From positions 1 through 64,000 of the forward strand of contig NZ_JANQJQ010000029.1 of NCBI RefSeq assembly GCF_028281565.1: a DNA stretch of 64,000 nucleotides, given 5' to 3'. This document shows, in pieces, positions 1 through 64,000 of this stretch. The notes below the pieces were generated by a model, which did no database searches, was not told the origin of the DNA, and saw only the letters and a list, made by a program, of their open reading frames with translations. The position numbers and the translations under genes were made by a program. The first letter of the stretch is position 1; every line of letters starts with the position of its first letter. This stretch comes from Seonamhaeicola sp. GTDB lineage: Bacteria; Bacteroidota; Bacteroidia; Flavobacteriales; Flavobacteriaceae.

Positions 1-24
1 AGGCTCCCATTTCTGGAAGCCTTG

Positions 25-99
25 TGGGCGCGAAGGGATTCGAACCCCTGACCCCTTGGGTGTAAACCAAGTGCTCTGAACCAACTGAGCTACGCGCCC
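25..99 (-). tRNA. tRNA-Val (anticodon TAC)
   Basis: Read on the minus strand, the 7-bp acceptor arms GGGCGCG and CGCGCCC pair perfectly. The D arm contains GCTC-AGTTGGTTCA-GAGC, the anticodon stem is CTTGG/CCAAG, and the T arm AGGGG-TTCGAAT-CCCTT carries the standard TTC. The anticodon loop TTTACAC places TAC at positions 34-36, which reads GUA valine codons. CCA is not encoded, as is usual in Bacteroidota. The gene lies 61 nt downstream of folC on the same strand. Confidence 0.95.
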
Positions 100-160
100 T
101 CTAAATTGGACTGCAAATATAACCTAGTTTTTAATTCTGCAAAAACTTTTTTGAAAAAAA

Positions 161-1378
161 TTAAATTATTTCTGCCACCACAAATGTACTCCCTCCAATA
201 AATATAAAATCTTCCGGAGACGAATTATCTAAGGCTGCCGTATAAGCCTCATTTACTGAATTATAACTATTTCCAAAAAGTCCGTGATCATTAAAAAATT
301 GCCTCAGATCTTCAGCAGGTAATGCCCTGGAAATTGTTGGCTTGCAGAAATAATAAGTCGCCGCTTTTGGCAATAAGTCTATGATGGTATTTAGATCCTT
401 ATCATTCACAACACCGAAAACCATATGCAGGCTTTTAAAGGTTTCTTTTGATATTTGTTCCATCAGGTGTGTTAACCCTTCCCTGTTATGCCCTGTGTCG
501 CAAACTACTTTCGGTTTATGGTTTAAAACCTGCCAACGCCCTAGCAACCCGGTATTGTCAATAACATGTAACAACCCTTTTTTTAGGTCAGCATCAGATA
601 TGGTGTAGCCTTTAAGCCGTAATTCTTTTATAGCCTGAATAGCCGTTTTAATATTTTTAGATTGATAGCAGCCCTTTAGATCACTTTCTAAAACAGTCTC
701 TACTTCTTTATCGGCAAAAGTTATTTTACAATCATGTTGTTGGGCCAGTTTCTTGAAAACGGCCTTTGTTTCATTTTGGGTTTCACCGATCACAACAGGA
801 ATTCCCGGTTTAATAATACCCCCTTTTTCAGCAGCGATCTCTTCAAGGGTATCCCCTAAAAACTGAGTGTGATCCAACCCTATATTTGTGATTACCGAAA
901 CTTCCGGTGTTATAACATTGGTAGAATCTAACCTGCCACCCAGCCCGACTTCAACCACAACAATATCTACTTGCTGCTCTGAAAAATATTCAAATGCCAT
1001 ACCCACGGTCATTTCAAAAAAAGACAGCTGATTTGCTTTAAAAAAGGCCTTATTCCTATTAATAAACTCTATCACAAATTGTTTGCTTACAACCTGCCCG
1101 TTAATTTTAATACGCTCTCTAAAGTCTTTTAAATGAGGTGAAGTGTATAATCCCACTTTATAACCGGCTTCCTGTAGAACGGATGCCAGCATATGGCTCG
1201 TGGATCCTTTGCCGTTAGTACCGGCCACATGAATAGATCTGAAATTTTTATGCGGATCGTTTAAATGATCTGCCAATAAATAAGTATTATTTAAATCTGC
1301 TTTGTAAGCGGACTTTCCCTGACGTTGATACATTGGCAGTTGAGAAAACATCCAATGCAGTGTATCCTGATACGTCAT
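161..1378 (-). CDS. folC: Bifunctional folylpolyglutamate synthase/dihydrofolate synthase
   Basis: This cytosolic ATP-dependent Mur-ligase-family enzyme adds glutamate to dihydropteroate and to tetrahydrofolates. The 405-residue protein has the P-loop GTNGKGS at about residues 53-59. The FolC/Mur central motifs VVEVGLGGRLDSTN and ITNIGLDH follow, and DTGHN lies at the start of the C-terminal domain. The length is normal for FolC. The ATG start sits 3 nt after the tonB stop, so it is the last gene of an exbB-exbD-tonB-folC transcript. The functional link to TonB is unclear and probably only co-transcription. Family assignment is secure from motifs. Confidence 0.95.
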   Translation of the reverse strand: MTYQDTLHWMFSQLPMYQRQGKSAYKADLNNTYLLADHLNDPHKNFRSIHVAGTNGKGSTSHMLASVLQEAGYKVGLYTSPHLKDFRERIKINGQVVSKQFVIEFINRNKAFFKANQLSFFEMTVGMAFEYFSEQQVDIVVVEVGLGGRLDSTNVITPEVSVITNIGLDHTQFLGDTLEEIAAEKGGIIKPGIPVVIGETQNETKAVFKKLAQQHDCKITFADKEVETVLESDLKGCYQSKNIKTAIQAIKELRLKGYTISDADLKKGLLHVIDNTGLLGRWQVLNHKPKVVCDTGHNREGLTHLMEQISKETFKSLHMVFGVVNDKDLNTIIDLLPKAATYYFCKPTISRALPAEDLRQFFNDHGLFGNSYNSVNEAYTAALDNSSPEDFIFIGGSTFVVAEII

Positions 1379-1381
1379 TAG

Positions 1382-2230
1382 TTATTGTCCTAATTTGAAA
1401 TTCACTTTTACAAAACCGATCTGTTTTGCAGGCGCTTTAGAGTCCGGACGCCATTTATGGGACAAGGCTATTTTTTTTGCAGGTTCCAGCAGACATTGGG
1501 CCGTGTTGGTCGTCCCCTTTACACCCGGAGTGGCTTCTATGACATTACCATTTCTGTTCACAACGATCCTAACGATTACCATACCGGATTCGTTACAATC
1601 CTGTTTCATGGTTTTATAGGTGGCACGCCCTCTACCGTTTAAACCATAACCAACACCGCCACTTCCTGACCCGGGGCCTCCAAAATAACTGGGGGCATAC
1701 GGATCGCCATCCAATTGCCCTTTATCACCGGCTCGATTATCGTTTCCTTCACTGCCTGTTTCCGAACCTTCAGATTTGCTCACACCTCCGATTAAAGCAT
1801 CCAATTTCTTCTTCTTCTCTTCTTGCTCCCGCTTTTCTTTTGCTATGCGTTCCGCTTCAGCCTTTGCTTTTGCTTCTGCTATGGCTTTAGCCTTAGCCTC
1901 AGCTTCTTTCTGTTTTCTTATAGCTATGGCTTCCTCATCTTCTTGGGTTAAAACCTCTTCTTTTACTTCCTCAGCTTTGGTAGGTTCGGATTTGGATACA
2001 TCCGGTTGTGGAGGTTCATTTATTTCTTTGGGTTCCGATTTTACAGGTTTTTTAGGCTGTACCCTACCTTGACCTACACTTGAGTTCCCGAAGTTAACCG
2101 CCACACCGTACTCTTCTGGCGGATCCATATATTGAGGTCCTATCACAAAGATCAGTAACAACAAAATCAAATTGATCAGCACTGTTATTTTTGCTGAGTC
2201 CTTTTCGTGTTTTGTTTTAAAATATTTCAT
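1382..2230 (-). CDS. tonB: TonB-family energy transducer
   Basis: This protein probably carries proton-motive energy from ExbB/ExbD to TonB-dependent outer-membrane receptors. The 282-residue protein has one N-terminal membrane anchor (about residues 16-31, rich in Leu and Ile). A long Pro/Lys/Glu region follows, then a highly charged Ala/Glu/Lys helix (about residues 85-145) typical of TonB/TolA linkers, and a Gly-rich stretch. The C-terminal domain contains GMVIVRIVVNRNGNVIEATPG, the usual TonB beta-strand region. Two cysteines in this domain (in KQDCNESG and TAQCLLEP) could form a disulfide. It lies directly downstream of exbD. TolA is the alternative reading, but the C-terminal pattern favours TonB. 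Confidence 0.88.
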   Translation of the reverse strand: MKYFKTKHEKDSAKITVLINLILLLLIFVIGPQYMDPPEEYGVAVNFGNSSVGQGRVQPKKPVKSEPKEINEPPQPDVSKSEPTKAEEVKEEVLTQEDEEAIAIRKQKEAEAKAKAIAEAKAKAEAERIAKEKREQEEKKKKLDALIGGVSKSEGSETGSEGNDNRAGDKGQLDGDPYAPSYFGGPGSGSGGVGYGLNGRGRATYKTMKQDCNESGMVIVRIVVNRNGNVIEATPGVKGTTNTAQCLLEPAKKIALSHKWRPDSKAPAKQIGFVKVNFKLGQ

Positions 2231-2269
2231 CTTTAATGACTTTATTCAGAACCTCTAAATACTATAAAA

Positions 2270-2665
2270 TTACCTGGTGGCCTTAACCGCCAAAGTAGAT
2301 TTTATTCTGTTTCTATTGGCAATATCCATGATATAAACCACGTGTTTCATCTCCACATCCTGATCGGACCTTATGGTTATTGAAGATGTCGTGCTTCCTT
2401 GCATAGCCGTAAGAATGGCGTCTTCCAACTGGCTTTTGGGTACCATTTTCAAATCCACAAAATACTGGTGCTTTTTATTGACGCTCACCGATATGTTTTT
2501 AACCTGCGTGGTCTTACTGGACGATTTAGGTAACAACAGATCAATAGCTTCTGCAGAAACGAGCGTGGAAGCAATCATAAAAAAGATCAATAACAGAAAT
2601 ACAATATCCGTCATGGACGACATACTGAATTCCGGCGTAACTTTATTTCTTCCTCTAAAGTTCAT
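2270..2665 (-). CDS. exbD: ExbD/TolR-family biopolymer transport protein
   Basis: This is a small inner-membrane partner of ExbB in the TonB energising complex. The 131-residue protein has one transmembrane helix near residues 15-40. The helix begins SSMTDIVFLLLIFFMI, and the Asp in MTDIVF matches the essential membrane-embedded aspartate of ExbD/TolR. A periplasmic domain follows and ends near MDIANRNRIKSTLAVKATR. The length is typical. The start is the ATG at 2663-2665, and only 1 nt separates it from the exbB stop, indicating translational coupling. TolR is the alternative, but the neighbouring TonB-type gene supports ExbD. Confidence 0.92.
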   Translation of the reverse strand: MNFRGRNKVTPEFSMSSMTDIVFLLLIFFMIASTLVSAEAIDLLLPKSSSKTTQVKNISVSVNKKHQYFVDLKMVPKSQLEDAILTAMQGSTTSSITIRSDQDVEMKHVVYIMDIANRNRIKSTLAVKATR

Positions 2666-2666
2666 A

Positions 2667-3374
2667 CTATGTAGGTTCGTTTAAGTGATCTAAAAACTCT
2701 AACGAATTAGCTTCCATCTGATACACCACTTTGTCGGTTCTAACTACTAAATGGTTGTAGGCCATATAAGCTACAATTCCAACAATTAAACCGCCAACTG
2801 TGGTGGTCATAGCCGTATACAATCCGCCTGCCAATACATCCATCTGGATGGAACCTCCGGCATTAGCCAATTCAAATATTGCTAATATCATTCCAACAAC
2901 CGTACCAAGAAATCCGATCATTGGTGCGGCTCCTGAAATAGTAGCCAAAATACTTACGTTCTTTTCCAGTCCGTAAATTTCCAAACGTCCGGCATTTTCA
3001 ATAGTAGTATTAATATCAGCCAGTGGTTTCCCTATCCTGGTGATGCCTTTTCCAATCAATCTTGATACCGGCGTGTTTACCTGGGCACATAATACTTGTG
3101 CCGAATCTATTTTACCATTACTTACATAATCTTTGATTTGATTCATAAAGTTTGAATCCACCTTAGACGCTGCTTTTATGGCAAAAAGCCTTTCAAAATA
3201 AATATAAGTGGCAAATACCAGCAGTAAAAACAGAATAGCTATAATAACTTGTCCCGCTGCACCACCACTGGTTATTAGTTCAATGATTGAAAGGGTTTTT
3301 TCAACTGATTCTCCTTCAGCAAGTGTTTCAGCTCCTTCCTGAGCATTTTGTAGGGTTAAAAATAGGTTTAGCAT
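2667..3374 (-). CDS. exbB: ExbB/TolQ/MotA-family proton channel protein
   Basis: This inner-membrane proton-channel subunit works with ExbD and TonB. The 235-residue protein has a hydrophobic helix at about residues 38-60 (GGAAGQVIIAILFLLLVFATYIY read across the region). The MotA/TolQ/ExbB core lies between about residues 125 and 215, including SGAAPMIGFLGTVVGMI and MTTTVGGLIVGIVAYM. These are the two conserved pore-lining helices. It is the first gene of a four-gene operon and is preceded by a near-ideal Bacteroidota promoter. Confidence 0.93.
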   Translation of the reverse strand: MLNLFLTLQNAQEGAETLAEGESVEKTLSIIELITSGGAAGQVIIAILFLLLVFATYIYFERLFAIKAASKVDSNFMNQIKDYVSNGKIDSAQVLCAQVNTPVSRLIGKGITRIGKPLADINTTIENAGRLEIYGLEKNVSILATISGAAPMIGFLGTVVGMILAIFELANAGGSIQMDVLAGGLYTAMTTTVGGLIVGIVAYMAYNHLVVRTDKVVYQMEANSLEFLDHLNEPT

Positions 3375-3427
3375 ATAATATAAATTTATTGCAACTGTAT
3401 AACGTTACTTTTTTTGTTAAAGTATAA

Positions 3428-3458
3428 CAAAAATAGTTTTTGATGAAAACCAGACAAA
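3428..3458 (-). promoter_or_regulatory. Bacteroidota-type promoter for exbB operon
   Basis: On the minus strand TTTG (3455-3458) is followed by exactly 19 nt and TATTTTTG (3428-3435). This is a full match to the TTTG-N19-TAnnTTTG consensus. Transcription would start about 46 nt upstream of the exbB ATG. The site sits in the 122-nt gap behind nhaD. Confidence 0.72.
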
Positions 3459-3496
3459 CAATTATTAGACCAAATGCTAAATATGGCAAAAAATAA

Positions 3497-4888
3497 TTAC
3501 AGGATGCCTCTCATAACCATGAATACTGCAGAGCCTACAACAAAGCCTATCAGGGCTAACCAGGATATTTTTCGTAAGTACCAGAAAAAGTCAATTTTTT
3601 CCATACCCATGGCAACAACACCAGCAGCAGAACCAATAATTAACATACTACCACCGGTACCTGCTGAAAAGGCAATGAAATGCCAAAGTTGATGATCTAA
3701 GGGCTCAGAGAACATCCCCAAACTGGCGGCTACTAACGGCACATTATCAATAACGGCCGAACCAACACCTAAAAACATAATTACCAGATCCGATACACCT
3801 CCTGCTTCTATTTCCGTTCCTAATTGCGGCGTGCTGGCTCTTAACCAATCGGCAGCACCAAACAGAATGCCTAACGATTCCAAAGCAGCTACGGCCATCA
3901 ATATCCCTAAGAAGAATAAGATACTCGGTAACTCTATTTTTGACAAGGAGTAATGCACCGGACTGTGGTGGGCATGCGCATCACTTTCAGTAGAATCCAC
4001 CTCTGTTAAACTGAATTTAGAACTACTGTATATTTCAGCAAAAATGGCCACAACACCTAGAGACAACATCATACCTACATACGGCGGTAAATGCGTTATC
4101 ATTTTAAAGATCGGTACAAAAACAATGGCTCCCAATCCTAAATAAAGCATGGTTGAGCTAAATCTTGATTTTGGTTTTTCCTCAGCTTCTTCAATATCCA
4201 GATCGCCTTTGAACGCCGGTAAGAACGATGCTATTAAAGACGGTACGGCCATACAGAAAAATGATGGGATGAATAAATAAGCAATTAAATTTCCGGTGGT
4301 TACTTTTTTACCAATCCATAACATGGTGGTGGTAACATCACCGATAGGAGACCAGGCACCACCGGCATTAGCCGCTATGATGATCAAACCTGCATACCAG
4401 ATTCTTGTATTTCTGTCTCTGACTATTTTTTGAAGAATGGAAACAAGTACGATCGTAGCCGTTAAATTATCAATGATAGCCGAAAGAATGAACGCCAAAA
4501 CGGAGAATATCCACAGGATCTTTGTTTTCTTCTTCGTTTTTATAAATCCTTTGATAGTGGCAAACCCATCAAAATAATCGATGATCTCAACGATGGTCAT
4601 GGCGCCTAAAAGGAACACTAAAATCTCCGAAGTCTTCCCTAAATGATGCAATAGGGTTTCTTCCATCAGGTGCGTCTTCTCTTCATGTTCCAACAATCCG
4701 AAATTCTCTAAAAGCGCATGTTTGCCGGAATCAAACCATTCCGGGAATGTCTCGAGACCAAGCGCAATACAGGCCCAACATATGGCCATCATGACCAGGG
4801 CAGGAATTAATTTATCTATTTTTATACTGTGTTCAAGGGTAATGGCCAAATAGCCCATTACGAAAACTAAAATAATTACTGCCTCCAT
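3497..4888 (-). CDS. nhaD: NhaD-type Na+/H+ antiporter
   Basis: This is a polytopic inner-membrane protein (463 residues) predicted to exchange Na+ for H+. About a dozen hydrophobic segments are visible. Characteristic sequence includes AFILSAIIDNLTATIVLVSIL and GAWSPIGDVTTTMLWIGKK. A second IDN-type membrane motif, SAVIDNVPLVAASLGM, lies near the C-terminus, matching the duplicated ion-transporter fold. A His-rich segment (DAHAHHSPVHYS, about residues 301-312) lies in a loop and could be a pH or metal sensor, but that is inference. The length fits NhaD. The gene is 8 nt downstream of the amino-acid dehydrogenase, so it may share its transcript. Confidence 0.9.
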   Translation of the reverse strand: MEAVIILVFVMGYLAITLEHSIKIDKLIPALVMMAICWACIALGLETFPEWFDSGKHALLENFGLLEHEEKTHLMEETLLHHLGKTSEILVFLLGAMTIVEIIDYFDGFATIKGFIKTKKKTKILWIFSVLAFILSAIIDNLTATIVLVSILQKIVRDRNTRIWYAGLIIIAANAGGAWSPIGDVTTTMLWIGKKVTTGNLIAYLFIPSFFCMAVPSLIASFLPAFKGDLDIEEAEEKPKSRFSSTMLYLGLGAIVFVPIFKMITHLPPYVGMMLSLGVVAIFAEIYSSSKFSLTEVDSTESDAHAHHSPVHYSLSKIELPSILFFLGILMAVAALESLGILFGAADWLRASTPQLGTEIEAGGVSDLVIMFLGVGSAVIDNVPLVAASLGMFSEPLDHQLWHFIAFSAGTGGSMLIIGSAAGVVAMGMEKIDFFWYLRKISWLALIGFVVGSAVFMVMRGIL

Positions 4889-4896
4889 ATGTTAAT

Positions 4897-6123
4897 TTAA
4901 ATAAGTTGGTTTAATGCAATCTCAAAAGCAGTAGCACTCAACCCCGTTTTAGACGGATTTTTGCTATATACTTTTTCAATGGCTTCTTTAATTGTATTTG
5001 ATGTATCGTTAAAAATTGCTTCGTCTGTCATTTGTACTTTACGTTCCATAAAGTAGGCAAACACCCGGGCCATACCACAGTTGGAAATAAAGTCCGGGAT
5101 CAAACTCACCCGGTAATCGGTGTGCTCCATAATGGGCCCGAAAAGTATTTCTTTATCGGCAAAGGGTACATTGGCACCACAGGATACCACTTCCAAACCG
5201 CTATCGATCATTTCATCTATTTGATGAATGGTGATCAAGCGCGAAGCTGCACACGGAGCAAAAATCTCGGTGTTAATGGCCCAAATCCGTTTGTTAGCTT
5301 CTTCAAAAGGCATCATATCGCCGGCCGCTAATGTATTGCCCTTTTTGGTTAGAAAAAAATGACATATGTCATCAAAGGAAAAACCGTCTTCATTGATCAC
5401 GCCTCCGGCTATATCTATGATGCCTACTATTTTGGCTCCCATCTGGGACAAATAAAACGCTGCTGCCGCCCCAACATTTCCAAAGCCCTGAACTACAGCC
5501 CGCTTCCCTTTAATATTACCACCGTAAATATCATAATAATGCTTCACGGCTTCGGCCACGCCAAAACCCGTGATCATATCTGCAACAGTATATTTTCTGG
5601 AAATATCCGGCGAGTACACAGGGTTTTCAAGAACTTTGATAACACCATGTCTTAACTGACCAATCCGGTTTATTTTATCAGCTTCGGTAGGTTTAAAATG
5701 GCCGTTAAAAACACCCTCCTGCGGATGCCAGACACCACTTTCCTCTGTTATGGGGATGACCTCATGAGTTTCATCAACATTCATATCGCCACCGGTACCG
5801 TAATAGCTTTTTAGCAAAGGGGAAACGGCCGCATACCAACGTTCCAATACGCCTTTTTTCCCCGGATCTTTCGGGTCGAAATTGATTCCCGATTTAGCAC
5901 CGCCAATAGCCGGCCCCGAAACCGTGAATTTAATTTCCATAGTTTTTGCTAATGACAACACTTCATTCATATCCAGGCCCTTTCTCATGCGTGTTCCGCC
6001 ACCAGCGGCACCGCCCCTTAAAGAGTTGATCACTACCCATCCTTCTGCATCTGTTTTGGAATCTTTCCAATTAAAAACTATTTCTGGTTTTTTGTTTTCG
6101 TATCGTTTTAATAATTCTTTCAT
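4897..6123 (-). CDS. Glu/Leu/Phe/Val dehydrogenase
   Basis: This NAD(P)-dependent enzyme oxidatively deaminates an amino acid to the 2-oxo acid and ammonium. The N-terminal catalytic domain contains GGAAGGGTRMRKG and SGPAIGGAKSGINFDP, with the catalytic lysine. The Rossmann domain contains VVQGFGNVGAAAAFYLSQMG. The phrase FAPCAASRLI is also typical. I chose the ATG at 6121-6123 (408 residues, beginning MKELLKRYENKK). An in-frame TTG four codons upstream is less likely. The exact substrate cannot be fixed by eye. nhaD follows after 8 nt. Confidence 0.9.
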   Translation of the reverse strand: MKELLKRYENKKPEIVFNWKDSKTDAEGWVVINSLRGGAAGGGTRMRKGLDMNEVLSLAKTMEIKFTVSGPAIGGAKSGINFDPKDPGKKGVLERWYAAVSPLLKSYYGTGGDMNVDETHEVIPITEESGVWHPQEGVFNGHFKPTEADKINRIGQLRHGVIKVLENPVYSPDISRKYTVADMITGFGVAEAVKHYYDIYGGNIKGKRAVVQGFGNVGAAAAFYLSQMGAKIVGIIDIAGGVINEDGFSFDDICHFFLTKKGNTLAAGDMMPFEEANKRIWAINTEIFAPCAASRLITIHQIDEMIDSGLEVVSCGANVPFADKEILFGPIMEHTDYRVSLIPDFISNCGMARVFAYFMERKVQMTDEAIFNDTSNTIKEAIEKVYSKNPSKTGLSATAFEIALNQLI

Positions 6124-6225
6124 TTTATATATCAATAATTCAACTTATAGCCTAAAATCCGGGGATCTGAAAATATGGAACCAGGTGTAGCTAAAGTTGC
6201 GTCATAGTATATAAATGCTTTTTTA

Positions 6226-6294
6226 GATTCCCGTCTGCACGGGAATGACAATTTCAACGGAAACCCCGAGACAAAGCCTCAGGGAATTCTTTTT
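6226..6294. repeat. Composite double-hairpin repeat, copy A
   Basis: Two short palindromes (a CCCGT...ACGGG hairpin and a CCCCGAGAC...GCCTCAGGG hairpin) are joined by TGACAATTTC. A close relative lies at 61891-61970. Both copies sit just downstream of a minus-strand gene (anmK here) and end in an A/T run, so they may also act as terminators. Confidence 0.75.
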
Positions 6295-6334
6295 GATCAA
6301 AGTAACAAATATAAAAAACTTAAGGGCTTAAATA

Positions 6335-7417
6335 TTAATTTTGAATTATTTTTGAGGCCAGGTATATTTTACCGGAGCTGTGATCTTTGGAGGCACCGGT
6401 AACACTCGCTAAGCAGTTGGTTTCATTTCTAAGCTTTAAAACCCCTAAAAACCCGAAGATGAGGGCCTCTTTAAATTCTATGATAGCCTTTGAAGGGATC
6501 ACAATTTTGTTGTTGGAAAGTGCTTTAATCCTTTCAATTAAAAACGTGTTATAAGTACCCCCACCGGTTATAAACACGGAACTATTCGGTTTTCCCGAAA
6601 CACTTTCGGATATCTGAATGGCCATATGTTCCACAAAGGTCCTTAATACATTATTCATATGACTTTCATAAGCATCAATTAACGGAAACACATGGTCGCA
6701 TACCCATTCCAATCCCAGCGATTTAGGCGGTGATGCTTTATAAAAGCTTAACGCATTAAGTTGTTGTAACAGGTCGGCATTAATGCTGCCTTTTGCTGCC
6801 AATTGTCCTCCGTCATCATACTCAAGGCCAAGTTTGTTCACATAATGATTCAACACAATGTTTGCCGGACAAATATCATAGGCTATGCGTTTATTATCGA
6901 TTTTAGTAGAAATATTGGCAAACCCGCCCAGGTTCATACAAAAATCATAATCTGCAAACAATAGTTCGTCGCCTATGGGGACTAAAGGCGCCCCTTGTCC
7001 GCCCAACTCGACATCCTGTACCCTGAAATCGCAAACCACCCTTTGATTTAATAAAGCTGCCAAATGCGGCATATTCCCGATTTGATAGGTTAATGTTTTC
7101 TCCGGCCGGTGCAAAGCCGTATGGCCGTGTGAGCAAACAGCATCTATCTCAGTGATATTATTGCTTTTGATAAAATCTTTAATGACGGTTGCTAAATGCG
7201 TAGTATAATCTTCATCAATTTGCTGTAGTGCTTCTTTTGAAACGTTCACCAGATCTTTTAAAATCGTTTTCCATTCGATTGTATAAGGAACGGTTTCAAC
7301 GCATTCGATTTTAAATTTCCAGGTAGTATCAAACTGAAAAACTACATGAATTAAGTCCATACCATCTAATGACGTTCCGGACATCACCCCTATAATATTA
7401 TAGCTTGATTTTATCAT
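6335..7417 (-). CDS. anmK: Anhydro-N-acetylmuramic acid kinase
   Basis: This cytosolic enzyme of peptidoglycan recycling hydrolyses the 1,6-anhydro ring and phosphorylates anhydro-MurNAc to MurNAc-6-phosphate. The N-terminal phosphate-binding motif GVMSGTSLDGMDL is intact. The family motifs VCSHGHTALH, GGQGAPLVPIGDE and CMNLGGFANIS follow, and the second glycine-rich motif is FITGGGTYNTFL. I used the ATG at 7415-7417 (360 residues). An in-frame TTG at 7426 precedes it by three codons. The gene is divergent from the acyl-CoA dehydrogenase across a 92-nt gap. Confidence 0.95.
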   Translation of the reverse strand: MIKSSYNIIGVMSGTSLDGMDLIHVVFQFDTTWKFKIECVETVPYTIEWKTILKDLVNVSKEALQQIDEDYTTHLATVIKDFIKSNNITEIDAVCSHGHTALHRPEKTLTYQIGNMPHLAALLNQRVVCDFRVQDVELGGQGAPLVPIGDELLFADYDFCMNLGGFANISTKIDNKRIAYDICPANIVLNHYVNKLGLEYDDGGQLAAKGSINADLLQQLNALSFYKASPPKSLGLEWVCDHVFPLIDAYESHMNNVLRTFVEHMAIQISESVSGKPNSSVFITGGGTYNTFLIERIKALSNNKIVIPSKAIIEFKEALIFGFLGVLKLRNETNCLASVTGASKDHSSGKIYLASKIIQN

Positions 7418-7437
7418 ATTAAACAAAAATAGACATA

Positions 7438-7472
7438 TTCGTTAAAAATATCGCATCAAATATTTATATTTG
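7438..7472 (+). promoter_or_regulatory. Promoter for acyl-CoA dehydrogenase
   Basis: TATATTTG at 7465-7472 matches the TAnnTTTG -7 element exactly. TTCG at 7438-7441 (3 of 4 to TTTG) lies 23 nt upstream. The start codon is at 7510, leaving a leader of roughly 30 nt. Confidence 0.55.
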
Positions 7473-7509
7473 CTATTATTTTTTAATAAATCAATAATTT
7501 ATCTGGATT

Positions 7510-8652
7510 ATGGATTTTAAGCTTTCAGAAGAACATATCATGATCAGGGATGCAGCCAGAGAGTTTGCACAAACCGAATTACTTCCGGGCGTTGTTGAAC
7601 GCGACAATAAACAGGAATTCCCTGATACGTTAGTTAAAAAAATGGGCGAATTAGGATTTATGGGCGTTATGGTAGACCCCAAATACGGCGGTAGCGGTAT
7701 GGACACCATCTCCTATGTACTTATTATGGAAGAGCTTTCCAAAATTGATGCTTCGGCATCGGTGATGGTTTCGGTAAATAATTCCCTGGTTTGTTACGGC
7801 CTGGAAACTTACGGAACGGAAGCACAAAAAGAAAAATACTTAACGCCTTTGGCTGCCGGCGAAAAATTAGGCGCCTTTTGTTTAAGCGAACCGGAAGCCG
7901 GCAGTGATGCCACATCACAGAGAACCACGGCTATAGATAAGGGCGATCACTATGTATTGAACGGCACAAAGAACTGGATCACAAATGGTGGACGTGCTGA
8001 TATTTATTTGGTCATTGCACAAACCGATAAAGATAAAGGGTCCCATGGGATCAATGCTTTTATTGTAGAAAAAGGCATGAAAGGCTTTGATATTGGTCCT
8101 AAAGAAGACAAACTGGGGATCAGAGGTAGTGATACGCATACCTTACAATTTAATGATGTCAAAGTCCCTAAAGAAAATAGAATCGGCGCCAATGGTTCCG
8201 GGTTTAGATTCGCCATGAAAACCTTGTCAGGGGGCCGTATAGGTATTGCGGCACAAGCGCTGGGGATTGCCCAGGGTGCTTATGAATTGGCTTTAAAATA
8301 CAGTAAGGAACGCAAAGCTTTTGGCACCGAAATTTCCAATCACCAGGCCATCGCGTTTAAATTAGCCGATATGTACACCGAAATAGAAGCCGCCAGGCTA
8401 TTGGTTATGAAAGCTGCCACCGATAAAGATGCCGGTGCTAATTACGACCGTTCCAGCGCCATGGCCAAATTATACGCCTCGGAAGTTGCTATGAAGCACA
8501 CCGTTGAAGCCGTACAAATTCACGGTGGTAATGGCTTTGTAAAGGAATACCATGTGGAGCGCCTGATGCGTGATGCTAAAATCACCCAGATCTACGAAGG
8601 CACCAGTGAAATTCAGAAGATTGTGATTTCGAGGAGTATTTTAAGAGATTAA
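7510..8652 (+). CDS. Acyl-CoA dehydrogenase
   Basis: This FAD-dependent enzyme introduces the alpha-beta double bond into acyl-CoA and passes electrons to electron transfer flavoprotein. The 380-residue protein shows the whole family pattern. AFCLSEPEAGSDATS is the FAD/substrate signature, and WITNG follows. Near the C-terminus QIHGGNGFVKEYHVERLMRDAK is followed by QIYEGTSEIQ, where the Glu of YEGTSE is the catalytic base position of short/medium/butyryl-type enzymes. Length and start (ATG at 7510) are standard. It is a single gene facing the helicase convergently. Chain-length specificity cannot be read from sequence; short-chain is most likely. Confidence 0.95.
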   Translation: MDFKLSEEHIMIRDAAREFAQTELLPGVVERDNKQEFPDTLVKKMGELGFMGVMVDPKYGGSGMDTISYVLIMEELSKIDASASVMVSVNNSLVCYGLETYGTEAQKEKYLTPLAAGEKLGAFCLSEPEAGSDATSQRTTAIDKGDHYVLNGTKNWITNGGRADIYLVIAQTDKDKGSHGINAFIVEKGMKGFDIGPKEDKLGIRGSDTHTLQFNDVKVPKENRIGANGSGFRFAMKTLSGGRIGIAAQALGIAQGAYELALKYSKERKAFGTEISNHQAIAFKLADMYTEIEAARLLVMKAATDKDAGANYDRSSAMAKLYASEVAMKHTVEAVQIHGGNGFVKEYHVERLMRDAKITQIYEGTSEIQKIVISRSILRD

Positions 8653-8656
8653 TTTT

Positions 8657-8703
8657 GTCATTCTGAACTTGCCTGTGCTGAACTTGTTTCAGTATTTCAG
8701 AAT
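8657..8703. repeat. Palindromic intergenic repeat (TTCTGAA family)
   Basis: Arms ATTCTGAA (8660-8667) and TTCAGAAT (8696-8703) flank an inner CTGAA-CTTG-TTTCAG hairpin. The element lies between the convergent acyl-CoA dehydrogenase and helicase genes. Related elements occur at 22388-22462 and 49277-49349. Confidence 0.7.
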
Positions 8704-8726
8704 CTCATTATAATTGTGTTTTAGCT

Positions 8727-11159
8727 TTACTTTAACACCTCCAACACCAAACGCAACTCCCCATAGCTGTATTTTTCATCCAATTGGTGTTTTAGATCAG
8801 ATAAATTCTCAAACTCTTTTTGGGGAATCAACACTTTTAATTCTTCATAATGGGCAACGGGCATTAAATCCGTGATCTTTACTTCACCACCCGGGATAAA
8901 ACTCGCTAAATGCCCAAAAATAGTATTAGCATTCAACTCACGTAAATCAGCTATTTCCTGAATCGATTTGCCTTCCCGGAACATTGCCAGAGACTCCTTT
9001 TTAGTATCGCCTTTCTTTCGCTTCGGCTTTGGGGCTTCAAAAATATCAACATCTGTAGACGTTTCTATATCATGTGCCTCACAATAAGTCCTGATCACTT
9101 TTAAAATAGGAGCACCGTATTTTTCAACCCGGGTTTTTCCCATCCCGTTAACCGCTAACAGTTCTTTTTTGTTGGTAGGCAGGGTTTCGCACATTTCATA
9201 CAGGGCTTTTTGCGTAAAAACTTGATAATGAATCAAATCGTTTTCCTGTGCAATATCATTTCTTAGTATACGTAGTTTTTCAAAAAGTTCCACATTACTG
9301 GTGCCGTCAATAACCGTTTTTCTGGGTTTCTTTGGTTTGTCTTTAGTTATAAATACCGATTTAGCCCGTAACTCTAAGAATTGTTTTGGTTTAAAGCCAT
9401 CCGTCAAGCCTTTAAAATAGGCCACTTTTACAAGGAGCAATTCCTCAAAAGCATCCAAATGTTTGGTTATTTCCTTGCCTACAGCCTGGTTATCCGTAGT
9501 AAACACAAAGGTTTTTATAGGCTTCAACAGCTTCACTTCCATTTCAGCTTTAAAATAGGCGATGGCCTTTTTAAAGCGTTCCTGGATCAAATCACTTGTT
9601 TCGGCCAAACCTTCCCGTTCAGACAACTGTTTCAATTGCGCATGAAACCCGTGACCAACCTTTACAAAATTGGCAATACAATCTTTTACAGGCAAAAAGA
9701 CCATTTCAACGGGACCTTCAACCACCGTTCTGTTTTTATAATAAATATCCAGGATACGATTTACCGGGTGCAGAAATCCGTAAAAATCGAATATGTCGGC
9801 CATTAAATCCAGTTGAAAATCTTTTTGTGAATCTGCTAAAACCGTTTCATTGGGCGCCTCTTTTTCAACCTGTTCATTAAAACGTTCTACATGCCCGTCA
9901 CTTATAATCTGGCTGGCATGAATTTTACTCTTTAATACCAAGCCTTCTAAAGACTTGCACCTGCTAAGTGCCACATAGGTTTGCCCGTGTGCAAAAGCAG
10001 CTCCGGCATCAATAATGGCCTTTTCAAAAGTCAGCCCCTGACTCTTGTGAATGGTAATACTCCAGGCCAGCCGCAACGGTATTTGGGTGTAAGATCCTAT
10101 TTTCTCTTCTGTAATGGCTTTGGTATCCGGATCCACCGAGTAATTGATATTTTCCCAAATTTCGGGCGTTACAATAATATTAAAATCATCTTCCGGACAA
10201 TGCACCACCACCTCATCTGCATCCAAATGAATTACCTTGCCTATCTTCCCATTAAAATAACGTTTCTCCGGATTACTGTCATTTTTTATAAACATGACCT
10301 GCGCCCCTGCTTTCAACTCTAACCTTTCTTTGTTAGGATAGGCATACTCCGGAAACTTACCATCTACTTCGGCCATATAAATACTGGTTTTGGAGGTCAA
10401 TTTCTCCAGTTCCATCCTGTTTATGGCCTCAGCCTTGTTATTGTGTGTGGTTAATGAAATATAGCCTGTATCAGGTTCCGGCTGAAAATCGGGGATATAC
10501 CTTTGGTTCAATTCGACAGCTACTTCTTCATTAAGGGTGTTATTTCTTATGGCATTCAGTATCTCAATAAACTTTGGATTTTCCTGCCTGTAAATATGCT
10601 TTAATTCAATGGTAATGGCATTACATTGGGCAAATGCCTTACTACTAAAAAAGAACCCGTTTTTATAAACGTGCTGTAATAAAGCCCATTCCTGTTCTTT
10701 TATTACCGGTGATAATTGTTGTAAATCGCCAATCATAAGCAATTGCACCCCGCCAAACACCTTATTGCGATTTCTAAACCGGCGTAAGGTTCTGTCAATA
10801 CCGTCCAACAGGTCGGCACGCACCATACTGATCTCATCAATAACCAACAAGTCCATGGATTTAATAATATTGATCTTGGTCTTGCTGAACTTTCGGTTAA
10901 ATCCGGTACTGTTATTCAAATCAGTATCAGGTAAGATTGGGCCAAAAGGCATCTGAAAAAACGAATGGATGGTCACTCCTTTGGCATTAATGGCAGCCAC
11001 ACCCGTTGGCGCCACTACCACCAAACGTTTTAAACTGTGCATTTTCAAACGGTGCAAAAACGTGGTTTTACCGGTTCCTGCCTTTCCGGTTAAAAAAATG
11101 GAGCGGTTTGTATGATTCACAAACTGCCATGCCAATTCCAGTTCCTTATTGTTAGCCAT
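8727..11159 (-). CDS. PIF1/RecD-like helicase with HRDC and HTH domains
   Basis: This is a predicted ATP-dependent 5'-3' DNA helicase of superfamily 1B (810 residues). Walker A GKAGTGKT is at residues 25-32 and VVAPTGVAAINAKG is at about 48-61, followed by IHSFFQMPFG. Walker B DEIS is at 108-111. LSRCKSLEGL marks helicase motif VI near residue 400. An HRDC-like nucleic-acid-binding domain follows at about residues 625-695 (AVNGMGKTRVEKYG). A C-terminal helix-turn-helix region comes next (FREGKSIQEIADLRELNANTI). PIF1-type helicases resolve G-quadruplexes and stalled forks; the role here is inferred. It is a single gene with no operon partners. Confidence 0.88.
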   Translation of the reverse strand: MANNKELELAWQFVNHTNRSIFLTGKAGTGKTTFLHRLKMHSLKRLVVVAPTGVAAINAKGVTIHSFFQMPFGPILPDTDLNNSTGFNRKFSKTKINIIKSMDLLVIDEISMVRADLLDGIDRTLRRFRNRNKVFGGVQLLMIGDLQQLSPVIKEQEWALLQHVYKNGFFFSSKAFAQCNAITIELKHIYRQENPKFIEILNAIRNNTLNEEVAVELNQRYIPDFQPEPDTGYISLTTHNNKAEAINRMELEKLTSKTSIYMAEVDGKFPEYAYPNKERLELKAGAQVMFIKNDSNPEKRYFNGKIGKVIHLDADEVVVHCPEDDFNIIVTPEIWENINYSVDPDTKAITEEKIGSYTQIPLRLAWSITIHKSQGLTFEKAIIDAGAAFAHGQTYVALSRCKSLEGLVLKSKIHASQIISDGHVERFNEQVEKEAPNETVLADSQKDFQLDLMADIFDFYGFLHPVNRILDIYYKNRTVVEGPVEMVFLPVKDCIANFVKVGHGFHAQLKQLSEREGLAETSDLIQERFKKAIAYFKAEMEVKLLKPIKTFVFTTDNQAVGKEITKHLDAFEELLLVKVAYFKGLTDGFKPKQFLELRAKSVFITKDKPKKPRKTVIDGTSNVELFEKLRILRNDIAQENDLIHYQVFTQKALYEMCETLPTNKKELLAVNGMGKTRVEKYGAPILKVIRTYCEAHDIETSTDVDIFEAPKPKRKKGDTKKESLAMFREGKSIQEIADLRELNANTIFGHLASFIPGGEVKITDLMPVAHYEELKVLIPQKEFENLSDLKHQLDEKYSYGELRLVLEVLK

Positions 11160-11255
11160 TTAAATGGTAGATTTAGAACTAGAAAGATACAAATTCTTAC
11201 ATTTACAATGGTACTTCTGACACACAAAAGATTGTAACTTCTGAGAAATTTTTAA

Positions 11256-14039
11256 TCACCTGATAAGCGAAAAATGCCCACGGTCTATGGCTCCGGTACT
11301 ATAAATAACTTCGTACCAATAATCGTTTTGTGGTGCCAAGTAACCTTTATAGGTGCCATCCCATCTAAAATTATTGGCCGTATTGAGAATAACTATTAAT
11401 TTACCATATCTGTCAAACACGCTTACGGTAACCTCATCATAAGCATTGGAATCCAACCCTTTTATTTCCCAAAAATCATTGATACCATCATTATTCGGCG
11501 TAAAAAAACTTGGAAAGCCAATAATATTAACCTCTTCCTGTATGGTAGGTTCACATTGATTCACATCTCTAACATAAACGGTATGCGTACCGGCCGGAAT
11601 ATTATTGAAATCATAGGTCCCGGTGGAAGCATCGAAATAGTCCATACCATTTATAGAAAACTCATAGGCACCACCACCATCTACAGCCACGGATATCGTA
11701 TGATTGTTTTGGGACACTTCCTGCACTTCAATGTTACTGAATACCGGAATATCCGTCCTATTAATGGTAAAGGTCCTTGAATTGGAACACTCTATCCCGT
11801 TTTCTGTTTTGTAAGCTATTAGTGTAAATGTTCCGGGTTCACTAAAACTGAGTGCGCTTTGAGTAGAAATAACTCCGGTATCATCAAGCCATTCAAACCG
11901 ATCGTTAGAACTGTCGCCGCTCAATGCAACGGGTTGATTTTGACATATTAAATAATCCTCGTTTATTGAAATAACGGGAGCATCATTCACGATCAAATCA
12001 ATTGGCGCCATGCCACTACAAGTTAAATCGGGTTCTTCTGCCCTCACCCAAATGGTTGTGGATTCTGTAGTATAAAACCGTTCCAATATTTCATTCTTAG
12101 TAGTTTGAGCATCAAGCAACGTCGGGAAAAACCGGAGTCTTGTGTCAGCCGACAGGCTAATGTCATCTCTAATGTCATTCTTTTTAAACCCCAGGGCAAA
12201 AATACCTTTTTGGTCTTCAGGATCTGAATCTGAGTTATCACATGCGTACATGGCATCAATGGTTCCCAGGTCTACAAAAACGGCCCTTATAAAAAAAGAA
12301 GCTACTGCAAAACAATCATTTTGATTTACCACCCTGATAAAGATCTCTTCATTTGGCACACTGTTAGTATAGCTATCCGGATTGACAATTCGGTTTACAT
12401 CTTGCAAAGCATCATTACGCGTATGATAGAAATACAGAGCCTCGTTCTGTGCTATATCTGTTATTTTACTTTGTATGTTGTTTAGATTGAATGTAGAAAT
12501 GCCGTCTGTATCATTATCACATTGCACAAGCTCCTGGTTATCATTTAATTCAGGCAAATGAAATACCCTTACTTTTTTTGTAACAGTAATTTCTCTATCA
12601 TTAATTGTAATGGTGGCGGTGACTTCATAACTTCCGCCAGAGCCATAACTATGTTTCGGGGCTATGTCATTAGAAGTATTACCATCTCCAAAATCCCAGA
12701 CAGCTGCTATAATTCCCGCATAGGTATCTACTTCAAATGCCATAGGCTCTCCCAAACAAATATTTTCTGCCAAAATTCTTGTCCTAAAATAAGACTGAAT
12801 AAAACTGGGCAAGCCCAGCCTGGATTGGTTAGGGCTCAAATTAACGGCATTGTGCCGGTAGTTAGCTCCTACGCCTAAAATCTCGGGAGATTCTATCACC
12901 CCTAAAAATGGGGTTCCCTGATTACCACTTATGGCCAGAGCCCTATATATTTTGCCATTTTTAGCTAATTGCAAACCGGCCGCAGTTAAATCACTGAAAC
13001 CCTCATGTAAAGAAGTTGCATACTCCTGAGGATTCATACTACTCAAGTCATATTGATACAACAGATTGTTTCTATTAGTATCCGGTTCAAAATTATCATC
13101 AGTTCCCGGATTATAAATCCCCTGCCTGACCAATGAAGCATATAAGTATTTTGAATCATTAGAGAACTCAACACCATAGGCCGACACCACTTCAAAAAAC
13201 ACAAATGACGTTAATAAATTCCTCCTATTACTTACCGTACCTACCTGAGGATTAAAATCAAAAACGGCTAAATGATCATTATGAGACATGGGTCTGTAAT
13301 TGGCACAGGCCACTTTTCTGCCATTTGGAGAAAACTTCATAACACCTTTTTGCACACCTTTAAAGGACAAATTATCTGTAATTACAGGAGGATCTATGGT
13401 GCCGTCAGTATTTATTTTATAAGCATAAAAGGAAGTATACACATCATTTGTATTAGCTTTAGTTGTCATTAACCAAATTGATTTACCATCTGCATGGTGA
13501 ACTGCAGATAATTTACCTACGCCCTCTCCCGTTAATAATCTTGTGTTTTTGCTTACTACTGCTCCCAGTCCGTTATTCAGGCTCATATCAATAACGGAGT
13601 AGCTTAATCCCGTAGAAGAAGAAACCGTAAACACATAATAGATATTAGCTTGTTCGGCAATGGGTACAATAATAACATTTAGCAAGGTGTCAGGAGTAAC
13701 TCCACCGGGGCCAACACCTCCTCCCAAAGTACCAGTTAGTACGCCATTGATCATTATGTTATGTGTACGATCCCATATATTTGTTCCGTTAGTGTAAAAT
13801 TGCAGATTACCGTCTATATCTGATATGGTAGCGCAGGCTTCAGTTGCTACCATATTGCCATTAAATAATACCTGTGCGTTTTCCTGTAACTCAAAGTATA
13901 ATCCGGAGCGTTCACCAAAATACCAATAATTAGTCTCGTTTTGACCGAATAAAGCGGAAGCATACACAATGCCTAAGACAAATAACAAAGCCTTAGACTT
14001 ATAAATAAAAGATTCTATATTCTTATTTAAACACCACAT
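11256..14039 (-). CDS. Type IX secretion substrate, PKD and CHU_C domains
   Basis: This is a large exported protein (927 residues). An N-terminal signal peptide (hydrophobic ALLFVLGIVYASALFGQ, about residues 17-33) is followed by a beta-propeller-like region of WD/YVTN type, with SPNGRKVA and SNDSKYLYASL. A PKD domain follows at about residues 420-495, containing VWDFGDG. Further beta-sandwich repeats lead to the C-terminal domain starting near residue 840 with FTPNNDGINDFW. It ends with YEVIYSTGAIDRGHFSLIR. This is the gliding motility-associated C-terminal domain used as a type B sorting signal by type IX secretion. The protein is therefore predicted to be surface-attached or secreted. Its ligand or activity is unknown. 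Confidence 0.9.
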   Translation of the reverse strand: MWCLNKNIESFIYKSKALLFVLGIVYASALFGQNETNYWYFGERSGLYFELQENAQVLFNGNMVATEACATISDIDGNLQFYTNGTNIWDRTHNIMINGVLTGTLGGGVGPGGVTPDTLLNVIIVPIAEQANIYYVFTVSSSTGLSYSVIDMSLNNGLGAVVSKNTRLLTGEGVGKLSAVHHADGKSIWLMTTKANTNDVYTSFYAYKINTDGTIDPPVITDNLSFKGVQKGVMKFSPNGRKVACANYRPMSHNDHLAVFDFNPQVGTVSNRRNLLTSFVFFEVVSAYGVEFSNDSKYLYASLVRQGIYNPGTDDNFEPDTNRNNLLYQYDLSSMNPQEYATSLHEGFSDLTAAGLQLAKNGKIYRALAISGNQGTPFLGVIESPEILGVGANYRHNAVNLSPNQSRLGLPSFIQSYFRTRILAENICLGEPMAFEVDTYAGIIAAVWDFGDGNTSNDIAPKHSYGSGGSYEVTATITINDREITVTKKVRVFHLPELNDNQELVQCDNDTDGISTFNLNNIQSKITDIAQNEALYFYHTRNDALQDVNRIVNPDSYTNSVPNEEIFIRVVNQNDCFAVASFFIRAVFVDLGTIDAMYACDNSDSDPEDQKGIFALGFKKNDIRDDISLSADTRLRFFPTLLDAQTTKNEILERFYTTESTTIWVRAEEPDLTCSGMAPIDLIVNDAPVISINEDYLICQNQPVALSGDSSNDRFEWLDDTGVISTQSALSFSEPGTFTLIAYKTENGIECSNSRTFTINRTDIPVFSNIEVQEVSQNNHTISVAVDGGGAYEFSINGMDYFDASTGTYDFNNIPAGTHTVYVRDVNQCEPTIQEEVNIIGFPSFFTPNNDGINDFWEIKGLDSNAYDEVTVSVFDRYGKLIVILNTANNFRWDGTYKGYLAPQNDYWYEVIYSTGAIDRGHFSLIR

Positions 14040-14099
14040 ATTCGGATCATGACTTCAGCAAACTGAGACATTAGGTAAATCTGCAAAAAACAGCAGTAA

Positions 14100-14127
14100 C
14101 AAATTTAGTTATTTTAATTCGGGCAAA
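14100..14127 (-). promoter_or_regulatory. Possible promoter for the PKD/CHU_C gene
   Basis: On the minus strand TTTG (14124-14127) is followed by 16 nt and TAAATTTG (14100-14107). The -7 match is perfect but the spacer is about 3 nt short. Confidence 0.4.
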
Positions 14128-14322
14128 AAATAGCTAAACCTGAGTTTGCATAAGACTTAATAAATACTTCGGAACCATTGTCGCTCAATTCGTACATCAT
14201 GCTGATTTTCAATCTCATACAAACAGGAGTACTATGAACATTGTCTCAAAAACCGCAAAGCTCCCGCTTACAGCGTCATTTTTTGCATTTAAAATCTAAA
14301 TTCCTTGTTAAGAACTATTCTT

Positions 14323-14356
14323 TTTGCCGACTTAATACACTATATTTTTATATTTA
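14323..14356 (+). promoter_or_regulatory. Possible promoter of the arsenosugar cluster
   Basis: TTTG (14323-14326) is followed by 22 nt and TATATTTA (14349-14356, 7 of 8 to TAnnTTTG). The first gene starts at 14372, so the leader would be very short. No ArsR-type operator could be recognised. Confidence 0.4.
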
Positions 14357-14371
14357 GCAAAAATATAACTC

Positions 14372-14707
14372 ATGCAAAAAACATATTACGACCCTGCAGA
14401 CCTTAGAAAATTTGGAAGTATCACAGAATGGAGTGAGGAACTGGGCAACAAATTCTTTGAGTACTACGGAAAAGTTTTTGAAGAAGGCGCCTTAACGGCC
14501 AGAGAAAAAGCCTTGATAGCTTTAGCCGTTTCGCATACTGAGCAATGTCCATATTGTATTGACGCATACACCAAAGACACCTTGCAACGTGGCGTCACCA
14601 AAGAAGAAATGATGGAAGCCATTCATGTAGGAGCCGCTATAAAAAGCGGTGCCACCTTAGTACACGGGGTGCAAATGATGAATAAAGTAAATAAACTGGA
14701 CGGATAA
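14372..14707 (+). CDS. Arsenosugar-associated peroxidase-like (AhpD/CMD) protein
   Basis: This is a small cytosolic protein (111 residues) of the carboxymuconolactone decarboxylase/AhpD fold. The redox pair is CPYC in HTEQCPYCIDAYTK. The His found four residues after the second Cys in classical AhpD is a Tyr here. The helices EKALIALAVSH and GAAIKSGATLVHG are typical of the fold. NCBI annotates such proteins next to ArsS as arsenosugar biosynthesis-associated peroxidase-like, so context gives the name. The biochemical role is unknown; a thiol-disulfide or arsenic redox step is inference. It starts the plus-strand cluster, 257 nt before arsS. Confidence 0.82.
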   Translation: MQKTYYDPADLRKFGSITEWSEELGNKFFEYYGKVFEEGALTAREKALIALAVSHTEQCPYCIDAYTKDTLQRGVTKEEMMEAIHVGAAIKSGATLVHGVQMMNKVNKLDG

Positions 14708-14964
14708 CATTTAGACGGTAGACGGTAGAAAGTCTGAAATAAAAACAATAATGCAGAAGGTCAAGTCCCAAATTCCGACCACGTCGGAATTATCAAAAAT
14801 CAGAAATAATGAACGAAAGAGCGAAGATGCAAAGTGAAGCTTTAAGCACGTAGCTCTGAAAGTGAATGGTGCACTGGCAATTTCCTATTTTTGATTTGAT
14901 TTTTTGGTTCGTTTTGTATCAAGACAAAATGAACGAAAAGCTAATAATTGTTATGTAAATTAAA
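14708..14964. repeat. Intergenic region with perfect palindrome
   Basis: This 257-nt spacer lies between the peroxidase-like gene and arsS. It contains a tandem GACGGTA pair near 14714-14728. A perfect hairpin with arms AATTCCGAC and GTCGGAATT lies at 14771-14791. A weaker inverted repeat (TTTTGT / ACAAAA) lies near 14912-14930. None has a following T-run, so a terminator is not supported. They look like degenerate dispersed repeats. Confidence 0.6.
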
Positions 14965-16029
14965 ATGACAAAACTTAAAACGCAATCATTACATAAACGC
15001 GAAAGCCAATTGGCAAATGCCAAAAGGCAATTGGAAATTCTTTCAAATGGTATTTTTCAGAATGGAGAATTACCCACATTTAAGGATAAAATTGCAGAGA
15101 GTAGTCAGTTTCCGTTGAAAGCCAGAAAACTGGAGATCCTACAAATCAATGTGGGCTACATGTGCAACCAGGTTTGTGAGCATTGTCATGTGGATGCCGG
15201 ACCGGACCGGCAAGAGATCATGACCAAAGAAACCATGCAGCAATGTTTGGAAGTTATAAAAAAAACAGAAGCTCATACTTTAGATCTAACTGGTGGCGCC
15301 CCGGAAATGAACCCCAATTTCAGATGGTTCGTTGAAGAAGCTGCCAAAGCGGGCATTAAAGATTTTATCGTGCGCTCCAACCTGACCATCATAAAAGCCA
15401 ATAAAAAGTATGCCGATTTACCGGAATTCTTTAAAAAGCACAATGTACATGTAGTGAGTTCCATGCCACACTGGACCCGCGGAAAAACCGACAAACAGCG
15501 TGGTGACGGGGTTTTTGATAAATCCATTGAAGCTTTAAAAGACTTAAATGCCATAGGATATGGCATGCCGGATAGTGATTTGAGACTGGATCTGGTTTAC
15601 AATCCGTCTGGAGCCTTTTTACCGGGCGACCAGGCTTCCATGGAAAAAGATTTCAAAAAAGCCTTGCTGGAAGATTTTGGCATTCGGTTTCATAACCTGT
15701 TTGCCATTACTAACCTGCCCATTAGCAGGTTTTTGGATTATTTGATTGCCTCTGAAAACTATGAAGATTACATGTATAATTTGGTGGAAGCCTATAATCC
15801 GGCCGCGGTTGCCAACGTGATGTGTACCAATACGCTTTCCGTAAGTTGGGACGGATATTTATACGATTGTGATTTTAACCAGATGTTAGAGCTTCCCGTA
15901 AACAGCAACATAAAACATATTTCAGATTATAACGAAGCCCTTCTTGAAGGTAGAAACATAGTCATTTCACAGCATTGTTATGGCTGTACCGCCGGAGCCG
16001 GAAGTAGTTGCCAGGGGACGGTTGCCTAA
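14965..16029 (+). CDS. arsS: Arsenosugar biosynthesis radical SAM protein ArsS
   Basis: This radical SAM enzyme (354 residues) in characterised relatives joins the 5'-deoxyadenosyl group of SAM to a dimethylarsenic species. The product is a 5'-deoxy-5'-dimethylarsinoyl-adenosine, the arsenosugar precursor. The cluster-binding motif is the family's CxxxCxxC (CNQVCEHC, about residues 66-73), followed by HVDAGPDR. The SAM-binding strand is LDLTGGAPEMNP. The C-terminal cysteine-rich part has CTNTLSVSWDGYLYDCDFNQ and HCYGCTAGAGSSCQG, probably auxiliary Fe-S ligands. All positions are Cys; no in-frame TGA (selenocysteine) is seen. The rhodanese follows after 10 nt. Confidence 0.93.
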   Translation: MTKLKTQSLHKRESQLANAKRQLEILSNGIFQNGELPTFKDKIAESSQFPLKARKLEILQINVGYMCNQVCEHCHVDAGPDRQEIMTKETMQQCLEVIKKTEAHTLDLTGGAPEMNPNFRWFVEEAAKAGIKDFIVRSNLTIIKANKKYADLPEFFKKHNVHVVSSMPHWTRGKTDKQRGDGVFDKSIEALKDLNAIGYGMPDSDLRLDLVYNPSGAFLPGDQASMEKDFKKALLEDFGIRFHNLFAITNLPISRFLDYLIASENYEDYMYNLVEAYNPAAVANVMCTNTLSVSWDGYLYDCDFNQMLELPVNSNIKHISDYNEALLEGRNIVISQHCYGCTAGAGSSCQGTVA

Positions 16030-16039
16030 ACTTTCTATT

Positions 16040-16534
16040 ATGCAAAAAAGCCTTTTGTTTTTATTTTTGTTCAGTTCCTTTTTTGGGTTTTCTCAGAAAA
16101 AACTGGATAAATTGCTTAAAGCGCATAATACGGAAAGTATCCCTTATATTTATATTGAAGATTTAAAATCATACCCTTCAGATATTATTCTTTTAGATGC
16201 CAGAGAATCAAAAGAATATGCAACCAGCCATTTAAAAGATGCTATTCCTGTTGGGTATGATTTCTTTAATATGGACTCGGTATTACCTAAACTCCCCGAT
16301 AAAGATTCCAAAATTGTGGTGTATTGTTCGTTGGGTATCCGGTCTGAAGACATAGCTGAAAAACTAAAAAAAGCAGGCTACAAAAATATTTTTAATCTTT
16401 ACGGTGGTATTTTTGAATGGAAAAATAACAACCTGAAAGTATATAATTTAAAAGAACAGGAAACCGATAGCGTACACACCTTCAATAAGGATTGGAGCAA
16501 ATGGCTAAAAAAGGGTATTAAAATTTATGAATAA
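16040..16534 (+). CDS. Exported rhodanese-like domain protein
   Basis: This single-domain rhodanese (164 residues) would move or bind a sulfane sulfur through its catalytic cysteine. The signal peptide is KSLLFLFLFSSFFGFSQ. The rhodanese core runs from LLDARESKEYATSHLKDAI to the active-site loop VVYCSLGIRSED, which has the catalytic Cys and a complete six-residue loop. YGGIFEW follows. The ATG at 16040 is chosen because it begins the signal peptide. A longer frame from 15980 would overlap arsS. Its stop overlaps the next gene by 8 nt, so it belongs to the arsenosugar operon. A periplasmic site is predicted, although ArsS is cytosolic. Its role in arsenic metabolism is unknown. Confidence 0.85.
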   Translation: MQKSLLFLFLFSSFFGFSQKKLDKLLKAHNTESIPYIYIEDLKSYPSDIILLDARESKEYATSHLKDAIPVGYDFFNMDSVLPKLPDKDSKIVVYCSLGIRSEDIAEKLKKAGYKNIFNLYGGIFEWKNNNLKVYNLKEQETDSVHTFNKDWSKWLKKGIKIYE

Positions 16535-17165
16535 AGCACTGGTCATTGTTTTTGTAAAAAATATCAAACTTGGAAAAGTAAAAACACGCCTGGCCAAAAC
16601 CATTGGTGATCAGGCAGCTTTTGAAGTGTATAGCGAATTGGTTAAGATCACCGAAAAGGCTTTGGAACATTTAACCATTGACAAACGTATCTATTTTTCT
16701 GATGCAGTTGTTGAAACCAAATGGCACGGACTTTACAAAACCGTTCAAAAAGGCCATGATCTGGGAGCACGGATGAAACAGGCTTTTCAAAAAGGGTTTG
16801 AAGACGGTTATGAGCGTATTGTTTTGATCGGCTCCGATCTGCCTGATATAAAGGCCCGTCACATTGAAAACGGATTATCTGCGTTAAACGACAATAATAT
16901 GGTTTTCGGCCCCGCTGAGGATGGTGGTTATTACCTTATCGGTATGTCTGAAATGCACGCCCTGGTGTTTGAAAACAAGCCCTGGAGCCAATCTAATTTA
17001 TTAAAAGAAACACTCGATGAACTAAAAGCAAATCACATAACATTTAGTACATTAGAGCCCTTAAATGATATAGACACCTTTGAAGATTTAGTAGCTTCAA
17101 ACTTTTATAAATCGAATACAGCATTACAAGAAAAAATCAAGCAATTACATGATCAAATACATTGA
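16527..17165 (+). CDS. Arsenosugar cluster transferase 1 (CofC-like, TIGR04282)
   Basis: This nucleotidyl/glycosyltransferase-A-fold protein (212 residues) is of the type called rSAM/selenodomain-associated transferase 1. The N-terminal nucleotide-binding signature is VFVKNIKLGKVKTRLAKTIG. GSDLPD is the metal-binding Asp motif, GPAEDGGYYLIG the core loop and LNDIDTFEDL the C-terminal signature. It probably activates or transfers a sugar or glycerol-phosphate unit during arsenosugar assembly; that substrate is inferred from context. It overlaps the rhodanese by 8 nt and the phosphorylase by 17 nt, indicating tight co-translation. Confidence 0.88.
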   Translation: MNKALVIVFVKNIKLGKVKTRLAKTIGDQAAFEVYSELVKITEKALEHLTIDKRIYFSDAVVETKWHGLYKTVQKGHDLGARMKQAFQKGFEDGYERIVLIGSDLPDIKARHIENGLSALNDNNMVFGPAEDGGYYLIGMSEMHALVFENKPWSQSNLLKETLDELKANHITFSTLEPLNDIDTFEDLVASNFYKSNTALQEKIKQLHDQIH

Positions 17166-17961
17166 GGAAACTGTTGAATACCTGAAAAATAAGGGGTTTG
17201 ACAATCCGGAAATCGGTATTATCCTGGGAACCGGTTTAGGGCAGCTTATTAATGAAATTAATATCATTAAACAGGTAAGTTATAATCACATTCCCAACTT
17301 CCCTACGGCAACGGTTGAATTTCATAAAGGCAAACTGATCTTTGGTGAATTAGAAGGCAAAAAAGTCATTGTTATGCAGGGGCGCTTTCATTTATACGAA
17401 GGCTATTCTTTGCAGGATGTGACCTATCCGGTGCGTATTATGGAAAAACTGGGCATTAAAACCTTACTGGTTTCCAATGCTGCCGGTGCCATCAACCTTA
17501 ACTTTAAAAAAGGGGAGTTAATGTTGATCGATGATCACATTAACTTACAGGGTAGTTCGCCATTAGCCTTCAAGGGTGTTGAACAATTAGGCGAGCGTTT
17601 TACAGATATGAGTGCGCCTTATGATGCCGAAATAAATTCAAAATTTGAAGCTATAGCCAAAGTCAACAATATCAATTTGCATAAGGGCGTCTACGTATCG
17701 GTTGTGGGGCCGCAATTAGAAACGCGCGCTGAATACCGTATGCTGAAAATTATGGGGGCCGATGCCGTGGGCATGAGTACCGTTCCGGAAATTATTGTAG
17801 CCAATCATTTAAAATTAAAAGTGGCGGCCGTGTCAGTTTTAACCGATGAATGCGACCCAGATAACTTAGAACCCATAAACATTGATGATATCATAGCCAA
17901 TGCAACCAAAGCAGAACCAGATATGATAACCTTGTTTAAAGAATTAATAAAAGAATTATAA
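17149..17961 (+). CDS. punA: Purine nucleoside phosphorylase
   Basis: This trimeric-type PNP (270 residues) catalyses phosphorolysis of purine nucleosides to base and ribose-1-phosphate. The phosphate-binding motif is ILGTGLGQL. MQGRFHLYEGY and LVSNAAGAIN follow, then the family signature VGPQLETRAEYRMLK and GADAVGMSTVPEI. The length is standard. It sits inside the arsenosugar operon, overlapping transferase 1 by 17 nt. It may therefore remove adenine from the dimethylarsinoyl-deoxyadenosine made by ArsS, a step requiring a nucleosidase or phosphorylase. That substrate is inference; general purine salvage is equally possible. Confidence 0.92.
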   Translation: MIKYIEETVEYLKNKGFDNPEIGIILGTGLGQLINEINIIKQVSYNHIPNFPTATVEFHKGKLIFGELEGKKVIVMQGRFHLYEGYSLQDVTYPVRIMEKLGIKTLLVSNAAGAINLNFKKGELMLIDDHINLQGSSPLAFKGVEQLGERFTDMSAPYDAEINSKFEAIAKVNNINLHKGVYVSVVGPQLETRAEYRMLKIMGADAVGMSTVPEIIVANHLKLKVAAVSVLTDECDPDNLEPINIDDIIANATKAEPDMITLFKELIKEL

Positions 17962-18030
17962 CGTCATTCCGAACAAAGTGAAGGAATCTATTTAATGAGA
18001 TTGCCGCGTCATTTCATTCCTCGCAATGAC
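17962..18030. repeat. Palindromic repeat abutting the punA stop codon
   Basis: The element begins at the base after the punA TAA. It opens CGTCATTCCGAAC and closes GCAATGAC, with an internal ATTGC...GCAAT pair. It is of the common Bacteroidota GTCATTCC...AATGAC type. It lies within the arsenosugar operon, between punA and arsM. Confidence 0.7.
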
Positions 18031-18048
18031 ATATAAATAAAACTTTTT

Positions 18049-19020
18049 ATGAGTAACTACTTAGAAACCACCCACGATGTATATAAAGAAGCCGCTTTAA
18101 CCCCGGATGTAGGCTTATGCTGCACCACCAATCCCGTTTGGGAATTACCCGGTTTAAAGATCCCCAGAATCATGCAGGAAATGAATTATGGTTGTGGCTC
18201 TACGGTACATGCCAGAGACCTGACAAATAACCCGAAAATGTTATATGTTGGTGTTGGCGGTGGTATGGAACTTCTGCAATTCTCATATTTTAATCGCGAA
18301 AAAGGTGGTGTGATCGGTATTGATGTGGTAGATGAAATGCTGGAAGCTTCCCGTAAAAATTTTAAAGAAGCCGAAGCCTTAAATCCCTGGTTTAAGAGTG
18401 AATTTGTCGATTTGCGAAAAGGGGACGCCCTTAGCCTTCCGGTGGAAGATAATAGTATTGATGTGGCTGCCCAAAACTGCTTATTCAATATCTTTAAGGA
18501 AGACGATTTAAAAAAGGCCATTGCCGAAATGTATCGCGTATTAAAACCTCACGGACGCTTAGTGATGAGCGACCCTACCTGCGAGCAACCCATGAACGAC
18601 AGTTTACGTAATGACGACAGGCTTCGTGCCTTATGCTTAAGCGGTAGCTTACCCATTAAAGACTACGTAAAAATGCTTACCGATGCCGGTTTTGGTACTA
18701 TAGAAATAAGAGCCCGAAAGCCCTATAGAGTGTTGAGCCCCAAACATTATGATACGGATGAGCTGATCTATATTGAATCCATAGAAGTCGCTGCCATTAA
18801 AGATCCTATGCCTACCGATGGCCCCTGTGTATTTACGGGTAAGGCTGCTATTTATTTTGGGGATGACGATTTTGTTGATGACAAAGCAGGGCATATTTTA
18901 CTTAAAAATCAACCTTTAGCCGTTTGCGATAAGACGGCCGCTAATTTGGCGGCTCTTGGCAGAGATGATATTTTTATTAGCGAGTCGACCTATCATTATG
19001 ACGGTGGCGGATGCTGCTAA
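18049..19020 (+). CDS. arsM: Arsenosugar biosynthesis arsenite methyltransferase ArsM
   Basis: This SAM-dependent methyltransferase (323 residues) is expected to convert arsenite to mono- and dimethylarsenicals, supplying ArsS. The SAM motif is LYVGVGGGMELLQF (about residues 64-77). VIGIDVVDEMLE and the post-I loop AQNCLFNIF follow. Cysteine-rich signatures expected for As(III) binding are VGLCCTT (residues 22-28), NYGCGST, SDPTCEQP and the extreme C-terminus DGGGCC. The C-terminal third resembles the extended form annotated with ArsS clusters. It follows punA after an 87-nt gap occupied by a repeat, and precedes the DUF547 gene by 30 nt. Confidence 0.92.
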   Translation: MSNYLETTHDVYKEAALTPDVGLCCTTNPVWELPGLKIPRIMQEMNYGCGSTVHARDLTNNPKMLYVGVGGGMELLQFSYFNREKGGVIGIDVVDEMLEASRKNFKEAEALNPWFKSEFVDLRKGDALSLPVEDNSIDVAAQNCLFNIFKEDDLKKAIAEMYRVLKPHGRLVMSDPTCEQPMNDSLRNDDRLRALCLSGSLPIKDYVKMLTDAGFGTIEIRARKPYRVLSPKHYDTDELIYIESIEVAAIKDPMPTDGPCVFTGKAAIYFGDDDFVDDKAGHILLKNQPLAVCDKTAANLAALGRDDIFISESTYHYDGGGCC

Positions 19021-19050
19021 ACGATAACCGCCCTTTAATTATGTTTTGCT

Positions 19051-19914
19051 ATGAGATGTCTTTGCTCCATATTCCTGATCTGTTGTTTGGTGGCTTGTGG
19101 TGGCACAAAAAAGGTGACTCAAAAAAAAGAAAGTGCCCCAACCCAACCGGGCATTCATAAAGATTCTGTTTCAAATAGTGACACTGAAGTTAAAAATGCA
19201 CCTGTTGACATAGAAGTACAGGAAGAAAAGACACCTTCCGAAGTTAACAATGATAGCATTTATATCATAAAAATCACTACACATGATGCATGGGACAATC
19301 TTTTAAAACTTCATGTGACCCCTAAAGGGAACGTTAATTATAAAGGGTTTAAAAAGGACCATCGGAAGTTAAATGATTATATACGCCACTTAGGTGAAAA
19401 TATGCCAACCAAAGACTGGTTAAAACATCACGAACTCGCCTACTGGATCAACGCATACAATGCTTTTACTATTGATCTGATTTTGCGACACTATCCCGTT
19501 AAAAGCATCAAAGACATCAAAGATCCCTGGAAACAACGCCACTGGAAATTAGGGGATGTATGGTATAATCTGGATGAGATTGAACACCAGATCCTTAGGA
19601 AAATGGACGAACCCCGCATTCATTTTGCTATTAATTGTGCCTCGGTGTCTTGTCCTAAATTGCAAAACACTGCTTTTAGTAGCACTAATTTAGACCAACA
19701 ATTAACGAAAGCTACTAAAGATTTTTTAAGCGATACAACCAAAAATCAGATCTCTGAAGATCAAATAGAGCTATCTAAACTGTTTCAATGGTTTGCCAAA
19801 GATTTTAAAAAGTATGGTTCCTTAATTGATTTTCTAAACCGCTACTCAGACGTTCAAATTTCTGAAAAGGCCAAAAAACGTTTTATGGATTATAACTGGG
19901 GTTTGAATGAGTAA
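19051..19914 (+). CDS. DUF547 domain lipoprotein of arsenosugar cluster
   Basis: This is a 287-residue envelope lipoprotein. The signal peptide ends with the lipobox LVACGG, and a Ser/Glu/Lys-rich linker of about 70 residues follows. The DUF547 domain (about residues 85-270) has AYWINAYNAFTIDLI, HQILRKMDEPRIHFAINCASVSCPKL and LSKLFQWFAKDF. The INCAS-xSCP pair of cysteines and the preceding His resemble a thiol-protease-like or metal site, but no activity is established to my knowledge. It overlaps transferase 2 by 8 nt. A second DUF547 protein is at 27449-28159. NCBI annotation often lists DUF547 proteins near arsenosugar genes. Confidence 0.82.
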   Translation: MRCLCSIFLICCLVACGGTKKVTQKKESAPTQPGIHKDSVSNSDTEVKNAPVDIEVQEEKTPSEVNNDSIYIIKITTHDAWDNLLKLHVTPKGNVNYKGFKKDHRKLNDYIRHLGENMPTKDWLKHHELAYWINAYNAFTIDLILRHYPVKSIKDIKDPWKQRHWKLGDVWYNLDEIEHQILRKMDEPRIHFAINCASVSCPKLQNTAFSSTNLDQQLTKATKDFLSDTTKNQISEDQIELSKLFQWFAKDFKKYGSLIDFLNRYSDVQISEKAKKRFMDYNWGLNE

Positions 19915-20689
19915 ATTATCCATCATCATACCCGTTCTAAACGAAGCAGAAAACATTATTAAACTGCTCAATCATCTTTTAATTAATGCAGATAAAGAAA
20001 ATATCTCAGAGATCATTATAGTGGATGGCGGTAGTGATGATGACACCCAAAATATAATTAAAGCATTTGTGTCAGGTCGAGCGCAGTCGAGACCTATTAA
20101 AAACCTCTCAACTGCACTTCGACAAGCTCTGTATGACACGCTCGAGAAGACAGGCATATTACTTTTAAATTCAACAAAGGGGCGCGCAAAACAAATGAAT
20201 GCCGGTGCTAAAAAGGCCTCCGGAAACATTCTTTATTTTTTACATGCCGACTCATTCCCTCCAAAACATTTTGACCGACTCATCATCAAGGAAGTAGAAA
20301 ATGGCAATCAGGCGGGATGTTTCAGAATGAAATTCAACAGCAACCATTGGTGGCTGCAACTAGCCGGATGGTTCACTAAATTTTCATGGCGTATGGCCCG
20401 AGGTGGTGATCAAAGCCAGTTTATAACCAAATCGCTTTTTAATGATATTGGTGGTTTTGATGAGCGCTTCACCATTTATGAAGACAACGATTTAATAAGC
20501 AAACTTTACAAACGCAAACAGTTTGTGGTCATTCAGGAATGGCTGACCACATCGTCCCGATGTTATTGTACCAACGGTGTTTGGAAGCTACAATTTCATT
20601 ATTGGAATATTCACCTGAAAAAATGGTTTGGCGCCGATGCTGATACCTTAAATCAATACTATTTGAAACACGTTCATGTTAAAAAATAA
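19907..20689 (+). CDS. Arsenosugar cluster glycosyltransferase 2 (TIGR04283-like)
   Basis: This family 2-like GT-A glycosyltransferase (260 residues) is of the rSAM/selenodomain-associated transferase 2 type. The N-terminus SIIIPVLNEAENI leads to IIIVDGGSDDDTQNI. GRAKQMNAGAKKASG and ILYFLHADSFPP follow, and the C-terminal part has GGDQSQFI and GGFDERFTIYED. It likely finishes the arsenosugar by adding or altering the aglycone sugar. An oddity is that residues about 55-77 are not family sequence. They are encoded by a 69-bp palindromic intergenic-type repeat (20070-20138) inserted in frame between the DGGSDD loop and the GRAKQMN motif. The protein is roughly 30 residues longer than I would expect. 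Whether it remains active is uncertain. Confidence 0.85.
   Translation: MSKLSIIIPVLNEAENIIKLLNHLLINADKENISEIIIVDGGSDDDTQNIIKAFVSGRAQSRPIKNLSTALRQALYDTLEKTGILLLNSTKGRAKQMNAGAKKASGNILYFLHADSFPPKHFDRLIIKEVENGNQAGCFRMKFNSNHWWLQLAGWFTKFSWRMARGGDQSQFITKSLFNDIGGFDERFTIYEDNDLISKLYKRKQFVVIQEWLTTSSRCYCTNGVWKLQFHYWNIHLKKWFGADADTLNQYYLKHVHVKK
20070..20138. repeat. Palindromic dispersed repeat inside a coding sequence
   Basis: Ends TGTCA (20070-20074) and TGACA (20134-20138) flank imperfect inverted arms GGTCGAGCGCAGTCGAGA and TCTCAACTGCACTTCGAC. The length is 69 nt, which preserves frame with no stop. Bases 20111-20143 are identical to intergenic 23361-23393. Confidence 0.85.
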
Positions 20690-20766
20690 TAAAAGTGGTG
20701 TAACAAAATGTTAATTATACGGTCTTCTTTTTGTAATGACTTAAATTCACTGCAAAACTAAAACAG

Positions 20767-22302
20767 ATGAAATACATTTTTACCGTTTTACTTGGTTTAC
20801 TATCCATAACTTTTTCTTTTTCTCAAGCGTCTGTTAGCTCCAAATTAGTAGATGCCACTACCCAAAAACCAATTCCTTACGCTACCATCAGTTTTAATAA
20901 AAAATCCGGAGTCATCACGAATACCGATGGGGAGTTTCAAATGTATTTAAACTCGGATCCAACTTTAAAAGATTCCTTGTTTATAAGCTGTTTAGGGTAC
21001 GAAACCAAAAGTATACCTGTTTTGAATTTCAATGAAAGTATGGTTCTTCTTAGCCAAAAATCTATAGAACTGGAGGAGGTTTTAGTCTCGAATAAAAATT
21101 ATACGGTTGAAGAAATTATTGAAAAGGCCTATGAAAATCTGGCAACTAATTATGCTTTCAATTACAATAAAAGCAAGCTGTTCTTTCGGGAGTCCTATTT
21201 CAATCGCATTACAAAAAACAGTATTAAAGTAAAAGAATCGACTATCCCGGAAATTAATCAGCGATTTATTGACAGCATCATGACGATCATGCCCAAAGGT
21301 GCCGATGATTACACTGAAATATTAGGCGAATTATATACTAAATCCGACCTGAAAGACACCCATAAATTAGATATTATCAAAGCCTCTCATTTATACGACA
21401 AGAAAAAGGAAGTGTCATTTGAAGGCCTGGAAGAACGCTTTAACGACATCTTTAAAAAGCATATTAAACGCGATTCTTATTTTAAGATCAAATCGGGGAT
21501 CTTTGGTACCAAAGAAGAGATCGACTCATCTTTCTTTGACAGTGCCGATGACAAAGTCAAAAAAGAAAAAGAAAAAGAACAAACCGAAGCCTTTTTAGAA
21601 GCACAGAAAAAGAAAGAACAACAACGCAAAAGAAACTTTTTAAAACACCGAAAAAACACCATTACCAACCTGGGCAAAGCAAGTTTTATTTTTGAAGATA
21701 CCCACCTGAACTTTCTGGAGAAATCGAGAAAATACGACTTTGAATTACTGGATTATATCTTTCTAAACGACAATTTTGTTTATAAAATTAGTTTTGAACC
21801 GAAACGAGGTGCTGACTATAAAGGGGTACTCTACATAAACACTGATGATTTTGCCATTGTACGCGTGGATTATGAAAACGTAAAACCCCTTAGAAACTTC
21901 AGGCTGTTAGGTATTTCGTACCAGGAAAAACTACATAAAGGCACGTTGATCTATGCCAAAAACGATGTGGATACGTATACATTAAAGTATGCCGAAACTC
22001 AAACCGAAAATAATTTCGGTGTTAAAAGGCCCTTGAAAATTATCGAGAAAAACAAAAACGTAAAAGGACGCAGAAAGCAAAATGAATTGTCCACTGACTT
22101 ACACTTCATTATGTCTAATGCTTCCAAAAAAGAGTTGGTGGTTTTTGAAAGCGAAACTATTAACAAAACCGTATTTGATGTCTTTGAAGAAAAGCCCAGT
22201 GTAAGCCCTACCTATTTACCTGCTTATGATCCTGAATTCTGGGAAGGCCATAATGTGATTGAACCGAATCAGGCTATTAAAGATTTTAAAAGTATTGAGT
22301 AA
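20767..22302 (+). CDS. Exported carboxypeptidase-like regulatory domain protein
   Basis: This is a 511-residue envelope protein with a signal peptide (IFTVLLGLLSITFSFSQ). The first domain is the CarboxypepD_reg-like beta-sandwich (about residues 22-105: KLVDATTQKPIPYATISF, NTDGEFQM, CLGYETKSI). This is the plug-proximal domain seen in many Bacteroidota outer-membrane proteins. A charged Lys/Glu/Gln helical segment lies at about residues 255-300, and the C-terminal part is beta-rich. No full TonB-dependent receptor barrel is evident, so it is probably periplasmic or outer-membrane-associated. Function unknown. It converges on the phosphatase gene. Confidence 0.75.
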   Translation: MKYIFTVLLGLLSITFSFSQASVSSKLVDATTQKPIPYATISFNKKSGVITNTDGEFQMYLNSDPTLKDSLFISCLGYETKSIPVLNFNESMVLLSQKSIELEEVLVSNKNYTVEEIIEKAYENLATNYAFNYNKSKLFFRESYFNRITKNSIKVKESTIPEINQRFIDSIMTIMPKGADDYTEILGELYTKSDLKDTHKLDIIKASHLYDKKKEVSFEGLEERFNDIFKKHIKRDSYFKIKSGIFGTKEEIDSSFFDSADDKVKKEKEKEQTEAFLEAQKKKEQQRKRNFLKHRKNTITNLGKASFIFEDTHLNFLEKSRKYDFELLDYIFLNDNFVYKISFEPKRGADYKGVLYINTDDFAIVRVDYENVKPLRNFRLLGISYQEKLHKGTLIYAKNDVDTYTLKYAETQTENNFGVKRPLKIIEKNKNVKGRRKQNELSTDLHFIMSNASKKELVVFESETINKTVFDVFEEKPSVSPTYLPAYDPEFWEGHNVIEPNQAIKDFKSIE

Positions 22303-22306
22303 AAAT

Positions 22307-22341
22307 CCTTCCCTTTTCAAGGGAAGGTGTCACGAAGTGAC
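22307..22341. repeat. Two adjacent perfect hairpins
   Basis: CCTTCCCTT-TTC-AAGGGAAGG (22307-22327) is followed by GTCAC-GAA-GTGAC (22329-22341). They lie 4 nt after the end of the upstream plus-strand gene. They may act as a processing or termination structure between convergent genes. Confidence 0.7.
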
Positions 22342-22387
22342 GGAAGGGTTAAAACCACCCGGCTTTCTTTCCAAAAACGAATATTTT

Positions 22388-22462
22388 GTCAACCTGAACT
22401 TGTTTCAGGTTCTAATAGCGTTTAAAAGCAACTATGAGATTCTGAAATAAATTCAGAATGAC
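22388..22462. repeat. Palindromic intergenic repeat (TTCTGAA family)
   Basis: GTCA...TGAC ends enclose two hairpins: AACCTGAA-CTTG-TTTCAGGTT and ATTCTGAA...TTCAGAAT. The element lies just past the stop of the minus-strand phosphatase gene. Confidence 0.72.
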
Positions 22463-22469
22463 AGCCTTT

Positions 22470-23201
22470 TTATTTATTCCGCCCGGTTTCATCAGGATAA
22501 AGACCAGGCAAAGCATCACTCTGCCAAATGTCTTTGGTATCAATATCCATGGCGGTTAATTTACCTTTAAAAGCAGCACCGGTATCAATATTCCAAACAT
22601 TGGCGGCGTGCATAGGTACCTCAGAATTGTAATTGGTCGTTGGAGTATGCCCTATATAAATTTCAGAATAATGCTTTAAGCGTTTTGGATAAAACATAGA
22701 ACTTTGTTCAAGTGTTTTGTCCATAGCTAAAACCATTTCCCAAAGCGACCTATCTACACAGAAACTGGATTTATGCACTTCTCTTTCTACACCGTGTAAT
22801 GACGTAAATCCTGCATGGATAAACAACCTGTTTTTTCTGTCAATATGATAGAACGGCATACTTTTAAAAAAGCTCAAATGGGCTCTCTTTTGTTTGGGTG
22901 AAAAGCCTGTGTAACTTTCTATGGTTTCTTTACCGCCGTGCATATACCAGGTAGAATCCACCCCTTTGGATTTTAACCAGTTTTCACACCATATATCATG
23001 ATTGCCCTTGATGAAAACACAGTTGATTTTTTCAGATAATTCTATCAAAAGCTGAACCACATGGGCTGATTCGCTCCAGCCATCCACATAATCGCCCATA
23101 AAAATCAGGGTGTCCTCATCTTTAATCTCAATTTTATTCAATACTTGTATCAAAGCTTTTAAACCTCCGTGAATATCACCAATGGCTATAGTACGTCCCA
23201 T
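22470..23201 (-). CDS. Metallophosphoesterase / serine-threonine phosphatase family
   Basis: This is a cytosolic two-metal phosphoesterase (243 residues). Motifs appear in canonical order: GDIHGG at residues 8-13, GDYVDGW at about 36-42, KGNHDIW at about 64-70, and later FIHAGFT and IGHTPT. These supply the Asp, His and Asn metal ligands of PPP-type phosphatases such as bacterial PrpA or ApaH-like enzymes. The substrate (phosphoprotein or dinucleotide) cannot be decided. It is a single gene with its own promoter-like sequence, converging on the carboxypeptidase-regulatory-domain gene. Confidence 0.9.
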   Translation of the reverse strand: MGRTIAIGDIHGGLKALIQVLNKIEIKDEDTLIFMGDYVDGWSESAHVVQLLIELSEKINCVFIKGNHDIWCENWLKSKGVDSTWYMHGGKETIESYTGFSPKQKRAHLSFFKSMPFYHIDRKNRLFIHAGFTSLHGVEREVHKSSFCVDRSLWEMVLAMDKTLEQSSMFYPKRLKHYSEIYIGHTPTTNYNSEVPMHAANVWNIDTGAAFKGKLTAMDIDTKDIWQSDALPGLYPDETGRNK

Positions 23202-23217
23202 TAAAACATATTTTTGA

Positions 23218-23248
23218 CAAAGCTAAAAGTTTGTTTTAATAATTGAAA
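23218..23248 (-). promoter_or_regulatory. Promoter for the phosphatase gene
   Basis: On the minus strand TTTC (23245-23248, 3 of 4 to TTTG), a 19-nt spacer and TAGCTTTG (23218-23225, exact TAnnTTTG) precede the ATG at 23201. The leader would be about 10 nt. Confidence 0.52.
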
Positions 23249-23350
23249 CTTGAGGAAAAGATTTATTGCTTTGTTAACCTGTTAATAAATGCATTAGGAA
23301 TTGCAATAAGTTACCATATGATGCAGCATGACTTCTTGCTTTAATTAAGG

Positions 23351-23402
23351 AGACCTTTCGACTGCACTTCGACAAGCTCTGTATGACACGCTCAAGGTGA
23401 CA
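23351..23402. repeat. Dispersed repeat, intergenic copy of the 20070 element
   Basis: This copy shares an uninterrupted 33-bp match (23361-23393) with the element inside the transferase 2 gene. It lies in the gap between the phosphatase and the beta-barrel gene. Confidence 0.85.
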
Positions 23403-23427
23403 AGAGAAAAAGGACGTTAAGTTTAGA

Positions 23428-24693
23428 TTAAAAATACTGCCCGATACCAAACACAATACCCCGTGTAGCATCCTTAGTAACACCAACACCGTAGTCAATT
23501 CTGAAAATAGCATTGAAGATGCGTTTATGGATCACCCGAATGCCTAATCCGGTATATACTCTTATATTGTTACTATCTGTAAAGTCGCTTAAAGAACCAC
23601 CCGGTAATCGCCAGGTACCACTATCAACAAACACATTACTTTGTAGCGCCATATTCCCTTTGTCAATCAATGTATGGCGATACTCCGTATTAAACACAAT
23701 AGAACCGGTTCCTCTATCAATAACATTTCCAACACCTCTTATATTTACGTTATTATCTACGGAAAACGGTGCAAAAGGTGTTTCATCATTGGAAGATAAC
23801 CCAATACGCATCCGACTGGCCCAATTACCTTTTTGTCCAATACGTTTAAAGTAAAAAAGATCATTCCAGCCAATATAGAAATCCGGTAGCATGTCATTCG
23901 TAGACGTTACATACTGGAAATTAAACAAATTCCTGAATCCTGATACATACTGGTAATGGTAATTTAAATTATTATACTCATAAATAAACTTAGCCAGCCA
24001 TTTATGAACACTTAATTCCTGTGGGACATCAGGGCTTGTGGCCCCGGTTACATAATTATAATCTTCGGTAAAATAGGTGGCACCCAACTCCAGCCTGTTC
24101 TTAAAGTTGATCTTATAAAGCCCGAGTACCTCTACCGATCTGTTATTATACTTATAATCGGCAGTAGAATTATTGAAAAATACTGGCTCCAGGGTAGTTA
24201 AATCCTGGAGGTTTACAGCCAGACCTAACTGTCTTGAAAATAAAAACGGGGCTCTGAAACGAATCGCGTACGAATCGTAAACATCATGTTGATAAAACGC
24301 ACCCAAACCGATGTTCCTGCCAAGCAGGTTGAACTCCGTCAAGCCAATTCTAAAAGCAAATTCGTCATTATTAGTAGTGTAAATACTGGGCGACGGAATA
24401 ATTGTAAGGCTTTCTTCAATATTGTAAAATACATTATACGAACCTTCAGCTACTTTAAACACCTGGTAGTAGGCATGCGACACTGACGGCAAGCGTTTGA
24501 GCACTTCCATATCTTCATCCAACAGTAATGAATCCAAGGTTGTTCCCGGTTTAATTGAAGCTATTTTCTTTACAAAACTTGTTTTGAGTCTTTTGTTTCC
24601 CTGAACTTTAACATCAGAAACGATCGCATTTTGCCCATTCACGCAGAAAACTGCACAAAAAAGAATGCCAAACCATATGGTAATTTTCATCAT
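23428..24693 (-). CDS. BamA/TamA-like outer-membrane beta-barrel protein
   Basis: This is a predicted Omp85-like protein (421 residues). The signal peptide is ITIWFGILFCAVFCVNGQ. It has one short POTRA-like domain (about residues 22-95: VSDVKVQGNKRLKTSFVKKI, GTTLDSLLLDEDMEVLKRL). A beta-barrel follows with alternating aromatic strands and the expected late motif RGVGNVIDRGTGSIVFNTEYRH. The protein ends in Phe (GIGQYF), the usual outer-membrane C-terminal signal. The single POTRA and short length argue against BamA itself. Its start overlaps the preceding lipoprotein stop by 4 nt, so it is the last gene of a short operon. The cargo is unknown. Confidence 0.83.
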   Translation of the reverse strand: MMKITIWFGILFCAVFCVNGQNAIVSDVKVQGNKRLKTSFVKKIASIKPGTTLDSLLLDEDMEVLKRLPSVSHAYYQVFKVAEGSYNVFYNIEESLTIIPSPSIYTTNNDEFAFRIGLTEFNLLGRNIGLGAFYQHDVYDSYAIRFRAPFLFSRQLGLAVNLQDLTTLEPVFFNNSTADYKYNNRSVEVLGLYKINFKNRLELGATYFTEDYNYVTGATSPDVPQELSVHKWLAKFIYEYNNLNYHYQYVSGFRNLFNFQYVTSTNDMLPDFYIGWNDLFYFKRIGQKGNWASRMRIGLSSNDETPFAPFSVDNNVNIRGVGNVIDRGTGSIVFNTEYRHTLIDKGNMALQSNVFVDSGTWRLPGGSLSDFTDSNNIRVYTGLGIRVIHKRIFNAIFRIDYGVGVTKDATRGIVFGIGQYF

Positions 24694-25424
24694 TCGGCTA
24701 TAAAAGGTGACATAATAACTTCATTTACCCAATTATCTAAACTCACATCCATAACCGTAAATATATAAGTTTCTCCTTTAATAAGGTCCGGAGGTGTTCC
24801 CCGGGTAACATTTAAAACTACATTACCTAAGTTATAATATTGAAAACGGTTCTCCATGGTATAGGTTCCGGATAATAGTTCAAATGTTTCAGTTGCCAAA
24901 ACTTCGAAAAAAATGGCATTATCTTCCTCCGAACGTACATCCCAGCTAAAAACAGGCATCAATGATGTATCTTGATTTATACTAAGTTCAGAACTCCACA
25001 CAGTTGGTTGAGTGTCAACCTTCAACCGGATAGGGGTAGAAATTTCAATTTTATCTTCACGCTCATAAATCACCACAACCCATTTACAGGTTGAACGTAT
25101 TTTAAAAACACCTAAAGCACCTTGAAAAAAAGGCTCCGGAGTTATTGGAGTGAACTGATAACTGGAATAGTCGTTCTCATCATCTGCCCAGGACTGGTAT
25201 AGCCTAAAGTCTTTTGCGCCTTCTTCGGGGTAAAAATATACATTAATAAGACCGCCAATAGTATTATCACTGGCGGCGCATGCAATGACCTCGTGGTTTA
25301 TAAAATCCTGATCTTCCAAAAACTCCGACAGAATAGTTTCATTATCAAAAACAATATTCGGATTATCGTCTTCTAAACATGACATCAGAAAAAAAACGGG
25401 GATGATATATAAAAATTTTTTCAA
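24690..25424 (-). CDS. Hypothetical lipoprotein
   Basis: I do not recognise a family. The 244-residue protein has a lipoprotein signal (KFLYIIPVFFLMSCLEDD) with Cys at residue 16 as the predicted lipidation site. Asp/Glu after that Cys is common in exported Bacteroidota lipoproteins. The remainder is predicted beta-rich, with two internal Cys (ACAASD and STCKW). It overlaps both neighbours by 4 nt (ATGA junctions), between a GH113-like enzyme upstream and a beta-barrel protein downstream. A surface or periplasmic partner of the barrel is possible. Confidence 0.8.
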   Translation of the reverse strand: MKKFLYIIPVFFLMSCLEDDNPNIVFDNETILSEFLEDQDFINHEVIACAASDNTIGGLINVYFYPEEGAKDFRLYQSWADDENDYSSYQFTPITPEPFFQGALGVFKIRSTCKWVVVIYEREDKIEISTPIRLKVDTQPTVWSSELSINQDTSLMPVFSWDVRSEEDNAIFFEVLATETFELLSGTYTMENRFQYYNLGNVVLNVTRGTPPDLIKGETYIFTVMDVSLDNWVNEVIMSPFIAE

Positions 25425-26419
25425 TGTAAACTATAGTATTGTTTAATTATTTGTTCTGCCTGCTTATTCTGCGGTGTAAACCTGGAATTACCGGTACCTC
25501 CTGCCCTTTCATGATTATGGAACCATTTCCAAATAAAACCGCCTGCAAACCAATCTTCCGCCCAAAAGGTTTCAAACAACGCTTTAGTGGCATTGGTCTG
25601 TGCTTCCAGGTTCACCTGGTTCATACTGCGATCACTTTTCCAGGGCGCTTTACCGGTGTAATCTACACTTCTATAACCAAATTCGGTAAACAGAACCGGT
25701 TTACCAAACGCTTTCTGTTTGCTTTTTATGTCCGGCAAATGCGTTTGCCAGCCTTTTAAACAGGCTTCTACTTCAGGTGTTTGGCTGTCACTTACCGGAA
25801 AGTAGGCATCAATACCTATAAAATCCAAGTCACCCCAAAAAGGCGTGCGCTTAAATTCATCCCAGTTAGCAGCATAAGTTAGTTTTCCTTTATATACCGC
25901 TCTAATGCTTTTTATTAGTTCCTGCCAGTACTCAGGCCTGTTATCGATAAAGGCTTCCAATTCTGTTCCTATACAAAACAGTTCAACCCTTAATTCCTGA
26001 GCCAACTGCGCATAGTCCAAAATAAATTTAGAATACGACGTTTCAAAAGCGTTCCAATCGTTTTTATTAGTCATTTTAATGTATCCGGTAAACTCGCCAC
26101 GCCAAACCCAGATTTGGGGTTTTAGCATGATCTTTATGTGCTGCTTTCTGAGTTCCCGAACGTATTGTTTGGCACCTGCTTTTGTTTCACCAAACCACTG
26201 TCTGTCTGTGTCGTAAATTACATTCGGACTGTTCAAATCCCTAACAAACCCAAAAGGCATCACCGAAGCATAATTGGCATTCACACGAACCACCGGTGTT
26301 ACATGATTTTGATCTATAGCCTCTTTTGAGGCCACAAAACTTACGCCGTTAATTTTTTCAACCTGCCCATTACAGGATTGAAGCGCCAACCACATCATTA
26401 AGAGCCCGAATATCTTCAT
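25421..26419 (-). CDS. GH113-like glycoside hydrolase lipoprotein
   Basis: This is a predicted TIM-barrel glycosidase (332 residues) anchored as a lipoprotein (LALQSCNG lipobox, Cys at residue 16). Sequence characteristic of the GH113-like barrel includes IKIMLKPQIWVWRGEFTG, LFCIGTELEAFID (likely acid/base Glu), FIGIDAYFP and VLFTEFGYRS (likely nucleophile Glu), plus WFAGGFIWKWF. GH113 members are known as beta-mannanases/mannosidases, but specificity should not be assumed. It begins an ATGA-overlapping trio with the lipoprotein and the barrel protein. Confidence 0.8.
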   Translation of the reverse strand: MKIFGLLMMWLALQSCNGQVEKINGVSFVASKEAIDQNHVTPVVRVNANYASVMPFGFVRDLNSPNVIYDTDRQWFGETKAGAKQYVRELRKQHIKIMLKPQIWVWRGEFTGYIKMTNKNDWNAFETSYSKFILDYAQLAQELRVELFCIGTELEAFIDNRPEYWQELIKSIRAVYKGKLTYAANWDEFKRTPFWGDLDFIGIDAYFPVSDSQTPEVEACLKGWQTHLPDIKSKQKAFGKPVLFTEFGYRSVDYTGKAPWKSDRSMNQVNLEAQTNATKALFETFWAEDWFAGGFIWKWFHNHERAGGTGNSRFTPQNKQAEQIIKQYYSLH

Positions 26420-26457
26420 TCACAGTTTTTTCTGACTCCTAATTTACTATTAATCCT

Positions 26458-27369
26458 TTAAAACAACGCTCTTAGTCCAATATTAAATGTTTGCCCCAAA
26501 CCTGTGTCGTTTCCTCTTACAAAATTGGTGTATAGTGTTTCTATATTCAATACATCCGTTAACTGGTATTTTAAACCGCCCCCTAAAGCCGTAAAATTCT
26601 GAGAAAAATTATTACCGGCGTCAATCAGTTGAGAGTGTTGCACTAGAGCTAAAATGGTAAACTTAGAGCTTGGAAAATAGCTTAAGAACAATCCGGGAGT
26701 TAAACGCACGCTGTTATTGGCAAAACTGCCATCTGTTTGCACGCCATTACCATCTCTCTCAATCTTTTTCCCAAAATTAAATTCGGTATTTAACTCAGAA
26801 AACAACTGCCAATCGCCTCCTGCAAAACTATAGTCGTAGAAAAACCTGTTTTGAAGAATAAATCCTTTTTGGTCAAGAAACACACCATCTTCCACTTCAT
26901 TATCTATCAAAGGAATATGCAATGCTGTTTGAATCGTGAAATTACCAACATTTTTAATAGGGTTAAACTTAATTGCCGGTGCAAAAGAGGTAAAGCCGGA
27001 ACGTGCTGAGCCGCGCTGTCCATCAAACTTCAGAACATCCAAAGCATCTCTGCCTCCAATTACATTGGACCGAAACTCCAGCAACAACCCAATATTAAAA
27101 CTATTATTATTTGAAACCCCGGTAAAAATGTCTACTGTTGACGTAAAGAATGTATTTCTGGGAATACTTTGTTTAGTGCCTCCCGGCCCAAATAGATCCT
27201 TTGTTTCTGTATATAAATTATTAAACCATTTAATGTCCCACTGCCCCTTCTTTAATAAGATCGATGGCGTATAAGTTTGAATGACACTACCTTGTTTTTC
27301 TTCATCTTCCTGGGCAAAACCGACAAAAGATATGGCCGTTAAACATACTATTACAATTATTTTTTTCAT
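26458..27369 (-). CDS. Outer-membrane beta-barrel protein (porin/transporter-like)
   Basis: This 303-residue protein starts at the ATG at 27367-27369, chosen because it opens a clean signal peptide (KKIIVIVCLTAISFVGFAQ). A longer frame starts 12 codons upstream. The mature part alternates amphipathic beta-strands separated by Asp/Asn/Gly-rich turns. It ends in FNIGLRALF, a C-terminal Phe as in outer-membrane barrels. No named family can be assigned with confidence; it resembles transporter-like beta-barrels common in Flavobacteria. It lies between the second DUF547 gene and the GH113-like gene on the same strand, possibly one transcript. Confidence 0.75.
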   Translation of the reverse strand: MKKIIVIVCLTAISFVGFAQEDEEKQGSVIQTYTPSILLKKGQWDIKWFNNLYTETKDLFGPGGTKQSIPRNTFFTSTVDIFTGVSNNNSFNIGLLLEFRSNVIGGRDALDVLKFDGQRGSARSGFTSFAPAIKFNPIKNVGNFTIQTALHIPLIDNEVEDGVFLDQKGFILQNRFFYDYSFAGGDWQLFSELNTEFNFGKKIERDGNGVQTDGSFANNSVRLTPGLFLSYFPSSKFTILALVQHSQLIDAGNNFSQNFTALGGGLKYQLTDVLNIETLYTNFVRGNDTGLGQTFNIGLRALF

Positions 27370-27448
27370 GTTTTTGATTTTTGGTGTATTGGATATCATC
27401 ATCAAATAATTCTTGGAATGATATATATTAATTTATTTTAAGTAGTTA

Positions 27449-28159
27449 TTATTGTTCATTGACCTTCCAATCGTAAGGAAAGTATCTTATTTTAAAATTA
27501 TCAGGGATTTTTTCTGTTCTGTATGTATTGATAAAATCAATTTCTGTGGTACCGTTCATTCTAAAATCATCTCTGTACCATTCCATAATCTGAGAAGCTT
27601 CCACACGTTTTTTCTTTGTGTTTACCCGTAAAAAAGTTCCGTTTAAAGCTATTTTAGTTTGAACTTCCATTTGTTTATCCAAGGTCTCGGGTAAATAAGC
27701 GTCACTTATTAAAGGCGGACATCCAACAGCCCCGCAAACCAACACAAAATGAAACCTGGGATCCTTAAACTGTGCCCTTAACAACTTGTGTTCAATATCA
27801 TTTAATGTGATCTCTGTTCCTGCCAGTTCGTATTTGGTTTTATCAAAAAATCCGGCATGATCTAATGGGGATTTGGTAGGATAATTATCGACTATACCTT
27901 TTATAACCGATAGATTGTAAGCATTGATCCAAAAAGCCTGATACGTTTTTGCCTCGTCTTTTGTTACCGAAACAGCTTTGGCCAGGTCTAAAATGGCATT
28001 CAAACTTTCCGGATTATCATGAAGTTTAGCATAAGCGACCTTCCCATCCTTTACATAGGTTTTAAAAAACCCATCCGCTTTCTTAAAAAAGGTTTCAGTA
28101 TCTTGAGACCAACTGGTAAAAGCGATAAACATCAATAATAAAGCAATAATTTTCTTCAT
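27449..28159 (-). CDS. Second DUF547 domain protein, exported
   Basis: This 236-residue periplasmic protein has signal peptide KKIIALLLMFIAFTSWSQ; the ATG at 28157-28159 is preferred to an upstream TTG. The DUF547 pattern is clear: AFWINAYNLSVIKGIV, LNDIEHKLLRAQFKDPRFHF, LVCGAVGCPPL and IMEWYRDDFR. Unlike the cluster copy at 19051 it has a Sec-type signal with no lipid anchor and no linker. It is divergent from the flavoprotein gene at 28364. Its role is unknown. Confidence 0.82.
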   Translation of the reverse strand: MKKIIALLLMFIAFTSWSQDTETFFKKADGFFKTYVKDGKVAYAKLHDNPESLNAILDLAKAVSVTKDEAKTYQAFWINAYNLSVIKGIVDNYPTKSPLDHAGFFDKTKYELAGTEITLNDIEHKLLRAQFKDPRFHFVLVCGAVGCPPLISDAYLPETLDKQMEVQTKIALNGTFLRVNTKKKRVEASQIMEWYRDDFRMNGTTEIDFINTYRTEKIPDNFKIRYFPYDWKVNEQ

Positions 28160-28363
28160 TGTATAATTTAATTTTTTACAAAGTAACAACTCCTATGTCG
28201 AACAAAATGTTAGCTAACTTACAAATCGTAGAAAAAGATTTTCGCGTCTCAATAGTGCTCAATTCCTTACAGATTATAGCTAATTTGAATCGATTCTAAA
28301 TTTACACACTTCAAATTAAGTTCTTATATTTAATTGCGACCTAATTGAACATAATTATAAAAA

Positions 28364-29734
28364 ATGGAGCATATTGTTATTATAGGAAATGGTATTTCGG
28401 GCGTTACGGCTGCCAGACATATCAGAAAGCTTTCGGACAAAAAAATCACGATTGTTTCTGCGGAAACCGATTACTTCTTTTCTCGTACCGCCCTGATGTA
28501 TGTATATATGGGGCATATGAAATTTGAACATACGCAACCTTATGAAAACTGGTTTTGGAAGAAGAACCGGATCGACTTGAAAAAAGGATACGTAAAAACA
28601 GTTGACACCAAAAACAAAACGCTTCATTTTTCAAACGACGATACACTCCAATATGACAAACTCATTATTGCCACAGGCAGCAAACCCAACAAGTTTGGTT
28701 GGCCGGGGCAGGATTTAGATGGTGTCATGGGGATGTACCATAAGCAAGATCTGGAGAGCCTTGAAAAACATGCTCCCAACAACAAAGTCTGCAAACGTGC
28801 CGTGATAGTGGGTGGCGGGCTCATAGGTATTGAATTAGCCGAAATGCTGCATTCAAGACATATTCCGGTTACCTTTTTAGTACGGGAAAGCAGTTTCTGG
28901 AACGGTGTGTTACCGGAACAGGAATCGGCTATGATAAACAAGGAAATTTTGAGTAATGGTATCGATTTGCGATTGGGAGTCAATCTGAAAGAAATCAAAG
29001 CCGATGAAAACGGCAAAGCCAAATCGGTAGTCATTGCCGAAACCGGAGAGGAAATTACCTGTGATGTGGTTGGGCTAACAGCCGGTGTATCACCTAATAT
29101 TGATTTTATTAAAGATTCCGGAACTCGTGCTGAGCCTGGTCAAAGTATTGAAACCGGACGCGGTGTGAAAGTAAACAGGTACCTGGAAACCAATATTCCG
29201 GATGTTTATGCTATAGGTGATTGTGCCGAACAACACGACCCTATTGGCAACCGCAGGCCTATTGAAGCGGTTTGGTATACCGGGCGCATGATGGGTGAAA
29301 CCGTGGCGCAAACTATTTGCGGTAACCGCATAGCATACAAACCGGGGCATTGGTTCAATTCAGCCAAATTCTTTAATATAGAATACCAAACCTATGGTTG
29401 GGTATGGGCAAAACCTAAGGACCATGAAGCCCGGTTCTATTGGGAACATGACAGTGGTAAAAAATGTATTCACCTGAATTATGACAAGGATACCCGGGAA
29501 TTTATCGGCATTAATAATTTAGGAATACGGATGCGTCATGAATTTTTTGATAAGGTTTTAAGCGAAAAACGAACCATTGATTATGTTCTGGAACATTTAG
29601 CTGATGCCAATTTCGATCCGGAGTTCTATAAGCTTCATGAGCCTGAGATTGTTGCCAAATTCAATCAGGAAAACAACACAAATATTCGGCTTAAAAAGAA
29701 AAGCTGGAAACGCATTTTTAACCTAACCGCTTAA
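28364..29734 (+). CDS. NAD(P)/FAD-dependent oxidoreductase
   Basis: This cytosolic pyridine-nucleotide-disulfide-type flavoprotein (456 residues) starts with the FAD motif VIIGNGISGVTAARHI (residues 5-20). The NAD(P) motif AVIVGGGLIGIELAEML is near residue 150, and the second FAD motif VYAIGDCAEQ is near residue 285. An extra C-terminal region (about residues 330-456) follows, rich in aromatic and charged residues. No redox-active CxxxxC is present, so it resembles NirB/rubredoxin-reductase-type NADH oxidoreductases. The membrane ferredoxin gene follows after 9 nt, suggesting electron transfer from NAD(P)H to that protein. Confidence 0.88.
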   Translation: MEHIVIIGNGISGVTAARHIRKLSDKKITIVSAETDYFFSRTALMYVYMGHMKFEHTQPYENWFWKKNRIDLKKGYVKTVDTKNKTLHFSNDDTLQYDKLIIATGSKPNKFGWPGQDLDGVMGMYHKQDLESLEKHAPNNKVCKRAVIVGGGLIGIELAEMLHSRHIPVTFLVRESSFWNGVLPEQESAMINKEILSNGIDLRLGVNLKEIKADENGKAKSVVIAETGEEITCDVVGLTAGVSPNIDFIKDSGTRAEPGQSIETGRGVKVNRYLETNIPDVYAIGDCAEQHDPIGNRRPIEAVWYTGRMMGETVAQTICGNRIAYKPGHWFNSAKFFNIEYQTYGWVWAKPKDHEARFYWEHDSGKKCIHLNYDKDTREFIGINNLGIRMRHEFFDKVLSEKRTIDYVLEHLADANFDPEFYKLHEPEIVAKFNQENNTNIRLKKKSWKRIFNLTA

Positions 29735-29743
29735 AATTTAGTT

Positions 29744-31153
29744 ATGGACAAGCATTCAAGTTTTGCAGTATCAAATCCTCATAAAGTGCCTTTAGACACC
29801 ATTCAAAAACTCGGTTTATGGATGGGCATTATTGGGCTAATGATTTTAACCTTAGCCACATTTAATATTCATGCAGAGCCCAAAAATGTCTTTGCCATCG
29901 TGTCAATAGTTTTGATGTTGGTCGGTGCCATTATCTATGGTAGGCAAACTTATATTAAGTCGGCTCCCGGAATAAAAAACAATCATGTTTGGTTTAAAAC
30001 ATTGACCAATCGGGGTGTTATCGGCTGGTTCCTGGGTGTTATTTTAACCCTCTTTTATGTACTGCTATACTGGTTTCCAAAATACCTGGGATTAGGAATT
30101 GAAGGCGCTGAAAACACAGGCCTCATTGTTATGTTTGATGGCTTAAGCCAGTTTTTCAAAGGGCAACCTGCCAGTCAATGGTTTGTGTATGGTACTTTGT
30201 ATACACTGGCCATAGTATCATTAGGCATTAAGTTCATGTACAAATACCGTCATAACAGGTATCAGCTTATCAGAACGGTTGTGGTTATGGCCTGTCAGCT
30301 TTTCCTGGCCTATTTGATCCCGGAAATTTTAGAAGGATTAAATACGGAACGTCCTTATTTTGCTAAAGACATCAAAAACATCTGGCCTCTAAACTACTAC
30401 TTCTTTGAATCCTGGCATTTGGATAACATGGTAAATGGTGGTACTTTGGGGATGTTCTATTTGGTAGTTGGCATCTTTATGTTTGCTGTTTTTACGCCTA
30501 TTATCACCTATTTTGTTGGAAAACGCTGGTATTGTTCCTGGGTTTGCGGTTGTGGTGGTTTAGCCGAAACGGCCGGTGATCCGTTCAGGCATTTATCCTC
30601 TAAAAAATTATCGGCCTGGAAACTGGAACGCTGGCTCATTCACAGTGTTATGGTATTCATTTTTGTCGTTACAGTTGCTGTACTTTACGGTTATTTTACA
30701 GGAAAAGGCGATGTCTTTGGCCTAAGTATTTATGAATATTTCAGTAAACCTTACGGGTTTTTAATTGGTGCCATGTTCTCCGGGGTTATCGGGGTTGGTT
30801 TTTATCCCATGCTGGGGAGCCGGGTTTGGTGCCGTTTTGGGTGTCCGTTAGCTGGATACATGGGCATTATTCAACGGTTTAAATCCAGGTTCAGGATTAC
30901 CACCAATGGCGGGCAATGTATTTCCTGTGGTAACTGTTCTACCTATTGTGAGCAGGGTATCGATGTTAGAGCCTATGCCCAAAAAGGCGAAAACATTGTA
31001 CGCGCCAGTTGCGTAGGTTGTGGTATTTGTTCCGCTGTTTGCCCAAGAGGCGTCTTAAAACTGGAAAACGGACCGGAAAAAGGGCGTATCAATCCAACTG
31101 ATGTGTTGTTGGGTAATGATGTGGATTTAATGGATTTGGTGAATAAGCGATAG
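29744..31153 (+). CDS. Membrane 4Fe-4S (NapH/RdxA-like) electron-transfer protein
   Basis: This integral membrane ferredoxin (469 residues) has several transmembrane helices through about residue 370. Cys-rich membrane motifs are WYCSWVCGCGG and RVWCRFGCPLAG, seen in NapH/YccM/RdxA-like proteins. Two C-terminal ferredoxin motifs follow, CISCGNCSTYCEQG and CVGCGICSAVCPRG, each CxxCxxCxxxC. It probably receives electrons from the adjacent flavoprotein and passes them across or along the membrane; the terminal acceptor is not encoded here. The 9-nt gap to the flavoprotein indicates an operon. Confidence 0.87.
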   Translation: MDKHSSFAVSNPHKVPLDTIQKLGLWMGIIGLMILTLATFNIHAEPKNVFAIVSIVLMLVGAIIYGRQTYIKSAPGIKNNHVWFKTLTNRGVIGWFLGVILTLFYVLLYWFPKYLGLGIEGAENTGLIVMFDGLSQFFKGQPASQWFVYGTLYTLAIVSLGIKFMYKYRHNRYQLIRTVVVMACQLFLAYLIPEILEGLNTERPYFAKDIKNIWPLNYYFFESWHLDNMVNGGTLGMFYLVVGIFMFAVFTPIITYFVGKRWYCSWVCGCGGLAETAGDPFRHLSSKKLSAWKLERWLIHSVMVFIFVVTVAVLYGYFTGKGDVFGLSIYEYFSKPYGFLIGAMFSGVIGVGFYPMLGSRVWCRFGCPLAGYMGIIQRFKSRFRITTNGGQCISCGNCSTYCEQGIDVRAYAQKGENIVRASCVGCGICSAVCPRGVLKLENGPEKGRINPTDVLLGNDVDLMDLVNKR

Positions 31154-31650
31154 TCCTCGACAAGCTCCTTTAGATTTGTTTTAAACATTTAAGAAACAAG
31201 ACCTAAGACTGATGACGGAAGACCGAAGACCGAAGACCGAAGACTAAAGACGGAAACAGGAAACAGGAAACAGGAAGCTAAGGTCGGAATTTGTTTTTTG
31301 AGGTCCCTTGGAATCTTTTGCTCCTTTGCGAGAAACTAATTGGAATTGAAATATTAAGGCGGAGAACAGAAGACCGGTGACAGAGGACGGAAGCCAGAAG
31401 TAAGGATTGGCATTTGGTATTTGCATTTTTGATATTTATGATATCTTGGAGTCTTTGCGCCTTTGCGAGAAGTTTATAATTGAGTTTTGGTTTTCTAAGT
31501 CATACCTGGACTGCCTGTACTAAGTTTAGTCGAAGTGGGGAAATATATCACCCCTAACCGATAATTAAAACCACCTTGTCGCATTAAATTCTTAATTTAG
31601 TAGTCATTATTGTATCAACTCCTTAAGACAGGAAACCCTAACTGTACGTA
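31154..31650. other. Repeat-rich intergenic region
   Basis: This 497-nt gap precedes the TolB/TPR gene. It contains tandem heptamers GAAGACC (31218-31245) and GGAAACA (31252-31272). A duplicated motif of about 27 nt ending in CCTTTGCGAGAA occurs at 31307-31334 and 31445-31471. A fragment of the GTCGAAGTG repeat family lies near 31510-31540. No credible ORF or RNA gene is seen. Confidence 0.65.
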
Positions 31651-33429
31651 ATGCTTACTAAAAATAAGAATATTACCATTGCCGTATTGCCGTTTCAAAT
31701 AACGAGTGAAGAAGCCAGGATACAACAACTTTTTATCGGATTTACTGAAGATCTCATTACGCATTTCTCAAAATTCGTTGGACTTTCAGTGATTTCATCG
31801 TATTCAACATTAAGAATAAAAGACCTGTCAGACAAAGACGAAATTGACCAGTTAGGTGCCAATTATTTAATTTACGGAAGCGTTCGGCATCGTAATGAAA
31901 CCCTTCGCATGTCCATTCAACTCATAAAAACAGAAGACCAAAGCCTGGTGTTTGGAAACCAGTATAATGAAACTATCGACTCGCTTCTGGAAGCCCAGGA
32001 TGATATAGTACAACAGATCGTCACGGTTCTAGAAGAAAAGATCAACTACAACTTATTATCTCATTCCTATAAAAAGAACTCTGTGGACTTAGCCGCCTAT
32101 GAGAACTACCTTATCGGTATGAATATTTTGAAGAAAGGTTCAGGAGATAATGATATTAAGGCCCGCAACTATTTTAATGCGGCTTTAAATATTGATCCTA
32201 ATTATTCGTTGGCCTATACCGGATTATCGCTTAGTTATTTCAACTTTTGGTCCTGTTTACTTTGGGACCGCTGGGATGAAAGTATGCAGGGTGCCCACGA
32301 GTATGCTTTAAAAGCCATAGAACTGGATGGCAACGATTATACCGCCTTAGGCGTTTTGGGTAGAACTTATGCGTATTTTGGTGAATATGAAAAGGCCGAA
32401 CATTTTTTAAGAAAGTCACTGCGCATGAATTCCAATGATTGTTCTCACCTGTTGCGAGTGGCCTTTACCCTGATGTTTTTGGGTTATGGTGAAGAAGCCG
32501 TTAAACTGTATCATAAGGCCATTGAATTGAATCCGTTTCATAACGATCATTATTACGCCCATGGGTCTAACTACTATTTAGCCATAGGTAATTTTGAAAC
32601 CAGTGTTGCATTGGCTAAAAAAGCGCCTGTTGGCAGCTGGACCGATTTTCCTGCTTTTGTGGCAGCAGCCTATTTGCAATTAGAAGATTATGACAAGATG
32701 TGGCATTATTGGGATATCTATATGTCACTGTTTGAAAAAGCTGTTTATTCGGGCAATAAAGCCATGGAAGAAGAAGCTTTAGAGTGGTTAATGATCGTTA
32801 ATCCATTCAAAGATTTCACCTATTTAACACCGTTGGTAGAATTTATCGGGTCTGAAAAACGATTAGAAAAAGGCGAACCGGTCCATTCTGAAAAAGCTTC
32901 CAATAAAAATGCGTTTCTATTAAAAGGGAATGTTTGGGAAATGACCTATCAGGGGCAAGAACTGGTTCTAAAAGATGCTAAAGGCTATCACGATATTCAC
33001 AAATTACTTGCTAATCCCAACAAAGAATTTCATTGTTTGGACCTGATGGAGGCGGCTGTTGATGAAAGTAATAATACTTCAAGCATCGACAACAAAGCTA
33101 AAGCTGCATACCAAAAGCGCATCAAAGAATTGCAGGAAGATATTGCCGAAGCCGAGGCCTTAAACCAAATGGAGCACATAGAAAAACTCAGGGAAGAATA
33201 CGATAGCATTTTAGAACATTTATCACAATCCCTTGGACTATCCGGAAAGACCAGAAAAGTAGGCTCAACCATAGAAAAAGCTCGTTCTGCCGTAACCTGG
33301 CGTATCCGTAGCAGTATTAAAAAAATACAAAAAGTACACCCTGAATTAGCCACACATCTTTCCAAATCTATTAAAACCGGCACGTACTGTTCTTACAAGC
33401 CCGAAATTGAGGTCGACTGGGTTCTATAA
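31651..33429 (+). CDS. TolB-like/TPR protein with coiled C-terminal domain
   Basis: This is a 592-residue cytosolic regulator-like protein. The N-terminus (ITIAVLPFQITSEEARIQQLF, to about residue 130) is the TolB/FlgO-like domain common beside adenylate cyclase or DNA-binding domains. TPR repeats cover about residues 145-350 (NYFNAALNIDPNYSLAYTGLS, AHEYALKAIELDGNDYTALG, AVKLYHKAIELNP). The C-terminus (about 425-592) starts LLKGNVWEMTYQGQELVLKDAKG. It contains a charged helix, YQKRIKELQEDIAEAEA, and ends with RSSIKKIQKVHPELATHL plus TGTYCSYKP. That domain resembles one seen at the end of some AAA/transcription-factor ATPases. No catalytic or DNA-binding domain is evident. A sterol-desaturase-like enzyme and homocysteine methyltransferase follow. 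Confidence 0.75.
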   Translation: MLTKNKNITIAVLPFQITSEEARIQQLFIGFTEDLITHFSKFVGLSVISSYSTLRIKDLSDKDEIDQLGANYLIYGSVRHRNETLRMSIQLIKTEDQSLVFGNQYNETIDSLLEAQDDIVQQIVTVLEEKINYNLLSHSYKKNSVDLAAYENYLIGMNILKKGSGDNDIKARNYFNAALNIDPNYSLAYTGLSLSYFNFWSCLLWDRWDESMQGAHEYALKAIELDGNDYTALGVLGRTYAYFGEYEKAEHFLRKSLRMNSNDCSHLLRVAFTLMFLGYGEEAVKLYHKAIELNPFHNDHYYAHGSNYYLAIGNFETSVALAKKAPVGSWTDFPAFVAAAYLQLEDYDKMWHYWDIYMSLFEKAVYSGNKAMEEEALEWLMIVNPFKDFTYLTPLVEFIGSEKRLEKGEPVHSEKASNKNAFLLKGNVWEMTYQGQELVLKDAKGYHDIHKLLANPNKEFHCLDLMEAAVDESNNTSSIDNKAKAAYQKRIKELQEDIAEAEALNQMEHIEKLREEYDSILEHLSQSLGLSGKTRKVGSTIEKARSAVTWRIRSSIKKIQKVHPELATHLSKSIKTGTYCSYKPEIEVDWVL

Positions 33430-33436
33430 GACCTAA

Positions 33437-33484
33437 AACTTACAACTTACCTGATGGAACTTACATTGTAAGTTAAAAACTTAC
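33437..33484. repeat. AACTTAC heptamer iterons
   Basis: Four forward copies of AACTTAC start at 33437, 33444, 33458 and 33478, with one inverted copy (GTAAGTT) at 33468-33474. The third copy and the inverted copy form a perfect 7-bp hairpin with a 3-nt loop. The site sits between the TolB/TPR gene and the desaturase gene and could be an operator. Confidence 0.7.
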
Positions 33485-33531
33485 GCCTTTAATAGTGAAA
33501 GTAAAAACTATTAATTTAAAAAACGAATATT

Positions 33532-34287
33532 ATGCCAACGCCGCTAGAAATTTTGTTAGACCCCATCTCTCTGATAGCACTAGGAATGTATGCTCTTTTA
33601 ATCATTTGGGAAGCTTTATTCCCAGCAAGGCCGTTACCTAAAGTAAAAAACTGGAAACTTAAAGGCATGACCTCCTTTGCCGTATTTTTCTTTTTATCAT
33701 CGTATTTACCACTATTAACAGATCCGTTCTTATCGCAATATCAATTCTTTGACCTGACAAGTCTCGGTAATGTTGGAGGTGGTATTGTAGCCATTGTAGT
33801 GTATGAATTAGGAGTCTTTGTATGGCACAGAGCGATGCACAAATCGGATCTTTTATGGCGACTCTTCCATCAGATGCATCACAGTGCGGAACGTATGGAT
33901 ACTTATGGCGCCTTTTATTTTAGCTTATTCGATATGATCGGGTTCACGTTCTTAGGAAGTATCTGTTTGGCTTTATTGATTGGTGTGACACCGCAAGCTG
34001 TAACGATCATGTTGTTAGGAACCATGTTCTTAGGGATCTTTCAGCATACCAATATTAAAACGCCCCATTGGTTAGGCTATATCATTCAGCGTCCGGAGAG
34101 TCATACGGTACATCATGCCAAAGGCGTTCACAAACACAACTATTCGGATCTCCCGATTTTCGACATCATTTTCGGATCGTTTAAGAACCCTAAAGGCTAC
34201 GAACACGAAACCGGATTTTACGACGGTGCTTCTTCAAAGATTGTAGAGATGTTAACCTTTCAGGATATCAATAAATCCAAAGCTTAA
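33532..34287 (+). CDS. Sterol desaturase/fatty acid hydroxylase family protein
   Basis: This is a predicted non-heme diiron membrane oxygenase (251 residues) that hydroxylates or desaturates a lipid. It has about four hydrophobic segments. The histidine boxes are complete: HRAMHKS (HxxxH), FHQMHHS (HxxHH) and, near residue 188, SHTVHHAKGVHKHN. The substrate is unknown; bacterial members act on sterols, carotenoids, ether lipids or fatty acids. It lies 11 nt upstream of homocysteine methyltransferase and 102 nt after the TolB/TPR gene, giving a likely three-gene unit. Confidence 0.9.
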   Translation: MPTPLEILLDPISLIALGMYALLIIWEALFPARPLPKVKNWKLKGMTSFAVFFFLSSYLPLLTDPFLSQYQFFDLTSLGNVGGGIVAIVVYELGVFVWHRAMHKSDLLWRLFHQMHHSAERMDTYGAFYFSLFDMIGFTFLGSICLALLIGVTPQAVTIMLLGTMFLGIFQHTNIKTPHWLGYIIQRPESHTVHHAKGVHKHNYSDLPIFDIIFGSFKNPKGYEHETGFYDGASSKIVEMLTFQDINKSKA

Positions 34288-34298
34288 AACGGACCGTC

Positions 34299-35225
34299 AT
34301 GATACTTGCAGATATAAAAAAGACCACCTTCTTAACCGATGGTGGTCTGGAAACCGATTTGATCTTTAACAAAGGGATTGACCTACCCCATTTTGCGGCC
34401 TTTCCACTGTTGGAGTGTCCGGAACATCAACAAACCTTAAGCGCCTATTATCAGGAGTATATGGATATTGCCAAAGCCCATCAAACCGGCTATATTTTAG
34501 AAAGCCCAACCTGGCGGGCTAACCCCGATTGGGGCTATAAACTGGGATATTCCAAAGCCGATTTGATACGTGTGAACCAACTGGCCATTGAACAAATGAA
34601 CGCATTGAGAGACCATTATAAGTCAGATATAGAAACTATTTTTATAAGCGGGCAATTGGGTCCGAGAGGTGATGCTTATAGTATTGAAGAAGCCATGAGC
34701 ACAGTAGAAGCACAGGCCTATCACAACACCCAAATTAAAGCATTTAAAGAAAGTGGTGCCGATCTGGTGTCAGCCATCACCATGAATTATAGCAATGAAG
34801 CCATAGGATTGGCCAAAGCAGCTAAAGATCATAACATCCCTGTGGTGATCTCTTTTACGGTTGAAACCGACGGACATTTACCCAGTGGTGAATCGTTAAA
34901 AGAGGCTATTAATAAAGCAGATAAAGCCACTGATAATTATCCGATCTATTATATGATAAACTGTGCCCACCCCACCCATTTTATGGATAAAATTGAAAAG
35001 GATTCCGATTGGAAACACAGAATACATGGTGTTAGAACGAATGCTTCCTGTAAAAGTCATGAAGAATTGGATCAATCCACCGAATTGGATGCCGGCGACA
35101 AAGAAGCATTGGGTGCGTTACATACACAACTTAAATCGCATTTACCCAACTTAAAGGTCTTTGGTGGTTGCTGTGGCACCGATGCCTCGCATATTAAATC
35201 CATTTGTAAACATGCTTTAGCATAA
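34299..35225 (+). CDS. Homocysteine S-methyltransferase family protein
   Basis: This zinc-dependent methyltransferase (308 residues, MmuM-like) would transfer a methyl group from S-methylmethionine or SAM to homocysteine. The N-terminus has FLTDGGLETDLIF. ESPTWRANPDWG and SGQLGPRGD follow. Zinc-binding cysteines are in YMINCAHPTHF and the C-terminal GGCCGTDASHI. It lacks the cobalamin and folate modules of MetH and is full length. Translation is probably coupled to the desaturase gene 11 nt upstream, an unusual partner for a methionine enzyme. Confidence 0.9.
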   Translation: MILADIKKTTFLTDGGLETDLIFNKGIDLPHFAAFPLLECPEHQQTLSAYYQEYMDIAKAHQTGYILESPTWRANPDWGYKLGYSKADLIRVNQLAIEQMNALRDHYKSDIETIFISGQLGPRGDAYSIEEAMSTVEAQAYHNTQIKAFKESGADLVSAITMNYSNEAIGLAKAAKDHNIPVVISFTVETDGHLPSGESLKEAINKADKATDNYPIYYMINCAHPTHFMDKIEKDSDWKHRIHGVRTNASCKSHEELDQSTELDAGDKEALGALHTQLKSHLPNLKVFGGCCGTDASHIKSICKHALA

Positions 35226-35237
35226 AATTTGCCTTGT

Positions 35238-35332
35238 TCTATTGAGCTTGGTCGCTGAAGTTCTCGAAACGACTTAAAGAATCTCTTTTGAGAGATATTT
35301 TGAAAGCACTTCGACTGCGCTCAGTGTGACAT
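35238..35332. repeat. Composite dispersed repeat
   Basis: It includes a hairpin ATCTCT-TTTG-AGAGAT (35281-35296) and ends CACTTCGACTGCGCTCAGTG-TGAC. The latter segment belongs to the family seen at 20070 and 23351. It lies past the homocysteine methyltransferase gene. Confidence 0.65.
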
Positions 35333-35412
35333 AACTTAATTAGGATAAGGCAAAATCGTTTTTAAAACGATCTTTTCTTTACAATAATTTAAAGGGCAAT
35401 GTTAGGTCATCA

Positions 35413-35444
35413 TTTGAACAACGACCTAGCTTATTGTATTTTTG
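35413..35444 (+). promoter_or_regulatory. Bacteroidota-type promoter for GT2 pair
   Basis: TTTG (35413-35416), a 20-nt spacer and TATTTTTG (35437-35444, exact TAnnTTTG) precede the start codon at 35462. The leader would be about 10 nt. Confidence 0.68.
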
Positions 35445-35461
35445 CAGCACAATAACTATTC

Positions 35462-36151
35462 ATGCCCAAAATAAACGTCATTATTCCTGCCTATAACGAA
35501 GCTGATTCTATTGCGAGCGTTATTAAAGATATTCCCGAAATAGTTGACGAGACCATAGTAGTTAGCAATAATTCTACCGATGACACCGAAGTCAATGCCC
35601 AACATGCCGGCGCCACCGTCTTAACAGAAAACCGTAAAGGGTATGGTTATGCCTGTTTAAAAGGCATGGACTATGTAGCGAACAAAGCAGACACACCCGA
35701 TATCATTGTTTTTCTGGATGGTGATTATTCCGATTACCCGGAAGAACTCACCAAAATAGTAGCACCCATAATAAATGATGACATCGATTTTGTAATTGGT
35801 GCCCGTGTAAAACGACTGAGAGAAGCAGGTTCCATGACCATCCCTCAAATTTTCGGGAATTGGCTGGCAACCTTTTTAATGAAACTCATGTTTGGTTCCA
35901 GGTTTACGGATTTAGGCCCTTTTAGAGCTATCAAATATGATAAACTGTTGGCGCTTGAAATGGAAGACAAAACCTATGGTTGGACCGTGGAAATGCAGCT
36001 TAAAGCCCTGAAACAAAAATTAAGTTATACCGAGATCCCTGTGAATTACAGAAACAGAATCGGGGTTTCAAAAGTTTCGGGAACCGTAAAAGGTGCTATA
36101 TTTGCAGGCGTAAAAATTTTGGGTTGGATATTCAAATACAGCTTTAAATAA
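35462..36151 (+). CDS. GT2 glycosyltransferase (DPM1/DPG-like)
   Basis: This 229-residue GT-A glycosyltransferase resembles polyprenyl-phosphate mannosyl/glucosyltransferases. The N-terminus is INVIIPAYNEADSIASV. The nucleotide-sugar/metal motif is IIVFLDGDYSDYPEE. The acceptor region has FTDLGPFRAIKYDKL and GWTVEMQLKA. One weak C-terminal hydrophobic stretch could contact the membrane. Its stop overlaps the start of the following GT2 gene by 1 nt (TAATG), indicating coupled translation. Donor and acceptor are unknown. Confidence 0.88.
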   Translation: MPKINVIIPAYNEADSIASVIKDIPEIVDETIVVSNNSTDDTEVNAQHAGATVLTENRKGYGYACLKGMDYVANKADTPDIIVFLDGDYSDYPEELTKIVAPIINDDIDFVIGARVKRLREAGSMTIPQIFGNWLATFLMKLMFGSRFTDLGPFRAIKYDKLLALEMEDKTYGWTVEMQLKALKQKLSYTEIPVNYRNRIGVSKVSGTVKGAIFAGVKILGWIFKYSFK

Positions 36152-37638
36152 TGATTTTAGAAGTAATAGTCATTGTCATATATACCATTGCCATCTTACT
36201 TATTTTCATGTATGCTTTGGCACAGTTAAACCTGTTATTTAACTATATTTCCGCTAAGCGAAAAGATAATGCACCAAAGTTCGATCTGTCCGATCCGGAT
36301 GAAGTGCCACCTGTTACCATTCAGCTTCCCGTATATAACGAAATGTACGTGATGGAACGCCTATTGGATAACATTGCCAAAATAGATTATCCGCAAGACA
36401 AGCTGGAGATCCAGGTGCTGGACGATTCTACCGATGAAACTGTAAAAACCACAGCAGCTCACATTGAAAAACTGAAACAAACCGGGCTGGATATAAAACA
36501 TATTACCAGGACCAATCGCGTTGGTTTTAAAGCCGGTGCTTTAAAAGAAGGATTAGCAGTAGCTAAAGGCGAGTTCATAGCCATTTTTGATTCTGATTTT
36601 TTACCAAAACCGGACTGGTTACAACGTACGGTTCCTTATTTTAAAAACGAAAACATAGGGGTGGTGCAAACCCGCTGGGGGCACATCAACCGGAACTATT
36701 CTTTACTCACCAAAATACAGGCCTTTGCTTTGGATGCTCATTTTACCCTAGAGCAAGTAGGACGTAACAGCAAAGGGCATTTCATCAATTTTAACGGTAC
36801 TGCCGGTATTTGGCGCAAACAATGCATCATTGATGCCGGTAACTGGGAAGGCGATACTTTAACGGAAGATCTGGACCTCAGCTATCGTGCCCAATTAAAC
36901 AACTGGAAATTCAAATACCTGGAAGACGTTGAAACCCCTGCCGAATTACCTGTGGTGATCAGTGCCGCACGTTCCCAACAATTCCGATGGAACAAAGGAG
37001 GGGCCGAAAACTTCAGGAAAATGATGTGGCGCGTTATAAAAAACGAACATATCTCCGGAAAAACCAAAATCCACGGGCTCTTACATTTGTTGAACAGCAC
37101 CATGTTCCTGAACATCCTTATTGTGGCGGTTTTAAGTATTCCCATGCTCTATATAAAGAACGAATATGAGCATTTAAAACCTTACTTTATGGTGATGAGT
37201 TTCTTCGTGTTGAGTACGGTTATTTTCTTTATCTGTTACTGGGTCATGTATCGAAACATTTACGGCAAAGGCATTAAGAACTTTATGGGTTATATAGGTA
37301 TGTTCTTTGTATTTTTCTCTATTGCCATGGGCTTTTCATTACACAATTCCATTGCGGTACTTGAAGGGCATTTAGGGAAAAAGAGTGCTTTTATCCGGAC
37401 GCCAAAATTCAACATCAATAACCTGAAAGACTCCTGGAAAAACAACAAATACATTAAAAAGAAGCTCTCTGCCCATGTGATCTTTGAAGGTGCGCTTATG
37501 CTCTACTTTGGCTTTGGTATGTATAGTGCCTTTATTGTGGGCGACCAGGGTGGCGATTTTGGACTCTTCCCATTCCACGCCATGTTATGTGCCGGTTTTG
37601 GCTATGTATTTTTTAAGTCCTTGGCGCCTCGAATGTAA
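36151..37638 (+). CDS. Cellulose synthase-like GT2 glycosyltransferase
   Basis: This membrane-bound processive-type GT2 (495 residues) has a hydrophobic helix at about residues 5-30. The cytosolic GT domain follows: VTIQLPVYNE, VLDDSTDET, IFDSDFLP (DxD), NFNGTAGIWRK, TEDLDLSYR (catalytic TED) and QQFRWNKGG (QxxRW). About four C-terminal helices come after, near residues 310-410 and 450-490. The complete D, D, D, QxxRW set fits CesA/CslA/glucomannan-type synthases. The partner GT2 is translationally coupled upstream. The polymer is unknown; an exopolysaccharide or glycolipid is plausible. Confidence 0.9.
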   Translation: MILEVIVIVIYTIAILLIFMYALAQLNLLFNYISAKRKDNAPKFDLSDPDEVPPVTIQLPVYNEMYVMERLLDNIAKIDYPQDKLEIQVLDDSTDETVKTTAAHIEKLKQTGLDIKHITRTNRVGFKAGALKEGLAVAKGEFIAIFDSDFLPKPDWLQRTVPYFKNENIGVVQTRWGHINRNYSLLTKIQAFALDAHFTLEQVGRNSKGHFINFNGTAGIWRKQCIIDAGNWEGDTLTEDLDLSYRAQLNNWKFKYLEDVETPAELPVVISAARSQQFRWNKGGAENFRKMMWRVIKNEHISGKTKIHGLLHLLNSTMFLNILIVAVLSIPMLYIKNEYEHLKPYFMVMSFFVLSTVIFFICYWVMYRNIYGKGIKNFMGYIGMFFVFFSIAMGFSLHNSIAVLEGHLGKKSAFIRTPKFNINNLKDSWKNNKYIKKKLSAHVIFEGALMLYFGFGMYSAFIVGDQGGDFGLFPFHAMLCAGFGYVFFKSLAPRM

Positions 37639-37639
37639 T

Positions 37640-37765
37640 CTCACTTTTGAGTTGTCATTTCGAGTGATTCCGAAGTATGAGGAATTGTATCGAGAAGCCT
37701 TATATTCATGATTACACTTCAACACTTCGACCAGGCTCAATACAGGCAAGCTCAGTATGACAGTC
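37640..37765. repeat. Clustered palindromic intergenic repeats
   Basis: It contains GTCATTTCGAGTGATTCCGAAG and ACACTTCGACCAGGCTCAATA followed by CAAGCTCAGTATGACAG. These are parts of the same GTCGAAGTG/TGACA family as the 20070 element. It fills the gap between the convergent GT2 and esterase genes. Confidence 0.6.
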
Positions 37766-37777
37766 AACAGTCACTAA

Positions 37778-38506
37778 TTAAAAATAAATCTGAACCATTT
37801 TCCTCCAATATCTTGCTTTATGGGCTTCTTCATCCCATTCATAAAACTGATGGGAAATCCCTTTTTCATGTAAAATATTGGATAAGGTATAATTACTTTC
37901 CAAAAAAGGATCATCCTTTCCAATAGCCAAAATAATATCCATAATATCCAATTGTTTAATCAAAACAGGATCATCTACATTTTTCAAAAATTGATTAGGC
38001 ATGTTGAAATAGACAAAATCATTATGGAAACCACTTAGTAAATCCTGGAAATACCCTTTAGACTGTGTTAAATCGTAACGTCCGCTCATACCAACCACTT
38101 TACAAAATAAATGCGGATGACGCATAGCTACATTTACGGCATGATAGGCCCCTAAACTACAACCCGCGGAAATAACATTTGCATTTGAGTTAATTTGATT
38201 GGCAAGCGGCAACACTTCCTCCAACACATATTTCTCGTATTGAATATGTCTATAAATACGATATCCCGGATGTACAAAGCTGTTATAGAAAGATTCCAAA
38301 TCAACACTATCCACACAAAAAACCTGTAAATGCCCCTCGGCAATTTTGCCTTCTATGGCTTTAATAACCCGCCAATTCTCATAATCGTAAAAGCGTCCCA
38401 TTCTGGGTGGAAAAAACAAAACCTTGGCACCGGCATGTCCAAAAATCAAGAGCTCCATATCCCTTTCAAGATTAGGGCTATACCACTTGTGATACTCTCT
38501 TTTCAT
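37778..38506 (-). CDS. Alpha/beta-hydrolase, esterase family
   Basis: This is a predicted cytosolic esterase (242 residues from the ATG at 38504-38506; an in-frame TTG lies one codon upstream). The nucleophile elbow is SAGCSLGAYHAVN (GxSxG with Ser). A likely acid Asp is in LAIGKDDPF and a likely base His in DEEAHKARYW. The closest broad family is the esterase D / mycolyl-type group. No signal peptide is visible. It lies 25 nt downstream of a GDSL-type hydrolase gene and is probably co-transcribed. Confidence 0.83.
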   Translation of the reverse strand: MKREYHKWYSPNLERDMELLIFGHAGAKVLFFPPRMGRFYDYENWRVIKAIEGKIAEGHLQVFCVDSVDLESFYNSFVHPGYRIYRHIQYEKYVLEEVLPLANQINSNANVISAGCSLGAYHAVNVAMRHPHLFCKVVGMSGRYDLTQSKGYFQDLLSGFHNDFVYFNMPNQFLKNVDDPVLIKQLDIMDIILAIGKDDPFLESNYTLSNILHEKGISHQFYEWDEEAHKARYWRKMVQIYF

Positions 38507-38531
38507 CAATAACCGTTTTCTTAAATTAAGG

Positions 38532-39158
38532 TTATTTCACTAAACTTTTTCTACGTACCTTCTTAGGAAAAATTTCGGGGTGAGTCTTTAGCTCTTTAAG
38601 TAATACTTTATAACCACTTTCATTTAAATGAAGTCCGTCTTCTTCAAAATAGTCAATATTTGGATTGCCATCTCCATCCAGTAAAACATCGTAAATATGC
38701 ACATAATAGAAGTTATCATCTTTAGACATTAACTCCTTCATCTTAATATTTGTATAATGAATACTGTGCATTAAATGTTGGCGAGCTAAACTAGGTTTTA
38801 TGGAGATGCAAGTGAATTTTATATTCCCGTATTTGGCTCTCACTTTAGCCAATAAATTTTCCAGGTTCAATATAACTTCTTCCGGATGCCTACCATCTCC
38901 CAGATCATTATCTCCCGCATAAATCACAATGGCATCCAATTGGTCTATATTCTTAAAAACGCGATCAAAAAACCACGTACAGGCCGCCAAAGTAGAACCG
39001 CCAAAACCCAAATTCAATGGATTGTATTCTTTAAAAATAGCAGTTAATTCACTCCATAAAGTAAAAGTAGAACTTCCGTAAAAAACTAATTTCGGATTAT
39101 ACTCCAACGTCTTAATATCATTTTCCAATCGCTCTAAGTCCGGGTAATACCAAAACAT
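38532..39158 (-). CDS. GDSL/SGNH-type hydrolase
   Basis: This small SGNH hydrolase (208 residues) has block I FYGSSTFTLW with the catalytic Ser, block II Gly in LNLGFGGSTLAA and block III YAGDNDLGDGR with the Asn. Block V is EDGLHLNESGYKVL with Asp and His. No signal sequence is present, so it is cytosolic. The substrate (lipid, acetyl-sugar or other ester) is unknown. It heads a two-gene unit with the esterase at 37778. The 305-nt gap upstream separates it from the divergent SDR gene. Confidence 0.88.
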   Translation of the reverse strand: MFWYYPDLERLENDIKTLEYNPKLVFYGSSTFTLWSELTAIFKEYNPLNLGFGGSTLAACTWFFDRVFKNIDQLDAIVIYAGDNDLGDGRHPEEVILNLENLLAKVRAKYGNIKFTCISIKPSLARQHLMHSIHYTNIKMKELMSKDDNFYYVHIYDVLLDGDGNPNIDYFEEDGLHLNESGYKVLLKELKTHPEIFPKKVRRKSLVK

Positions 39159-39463
39159 AGTTACTGTCTCTTAAAAATTTAAGTCTAAAGATAGACTTTT
39201 AAAATAACTATAACGGGGAAACAAGATAAAAACAAGAACTCTTCGATAAAACGTAATAGGATTAAAGTTAATCATTTACTATCTTAACGCTTACTATTAT
39301 TTGGTATTATCCTGCATTTCCACCCAGCTTAAAAACCACAGTTAGTGCTTGAAATTTATGAGCCTGGTCAAAGTGAAGTGTTAGAATCCTCTATGCCCCT
39401 AATTTCAGCCATTGCTTATATTCTTCTTATCTTTAGTTACTAACTCATTAAAATCAACCAATC
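39159..39463. other. Divergent intergenic region with hairpin
   Basis: This 305-nt gap lies between the GDSL hydrolase (minus) and the SDR gene (plus). Near its left end is a hairpin AAGTCTA-AAGA-TAGACTT (39181-39198). A weak -7-like TATCTTTA precedes the SDR gene. No small gene is supported. Confidence 0.5.
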
Positions 39464-40426
39464 ATGACATCTCATAGTCGTAACATCTGTTTTTCCCTTT
39501 TTATTTCGCTCTCAATTGTATTTAGTATCTGTTCTCAAGAATCCAACACGCAACAAAAAGCCGTATTGGTTACAGGCGCCAGTAGTGGCATTGGGCTTAA
39601 GATCACAGAACAGCTTTCAGCCAATGGGTATTTTGTATATGCCGGAGCCCGTAAACAAGCTGATCTGGACCGGCTCAATGCCATGGATAATGTGCAATCC
39701 ATTAAACTGGATGTGACCAAATGGGATGAAATTAACGCTGCAGTAGAAACTGTTAAAAATGGCGGTCGCGGACTTTATGGACTGGTAAACAATGCCGGCG
39801 TTGCCATATTTGCATCATTAATTGAAGTTGAAGAAGAAGATCTAGATTTTATTTTTGACGTTAACATCTATGGTCCGTACCGAATCACAAAAGCCTTTGC
39901 GCCTTTGATTATTGAGTCTAAAGGGCGTATTACAACTATTAGCTCGATTTCCGGTATATTGTCAGGACGGTTTTTTGGGCCCTACAGTATGAGCAAACAT
40001 GCTATGGAAGCTTATACAGATGCCTTGGCAACCGAAATGCAAAAATTTGATGTTCAGGTAAGTGCCATTGAACCCGGCAATTACAATTCTAAAATAGTCG
40101 AATCGCTGGTTAAAAGAATGGACGCTAACGACATTTCTTTTGAAAACTCATTGTACAAAGCAGAATTTGAACGTTTAATTTCCGGTTATGGTGCTGACAG
40201 AAGCCGATTTAAAGACCCCAGTGAAGTAGCCGATGCTGTGGAAAAAGCGCTTTTCTCAGACCACCCGAAACGCCGTTATATGGTGGTGCCCAGTGAACGG
40301 GAAGGGCATGTCACCATCACCCAGATCATGCGTGAAATGGTGCAGCTTAATGAAAACCAGGCTTACAAATACGATAGAGAACAGTTAATTAAAATTCTTG
40401 ATAAAGTTTTGGCGGAGACTGAATAA
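39464..40426 (+). CDS. SDR-family oxidoreductase with export signal
   Basis: This 320-residue classical short-chain dehydrogenase has NAD(P) motif VLVTGASSGIGLKI (about residues 34-47), NNAGVAIF, and the catalytic Ser and YSMSKHAM (YxxxK). The PGNYNS loop is present. Ahead of it is an N-terminal hydrophobic segment, NICFSLFISLSIVFSICSQE, that looks like a signal peptide or weak lipoprotein signal. An exported SDR would lack cytosolic NAD(P)H. Possible explanations are periplasmic localisation with bound cofactor, membrane anchoring facing inward, or a later start near residue 30. The first is only inference. It is a single gene. Confidence 0.85.
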   Translation: MTSHSRNICFSLFISLSIVFSICSQESNTQQKAVLVTGASSGIGLKITEQLSANGYFVYAGARKQADLDRLNAMDNVQSIKLDVTKWDEINAAVETVKNGGRGLYGLVNNAGVAIFASLIEVEEEDLDFIFDVNIYGPYRITKAFAPLIIESKGRITTISSISGILSGRFFGPYSMSKHAMEAYTDALATEMQKFDVQVSAIEPGNYNSKIVESLVKRMDANDISFENSLYKAEFERLISGYGADRSRFKDPSEVADAVEKALFSDHPKRRYMVVPSEREGHVTITQIMREMVQLNENQAYKYDREQLIKILDKVLAETE

Positions 40427-40451
40427 CCGCTTAACTACACCATTAAAAGCA

Positions 40452-41453
40452 TTAGTTGGCATACGCCCCCTGGGCATAGGCCGCTACGATACTACTACCT
40501 GGTGTTTTGCAATTTTGCGGAAAATCATGAAAATAAAGGCATTTGGGCAAGCCATTTTCAAAACTTATCTGTACCCAGCCTTGACCCGCTTTTCCGAAAA
40601 ACTGGTACGTATAATTTGCTTTGGCGATCAATGGTCGCCCCTGGGTATCTTTTCTAAGAACTGTTAGCTTGGATATGCTACGCGGAACATATCTATTCAT
40701 AGCCCAGGTTTTGGCTTGATTGGCAACAAGATCGTCAAACAGTTTATTAAGATTTTGAGCTCCTGTTGGACCTCCGGTGGTTTTCATGGTTGTATACTTA
40801 CTTGCTCCTTTCATGCGTATGCCAGGTTTGTTAAGCGCATAACGCTTTAGATTTTCTTCAAAACGTCTAACACCAGGGCTATTACAAGAGTTAAGAACGA
40901 ATATTTGTGCCATATCATTTTTCAACCCGTTTAATTTATGAACCCTATCCATGGAATTACCGATTGCATTAGGATCTGCCATTTCCGCAAAAGCTTTTTG
41001 CAACGCATCTCCTGACTGTAGTCTTTCTACAGCAGATTTCGCATTGTATAAATCAGGACGCGCAAACAAATTGGATCCCTGCCATACCCATTTGACGCAA
41101 ACACGGCTCAATACATCGCCATAAATGTTTTTTTCAACTTCTTCACGAGCGCATACCAAATCCATAATCTCTACCTTGTCTTCTGGTAAGTACTGATCAC
41201 ATTGTCTCCCAAAGGCTCTTAAATACTGTTCGAAGATGGATAAAAATTCTACATTCTCACGTTTGACCTTTACATTTTCAAAATGACCGCGAAATATGAA
41301 ATCGTAAAACTCCGCATAATATAAACCATCCGTTTTGAACTCTAAGGCTTGTGATTGTCTTATGGATGTTCTACCATCTGTAATCACAAAAGACGACGTT
41401 ATAAAAAATAAAAGAATTAATTTAAAAACCGTATTGAGATTTCTGAGCTGCAT
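40452..41453 (-). CDS. Hypothetical exported protein
   Basis: I do not recognise the family. From the ATG at 41451-41453 the protein has 333 residues with a signal peptide (FKLILLFFITSSFVITDG). A frame 14 codons longer exists, but the promoter below would leave only about 5 nt of leader for it. Eight cysteines are spread along the mature part, including FGRQCDQYLP, MDLVCAREEV, VLSRVCVKW and VLNSCNSPGV, suggesting disulfides. The C-terminal third (LIAKANYTYQFFGKAGQGWVQISFENG) looks beta-rich. A single gene downstream of the transhydrogenase terminator. Confidence 0.72.
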   Translation of the reverse strand: MQLRNLNTVFKLILLFFITSSFVITDGRTSIRQSQALEFKTDGLYYAEFYDFIFRGHFENVKVKRENVEFLSIFEQYLRAFGRQCDQYLPEDKVEIMDLVCAREEVEKNIYGDVLSRVCVKWVWQGSNLFARPDLYNAKSAVERLQSGDALQKAFAEMADPNAIGNSMDRVHKLNGLKNDMAQIFVLNSCNSPGVRRFEENLKRYALNKPGIRMKGASKYTTMKTTGGPTGAQNLNKLFDDLVANQAKTWAMNRYVPRSISKLTVLRKDTQGRPLIAKANYTYQFFGKAGQGWVQISFENGLPKCLYFHDFPQNCKTPGSSIVAAYAQGAYAN

Positions 41454-41506
41454 ATACCAAGTAATTGTTGTATTTATATGATTAACTGACTGCATTCTAT
41501 GCTAAG

Positions 41507-41537
41507 TAAATTTAGCTAATTTTTCGTACGAAACAAA
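41507..41537 (-). promoter_or_regulatory. Promoter for the hypothetical exported protein
   Basis: On the minus strand TTTG (41534-41537), a 19-nt spacer and TAAATTTA (41507-41514, 7 of 8) lie upstream of the ATG at 41453. The TTTG overlaps the T-run of the pnt terminator. Confidence 0.5.
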
Positions 41538-41568
41538 AAAGCCCTTTTCCACAAAGAAAAGAGCTTTT
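41535..41568 (-). terminator. Rho-independent terminator of pnt operon
   Basis: On the minus strand AAAAGCTCTTTTC, a TTTGTG loop and GAAAAGGGCTTTTTT form a long stem with one mismatch and a six-T tail. The element is 24 nt past the pntB stop. Confidence 0.82.
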
Positions 41569-41591
41569 CAAAATAAGTTCTAAATATTTAT

Positions 41592-42980
41592 CTACATATT
41601 CTTCAACTCGGCGACCAGATCGGTTAACACCTTTTTAGCATCTCCAAACAACATAGCCGTTTTAGCATTGTAGAATAATTCATTGTCAATGCCTGCGTAA
41701 CCCACATTCATACTACGTTTGTTAACTACAATATGCTTGGCATTTTCCACATCTAAAATGGGCATACCGTAAATCGGACTGGACGGGTCGTTATGTGCCG
41801 CCGGATTCACAACGTCATTAGCACCAACCACTAATACCACATCCGCATTGGTAAATTGCGGATTGATATCATCCATCTCCACCAACATATCGTACTCCAC
41901 GTTAGATTCTGCCAACAGTACATTCATATGCCCCGGCATACGTCCTGCTACCGGATGAATGGCGTATTTTACATTAACCCCTTTACCGGTGAGTAATTCT
42001 TCCAGCTCATGGATCACATGTTGCGCCTGTGCCACGGCTAATCCATAACCGGGAACAATGATCACATTGGCGGCATAGTTCATCATGATAGCCGTGTCGC
42101 TGGCCGTAGTACTTTTAATAGAACCCATAGTTCTATTGGCGCCTTCCGGTCCGCCTGTAGCTGTAAACGACCCGAAGATCACAGACGCCAGGGTTCTATT
42201 CATCGCCACACACATGGCCACCGTTAAAATGATCCCGGCAGACCCTACTAAGATACCACCTACCAGCATCACCATGTTGTCATATAACACGCCGGTAATG
42301 GCAGCAGCAATACCTGTTAAGGAGTTCAATAAGGAGATCACCACCGGCATATCAGCTCCGCCGATAGGCATCACGAATAAGATACCGTACACCAATCCGC
42401 CGGCTAATAAGGCGTATAATAAGATGCTGCTATCAATTCCTGTGGCCACCATATAAACAGCCAAGACTACCACCCCAAAAATAAATAGGTTATTGACGAT
42501 GTTATACTGCGGAATCTTAATCACACTTCTAACAGAACCGTTTAATTTTCCGTAAGCCATTAAACTTCCTGAAAAGGTAACAGCTCCAATAATAATAGCC
42601 GCTAAAATAGTGGCTACTATAGAAGCACTGGTTGCAGAAATATCGGCATTACCGAACTCCACAATCCCAATTAAAGCGGCACTGGCACCTCCAAAACCAT
42701 TAAACAAGGATACCAACTCAGGCATTTTGGTCATTTCCACCTTAATGGCAATGAGCCAGCCAATGATGGCTCCAACTAAAATAGCAGTTCCTATTAATAC
42801 ATAAATGATAGTTGGCACTTCGAGGTCGTGAATAAAAATGGTACCGACAATCGCTAATCCCATACCGGTTGCGGCAATTAAATTTCCTGATTTGGCCGTA
42901 TCCGGGTGTCCTAATCGCTTTAAGCCAAATACAAAGGTTACGGTAGCGATCAGGTATATAATACTTAATGTTACATTCAT
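41592..42980 (-). CDS. pntB: NAD(P) transhydrogenase subunit beta
   Basis: This is the membrane and NADP(H)-binding subunit (462 residues) of the proton-translocating transhydrogenase, which makes NADPH from NADH using the proton-motive force. About nine transmembrane helices occupy the first 270 residues. The C-terminal dIII domain has VIIVPGYGLAVAQAQH (fingerprint GYGLAVAQAQ), HPVAGRMPGHMNVLLAE, VVLVVGANDVVNPAAH and MNVGYAGIDNELF. All dIII NADP-binding signatures are intact. The gene overlaps the small alpha subunit by 1 nt. Confidence 0.96.
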   Translation of the reverse strand: MNVTLSIIYLIATVTFVFGLKRLGHPDTAKSGNLIAATGMGLAIVGTIFIHDLEVPTIIYVLIGTAILVGAIIGWLIAIKVEMTKMPELVSLFNGFGGASAALIGIVEFGNADISATSASIVATILAAIIIGAVTFSGSLMAYGKLNGSVRSVIKIPQYNIVNNLFIFGVVVLAVYMVATGIDSSILLYALLAGGLVYGILFVMPIGGADMPVVISLLNSLTGIAAAITGVLYDNMVMLVGGILVGSAGIILTVAMCVAMNRTLASVIFGSFTATGGPEGANRTMGSIKSTTASDTAIMMNYAANVIIVPGYGLAVAQAQHVIHELEELLTGKGVNVKYAIHPVAGRMPGHMNVLLAESNVEYDMLVEMDDINPQFTNADVVLVVGANDVVNPAAHNDPSSPIYGMPILDVENAKHIVVNKRSMNVGYAGIDNELFYNAKTAMLFGDAKKVLTDLVAELKNM

Positions 42981-43288
42981 TATTTCTTCTTTTTAAACAT
43001 GTCTAACATTCTGTTGGTAACGGCAAAGCCTCCAACAACATTTAAAATTCCTAACACCACGGCTGCAAACCCCAGTGTTAATGCTAAATAATCTGTAGGG
43101 TCTGAATGTAGCATTACCAAAATGGCGCCAACTATAACCACACCACTCAGGGCGTTAGCCCCTGACATTAATGGCGTGTGTAATACAGCAGGAATACTTT
43201 TAATGACCTCAACACCTACAAAAATTGCTAAAATAATGATGTAAACTATTTGTAGATTATTACTGATAAATTCTATAATTTCTTGCAT
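42980..43288 (-). CDS. pntAB: NAD(P) transhydrogenase subunit alpha part 2
   Basis: This is the membrane part (102 residues) of the split alpha subunit, with three hydrophobic helices beginning LQIVYIIILAIFVGVEVI. It contains the conserved VLHTPLMSGANALSGVVIVGA signature of the PntA membrane domain. In E. coli this domain is fused to dI; here it is a separate gene between pntAA and pntB, with a 6-nt gap upstream and a 1-nt overlap downstream. The three-gene form is known in many bacteria. Confidence 0.95.
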   Translation of the reverse strand: MQEIIEFISNNLQIVYIIILAIFVGVEVIKSIPAVLHTPLMSGANALSGVVIVGAILVMLHSDPTDYLALTLGFAAVVLGILNVVGGFAVTNRMLDMFKKKK

Positions 43289-43294
43289 GATTGG

Positions 43295-44395
43295 TTATTT
43301 TTTACGTTGAACACCATCTTGAACAATCAGGGTTTCATCGGTTATCTCTTCCTCAAGATCCCATTTAAAATTCAAGTCTTTTGTTAGGTGCATAATAAAA
43401 TTATACATGTTTTTGGCGTATAACTCACTGGCATTGGTGGCTACACTTTCCGGCGCTACGGTGGTTCCAATGACTTTGACACCATTAACCACAACCTTTT
43501 CATTGAGTTTACTCACCTCACAATTACCACCATTATCAGCTGCCAAATCAATGATCACCGCACCATTCTTCATTTTCTTCACTTGCTCCTCGGTAATTAA
43601 AACCGGTGCTTTTTTCCCAGGAACATTGGCCGTTGTGATCACCAGATCAGCCTTAAACAACGATTCGTTGACAGCTTCTTTTTGTCTTTTTAGATAATCT
43701 TCCGAGGCTTCTTTGGCATAACCGCCTTCTGACGCTTCTCCGGTATTATCTACAGAAATAAATTTAGCCCCTAAAGACTCTGCCTGCTCTTTGGTTTCAG
43801 ACCTGATATCAGTAGCCTCTACAACTGCGCCTAAACGTTTGGCGGTCGCTATAGCCTGTAAACCGGCAACACCAACACCAAAGATCAATACTCTGGACGG
43901 CGTTATGGTTCCTGCAGCTGTCATCATCAACGGGAAAATTTTAGTCATTTCATAAGCCCCTAAGATCACTGCTTTATAACCTGCCAGGTTGTTTTGCGAA
44001 CTCAACACGTCCATATCCTGTGCTCTTGAAATACGCGGCATGGCATCCATAGAAAATGCAGTTGCTCCTTTTTCAGAAATGGCTTTGATCAGCTCCGGAC
44101 TGGATTTATGGTGTAACTGGCTCATCAAAATATGACGTCTTTGGACCTGTTTTAGATCGTCTTTGTTAAACGGATTGATCTTGATAAGTACCTGAGCCTT
44201 ATCAAACACCTCTTCCCTGGATATTATGCCGGCTCCGGCCCCTTCAAAATCAGAGTCCGTATACAACGAACTTTCGCCTGCATGTTTTTCAACATAAATT
44301 TCGAATCCTTTTTCAACCAATTTTTTGGTAATAAAAGGCGACAAGGCGACTCGCCGTTCACCCTTTTGAGATTCTTTTAGTATTCCTATCTTCAT
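43295..44395 (-). CDS. pntAA: NAD(P) transhydrogenase subunit alpha part 1
   Basis: This is the soluble NAD(H)-binding dI subunit (366 residues) of the transhydrogenase, in the AlaDH/PNT family. The N-terminus KIGILKESQKGERRVALSP is characteristic. The mobile loop region with PRISRAQDMDVLSSQNNLAGYKAV is intact. The nucleotide motif VLIFGVGVAGLQAIATAKRLGA and IIDLAADNGGNCE follow. It is the first gene of the pntAA-pntAB-pntB operon. Co-expression with amino-acid biosynthesis nearby is plausible because both argC and the proline genes use NADPH, but this is only context. Confidence 0.96.
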   Translation of the reverse strand: MKIGILKESQKGERRVALSPFITKKLVEKGFEIYVEKHAGESSLYTDSDFEGAGAGIISREEVFDKAQVLIKINPFNKDDLKQVQRRHILMSQLHHKSSPELIKAISEKGATAFSMDAMPRISRAQDMDVLSSQNNLAGYKAVILGAYEMTKIFPLMMTAAGTITPSRVLIFGVGVAGLQAIATAKRLGAVVEATDIRSETKEQAESLGAKFISVDNTGEASEGGYAKEASEDYLKRQKEAVNESLFKADLVITTANVPGKKAPVLITEEQVKKMKNGAVIIDLAADNGGNCEVSKLNEKVVVNGVKVIGTTVAPESVATNASELYAKNMYNFIMHLTKDLNFKWDLEEEITDETLIVQDGVQRKK

Positions 44396-44561
44396 ATTTT
44401 TAGTTTTGGTTAGTTTTTAATTTGTAAAATTATATATCTGTTTATTGAAAACTGTACTGCTCAACTAGGCAAAACCTATACACTTTATGAAAATAACATC
44501 AACATCATTGTTTTTACCTCAATTAAAACTGTACAGTGTATAAATCCATACGTTTCCTTTT

Positions 44562-46028
44562 TTAATCCGTACCACTTTTAACCCTGGTACTGTCATCCCA
44601 ATTATCAGTTCTAAAAGATGAGGCCGGTAATAAATTGGCTCCATACAATGTTCCTATTACCCAATTTTTCCAGGCGTAACGAACCGCTTTTGGATTAGGC
44701 ACGTGTTCACTTTTTACAAACAACCCTTTTCCCCAAATGAGCTTAGCCTGAGCCGGATAAAACACTTTATCGTCTCCTGCAATTTCAAAACCGGTTAGTT
44801 CGTCGTAAGCAAACAACCCTGAATCGGCATGTTTAAATTCTAAAAACATGCCACCATCTTCTATACGATGCGACTTATAAACCGGTCCGGAAAATTCAAC
44901 TGTAGAAAAACCATAGGTTTTATTTAAAGCATTAAACAGTAATCTATCTGCAACCTCTTTCTTTTTAGGAGGGTGAATACAATAATCATCACCTATATCC
45001 ATAGTAATGGCTATCCCGGAATTTGGAATTAAATCTAAGCATTTTAATTGTGCCTCTCTAATATACGCACTATTAGATGCTTTTTCAGGATAATTTTCAT
45101 CACCGCTATAAATAAATGGAGCTATTTGCACGTAATAAAATGGAAAATCACCATTACCCCATCTGGTACGCCAATCTTTTACCATGGCAGGAAAAAGGTC
45201 TTTATACTTCTCTGGCTCCATTCTATTGGATTCTCCCTGATACCATAAAGCTCCTTTAATGGTATAAGGGATTAAGGGATGTATCATGGCATTATACAGA
45301 GCGGTTGGAATATGGTTTGTTCTTTCTGTAATGTCAACATTGGTTAGGTCAACTTCCTGATAGTTACTCAGCATGTCATTACTTATCCATGCCTGTACGG
45401 TGCTCCCTCCCCAAGACGTATGGATCATCCCGACAGGAACATCTAAAATTTCCTGTAACTGCTGACCGAAGAAATAAGCCACAGCACTAAATCCTGCCAC
45501 ATTTTCCGGGGAAGCTTCTTTCCAGGCTTCATAATTTTCTACATCCTTTAATGGCTCTTTAGCCCCCTTTCTACTAACAGAAAAAAGCCTTAAATCAAAA
45601 TTTTTCGAATTCGCAATTGCTTTACTCCCTCCAAATGTTGGCTGTCCATAATAGCCTTTCAAGGATTGTTGCATATTGGATTGCCCTGAGCACAACCATA
45701 CTTCGCCAAACAGTACATTATCTAATACAATACTAGATGTTTTGCCTTTTATTTTTATGGTTTGCGGCGTTTTGTCGTTTGTAGTTTTTACTTCAATACG
45801 CCAATTCCCCGAGCCATCGGCTTTTAATTGTAAGTTCTCACTTAACCAACTTGCCTCTATTGAAATTTTCTCATTGGCATCGGCCCAACCCCATAAAACA
45901 ACAGTTGTATTACGTTGTAATACCATATTTGAAGACACTATGGCCGGAAGTTTGACCTCGGCATTAACCAATTGTATTATTAAGAAAAAAAACAGGGCTG
46001 CTACTACGGAAAATTTCTTAGCTTTCAT
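44562..46028 (-). CDS. Sialate O-acetylesterase
   Basis: This exported SGNH-like esterase (488 residues) removes O-acetyl groups from sialic acids or other acetylated sugars. A signal peptide (VVAALFFFLIIQLVNA) leads to a beta domain. Block I is LCSGQSNMQQS with the catalytic Ser, GALWYQGESNR is the conserved central motif, and ITMDIGDDYCIHPPKK provides Asp and His. The length fits the periplasmic family. It starts only 15 nt after the argH stop on the same strand, so it probably receives read-through from the arginine operon. A metabolic link is not obvious. Confidence 0.9.
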   Translation of the reverse strand: MKAKKFSVVAALFFFLIIQLVNAEVKLPAIVSSNMVLQRNTTVVLWGWADANEKISIEASWLSENLQLKADGSGNWRIEVKTTNDKTPQTIKIKGKTSSIVLDNVLFGEVWLCSGQSNMQQSLKGYYGQPTFGGSKAIANSKNFDLRLFSVSRKGAKEPLKDVENYEAWKEASPENVAGFSAVAYFFGQQLQEILDVPVGMIHTSWGGSTVQAWISNDMLSNYQEVDLTNVDITERTNHIPTALYNAMIHPLIPYTIKGALWYQGESNRMEPEKYKDLFPAMVKDWRTRWGNGDFPFYYVQIAPFIYSGDENYPEKASNSAYIREAQLKCLDLIPNSGIAITMDIGDDYCIHPPKKKEVADRLLFNALNKTYGFSTVEFSGPVYKSHRIEDGGMFLEFKHADSGLFAYDELTGFEIAGDDKVFYPAQAKLIWGKGLFVKSEHVPNPKAVRYAWKNWVIGTLYGANLLPASSFRTDNWDDSTRVKSGTD

Positions 46029-46043
46029 TTTATTTATTTTAAA

Positions 46044-47318
46044 TTACTGGGGAAACTTATCCCTTATTTTATCTAAACACAAATTGTGAACACTCCCAAC
46101 ATGGGTATGTTTTTTGGAGGTATCGGGAACATAGGTTCCGTCCTGCACTTGTCCACCAATTTTTTGATACGCCTCCCTAAAGCTTTGGCCTTCTACCACC
46201 AGCGTATTGATGTTATCAACCGTAAACAGGTACTTATATTTATCATCATTTAAATCAATATCCTTGACAATCACCTGTTGAATCGCATAATTGAAAATAT
46301 CCAGGATATCTTTTAAATCTTCAAAAGCGGCGATCATATTTTCCTTTAACAACTGAAAATCCCTGTGATAGCCACTTGGTAAATTGTTGGTGATCAACAC
46401 CATTTCGCCCTGAAGCGCCTGGATCTTATTACTTTTTCCTCTGATCAATTCAAACACATCCGGGTTCTTTTTATGTGGCATGATACTACTACCGGTGGTC
46501 AACTCATCCGGGAAGGTCACAAACCCAAAATTCTGGCTCATATACAAACATACATCCATAGCAAATCTGGATAGGGTATTCGCTAAACTTCCCAAAGCTG
46601 CTGCAATGGTTCGTTCATTTTTCCCTCTCCCCATTTGAGCCGCTACCACATTGTACTTTAAGGTAGCAAAATCCATTTCTTTGGTTGTTAATTCTCTATC
46701 TATAGGGAATGAACTTCCGTAACCTGCTGCAGACCCTAACGGATTTTGGTCCACTGTTCTTAGAGCCGCATTCAATAAATATACGTCATCGATCATTAAC
46801 TCTGCATAGGCCGAAAACCACAACCCAAACGAGGATGGCATGGCTACTTGTAGATGGGTGTATCCCGGTAATAACTTATCTTTATGAGTCTCTGCTAAAT
46901 CTAATAACGTATCAAAAAGTGCTTTTACTTTAGATTGAATTAATTGCAAGTTCTCCTTGTAATACAAATGGCAGGCCACTAAAACCTGGTCGTTTCTGGA
47001 ACGTGCCGTATGGATCTTTTTACCAACATCTCCAAGGGTTTTAGTCAGCTCAAACTCGATTTTGGAATGTACGTCTTCAAACTGCTCATCTATAACAAAA
47101 GTTCCTGCTTCTATCTGAGAGTCCAATACATCTAACCCTTTTAACAATTGCTCTAATTCTTCAGCAGATAGAATGCCGATGCTTTGCAGCATTTTAGCAT
47201 GTGCTTTTGAAGCAATGACATCATACTTAGCGATGTGAATATCAATCTCCCGATCGTTACCCACCGTGAATTGTTCTATTTTATTATCTATGGATATGCC
47301 TTTGTCCCAGAGTTTCAT
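46044..47318 (-). CDS. argH: Argininosuccinate lyase
   Basis: This enzyme catalyses the last step of arginine synthesis, argininosuccinate to arginine and fumarate. The 424-residue protein belongs to the fumarase/aspartase superfamily. The signature GSSIMPHKKNPDVFE is intact (residues about 272-286). The N-terminal KIHTARSRNDQV and central LLPGYTHLQVAMP are also intact. It is somewhat shorter than the usual 450-470 residues, with the difference at the C-terminus. It is the last arginine gene, 99 nt after argE, followed closely by the sialate esterase gene. Confidence 0.96.
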   Translation of the reverse strand: MKLWDKGISIDNKIEQFTVGNDREIDIHIAKYDVIASKAHAKMLQSIGILSAEELEQLLKGLDVLDSQIEAGTFVIDEQFEDVHSKIEFELTKTLGDVGKKIHTARSRNDQVLVACHLYYKENLQLIQSKVKALFDTLLDLAETHKDKLLPGYTHLQVAMPSSFGLWFSAYAELMIDDVYLLNAALRTVDQNPLGSAAGYGSSFPIDRELTTKEMDFATLKYNVVAAQMGRGKNERTIAAALGSLANTLSRFAMDVCLYMSQNFGFVTFPDELTTGSSIMPHKKNPDVFELIRGKSNKIQALQGEMVLITNNLPSGYHRDFQLLKENMIAAFEDLKDILDIFNYAIQQVIVKDIDLNDDKYKYLFTVDNINTLVVEGQSFREAYQKIGGQVQDGTYVPDTSKKHTHVGSVHNLCLDKIRDKFPQ

Positions 47319-47417
47319 GTTTTTTGATGTTTATCTGTTTATTCGTTGATCTGTTTAATTGAACATGTTTTTGTGTTGATTCGTTTAAGCGGTTACACAA
47401 ATCCACGATTCAACTAT

Positions 47418-48482
47418 TTATACGATGACTCGATTCAACAATTCAACATATATTTTAATACCTTCTTCTATTTCTTTTAAATAAATAAATTCATCTGCCG
47501 AATGGGAACGTGTGCTATCTCCCGGCCCAAGTTTTAAACTAGGACAAGACAGCACCGCCTGGTCCGATAAGGTTGGCGACCCATAGGTTGATCTTCCCAT
47601 AGCCACACCTGCTTTTACCAAATCATGGTCCGTTGGAATGGATGACGAATTTAATCGTAAACTTCTTGGTATAATACTGGTTACCGGTGCTTCCTTCTGC
47701 AAGATCTCAGCAATTTCGGCATTGCTGTAGGCATCGTTTACCCGAACATCAATTACCAAACTCAGATCGGCAGGAACTGCATTGTGCTGCTTACCGGCGT
47801 TGATCTGGCTCACCGTTAATTTTACATCGCCAAGGGCTTCAGAGCCTTTTTCAAACTTAAAATCTTTAAACCATTGTAATGCTTTAATGGACTTATAGAT
47901 CACATTATCATCATTTGGATGCGCCGCATGACTTGGTGTTCCTGTTATTATCGCATCAAAAACCACTAAACCTTTTTCCGCAACCGCTAAATTCATGAGG
48001 GTTGGTTCGCCTACAATGGCCACGTCAATCTTTGGAATGACAGACAGCATACTGTTCAATCCGTTAGGTCCACTACTCTCTTCTTCGGCGGAAGCCACAA
48101 TAACCAGGTTGTATTTTAAATTGTCATGATTGTAATAATAGGTAAACGCAGCGATCAAAGACACCAAACAGCCACCGGCATCGTTACTCCCCAATCCGTA
48201 CAATTTACCGTTTTCAACAATAGCTTTAAACGGATCTTTTGTATAAGCAGAATTGGGTTTTACCGTATCGTGATGCGAGTTCAATAACAGCGTTGGTCTG
48301 CTCGCATCAAAGTGTTTATTAACTGTCCAAACGTTATTTTGAGTTCTTTTATAATCGATGCCATAACGCTGAAACCAGGCTTCTATATGAGCCGCCGTTT
48401 GATCTTCTTCTGATGAAAACGATTGGGTTTCTATCAGTTGCTTTAACAAGGCAATGGCTTCTCGGGTTAATTCCTGAATCAT
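47418..48482 (-). CDS. argE: M20-family deacetylase (N-acylcitrulline/ornithine), ArgE-like
   Basis: This cytosolic dizinc amidohydrolase (354 residues) has NSHHDTV (metal His and Asp), LGSNDAGGCLVSL (bridging Asp) and SAEEESSGPNGLN (catalytic Glu-Glu). Because the operon encodes an N-acylornithine carbamoyltransferase instead of ordinary ArgF, it should remove the acyl group from N-acetyl- (or N-succinyl-) citrulline. The ATG at 48480-48482 is preferred. An in-frame GTG six bases upstream overlaps the argB stop (GTGA) and is also possible. The HSADEFIYLKEIEEGIKIY segment fits the family C-terminus. Confidence 0.9.
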   Translation of the reverse strand: MIQELTREAIALLKQLIETQSFSSEEDQTAAHIEAWFQRYGIDYKRTQNNVWTVNKHFDASRPTLLLNSHHDTVKPNSAYTKDPFKAIVENGKLYGLGSNDAGGCLVSLIAAFTYYYNHDNLKYNLVIVASAEEESSGPNGLNSMLSVIPKIDVAIVGEPTLMNLAVAEKGLVVFDAIITGTPSHAAHPNDDNVIYKSIKALQWFKDFKFEKGSEALGDVKLTVSQINAGKQHNAVPADLSLVIDVRVNDAYSNAEIAEILQKEAPVTSIIPRSLRLNSSSIPTDHDLVKAGVAMGRSTYGSPTLSDQAVLSCPSLKLGPGDSTRSHSADEFIYLKEIEEGIKIYVELLNRVIV

Positions 48483-48484
48483 GA

Positions 48485-49264
48485 TCACAGTGTTATGCTT
48501 GTAAAATTATCATTCTCCTGGGTTAACATCGCCGTGTTACCCATATTAATGGTGCTTACACCATTGTTCAACGCATCAAAACAATTCTCCAGTTTCGGTA
48601 ACATACCATCGGCTATGATACCTTTCTCTAACAATTCGGCATATAACTTCGAATCGATATGTTTAATCACCGAATTCTTGTCATTGATATCTTCCAACAC
48701 CCCGTTCAATTCAAAACAGTAATAAATGGAAGTTTCATACACTTCGCTCATACCCACAGCTACCTGTGACGTAATGGTATCGGCATTGGTATTTAAAAGC
48801 TGTCCGTTACCGTCATGCGTGATAGCACAAAATACCGGCGTAAAACCGGCTTTGATTAATTTATCTACTGAATTATGAGCTACTGCCTTTACATCACCTA
48901 CAAAACCAAAATCAACCTCTTTTACGGGCCTTTTATCAGAGGTGATACTATTCACATCCGCTCCCGTTAATCCAATAGCATCTATGTTTAGGGCCTGTAA
49001 TTTAGCAACAATGTTCTTGTTTACCAAGCCGCCATATACCATAGTAATCACTTCTAAAGTATCAGCATCCGTAATACGTCTGCCATGGACCATTTTGGAT
49101 TCAATGCCCAATTTCGCGGCTACACTTGTAGCGCGCTTTCCACCACCATGCACCAATATTTTTTTGCCCTCTAACTTTGAGAACAACTTTAGAAAAGCAT
49201 CTAAAGCACCGGCATCTTCAATGATGTTACCTCCTATTTTTACTATGGATAGTTTTTCTTTCAT
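48485..49264 (-). CDS. argB: Acetylglutamate kinase
   Basis: This amino-acid kinase-fold enzyme (259 residues) phosphorylates N-acylglutamate. Motifs are KIGGNIIED at the N-terminus, LVHGGGKRATSVAAKLGI (substrate loop), VNKNIVAKLQ and TNADTITSQVA, the acidic ATP/Mg site. No N-terminal extension typical of arginine-feedback-inhibited hexameric kinases is visible. It may therefore be the arginine-insensitive dimeric type, making leader-based control more important; this is inference. It lies between argF' and argE. Confidence 0.94.
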   Translation of the reverse strand: MKEKLSIVKIGGNIIEDAGALDAFLKLFSKLEGKKILVHGGGKRATSVAAKLGIESKMVHGRRITDADTLEVITMVYGGLVNKNIVAKLQALNIDAIGLTGADVNSITSDKRPVKEVDFGFVGDVKAVAHNSVDKLIKAGFTPVFCAITHDGNGQLLNTNADTITSQVAVGMSEVYETSIYYCFELNGVLEDINDKNSVIKHIDSKLYAELLEKGIIADGMLPKLENCFDALNNGVSTINMGNTAMLTQENDNFTSITL

Positions 49265-49276
49265 TTCTTTTTATTT

Positions 49277-49349
49277 GTCATGCTGAATTTATTTCAGCAT
49301 CTCAACTCCTCATATTCACGATGTGATTCTGAAACAAGTTCAGAATGAC
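49277..49349. repeat. Palindromic repeat in argF'-argB gap
   Basis: GTCA...TGAC ends enclose hairpins ATGCTGAA-TTTA-TTTCAGCAT and ATTCTGAA...TTCAGAAT. It is of the same family as 8657 and 22388 and fills most of the 91-nt intercistronic gap. Confidence 0.7.
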
Positions 49350-49355
49350 GAAGAT

Positions 49356-50294
49356 TTACAAATCTTCTAACAGTTTTTTTAACACCAATTGCGCCGCATA
49401 GGTTCTGTTATTGGCCTGTTCAATAACAATGGAACTATCGCTATCCAGTACAGCATCTTCAACCACAACATTACGTCTTACAGGTAAACAATGCATAAAC
49501 TTGGCATTGCCAATTTTGTTTTTGGTTATCATCCAGTTAGGATCTGTATTCACTACTTTCCCGTAGTCTTCATAAGAACTCCAGTTTTTAGTATATATAA
49601 AATCGGCATCCTTAAAAGCTTCCTCTTGGTTGTGATAAATGGGTGTATTACCAGTAATTTCCGGATTCAAATCATAGCCTTCGGGGTTAGCGATGACAAA
49701 CTCCACATCCATTTTCTGCATGGCCTGAATAAAGCTATTGCCCACAGCGTGTGGTAATGCTTTGATATGAGGCGCCCAACTTAATACTACTTTGGGTTTA
49801 GCTACTTTGACATACTCTGAAATGGTAAGCGCATCCGTTAACCCTTGTAACGGGTGCCCTGTAGCACTTTCCATATTCACAATAGGTACCGAAGCGTGTT
49901 TCATAAAGGCATTCATAACCTGTTCACTTTCGTCCTTAGCTTTATCCGTTAAGGTTGGAAACGCCCTCACAGCAATAATATCACAATACTGAGACACTAC
50001 AGCAGCGGCCTCCTTAATATGTTCTGCCGTGTTACCACTCATAATCGTGCCATCATCAAACTCCAATCCCCAGGCATCTCCGGACACATTCATTACAATA
50101 GGATTCATTCCTAAATTTAAAGCTGCCTTCTGGGTACTTAAACGCGTTCGTAAACTGGAATTAAAAAACAACAATCCTAAGGTTTTGTTCTTTCCTAATG
50201 CTATATGTTTTAAAGGCTCCGCTTTTAATGCCTTGGCTTCTTCAATCCAGGTATCGATGTTATCTATATCATTTATGGAGGTATAATGTTTCAT
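49356..50294 (-). CDS. argF': N-acetyl/N-succinylornithine carbamoyltransferase
   Basis: This is the Bacteroidota-type transcarbamylase (312 residues), which acts on N-acylated ornithine instead of free ornithine. The carbamoyl-phosphate loop reads FFNSSLRTRLS, differing from the STRTR of ordinary ArgF, and the second signature is MHCLPVRRNVVVED. GHPLQGLTDALTI also matches the family. In Bacteroides fragilis the characterised enzyme uses succinylornithine; in Xanthomonas the relative uses acetylornithine. The choice here cannot be made by eye. It lies between proB and argB. Confidence 0.92.
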   Translation of the reverse strand: MKHYTSINDIDNIDTWIEEAKALKAEPLKHIALGKNKTLGLLFFNSSLRTRLSTQKAALNLGMNPIVMNVSGDAWGLEFDDGTIMSGNTAEHIKEAAAVVSQYCDIIAVRAFPTLTDKAKDESEQVMNAFMKHASVPIVNMESATGHPLQGLTDALTISEYVKVAKPKVVLSWAPHIKALPHAVGNSFIQAMQKMDVEFVIANPEGYDLNPEITGNTPIYHNQEEAFKDADFIYTKNWSSYEDYGKVVNTDPNWMITKNKIGNAKFMHCLPVRRNVVVEDAVLDSDSSIVIEQANNRTYAAQLVLKKLLEDL

Positions 50295-50342
50295 TTTTTT
50301 CTCTTTGAGACCTCTCAGGTCTTTACTGTTAATCCTTTTTAA

Positions 50343-50373
50343 GACCTACAAGGTCTTAGAAACCTTGCAGGTC
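50343..50373. repeat. Palindromic repeat in proB-argF' gap
   Basis: Arms GACCTACAAGGT and ACCTTGCAGGTC (one mismatch) enclose a 7-nt loop. This AGACCT...AGGTC type is widespread in Bacteroidota. A smaller GACCT-CTC-AGGTC hairpin is close by at about 50309-50321. Confidence 0.68.
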
Positions 50374-50378
50374 AGTCA

Positions 50379-51140
50379 TTATTTTATCTTCGTAAACGGC
50401 ACTTTGCTTTCCATAGCATTCAGTATGAAATTATCTTCCAATCCGTTTACGATCCATGTTTCTATATTTGCTTTTCTAGTGACTTCGGCAGCTTCTATTT
50501 TAGATTGCATGCCGCCACTTCCGTGTGAGGACTTAGCACTCACTATCTCATCTGCCAATTCTCTAAAATCGGTGACCTCTTTAATAGTGGCCGGTGTACC
50601 GTTTTCCATAGACACCTTCGTGTAAATACCATTGGTGTTCGTTGCGATAATAAATAGGTCGGCATCCAATAATGAGGCTGTTAAAGCGCCTAGCTTATCG
50701 TTATCACCAAATTTGATCTCGTCAGTGGCCACCGTATCATTCTCATTAATGATCGGAATGTAATTATTATTCACTAAAACATTAATGGTATTGGTGATGT
50801 TCACCTTACTTTCTTCCTTTTCAAAATCGGAATACGACAATAAACACTGTGAACTCAATAACCCATATTCCCTAAAAATCTCCTGGTAAATCCTAATTAA
50901 ATGGGGTTGTCCAATAGACGCCAGTGCCTGCTTCACAAAAATAGGCTTACGCTTGCTTTCCAGCTTTACAAATTGTTTTGCCACGGCAATAGCCCCGGAA
51001 CTCACAATAATAAACTCGCAGGTATCCTGAAGTTGTGCAATCTGGCTTGCGATATCTTCAATCTTCCCCCTGGAAATATTATCAGTTTCCTTAGTTAAAG
51101 TATTCGACCCTACTTTTAGTAATATGCGTTTTTTACTCAT
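50379..51140 (-). CDS. proB: Glutamate 5-kinase, short form
   Basis: This is the first enzyme of proline synthesis, phosphorylating glutamate. The 253-residue protein contains the amino-acid kinase domain only: LLKVGSNTLTKE, FIIVSSGAIA, PIINENDTVATDEIKFGDND and SHGSGGMQSKIEAA. It lacks the C-terminal PUA domain of E. coli ProB (about 367 residues), so it is a naturally short form, not a truncation; the reading frame ends cleanly. It follows proA with a 49-nt gap. Proline feedback may differ without PUA. Confidence 0.93.
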   Translation of the reverse strand: MSKKRILLKVGSNTLTKETDNISRGKIEDIASQIAQLQDTCEFIIVSSGAIAVAKQFVKLESKRKPIFVKQALASIGQPHLIRIYQEIFREYGLLSSQCLLSYSDFEKEESKVNITNTINVLVNNNYIPIINENDTVATDEIKFGDNDKLGALTASLLDADLFIIATNTNGIYTKVSMENGTPATIKEVTDFRELADEIVSAKSSHGSGGMQSKIEAAEVTRKANIETWIVNGLEDNFILNAMESKVPFTKIK

Positions 51141-51189
51141 CTTGTTATTTACAAGCTCTAGCTCATTTTTTAAATACCCGTTTACGGGC

Positions 51190-52386
51190 TTATCGTATTT
51201 GTCCTTCTCCGTGAACGTACCATTTATTGGTTACCAAATGTTGCAGACCAATAGGTCCTCTTTGGTGTAATTTATCAGTACTGATGGCTAACTCGCCTCC
51301 CAAACCTAATTGTCCGCCGTCCGTGAATCTGGTAGAGGCATTATGGTAAACCGCTGCGGTATCCACATTTTCCATGAACAATTTAGCTTCAGCTTCAACC
51401 GTTGTAATAATGGAAGCCGAATGCCCGCCACTGTATTTATTGATCATTCCAATAGCGGCTTCATTCGATGCTATTTCTCCAATAACGATCTTATAATCTA
51501 AAAACTCCTCGTACCAAATAGTATCCGATTGAATAGCTTCTATATCGTCATAGGAAGCAAGTGCCTCATCACCTAAAATCTCCACATTAAACGTCTTAAG
51601 TTTTGAAATCAACTCGTTAATAAAGTGCTCTTTATTTGGAAGATTCTTATCTATCAATACTTTATCTACGGCATTGCAAGCTGAAATTTTAGCCGTTTTT
51701 CCGTTGATGATCACATCCAAGGCAGTTTGTTTATCAGCATCCTGTTGCACGTATACGAAGTTATTACCACGACCGCTAACTATTACCGGACACGCCGCAT
51801 GTTCCTTTACAAAAGCGATCAAACGCTCCCCTCCCCGAGGCACAATCAAATCAACTCTTTGGGATGGCTTCTCTAAAAACGCCTGTGTTTCAGTACGGTT
51901 GAACTGTAAATACTCAACCCAATCGGTAGAAGCACCATTTTCCTTTAGTGCCTGATGCCATAATTCAACGATCTTTAAATTAGATTGAAGCGATTCTTTT
52001 CCGCCTTTTAACAATATCTTGTTCCCGGATTTAAAAGCAATACCGGCAGCCTCTACCGTTACGTCAGGCCTGGATTCGTAGATGATCAATACAGTTCCAA
52101 ACGAAGCCGTTTTGTTATACACCTGCATACCGTTATCGTGTTTAAATCTGAATCGTTCCACACCTACAGGATCTTCCTGTGAGGCTAAATGGGTCACCGA
52201 TCGTTTCATTTCATCAACTTTATCATCATTCACTTTCAATCGGTCATACATGGCTACGTCTCCTCCATCATAAGCATCCAGATCTGTTTTATTAATGGCG
52301 ATGATATTGGCTCTTTCCTGTTCTAAAAGCTCAGCCATTCTTAATAAAACGGCATTTCTTGTTTCTATGGATAATAATGTGTTCAT
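51190..52386 (-). CDS. proA: Glutamate-5-semialdehyde dehydrogenase
   Basis: This NADPH-dependent aldehyde-dehydrogenase-family enzyme (398 residues) reduces glutamyl-5-phosphate to the semialdehyde. Seen motifs are GTVLIIYESRPDVTVEAAG near residues 96-114, LKGGKES, LIVPRGGERL and, near the C-terminus, ASTRFTDGGQLGLGGELAIS. HQRGPIGLQHL closes the protein. Length is typical. It is upstream of proB, the reverse order of the classical proBA pair, inside the arginine operon. Confidence 0.95.
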   Translation of the reverse strand: MNTLLSIETRNAVLLRMAELLEQERANIIAINKTDLDAYDGGDVAMYDRLKVNDDKVDEMKRSVTHLASQEDPVGVERFRFKHDNGMQVYNKTASFGTVLIIYESRPDVTVEAAGIAFKSGNKILLKGGKESLQSNLKIVELWHQALKENGASTDWVEYLQFNRTETQAFLEKPSQRVDLIVPRGGERLIAFVKEHAACPVIVSGRGNNFVYVQQDADKQTALDVIINGKTAKISACNAVDKVLIDKNLPNKEHFINELISKLKTFNVEILGDEALASYDDIEAIQSDTIWYEEFLDYKIVIGEIASNEAAIGMINKYSGGHSASIITTVEAEAKLFMENVDTAAVYHNASTRFTDGGQLGLGGELAISTDKLHQRGPIGLQHLVTNKWYVHGEGQIR

Positions 52387-52474
52387 CTTTTTTAATATTC
52401 TATTCTCATTCTTATGGGATTTCTCCTATCGTCGAAATGACAACCTTACTTTAATTTGACAGTGTCATGTCGAC

Positions 52475-52490
52475 CCCGATAACTATCGGG
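52475..52490. repeat. CCCGAT hairpin in argD-proA gap
   Basis: CCCGAT-AACT-ATCGGG forms a perfect 6-bp hairpin inside a 129-nt intercistronic gap. The same CCCGATAG...CTATCGGG palindrome appears in the element at 61891. Confidence 0.62.
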
Positions 52491-52515
52491 AGAGACATCT
52501 CATAACTACAGGATT

Positions 52516-53661
52516 CTATACATTTACTTCTATTTTTGCCAAAGCTTTAACCAAAGCATCAAAAAACTGGTCTATATGTTCTTTCTTTACGCTTAATGGC
52601 GGTAAAATCCGCAACAACTTTTTATTGGCTGCTCCACCGGTAAACACCTTGTGATTATAGATTAACTCTTTTCTAAGGCCTCCTACTTCAAAATCAAATT
52701 CCAGCCCAAGCATTAAGCCTCTTCCTTTAATTTCCTTTATTTGCGGTATATCTTTAGTCTTTTCAATGAAGTAAGCACCTACTTCATTTACATTGTCTAT
52801 CAGGCTCTCCGATTCAATAGTATTTAATACTGCCAAACCAGCCGCACATGCTAAATGATTACCTCCAAACGTGGTTCCTAACATACCATACTTGGCTTCG
52901 ATACCGGGGTGAATTAAAATCCCTCCGATTGGAAACCCGTTCCCCATGCCTTTGGCCACGGAAATGATATCCGGTGTTACATTGTAATGTTGAAAGGCAA
53001 AGAATTTACCTGAACGTGCGTAACCACATTGAATTTCATCAGCCACAAACATAGTATTGTTGGCTTTACACAAAGCATCCACCTGCTCAAAGAACTCAGC
53101 TGTTCCCTGGTCCAACCCACCAATACCCTGAATGAACTCCACGATTACCGCACAAACATCCCCTTTTTCCAGTTCCGTTTTAACAGCTTCCACATCATTC
53201 AATTCTAAAATGGTCACCTCTTGTTGCGCATTTATGGGCGCTACAATATTCGGATTATCGGTAGCTGCTACAGCTGCCGATGTACGTCCGTGAAAGCCTT
53301 TTTTAAACGATACTACACGTTTCTTTCCTGTTTTAAAAGATGCTAATTTTAAAGCATTCTCGTTGGCTTCCGCTCCGGAATTCACTAAAAACAACTGGTA
53401 GTCTTTGCAACCGGAAAGTTGTTCCAGTTTACTTGCCAGTTCTTTTTGTAACGGATTCTGAATAGCATTGGAATAAAACCCTAAAGTTTCAACCTGATTG
53501 GTAACAGCCTCCACATAATTTGGATGTGCATGTCCAATGGAAATCACTGCATGGCCTCCGTAAAGATCGAGATATTCAGTTCCTTTATCATCGTAAACAT
53601 GAATCCCCTTACCCGAAACCGGTGTTACGTCATATAATGGATAAACGTCAAATAATGGCAT
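52516..53661 (-). CDS. argD: Acetylornithine-type aminotransferase
   Basis: This PLP enzyme (381 residues, class III) exchanges the amino group between acylglutamate semialdehyde and acylornithine. Motifs are LDLYGGHAVISIGHAHP, FVADEIQCGYARSGKFFAFQ, and the PLP lysine in ISVAKGMGNGFPIGG. MLGTTFGGNHLACAAGLA follows. The position 2 nt after proC and inside the arg operon supports ArgD over a general omega-aminotransferase. It could also serve ornithine aminotransfer, joining arginine and proline pools (inference). Confidence 0.93.
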   Translation of the reverse strand: MPLFDVYPLYDVTPVSGKGIHVYDDKGTEYLDLYGGHAVISIGHAHPNYVEAVTNQVETLGFYSNAIQNPLQKELASKLEQLSGCKDYQLFLVNSGAEANENALKLASFKTGKKRVVSFKKGFHGRTSAAVAATDNPNIVAPINAQQEVTILELNDVEAVKTELEKGDVCAVIVEFIQGIGGLDQGTAEFFEQVDALCKANNTMFVADEIQCGYARSGKFFAFQHYNVTPDIISVAKGMGNGFPIGGILIHPGIEAKYGMLGTTFGGNHLACAAGLAVLNTIESESLIDNVNEVGAYFIEKTKDIPQIKEIKGRGLMLGLEFDFEVGGLRKELIYNHKVFTGGAANKKLLRILPPLSVKKEHIDQFFDALVKALAKIEVNV

Positions 53662-53663
53662 TT

Positions 53664-54458
53664 TTAACTCTTTTTAATTTGATTAATTTTTTCGAATGAA
53701 GCATTGATCCCCTTGATCAAGGATGAACTTAATCCCTGGTGCTCCATTTCATTCAATCCTTCAATGGTACATCCACTTGGCGTGGTTACCCTATCGATCT
53801 CAGCCTCCGGGTGTCTACCGGATTCCTTCAATAAACTGGCTGCGCCGTAACAGGTTTGCAATGCCAATTCGTGAGCTTCTTCAGCTTCAAAGCCCAATTG
53901 GATAGCACCTTGTGTAGTGGCACGTACCAAACGCATCCAAAAGGCAATACCACTGGCACAAATCACTGTGGCCGCCTGAATCTGCTCTTCCGGAATAACC
54001 ATGGTAGTTCCTAACTGATTAAATATTTTCTGAGCCAATTCAATTTTTTCTTCCCCCACGTCGTTAGCCGATAAACAGGTCATGGATTTTCCTATGGAAA
54101 TAGCCGTATTGGGCATCACACGAATAATATGTTTATCCGCACCAATCACACTTTCAATCTTTGAAATGGCAAATCCTGCAGCTACCGACATGATTAAATG
54201 CTTTTTGGTAATTTCAGATGCCACTTCCTTCAATACGCCTTCTACGTGTCTGGGCTGCAATGCGAAAATTACCAAATCAGAGTTCATAACCGCTTCTTTA
54301 TTATAGTTGGTTATAGTTACATAGTCTTCATCTTCAAATTGCGAAACAGCTGAGGTATTCTTATCACTTAAATACAAAGACGTAAATGACTTATTATTGA
54401 TCAACCCTTTTGCTATGGAGCTTCCTAAGTTTCCGGTTCCTATAATGGCTATTTTCAT
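53664..54458 (-). CDS. proC: Pyrroline-5-carboxylate reductase
   Basis: This NADPH-dependent enzyme (264 residues) performs the last step of proline synthesis. The N-terminal Rossmann motif is KIAIIGTGNLGSSIAKGL. VIFALQPRHV and VRVMPNTAISIGKSMT follow, and the C-terminal signature is VTTPSGCTIEGLNEMEHQG. The length is standard. It is followed after 2 nt by argD. Confidence 0.95.
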   Translation of the reverse strand: MKIAIIGTGNLGSSIAKGLINNKSFTSLYLSDKNTSAVSQFEDEDYVTITNYNKEAVMNSDLVIFALQPRHVEGVLKEVASEITKKHLIMSVAAGFAISKIESVIGADKHIIRVMPNTAISIGKSMTCLSANDVGEEKIELAQKIFNQLGTTMVIPEEQIQAATVICASGIAFWMRLVRATTQGAIQLGFEAEEAHELALQTCYGAASLLKESGRHPEAEIDRVTTPSGCTIEGLNEMEHQGLSSSLIKGINASFEKINQIKKS

Positions 54459-54480
54459 AATTTCTATAAGCCCCTCCTAA

Positions 54481-54580
54481 CCTCCCCGAAGGGGAGGAAT
54501 TAAGGAACTATGTTTTTTTAATTGTTATCATTTCTTTTCAATAAATCCTATAAACATTCTTTCCCCCTCCTTTGGAGGGG
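54481..54580. repeat. Paired GC-rich hairpins in argC-proC gap
   Basis: Perfect hairpins CCTCCCC-GAA-GGGGAGG (54481-54497) and CCCCTCC-TTT-GGAGGGG (54564-54580) bound this spacer. They are GC-rich in an AT-rich context and mirror each other in type. They may attenuate or stabilise the downstream message. Confidence 0.7.
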
Positions 54581-54590
54581 TTAAGGGAGG

Positions 54591-55568
54591 CTAAAAATAC
54601 GTAGCTTTTAGATGTAATCCTGTTGTTTCTTCCAATCCGAACATTAAATTCATGTTCTGAATGGCTTGCCCGGATGCTCCTTTCAATAAATTATCAATAA
54701 TGCTGGTCACCAACAATTTACCATTGTGTTTGTGCAAATGGATCAAACACTTGTTAGTGTTAACTGCCTGTTTTAAGTGCAACTGGTCATCGCTCACAAA
54801 TGTAAAAGCGGCATCTTTATAAAAGTCCTTATAAATGACTTTAGCATCCTCTACCGACCCTTCAAAACCGGTATAAATGGTTGCAAAGATCCCTCTAGAG
54901 AAGTTCCCCCTGTTTGGCATAAACAAAATATCGGAATCGAAATTCTCCTGTAACTGTTTTACCGATTGATTGATCTCTCCCAAGTGCTGATGTGTAAATG
55001 GTTTGTAATACGAAAAGTTATTATCTCTCCACGTAAAATGTGTTGTAGCTGATAATGAGGTTCCCGCTCCGGTAGCTCCCGTCACCGCATTGATATGCAC
55101 ATCCTGATTTAGCAAGCCTGCATCTGCCAATGGTAACAAACCTAATTGAATGGCTGTAGCAAAACACCCCGGATTTGCAATATAGTTTGCTTGTTCTATA
55201 GCTTCTTTTTGTAATTCCGGTAAACCATAAACAAAGGTTTTACCATCAAACATTTTATCTGCTTCTAATCTAAAATCATTTCCTAAATCAATAATTTTAG
55301 TGTTTTCGGAAAATGTATTATTTTCTAAAAATTTAACTGAATTCCCGTGACCTAAACATAAAAACAACACATCTACATTAGGGTTCACGGTATCCGTAAA
55401 CGTCTTATCTAAAGAGCCCACCAGATCCTGGTGCACTTTACTAATCCGGTTGCCGGCATTACTGGTACTGAACACAAAATCAATCTCTGCTTCCGGATGA
55501 GCAATCAGCAATCTGATTAACTCTCCTGCCGTATAACCGGCACCTCCTATGATTCCTACCTGTATCAT
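54591..55568 (-). CDS. argC: N-acetyl-gamma-glutamyl-phosphate reductase
   Basis: This NADPH-dependent enzyme (325 residues) reduces acylglutamyl phosphate to the semialdehyde. The nucleotide motif is VGIIGGAGYTAGELIRLL. The active-site cysteine lies in IANPGCFATAIQLGLLPLA, and the family signature GATGAGTSLSATTHF follows. Its start overlaps the argG stop by 1 nt. Confidence 0.96.
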   Translation of the reverse strand: MIQVGIIGGAGYTAGELIRLLIAHPEAEIDFVFSTSNAGNRISKVHQDLVGSLDKTFTDTVNPNVDVLFLCLGHGNSVKFLENNTFSENTKIIDLGNDFRLEADKMFDGKTFVYGLPELQKEAIEQANYIANPGCFATAIQLGLLPLADAGLLNQDVHINAVTGATGAGTSLSATTHFTWRDNNFSYYKPFTHQHLGEINQSVKQLQENFDSDILFMPNRGNFSRGIFATIYTGFEGSVEDAKVIYKDFYKDAAFTFVSDDQLHLKQAVNTNKCLIHLHKHNGKLLVTSIIDNLLKGASGQAIQNMNLMFGLEETTGLHLKATYF

Positions 55569-56746
55569 TACTTTGAGTTTACCTGTTGATATATTTTATT
55601 CTGGTTTCCAAGAATTTTGATAAATCCTTTTGCATCATCAGCTGTCCACGCTTTATTCTCTTCTCCATAACTTCCAAACTTGGCACTCATTAAATCATGT
55701 TCTGAGCTAATACCGTCCAATGAGAAATGATAAGGCTTTAAAGTTACAAATACATCACCACTTACCTTATCCTGGCTGTTCTGTAAAAAGGCTTCCATAT
55801 CTCTCATCACGGGATCTAAATACTGACCTTCATGTAAATGCATACCATAAAAACTGGATAAATATTCTTTATGCTGTAATTGCCATTTGGTTAAGGTATG
55901 CTTCTCTAATAAATGATGTGCCTTTATGGTAATTAAAGCAGCTGCAGCTTCAAACCCTACTCTACCTTTAATACCCACAATGGTGTCTCCCACATGGATG
56001 TCTCTTCCAATGGCATACACAGATGCCAGGTTATTTAACACTTCAATATTAACTTCAGGTGCATTTTCAATACCATTTACGGCTACTAATTCCCCTTTTT
56101 CAAAAGTCAGTTTTACTTTTTCATCTTCAGCGTGTTTTAATTGAGAAGGATACGCTTCATCCGGTAAAGGTTTTTCGGAAGTCAACGTTTCTGCCCCTCC
56201 AACACTGGTTCCCCACAAGCCTTTATTGATTGAATACTGCGCTTTTTCCCAGGACATATCAATACCATTTGATTTTAAATAATCAATCTCTTCCTGCCTT
56301 GTTAATTTTTGATCTCTAATGGGTGTGATGATCTTAATACCAGGCGCCAGGGTTTGAAAGATCATATCAAACCTTACCTGGTCATTACCTGCGCCGGTAC
56401 TACCATGCGCAATATATTCTGCTCCAATACTTTTGGCATATTCAACAATCTCTATGGCCTGAATAATACGTTCTGCACTCACCGATAATGGATAGGTATT
56501 ATTCTTTAATACATTTCCGAAAATTAAATATTTTACCACCTTTTGGTAAAAGGTTGCTATGGCATCTACATTTTTATAGGTAGTTACACCCATTTTATAG
56601 GCTTTGGTCTCTATATCATTAATCTCTTCCTGTGTAAAGCCTCCCGTGTTTACACTTACCGCATGCACTTCATATTCTTTTGATAAACTCACCGCGCAAT
56701 ACGATGTATCTAATCCGCCACTATATGCTATTACTAACTTTTTCAT
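55568..56746 (-). CDS. argG: Argininosuccinate synthase
   Basis: This N-type ATP pyrophosphatase (392 residues) condenses citrulline and aspartate. The ATP loop is LVIAYSGGLDTSYCAVSL at the N-terminus. AHGSTGAGNDQVRFD (citrulline/Asp site) follows, along with ITPIRDQKLTRQEEIDYL and YSINKGLWGTSVGG. The length is typical. It overlaps the upstream GNAT gene by 4 nt (ATGA) and argC by 1 nt. Confidence 0.96.
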   Translation of the reverse strand: MKKLVIAYSGGLDTSYCAVSLSKEYEVHAVSVNTGGFTQEEINDIETKAYKMGVTTYKNVDAIATFYQKVVKYLIFGNVLKNNTYPLSVSAERIIQAIEIVEYAKSIGAEYIAHGSTGAGNDQVRFDMIFQTLAPGIKIITPIRDQKLTRQEEIDYLKSNGIDMSWEKAQYSINKGLWGTSVGGAETLTSEKPLPDEAYPSQLKHAEDEKVKLTFEKGELVAVNGIENAPEVNIEVLNNLASVYAIGRDIHVGDTIVGIKGRVGFEAAAALITIKAHHLLEKHTLTKWQLQHKEYLSSFYGMHLHEGQYLDPVMRDMEAFLQNSQDKVSGDVFVTLKPYHFSLDGISSEHDLMSAKFGSYGEENKAWTADDAKGFIKILGNQNKIYQQVNSK

Positions 56747-57372
56747 GTGTTTGTTTTATTATTTTTTCTTAAAAACAAGGCTTGTTTTATTCTTTTTAAT
56801 CTTTTAAATACTTTTTCTTTAATGGGTTTTGGCTCTTCTTCCTGTCCTATTTTTTCAGGATCGAACAGCATGCCGGTACATAAACACATTTTACGATTTG
56901 TTCTGGTTAACACATCGTAATTTTTACAGGTCTGGCAACCATCCCAAAAAGTTTGGTCGTCTGTTAACTCTGAGAACGTTACCGGTTTATAACCTAAATC
57001 ACTATTCATTTTCATGACCGCTAATCCGGTAGTGATACTAAATACTTTGGCATCGGGGAATTTCGCCCTGGAATGTGCAAATACTTTTAGTTTGATCTTT
57101 TTAGCTAAACCCTGCCCTCTGTAATCCGGATGCACAATGAGTCCTGAGTTGGCTACAAATTTACCATGGCCCCATCTTTCAATGTAACAAAAGCCGGCAA
57201 AGGTATCACCATCCAACGCAATAACGGCATTACCATTCTCCATTTTAGAAGCAATGTACTCCGGTGTACGTTTAGCAATTCCCGTACCTCTGACCGATGC
57301 TGATTCTGCAATGGTTTCGCTAATGTTCCGGGCGTATTTAATATGTGTTTTATCGGCTATAACAACCTTCAT
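56743..57372 (-). CDS. GNAT acetyltransferase with Cys motif, arg operon
   Basis: This GNAT-fold acyltransferase (209 residues) opens the arginine operon and overlaps argG by 4 nt. The acetyl-CoA loop is GLIVHPDYRGQGLAKKIK (RGQGLA). Unusually, the C-terminal part has CQTCKNYD and RKMCLCTGM, four cysteines of CxxC...CxC type that could bind zinc. A basic tail (KVFKRLKRIKQALFLRKN) ends the protein. No other argA, argJ or N-acylglutamate synthase gene lies in the operon, so it is a candidate for the first acylation of glutamate. That is inference; a regulatory role is the alternative. Confidence 0.85.
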   Translation of the reverse strand: MKVVIADKTHIKYARNISETIAESASVRGTGIAKRTPEYIASKMENGNAVIALDGDTFAGFCYIERWGHGKFVANSGLIVHPDYRGQGLAKKIKLKVFAHSRAKFPDAKVFSITTGLAVMKMNSDLGYKPVTFSELTDDQTFWDGCQTCKNYDVLTRTNRKMCLCTGMLFDPEKIGQEEEPKPIKEKVFKRLKRIKQALFLRKNNKTNT

Positions 57373-57458
57373 CTTTTTCCTTTAATTGAATGTCTATGAT
57401 TTTACTTTTCCTGGAAGCTGAACCGGACGCACCTGATTCAATAAATTATTGCATACCC

Positions 57459-57509
57459 TTACGGGCGACGCGGGAAAAAGCGGCGTACAAAGTAGCTGTT
57501 AATTATCAT
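57459..57509 (-). CDS. Putative arginine leader peptide 2
   Basis: This is a 16-residue ORF, MIINSYFVRRFFPRRP, starting with ATG and ending TAA, 86 nt upstream of the first operon gene. Four of the last eight residues are Arg, coded CGC CGC and CGT CGC, conspicuously GC-rich in an AT-rich context. A short CCC-GUAA-GGG hairpin overlaps the stop codon. It has no resemblance to a normal protein but fits a ribosome-stalling leader whose translation senses charged tRNA-Arg. This interpretation is inference from position and codon content. Confidence 0.62.
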   Translation of the reverse strand: MIINSYFVRRFFPRRP

Positions 57510-57600
57510 GGAATTAACTTTATTTTGAAATGCTATGAAAAAAATTTTGGACACTTTGAAAAAATTTAAAATTACGTTTTTAGGTTTACTTTAGGGCATA

Positions 57601-57672
57601 TTAAATGCAGCGGCGACGGCGCGGGGGCAAACCGGGAGTAGTACAACGTATTTTACTTTTTAAATTTTTCAT
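57601..57672 (-). CDS. Putative arginine leader peptide 1
   Basis: This is a 23-residue ORF with an ATG start and TAA stop. It begins MKNLKSKIR and ends PPRRRRCI, so it has four consecutive Arg codons (CGC CGT CGC CGC) just before the end, plus one earlier Arg. It lies 91 nt upstream of the second leader ORF and 228 nt upstream of the GNAT start, on the same strand as the operon. The Arg run falls in a markedly GC-rich patch. It is most simply read as an attenuation leader sensing arginine; it was found by inspection and lacks comparative support here. Confidence 0.62.
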   Translation of the reverse strand: MKNLKSKIRCTTPGLPPRRRRCI

Positions 57673-57800
57673 GAGGTAAAACTATAATTTTATTTTTAAA
57701 AACCTGCACACACCATGTTAGTTTTTTAAAAAATTATTGAAAATGCTTTTTTTTGATTGATTTATTTTAAAAAATGTAATCAATCCTAAGTTTTCGTATT

Positions 57801-57827
57801 AAAAAAGCGCAGTAATTACCGCGCTTT
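57801..57827 (-). terminator. Intrinsic terminator after DUF1080 gene
   Basis: On the minus strand AAAGCGC-GGTAATTACT-GCGCTTTTTT forms a GC-containing stem followed by a six-T run. It lies 24 nt past the stop of the gene at 57851-58606. Confidence 0.78.
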
Positions 57828-57850
57828 CAATTTATTAAAGTTGTATTCTC

Positions 57851-58606
57851 TTAATTTAATTCTCTTATCCAAATGTTACGGTAACTCACTAAATCACCGT
57901 GATCTTGTAAAAAAATAGGGCCTTTACCATGAGCTTTATAGCTTGGTTCGCCTCTGTAAACTGTAGGCCCCTGAATTTCGAAATGGTCTTGTATCAAAAC
58001 CCCATTGTGCAGAACGGTAATGGTAGCTTTTTTTGTAACTTTTCCTTGTTCATCAAACTCGGGCTGATGGTAAATGATATCGTAACTATTCCACGCGCCT
58101 GTTGGAACGGATGCCATAGCTAATGGAATGGATTGTTTATAAACAGACCCTACCTGGCCATTAGAGTAGGTTTCGTTATCATTATTATCTAATACCTGAA
58201 TTTCATAACGCCCCTGAATGAACACACCACTGTTACCAAGTCCCTGACCGCTTTTACCTTCCACTTTTTCAGGCGATCGCCATTCAATATGCAACTGCAT
58301 GCTACCAAAGGTTTGTTTGGTTCTAATACCGCCTGTTTTGGGCTTCACGGTCATAGAGCCATCTGCATTTAATGTCCACTCTGCAGTTGCTCCCTTACCA
58401 TTAATCCAGTTATCAAAATTAGAACCGTCAAATAATACAATGGCATCACTTGGAGCCGTATGGTCTTTACCGGGAGTGACCTTAGGTACTTTAGGCTCCC
58501 ATACTTCGGTAAGTTTTGGGTCTATCAATTGCTCTTTTTTCTCCTGCCCTTTACAAACCATAAAGGAAAGTCCCAGTGCTAAAACACTAACAAATAGCTT
58601 ATTCAT
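57851..58606 (-). CDS. DUF1080 (3-keto-disaccharide hydrolase-like) protein A
   Basis: This 251-residue exported protein has a concanavalin-like beta-sandwich. The signal MNKLFVSVLALGLSFMVCKGQ may be lipidated at the Cys. Domain landmarks are IVLFDGSNFDNWING, GGIRTKQTFGSMQLHIEWRSP, GNSGVFIQGRYEIQVLD and IFLQDHGDLVSYRNIWIREL. DUF1080 members have been shown to cleave 3-keto-glycosides. With the GMC dehydrogenase upstream, this suggests cleavage of a C3-oxidised sugar. It is the last gene of the cluster, 5 nt after its paralogue. Confidence 0.86.
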   Translation of the reverse strand: MNKLFVSVLALGLSFMVCKGQEKKEQLIDPKLTEVWEPKVPKVTPGKDHTAPSDAIVLFDGSNFDNWINGKGATAEWTLNADGSMTVKPKTGGIRTKQTFGSMQLHIEWRSPEKVEGKSGQGLGNSGVFIQGRYEIQVLDNNDNETYSNGQVGSVYKQSIPLAMASVPTGAWNSYDIIYHQPEFDEQGKVTKKATITVLHNGVLIQDHFEIQGPTVYRGEPSYKAHGKGPIFLQDHGDLVSYRNIWIRELN

Positions 58607-58611
58607 ACGTT

Positions 58612-59331
58612 TTACAATTCTTTAATTTTAATATTTCTATACCATACTTTATCACCGTGATCCTGTAACCCAATATGTCCCGTATGATAGTTCCCAAAAT
58701 GCTTCCAATCGCTAAATTTTGAATTTGCAACCAACGCATCCCACGCTTGTCCGTGTACCGGGAATTCCACGATCTTTGTTCCATTTAAGGTCACAGAACC
58801 ATAATTTTTTAAATGGTCAATCTGTATTTCACATAGGTTCCATTCACCCGCCGGTTTGCAAACATCCTTAGACGGCTGCACCATGTCATATAAAGCACCT
58901 GCCTGATGATACTTGGGATTTGCCTGAGCATCCGGATGCCTTTCATTATCCAACACCTGAATTTCAGGTCCGGTTTCATAAGGCTGGCCTAAATTTTCGT
59001 TCTCATGTATCCCCCAAAAGATACCACTGTTACCACCTTCTGAAATTTTCCATTCTAAAGATAATATGAAATTGGTATAGGTATTCTTAGTGATAATATT
59101 TCCGGAATTATCAGCTGAAATAAGTACCATGGCATCATCTTCAATAGACCATGCGGAAGGCATGTCGTCCTTCAAATACCCACGCCAATTATCAAAGGAA
59201 GTGCCATCAAACAGAACTTTCCATGCTGTTTGCGGAGGCTCCTGAACTTTTAATTCATCTGTTTTATTTTCTTTTTGTTTACACGACAAAAAAGCAACAA
59301 TAGTAAGCAGGATGTAAAGTAAGGTTCTCAT
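58612..59331 (-). CDS. DUF1080 lipoprotein B
   Basis: This is a paralogue of the preceding DUF1080 protein (239 residues). The lipoprotein signal (LLYILLTIVAFLSCKQKEN, Cys at residue 17) indicates a membrane anchor, unlike the less clear signal of protein A. Landmarks are VLFDGTSFDNWRGYLKD, SLEWKISEGGNSGIFWGI, GPEIQVLDNERHPDA and GLQDHGDKVWYRNIKIKEL. It is a tandem duplicate with 5-nt spacing; the two may differ in substrate or location. It lies 96 nt downstream of the small dehydrogenase subunit. Confidence 0.86.
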   Translation of the reverse strand: MRTLLYILLTIVAFLSCKQKENKTDELKVQEPPQTAWKVLFDGTSFDNWRGYLKDDMPSAWSIEDDAMVLISADNSGNIITKNTYTNFILSLEWKISEGGNSGIFWGIHENENLGQPYETGPEIQVLDNERHPDAQANPKYHQAGALYDMVQPSKDVCKPAGEWNLCEIQIDHLKNYGSVTLNGTKIVEFPVHGQAWDALVANSKFSDWKHFGNYHTGHIGLQDHGDKVWYRNIKIKEL

Positions 59332-59427
59332 GTTTTCGTTTTTATTTTCTTTTAAAGGTCATGCTTTGACTAAGTTCTGTACTGGCATTTAACATTCATA
59401 CAATCCTTCCGTTGAGCGTTCAAAAAT

Positions 59428-60132
59428 TTAAGTAATCAAATAGCCGTCATTATCCCATTTAGCAATATCAGCCCGTTTGGATTGGTCTATACATTTTGCC
59501 AACCATTCCGTTTCATATTCCAAACCATGATCTTTTAATACGTCCTCAGGCACACCATCCCAAACATTCGCCGTATTACCCTTGTAACCAAGCGCTTCAA
59601 TTCCCATTTTAGAGGTATAATATCCGGTTAACGTCAAATTGCGCATAGTAGTAAAGAAATGTTCTCCCGGTTTTAATTCAGGTTCTGTTTCCTCAGGATA
59701 TGCTATTTGATCACATATATTGTATTGCTCTTGTTCTGTGCAGCTAATAAATGCTTTATTATATAACTTATTACTGTAACTATCCAACCACATAATACCT
59801 CCTCTTAGAGGCAACTGATAGGCTTCAATATCCTTAACTATAAACTCGATAAATGTAGGCACCTCAGCATCAGTAGCAGATCCAAAATTTTCACTCTTTG
59901 GCAAGATAATATCACATAAAACCGCAATGGTTGCTAATTCATGTTCATTGAAAAACACTTTATTTAAAAGCTCCTTATCCCGTAATTGTTCCTTTGGGGT
60001 CCTGCCATAATCCGGAAAGGTAATTTCTTTAGGCCCAACATCAGAAGGTGCCTCTGTAGAGCAACCTTGTAACGCTACACCTCCGGCCAATGAACCTAAC
60101 AGTATGGATTTAATGGAGTCTCTTCTGTTCAT
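59428..60132 (-). CDS. Gluconate 2-dehydrogenase subunit 3-like, Tat-exported
   Basis: This small subunit (234 residues) partners a GMC-family flavoprotein. The N-terminus NRRDSIKSILLGSLAGGVALQGCS carries a twin-arginine motif and a lipobox-like LQGC. It would export a folded, cofactor-loaded partner (hitch-hiker mode) and may be lipid-anchored. The body has the subunit-3 pattern FNEHELATIAVLCDIILP and the Trp-rich TANVWDGVP. The GMC oxidoreductase is directly upstream with a 12-nt gap. Confidence 0.88.
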   Translation of the reverse strand: MNRRDSIKSILLGSLAGGVALQGCSTEAPSDVGPKEITFPDYGRTPKEQLRDKELLNKVFFNEHELATIAVLCDIILPKSENFGSATDAEVPTFIEFIVKDIEAYQLPLRGGIMWLDSYSNKLYNKAFISCTEQEQYNICDQIAYPEETEPELKPGEHFFTTMRNLTLTGYYTSKMGIEALGYKGNTANVWDGVPEDVLKDHGLEYETEWLAKCIDQSKRADIAKWDNDGYLIT

Positions 60133-60144
60133 GACACTAAATTA

Positions 60145-61863
60145 CTAAATGTTTTGTTTTTTTAATTCACTTACGATATAATCACAGGTTCGCCACGACA
60201 ATGCCATGATGGTCCAGGTAGGGTTCTTATCAGCTTGTGATACAAACGGGCCGCCATCAACTATAAATACATTATCCACATCATGTAATTGCTGATACTC
60301 ATTAGTAACCGATTTTTTAGGATCGTTCCCCATGCGTGTTGTCCCCACTTCATGAATGATCGAACCAGGAGGCGCCAAACCATAATCAGTCTCGGCATCG
60401 GGCTTTGCCCCTAATGGTATGGCTCCCATATGATCAAATATTTCTTCAAAAGTGTTATGAGCATGTTTTGCCTGTAATCTTTCATGCTGCGTCCATTTAT
60501 AATGGAAACGTAAAACAGGAATTCCCCATTCATCAACGGTATCAGAGTCAATTTCACAATAATTGCTTTCCATAGGAATACTTTCCCCTCTACTGGAAAA
60601 TCCAATTATAGCCCCATAGAACTTCTTAGCATCCTTTCGCAACTGATTCCCGTAACCACCAACTTTCTCACCTATAAATTTGTTTAATGCATTAACTCCA
60701 AAACCAAAACCATAGGATGGCATTCCTAATCCGCCCCACATCTCCAGGTGGTAGCCTCTTGGGAAATCGAGTTTTTTGTTGTCTCCCCACCAGGGCGAAT
60801 ACACATGCATACCACCCACACCGTCCTCATTATAAGTCTTACGATCCATCAAGGCCGGCACAAACCCAACCCTATCAGCACCCGTGGAATCATGTAAATA
60901 CCTGCCAATCAAACCACTACTGTTTCCCAAGCCGTCCTTATGGACCTTACTTTTAGAGTTTAATAAAATACGAGCGGTACTACAGGCTGATGCCGCAAGC
61001 ACAATAACCTTTGCATTTAGTTTATATTCTTTACGATCATTCTTATTTATAAAAATAACCCCGGTAGCTTTTCCTGAATCATCAGTAACTACTTCCCTTA
61101 CCATGGAATCTGTATACAACCTGATCTGCCCACCTGACTTTTGCGCCGGAAAGATTAAACAAGACCCGGAAGAAAAATCGGCGTAGACACTGCATGATCT
61201 GCTACATTGCCCACAATAAAAGCAAACACCTCTTTCATTATTTATCCGCTTTGTTAAAATAGATAGTCTTGAAGGGTAAACCGGTACATTCGCTTTTCTG
61301 GCTGCTTTAATATAATAGAGTTCATGCAACCGTGGTTTTGGTGCCGGTAAAAAGAACCCATCAGGATCATTAGGTAAATTTTCCTTACTCCCAAATACCC
61401 CTATTAACTTGTCAACTTTATCATAATAAGGTTTTACATCTTCATAGGAAATAGGCCAATTATCACCCAAACCATCAATACTTTTTCGTTTGAAATCTTT
61501 TGGCCCGAAACGTAAAGAAATACGCCCCCAGTGATTTGTTCTACCTCCTAACATCCTGGAACGGAACCACTCAAATTCAGTTCCATCCTTATGCGTATAG
61601 GGTTCTCCTTCAATATCCCATCCGCCATAAGCCATATCAAAATCACCAAAATGCCTGGTAGTTGAGGCGCCTCTCCTTGGTGACTCATAAGGCCATTTGA
61701 GTTGGGTCCGTGTTTTAGGGTTGGCTGGATCAAAAAAAGGTCCAGCTTCAATAACAGCAATATTTAACCCGGCTTCTGACAGTATTTTTGTTGCCATACC
61801 GCCACCGGCTCCAGAACCAACAATAATGGCATCAAACTGTTCCGGGGACTCTTTTATCTGCAT
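60145..61863 (-). CDS. GMC-family oxidoreductase (glucoside 3-dehydrogenase-like)
   Basis: This FAD-dependent oxidoreductase (572 residues) is the likely catalytic subunit of a periplasmic glucoside 3-dehydrogenase. The FAD motif is AIIVGSGAGGGMATKIL (about residues 13-29). A cysteine cluster, CFYCGQCSRSC (CxxCxxCxxxC, about residues 218-228), could hold an Fe-S cluster as in FAD glucose dehydrogenases. The C-terminal catalytic region has IIHEVGTTRMGNDPK. No signal peptide of its own is present, fitting export with the Tat-signal subunit. It probably oxidises sugar C3 hydroxyls. A cytochrome partner is not in the window. Confidence 0.9.
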   Translation of the reverse strand: MQIKESPEQFDAIIVGSGAGGGMATKILSEAGLNIAVIEAGPFFDPANPKTRTQLKWPYESPRRGASTTRHFGDFDMAYGGWDIEGEPYTHKDGTEFEWFRSRMLGGRTNHWGRISLRFGPKDFKRKSIDGLGDNWPISYEDVKPYYDKVDKLIGVFGSKENLPNDPDGFFLPAPKPRLHELYYIKAARKANVPVYPSRLSILTKRINNERGVCFYCGQCSRSCSVYADFSSGSCLIFPAQKSGGQIRLYTDSMVREVVTDDSGKATGVIFINKNDRKEYKLNAKVIVLAASACSTARILLNSKSKVHKDGLGNSSGLIGRYLHDSTGADRVGFVPALMDRKTYNEDGVGGMHVYSPWWGDNKKLDFPRGYHLEMWGGLGMPSYGFGFGVNALNKFIGEKVGGYGNQLRKDAKKFYGAIIGFSSRGESIPMESNYCEIDSDTVDEWGIPVLRFHYKWTQHERLQAKHAHNTFEEIFDHMGAIPLGAKPDAETDYGLAPPGSIIHEVGTTRMGNDPKKSVTNEYQQLHDVDNVFIVDGGPFVSQADKNPTWTIMALSWRTCDYIVSELKKQNI

Positions 61864-61890
61864 GGTTAAACCTATATTTACTGTTACTTA

Positions 61891-61970
61891 GATCCCGAAT
61901 CCCGATAGCTATCGGGACGGGATGACAATTTCTATGAAAACCCCGAGGCAGAGCCTCGGGGAATTCTTTT
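61891..61970. repeat. Composite double-hairpin repeat, copy B
   Basis: CCCGATAGCTATCGGG is followed by TGACAATTTC and a perfect hairpin CCCCGAGGC-AGA-GCCTCGGGG, then AATTCTTTT. It is a close relative of 6226-6294. Read on the minus strand the second hairpin is followed by TTTT, so it may also terminate the upstream isomerase transcript. Confidence 0.78.
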
Positions 61971-61973
61971 CAA

Positions 61974-63026
61974 CTAAATTCCTAAAACACTTTTTAAATA
62001 ATCTTCATCAATATCACCGCCGGCAAAATCATCAAAACTCCTTTGAGCTGCTTCTATAATATGCTTTTGAATGAATGGCGCACCTTCTCTGGCTCCCTGT
62101 TCAGAAGATTTGATACAACATTCCCATTCCATCACTGCCCAAACATCCACTTCATATTTGGTAAGCTTGGTGAATATGCCTTTAAAATCCACCTGACCGT
62201 CACCCAAACTTCTGAATCTTCCTGCACGGTCTTTCCAATCGGCATAACCACCATAAACACCTTGCCGGCCTGTTGGATTAAATTCCGCATCTTTTACATG
62301 GAATGAACGAATTCTTTCATGATAGATATCTATAAAAGATAAATAATCTAATTGTTGTAATACGTAATGGCTCGGATCATATAGAATATTGGCACGTGAA
62401 TGGTTTCCTGTTGCTTCTAAAAAACGTTCGTACGTGATACCATCGTGAATATCTTCTCCAGGGTGAATCTCATAGCATACATCAACCCCATGTTCATCGA
62501 AATGATCTAAAATCGGTGTCCAACGATTTGCTAATTCCTTAAAGCCCATCTCCACCAATCCAGCTGGCCGTTGTGGCCAGGGATACACGGTATGCCACAT
62601 TAAAGCTCCTGAAAACGTAGCATGTGCTTTTAAGCCTAATCGCCCGCTTGCCGTACCACATTTTTTAACAAAATCAATGGCCCACTCGGTTCTGGCTTTA
62701 GGGTTTCCTCTAACATGCTCCGGAGCAAAACCATCAAACATAGAATCATAAGCAGGATTCACTGCCACTAATTGTCCTTGTAAATGGGTTGATAACTCGG
62801 TAATCTCCAATCCATAAGAATTTACTTTTCCCTTCAACTCATCACAATAGGTCTGACTTTCAGCGGCCTTCTCAATGTCTATTAAATGGGATTCCCATGT
62901 TGGGATTTGAATGCCTTTATACCCTAAATCGGCTGCCCATTGACACATACCGTCCAAACCGTTGAATGGTGCTTCACTACCTACAAATTGGGCTAAAAAT
63001 ACTGCAGGTCCTTTTATTGTTTTCAT
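61974..63026 (-). CDS. Sugar phosphate isomerase/epimerase family protein
   Basis: This TIM-barrel protein of the AP-endonuclease-2/xylose-isomerase-like family (350 residues) has likely metal ligands in CYEIHPGEDI, ILYDPSHYVL, SFHVKDAEF and WAVMEWECC. The N-terminus has FNGLDGMCQWAADLGYKGIQIP. No signal peptide is present, so it acts in the cytosol. With the GMC and DUF1080 genes it probably isomerises or reduces a 3-keto-sugar product after uptake. It is 32 nt downstream of the Gfo/Idh gene. Confidence 0.9.
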   Translation of the reverse strand: MKTIKGPAVFLAQFVGSEAPFNGLDGMCQWAADLGYKGIQIPTWESHLIDIEKAAESQTYCDELKGKVNSYGLEITELSTHLQGQLVAVNPAYDSMFDGFAPEHVRGNPKARTEWAIDFVKKCGTASGRLGLKAHATFSGALMWHTVYPWPQRPAGLVEMGFKELANRWTPILDHFDEHGVDVCYEIHPGEDIHDGITYERFLEATGNHSRANILYDPSHYVLQQLDYLSFIDIYHERIRSFHVKDAEFNPTGRQGVYGGYADWKDRAGRFRSLGDGQVDFKGIFTKLTKYEVDVWAVMEWECCIKSSEQGAREGAPFIQKHIIEAAQRSFDDFAGGDIDEDYLKSVLGI

Positions 63027-63058
63027 ATTTGTTGATTAGTTTATTTTTAGTCGTTAAG

Positions 63059-64000
63059 TTAGCCCAGCTTGGTCCAGGCGGCATTGTTCTTATCACTTTC
63101 TACCGATGCATAAATAAATTGCATCCCTCTAACGCCATCTTTAGCGGTTGGATAATCCGGGTTCTCAATAGTTTCTCCGTTTAAAACAGCTAATAAATGC
63201 GTTGCGAAGTTTTTATAAATGGTAGCAAAAGCTTCCAGGTACCCTTCCGGGTGTCCTGCCGGAATTCTGGAAACCGCCAATGCTTCCGGATATAAATCGT
63301 TACCGTTAGGTGTATAGATTTTTACCGGGTCTTCTAACCAGTGTGTGATTAATTGATTCGGGTTTTCCTGATGCCATTCCAAACTGCCTTTTTCACCATA
63401 CAACTTTATGGCTAAATTATTTTCTTCACCTAAAGCAATTTGTGAAAAAGACATGGTGCCCTTGGCGCCATTTTCCATTCTTATCAATACATTTCCATCA
63501 TCATCTAAAACGCGTCCTTCACCAAACCTGCCAAGGTCTGCTGCCAATTCATCTATTTTCAATCCGGTAATGTATTCCACCAGGTTTTCGGCATGCGTAC
63601 CAATATCACCTAAAGCACCTCCAATACCGGAACGTTTCGGGTCTACTCTCCAGGAAGCTTGTTTTTGACCGGTAGCTTCAACGGCTGTTGACAACCAACC
63701 TTGTAAATACTGCACCTGGATTTTTCTGATCTTTCCCAAATCGCCATTATCTACCATGGCTTTGGCTTGTTTCACCAACGAATTTCCCGTATAGTTATGC
63801 GTTAAAGCGAACAGTTTACCACTTTTTTCAACTATTTTTTCCAACACAACAGCCTCATCTAAGGTTAGGGTCATTGGCTTATCACAAACCACGTGAAATC
63901 CATTTTCCAAAGCCATTTTTGCCGGTGGAAAGTGCATATGGTTAGGCGTAACAATAGCTACAAAATCCATACGAACATCCTCGGGAAGTTCTTTTTCCTT
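63059..64000 (-). CDS. Gfo/Idh/MocA-family oxidoreductase, 5' truncated by window
   Basis: This NAD(P)-dependent sugar-dehydrogenase-like protein has at least 314 residues in frame up to the window edge. The frame stays open beyond the internal Met at 63970, reading KEKELPEDVR, so that Met is not a start. The N-terminal Rossmann fold is cut; VAIVTPNHMHF, FHVVCDKPMTL (EKP-type lysine) and YLQGWLSTA follow. GIGGALGDIGTHAENLVEYITG supplies the conserved His. Typical partners reduce 3-keto sugars, agreeing with the cluster. The 5' end and promoter lie outside. Confidence 0.9.
   Translation of the reverse strand, partial: KEKELPEDVRMDFVAIVTPNHMHFPPAKMALENGFHVVCDKPMTLTLDEAVVLEKIVEKSGKLFALTHNYTGNSLVKQAKAMVDNGDLGKIRKIQVQYLQGWLSTAVEATGQKQASWRVDPKRSGIGGALGDIGTHAENLVEYITGLKIDELAADLGRFGEGRVLDDDGNVLIRMENGAKGTMSFSQIALGEENNLAIKLYGEKGSLEWHQENPNQLITHWLEDPVKIYTPNGNDLYPEALAVSRIPAGHPEGYLEAFATIYKNFATHLLAVLNGETIENPDYPTAKDGVRGMQFIYASVESDKNNAAWTKLG

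Follow-up and report, generated by a model that had tools for sequence, protein, structure and literature searches.

We analysed a 64 kb stretch of DNA, hereafter called the window. The minus strand of the window between positions 46044 and 57372 encodes an arginine/proline operon, and the findings described here concern its leader. The first gene (56743..57372, minus strand) encodes a GNAT acetyltransferase that matches Pfam PF00583 and PF13508. Behind it (46044..56746, minus strand) are argG, argC, proC, argD, proA, proB, the gene for N-acetylornithine carbamoyltransferase, argB, the gene for an ArgE/DapE-type deacylase, and argH, assigned by NCBIfam and open reading frames. For argG, argD, the deacylase and the GNAT protein, the best NCBIfam matches are under the cut-offs, and the names used here reflect best match and gene order. 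The GNAT protein is far under the cut-off of its sole NCBIfam match, an N-acetyltransferase. As the product of the gene heading an arginine operon it may, at a guess, be the missing acyl-glutamate synthase. The protein encoded by the upstream neighbour (57854-58606) had no NCBIfam match.

Arginine-rich leader frames and their predicted promoter

The first leader frame, ORF1 (57601..57672, minus strand), has the sequence MKNLKSKIRCTTPGLPPRRRRCI. It was taken from the list of open reading frames and aligned with its relatives (18 sequences including the window). The second frame, ORF2 (57459..57554, minus strand), ends VRRFFPRRP-stop. A first-pass annotation, made from the sequence, had placed two ATG-TAA mini-ORFs in the operon sense before the operon. 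The positions, 57601-57672 and 57459-57509 on the minus strand, are borne out, as is the description of ORF1 as 23 codons with CGC CGT CGC CGC near the end. The eight clustered Arg codons are as it described; codon 9 of ORF1 is a ninth. Such clustering was said to be unlikely by chance, and comparison with the intergenic ATG mini-ORFs (8-45 aa) of the 64 kb window agrees. Among these 47 mini-ORFs, four Arg in eight residues occur only in ORF1, ORF2 and an antisense frame. The antisense frame (57605-57679, plus strand, MQRRRRGGKPGVVQ...) overlaps the Arg codons of ORF1, and this overlap probably explains its Arg richness. One further match to an Arg-like peptide (C29, E 2.9) was rejected, with no arginine gene in view.

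Conservation was examined in two samples. The GNAT protein was matched in 98 of 149 genomes of the family (one per genus). The upstream regions of these matches, together with that of a paralogue in the window's own genome, make 99 regions. Two hairpins, P1 and P2, described below, fixed where ORF2 ends in 89 of them; nine were without the P2 pattern and one was without an anchor. Among the 89 regions, the ORF2 frame is open for at least 25 codons in 84, has an in-frame ATG, GTG or TTG 20-60 codons upstream of its end in 86 and has at least three Arg among its last 12 codons in 82. The peptide ends R-R-P in 79 regions and a stop follows directly in 69. At L021, L023 and other family loci with no stop in the P1 loop the peptide extends, for example as P-L-G-V or P-L-R-V.

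The second sample is of named loci in Flavobacteriaceae (Algibacter, Hyunsoonleella, Seonamhaeicola, Tamlana, Polaribacter, Gelidibacter and others). It consists of the best 80 of 218 relatives, is biased to close ones and draws partly on the same genomes as the 99 regions. Among these best 80, the P2 core was present in 78, an open ORF2 with an NTG start in 78 and at least three Arg in the last 12 ORF2 codons in 66. ORF1 lay behind a −7 promoter box in 73 (74 matches minus L306, which is ORF2 itself). The first-pass annotation had set comparison of the region upstream of argG in Flavobacteriaceae as a test; both frames and their Arg runs are conserved.

The regions have two layouts. In class 1, which includes the window, ORF1 is found near −300 and is followed by ORF2. 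In class 2 there is ORF2 only, and its start is −158 to −240 from the gene in 38 of 40 regions. For class 1, two hand-picked sets of 38 regions were used. The set for the promoter box contains L008, L086 and L089; the set for the ORF2 start and for hairpin P0 is without these and has L022, L035 and L152. Neither set includes L020, L046, L057, L066 and L076, which have possible ORF1-like frames by rule, or L071, which has a possible one by eye. The frames of L046, L057, L066 and L076 start with GTG, end in Arg and are located behind a −7 box upstream of ORF2. These are possible additional ORF1-like frames.

ORF2 is longer than first supposed. The first-pass annotation gave it 16 codons from the ATG at 57509, which is absent from many class 1 genera. 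This ATG-started form (57459-57509, minus strand, MIINSYFVRRFFPRRP) is the 3' half of the frame drawn here. In relatives the frame stays open, with an NTG 28-31 codons upstream. Hence, ORF2 most likely starts at the GTG at 57554 and has 31 codons. The frame was open over at least 31 codons in 38 of 38 class 1 regions, and in 37 an ATG, GTG or TTG preceded the Pro codon by 28-31 codons; the exception, L035, has its NTG at 26-27 codons. Class 1 ORF2 ends use the Arg codons CGC (71), CGT (56), AGG (8), CGA (6) and AGA (2). In the window's long open reading frames AGA is the commonest Arg codon (201 of 619) and CGC accounts for 71. The preference for CGC and CGT at the ORF2 end is partly forced by P1.

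The closest relatives retain the RRRR of ORF1 but differ by synonymous changes in its Arg codons (CGCCGTCGCCGC, CGCCGTCGTCGC and CGTCGTCGTCGC). Across codons 2-17 of the 18 aligned sequences, 619 changes fall at third positions, compared with 406 and 452 at the others. This excess suggests a modest coding signal, possibly blurred by a helix, PX, that involves the same DNA.

Excerpts of PMC9723704 give TAnnTTTG as the Bacteroidota −7 consensus. A match, TAGTTTTA (57677..57684, minus strand), is situated 12 nt before the ORF1 ATG. With one mismatch or fewer allowed, 38 of 38 class 1 regions have such a box 12-14 nt upstream of ORF1. The identical rule, applied 40-130 nt further upstream, succeeded in 33 of 380 control cases. 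In class 2 the box is 14-18 nt before ORF2 in 28 of 40 regions (control, 31 of 400). Hence, given the place of the box and its conservation in relatives, the transcript is predicted to start at ~57672, at or adjoining the ORF1 ATG. The first-pass annotation had considered a start downstream of 57459, which is not where the box places it. By this prediction the first leader frame begins nearly at the RNA 5' end, and ORF1 would be near-leaderless.

Helices in the leader RNA

P1 (57455..57466, minus strand) is the hairpin GCCC-GUAA-GGGU, which covers the last codons and stop of ORF2. Across the family it reads CGCCC-GUAA-GGGUG and overlaps the end of ORF2, often its stop. P2 (57419..57440, minus strand) follows after an AU-rich gap. 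It has a pentaloop, UGCGU, closed by GG/CC, and a bulged A. The family pattern is GG-UGNGU-CC with a near-invariant loop, and P2 is among the most conserved features of the leader. The first-pass annotation had mentioned a weak hairpin at about 57423-57444 and a CCC-GUAA-GGG hairpin at the ORF2 stop. The former is present as P2 and is highly conserved rather than minor; the latter is P1 and is conserved too. That these were the sole structures does not hold, since P0 and PX also carry comparative evidence.

P1 and P2 were located in 94 of the 99 regions, seven of them by hand-given motifs, and 89 sequences entered the alignment; the divergent regions L011, L014, L092, L098 and L099 were left out. 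No P2 was found in five of the 99 (L008, L091, L097, L100 and L101). The 13 pairs of P1 and P2 formed in 90.3% of cells, compared with 84.4% after shuffling, and 65 cells were changed on both sides, compared with 21.3; none of 500 shuffles reached 65. These pair counts, made on a structure drawn by eye, are favoured by the omission of such regions. Further pair types were not special (20 compared with 18.1, reached by 64 of 500 shuffles), and RNAalifold by itself predicts four of the 13 pairs. Two-sided changes were seen in seven of eight P2 pairs and one of five P1 pairs, so P1 is less well supported by pair count. By eye, P1 stems are replaced in L057, L066 and L099.

Three other contacts were rejected. 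The P1 loop varies between genomes, which disfavours a GNRA tetraloop contact. A hairpin noticed by eye between the first Arg pair and P1 is inconsistent between genera. A helix between the Arg-coding stretch and the 5' arm of P2, which appeared in the fold of L036, has a mean probability of just 0.08-0.25 over genomes.

P0 (57498..57518, minus strand) is a hairpin inside ORF2, GTTAATT..AATTAAC. In class 1 all seven of its pairs changed on both sides and 92.1% were paired, compared with 76.6% after shuffling (0 of 500 shuffles), although this count benefits from the alignment of segments already centred on their best local stem. A strong P0 stem occurred in 29 of 38 class 1 regions, compared with 21% of shuffles.

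PX pairs the first 48 nt of ORF1 with the spacer preceding ORF2. Its 5' strand covers ORF1 codons 1 to ~16 (57627..57670, minus strand). Its 3' strand (57559..57589, minus strand) is just upstream of the ORF2 GTG, in what we call the ORF2 start region. Fixed-register covariation was weak: three of ten pairs had a two-sided change, a count reached by 95 of 500 shuffles. We put this down to register shifts. Hence, a cognate-pairing test with controls was used. In 36 class 1 regions, cognate strands paired at −14.47 kcal/mol and swapped strands at −11.90 kcal/mol (0 of 5000 permutations); with the second half of ORF1 as a control, the values were −7.82 and −8.18. The test was also made with 20 hand-picked, mostly divergent regions, window included. 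Here, cognate pairing was −14.67 kcal/mol compared with −11.39 kcal/mol for non-cognate (z −5.21; 0 of 10000), and four control pairings had no excess (z −0.27 to 0.92). By these comparisons, the ORF2 start region and the 5' half of ORF1 co-evolve via PX. The minimum-energy fold of the window's leader contains PX, P0, P1 and P2. Its energy is unremarkable for composition (z −1.39 for 129 nt and 0.29 for 304 nt).

Distribution of the leader

A model of P1 and P2, R1, found one strong match in the window's own genome (E 2.5e-18; the next was 0.126). Thus, the notion that P1 and P2 form a general attenuator module was rejected. In 395 genomes of the phylum, R1 matched 35 with E of 0.01 or lower. 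Of these, 17 are in the family, 16 of them below 1e-6. The other 18 matches, outside the family, have E of 5.5e-4 or worse; 14 were examined, had no GNAT-argG gene behind them and were judged chance. Within the phylum sample, at least 20 genomes of the family gave no R1 match; 19 of these belong to one genus. Three genomes of that genus have the GNAT gene, and in one of them, G127 (L091), there was no P2 before it in the region checked. Searches with Rfam 15 matched only one tRNA in the whole window, and the leader reached no gathering score.

The window's own genome has a second GNAT homologue, 53% identical and close to a contig end (G000:C6:24184-24735; L101 and L233). The 883 nt taken upstream of it contain neither an Arg leader nor P2. 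In four of seven genomes of the genus searched (G705, G706, G707 and G710) there was no match to the GNAT protein. Hence, the regulated operon may have been lost or replaced in these relatives.

At the level of the class, the GNAT gene was matched in 72 of 198 genomes. Outside the family there were 64 upstream regions, which omit two weak GNAT matches (G574 and G646). L156, L167 and L176 were dropped (start not located, cut contigs), leaving 61. A mini-ORF with at least four Arg in its last 12 residues was present at 15 of the 61 loci, compared with 0.9 after shuffling. The same rule gave 7 for Leu (shuffled, 2.8) and 1 for Ser (shuffled, 1.55). With at least three Arg, a count made without a shuffled control, there were 32 loci. 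Outside the family other Arg codons serve (AGG AGG CGA AGG in L175), so the common trait is the amino acid. Behind the 32 frames, the loop of the best hairpin is 5 nt long in 14 cases and of another length in 17, with no hairpin in one. Among the 14 five-nt loops, T is first in 11 and G is fourth in 12; examples are CC-UACGC-GG, CC-UUCGC-GG and CC-UGCGC-GG. From these few cases, we infer the same UNNGY hairpin, with its closing pairs swapped, in several other families of the class. Among 20 loci outside the family, nothing reached the Rfam thresholds.

Possible mechanisms and known systems

Taken together, the data argue that the Arg-coding leader peptides control the arginine/proline operon (probability about 0.85). 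We read the leader as a conserved and probably translation-sensed arginine switch. Clustered product codons occur in leader frames, and these frames are between a predicted promoter and a biosynthetic operon. The classical attenuator form, an intrinsic terminator with a competing antiterminator, is a different matter. A terminator scan of the window's leader found no terminator-like site, in line with the first-pass remark that a strong intrinsic terminator is absent. Moreover, no helix switching against P1 or P2 was found, and there was no dominant competing helix in folding with a ribosome mask. Hence, we do not file the leader under the classical form. The arginine-responsive ribosome stalling favoured in the first-pass annotation remains the best reading and is partly supported, by conserved frames, Arg runs and promoter position; the annotation took ORF2 to be too short and undervalued the structures. 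A ribosome-mediated attenuator with two Arg leader peptides, for which stalling and an arginine response are presumed and a cascade is the working model, has in our view somewhat better than even odds.

Folding with a ribosome mask was done for 34 class 1 and 36 class 2 genomes. The probability of P1 in the free RNA was 0.83 and 0.72, respectively. It was 0.04 or lower once the P site came within 15 nt (5 codons) of the ORF2 Pro codon. Conversely, the probability of P2 was 0.54-0.68 at all ribosome positions. In this model P1, being masked by the ribosome, can report a ribosome at the ORF2 end and P2, being indifferent, cannot. As no helix switching against either hairpin was found, the effect of P1 on transcription does not follow from the folding. 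Accessibility of the ORF2 start region (36 genomes) was 0.32 in the free RNA and 0.63 with the ORF1 strand shuffled. It was 0.35 when one ribosome was stalled at the Arg run of ORF1, 0.32 when it stood at the stop and 0.68 with a stalled and a queued ribosome. Since a single stalled ribosome leaves PX shut in the model, the cascade rests on queueing, which is an assumption.

The cascade would operate as follows. When Arg-tRNA is scarce, ribosomes would stall at the Arg run of ORF1 and queue over its 5' half; PX would open and ORF2 would be translated. Ribosomes stalled on the Arg codons of ORF2 would then hold P1 open and the operon would be read. With ample arginine, PX would stay closed and ORF2 would be little translated, or quickly left. 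P1 would fold beside P2 and expression would be cut early. Genera without ORF1 would have a one-stage version. As a whole, this scheme, in which near-leaderless ORF1 gates ORF2 via PX, ORF2 gates P1, and P2 recruits a factor that ends transcription without an intrinsic terminator, is tentative, and we give it distinctly less than an even chance. If the cascade and the P2 factor are real, they would be the arginine regulator of many Bacteroidota.

Expression could be cut by mRNA decay, by a weak U-rich terminator at P1, or by a factor acting at P2, such as Rho. Rho sites are often C-rich and G-poor. The gap from P2 to the gene has this character, with C above G in 76 of 89 regions. Were P1 and the U-rich stretch after it a weak terminator, the leader would be a case of classical intrinsic attenuation. 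T makes up 58% of the 12 nt after P1, compared with 36% of the final 45 nt ahead of the gene (n=83), and at this place ten of 100 upstream regions satisfy a terminator rule. However, P1 has only 4-5 pairs. In the window, T runs within these 12 nt do not exceed 3 and there is no terminator-like site; a T run of at least 5 follows P1 in just 14 of 83 regions. The genome's own his leader has a 12-pair terminator. We regard classical intrinsic attenuation of this kind as unlikely. The his leader in question (L224; G000:C4, upstream of hisG) encodes the His peptide MTFIQTHHHFHICSQAK, with HHHFH; behind it is a strong intrinsic terminator that has a T-rich tail. It is a classical-looking his attenuator.

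Fungal AAP and bacterial SpeFL and TnaC sense their ligands by nascent-peptide arrest, and TnaC stalls at a terminal Arg-Pro-stop. Similarly, the ORF2 peptide might sense free arginine in the ribosome and so alter P1 and the operon; its R-R-P and immediate stop in 69 of 89 family regions resemble the TnaC end. However, the Pro codon and the stop sit in P1, and the RNA may be the reason that they are preserved. If the P1 loop contains no stop, the peptide continues, for example to P-L-G-V in L021 and L090. Furthermore, the RR-P end of 79 of 89 family regions gives way to different ends outside the family (FRV, MPRA and PHGGIC), so that Arg is common whereas its context differs. For a biosynthetic operon, arrest triggered by free arginine would also have the wrong sign unless inversely coupled. 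Hence, peptide arrest seems an improbable account. So does a metabolite- or protein-binding, riboswitch-like role for P1 and P2 with the leader frames secondary, to which we assign a low probability. The bulged A and near-invariant loop of P2, and the recurrence of UNNGY loops outside the family, would suit such an RNA. Against it are the conservation of the Arg frames with their starts, the overlap of P1 with the end of an open reading frame and the lack of an Rfam match; we also judge P1/P2 small for a metabolite pocket. The idea of chance GC-rich Arg frames or a non-functional relic, prompted by short frames and GC-rich CGN codons, can be set aside, because frame, start, Arg and helices are conserved over tens of genera.

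In textbooks, arginine biosynthesis in bacteria is regulated by the repressor ArgR. A switch in Bacteroidota that senses arginine through translation would, if true, be a different solution. The occurrence of one-frame and two-frame forms in related genera raises the question of how a second sensor is added. As there is no strong terminator, the off-step of Bacteroidota attenuation becomes directly testable here, and the genome's own his leader offers the contrast. The mRNAs of the phylum are without Shine-Dalgarno sequences (PMC6847099), and PX would be a natural example of mRNA structure governing initiation.

Our search of open-licence literature, much of it in extract, recognised no report of a Bacteroidota arginine leader peptide or of P1/P2; a 2010 attenuation survey, cited in PMC4833913, might contain one. 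Leader frames in Bacteroidota are mentioned in general terms in excerpts of PMC7366714 and PMC4833913. A close comparison is Flavobacterium psychrophilum, also of Flavobacteriaceae. Structured 5' regions are described there, leader-peptide attenuation is inferred before amino-acid operons, and pheA and hisG elements are named (PMC9723704, in part). The family and the type of operon are alike; the portions of that text at hand name no arginine leader, tandem frames or P1/P2.

The his, trp and leu attenuators, and the genome's own his leader, share with the arginine leader a short frame rich in codons for the product, placed between promoter and genes, and hairpins downstream. Unlike the his, trp and leu attenuators, the arginine leader has two frames, with the start region of the second paired with the first. 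It also has a conserved P2 with a UNNGY-type loop, and a strong terminator and antiterminator were not found.

SpeFL/TnaC-type leaders work with Rho-dependent termination. They are similar in having a leader frame without a strong terminator before the operon, and the spacer after P2 in the arginine leader is C-rich and G-poor. TnaC served as the comparison system, from excerpts of PMC8429421. The SpeFL/TnaC type involves ligand-dependent arrest, which we consider improbable for the arginine leader.

Tandem leader peptides are present upstream of ermA. Two are likewise described for ermB in excerpts of PMC8274638, so that erm-type genes resemble the arginine leader in having leader peptides in series. 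We infer a further likeness, in that stalling on one peptide would alter the structure controlling the next start. The signals differ, since the arginine leader would sense an amino acid and erm-type leaders sense a drug. In the erm type, control is exerted by a sequestered gene start; the arginine leader seems to exert control at P1/P2, ahead of the gene.
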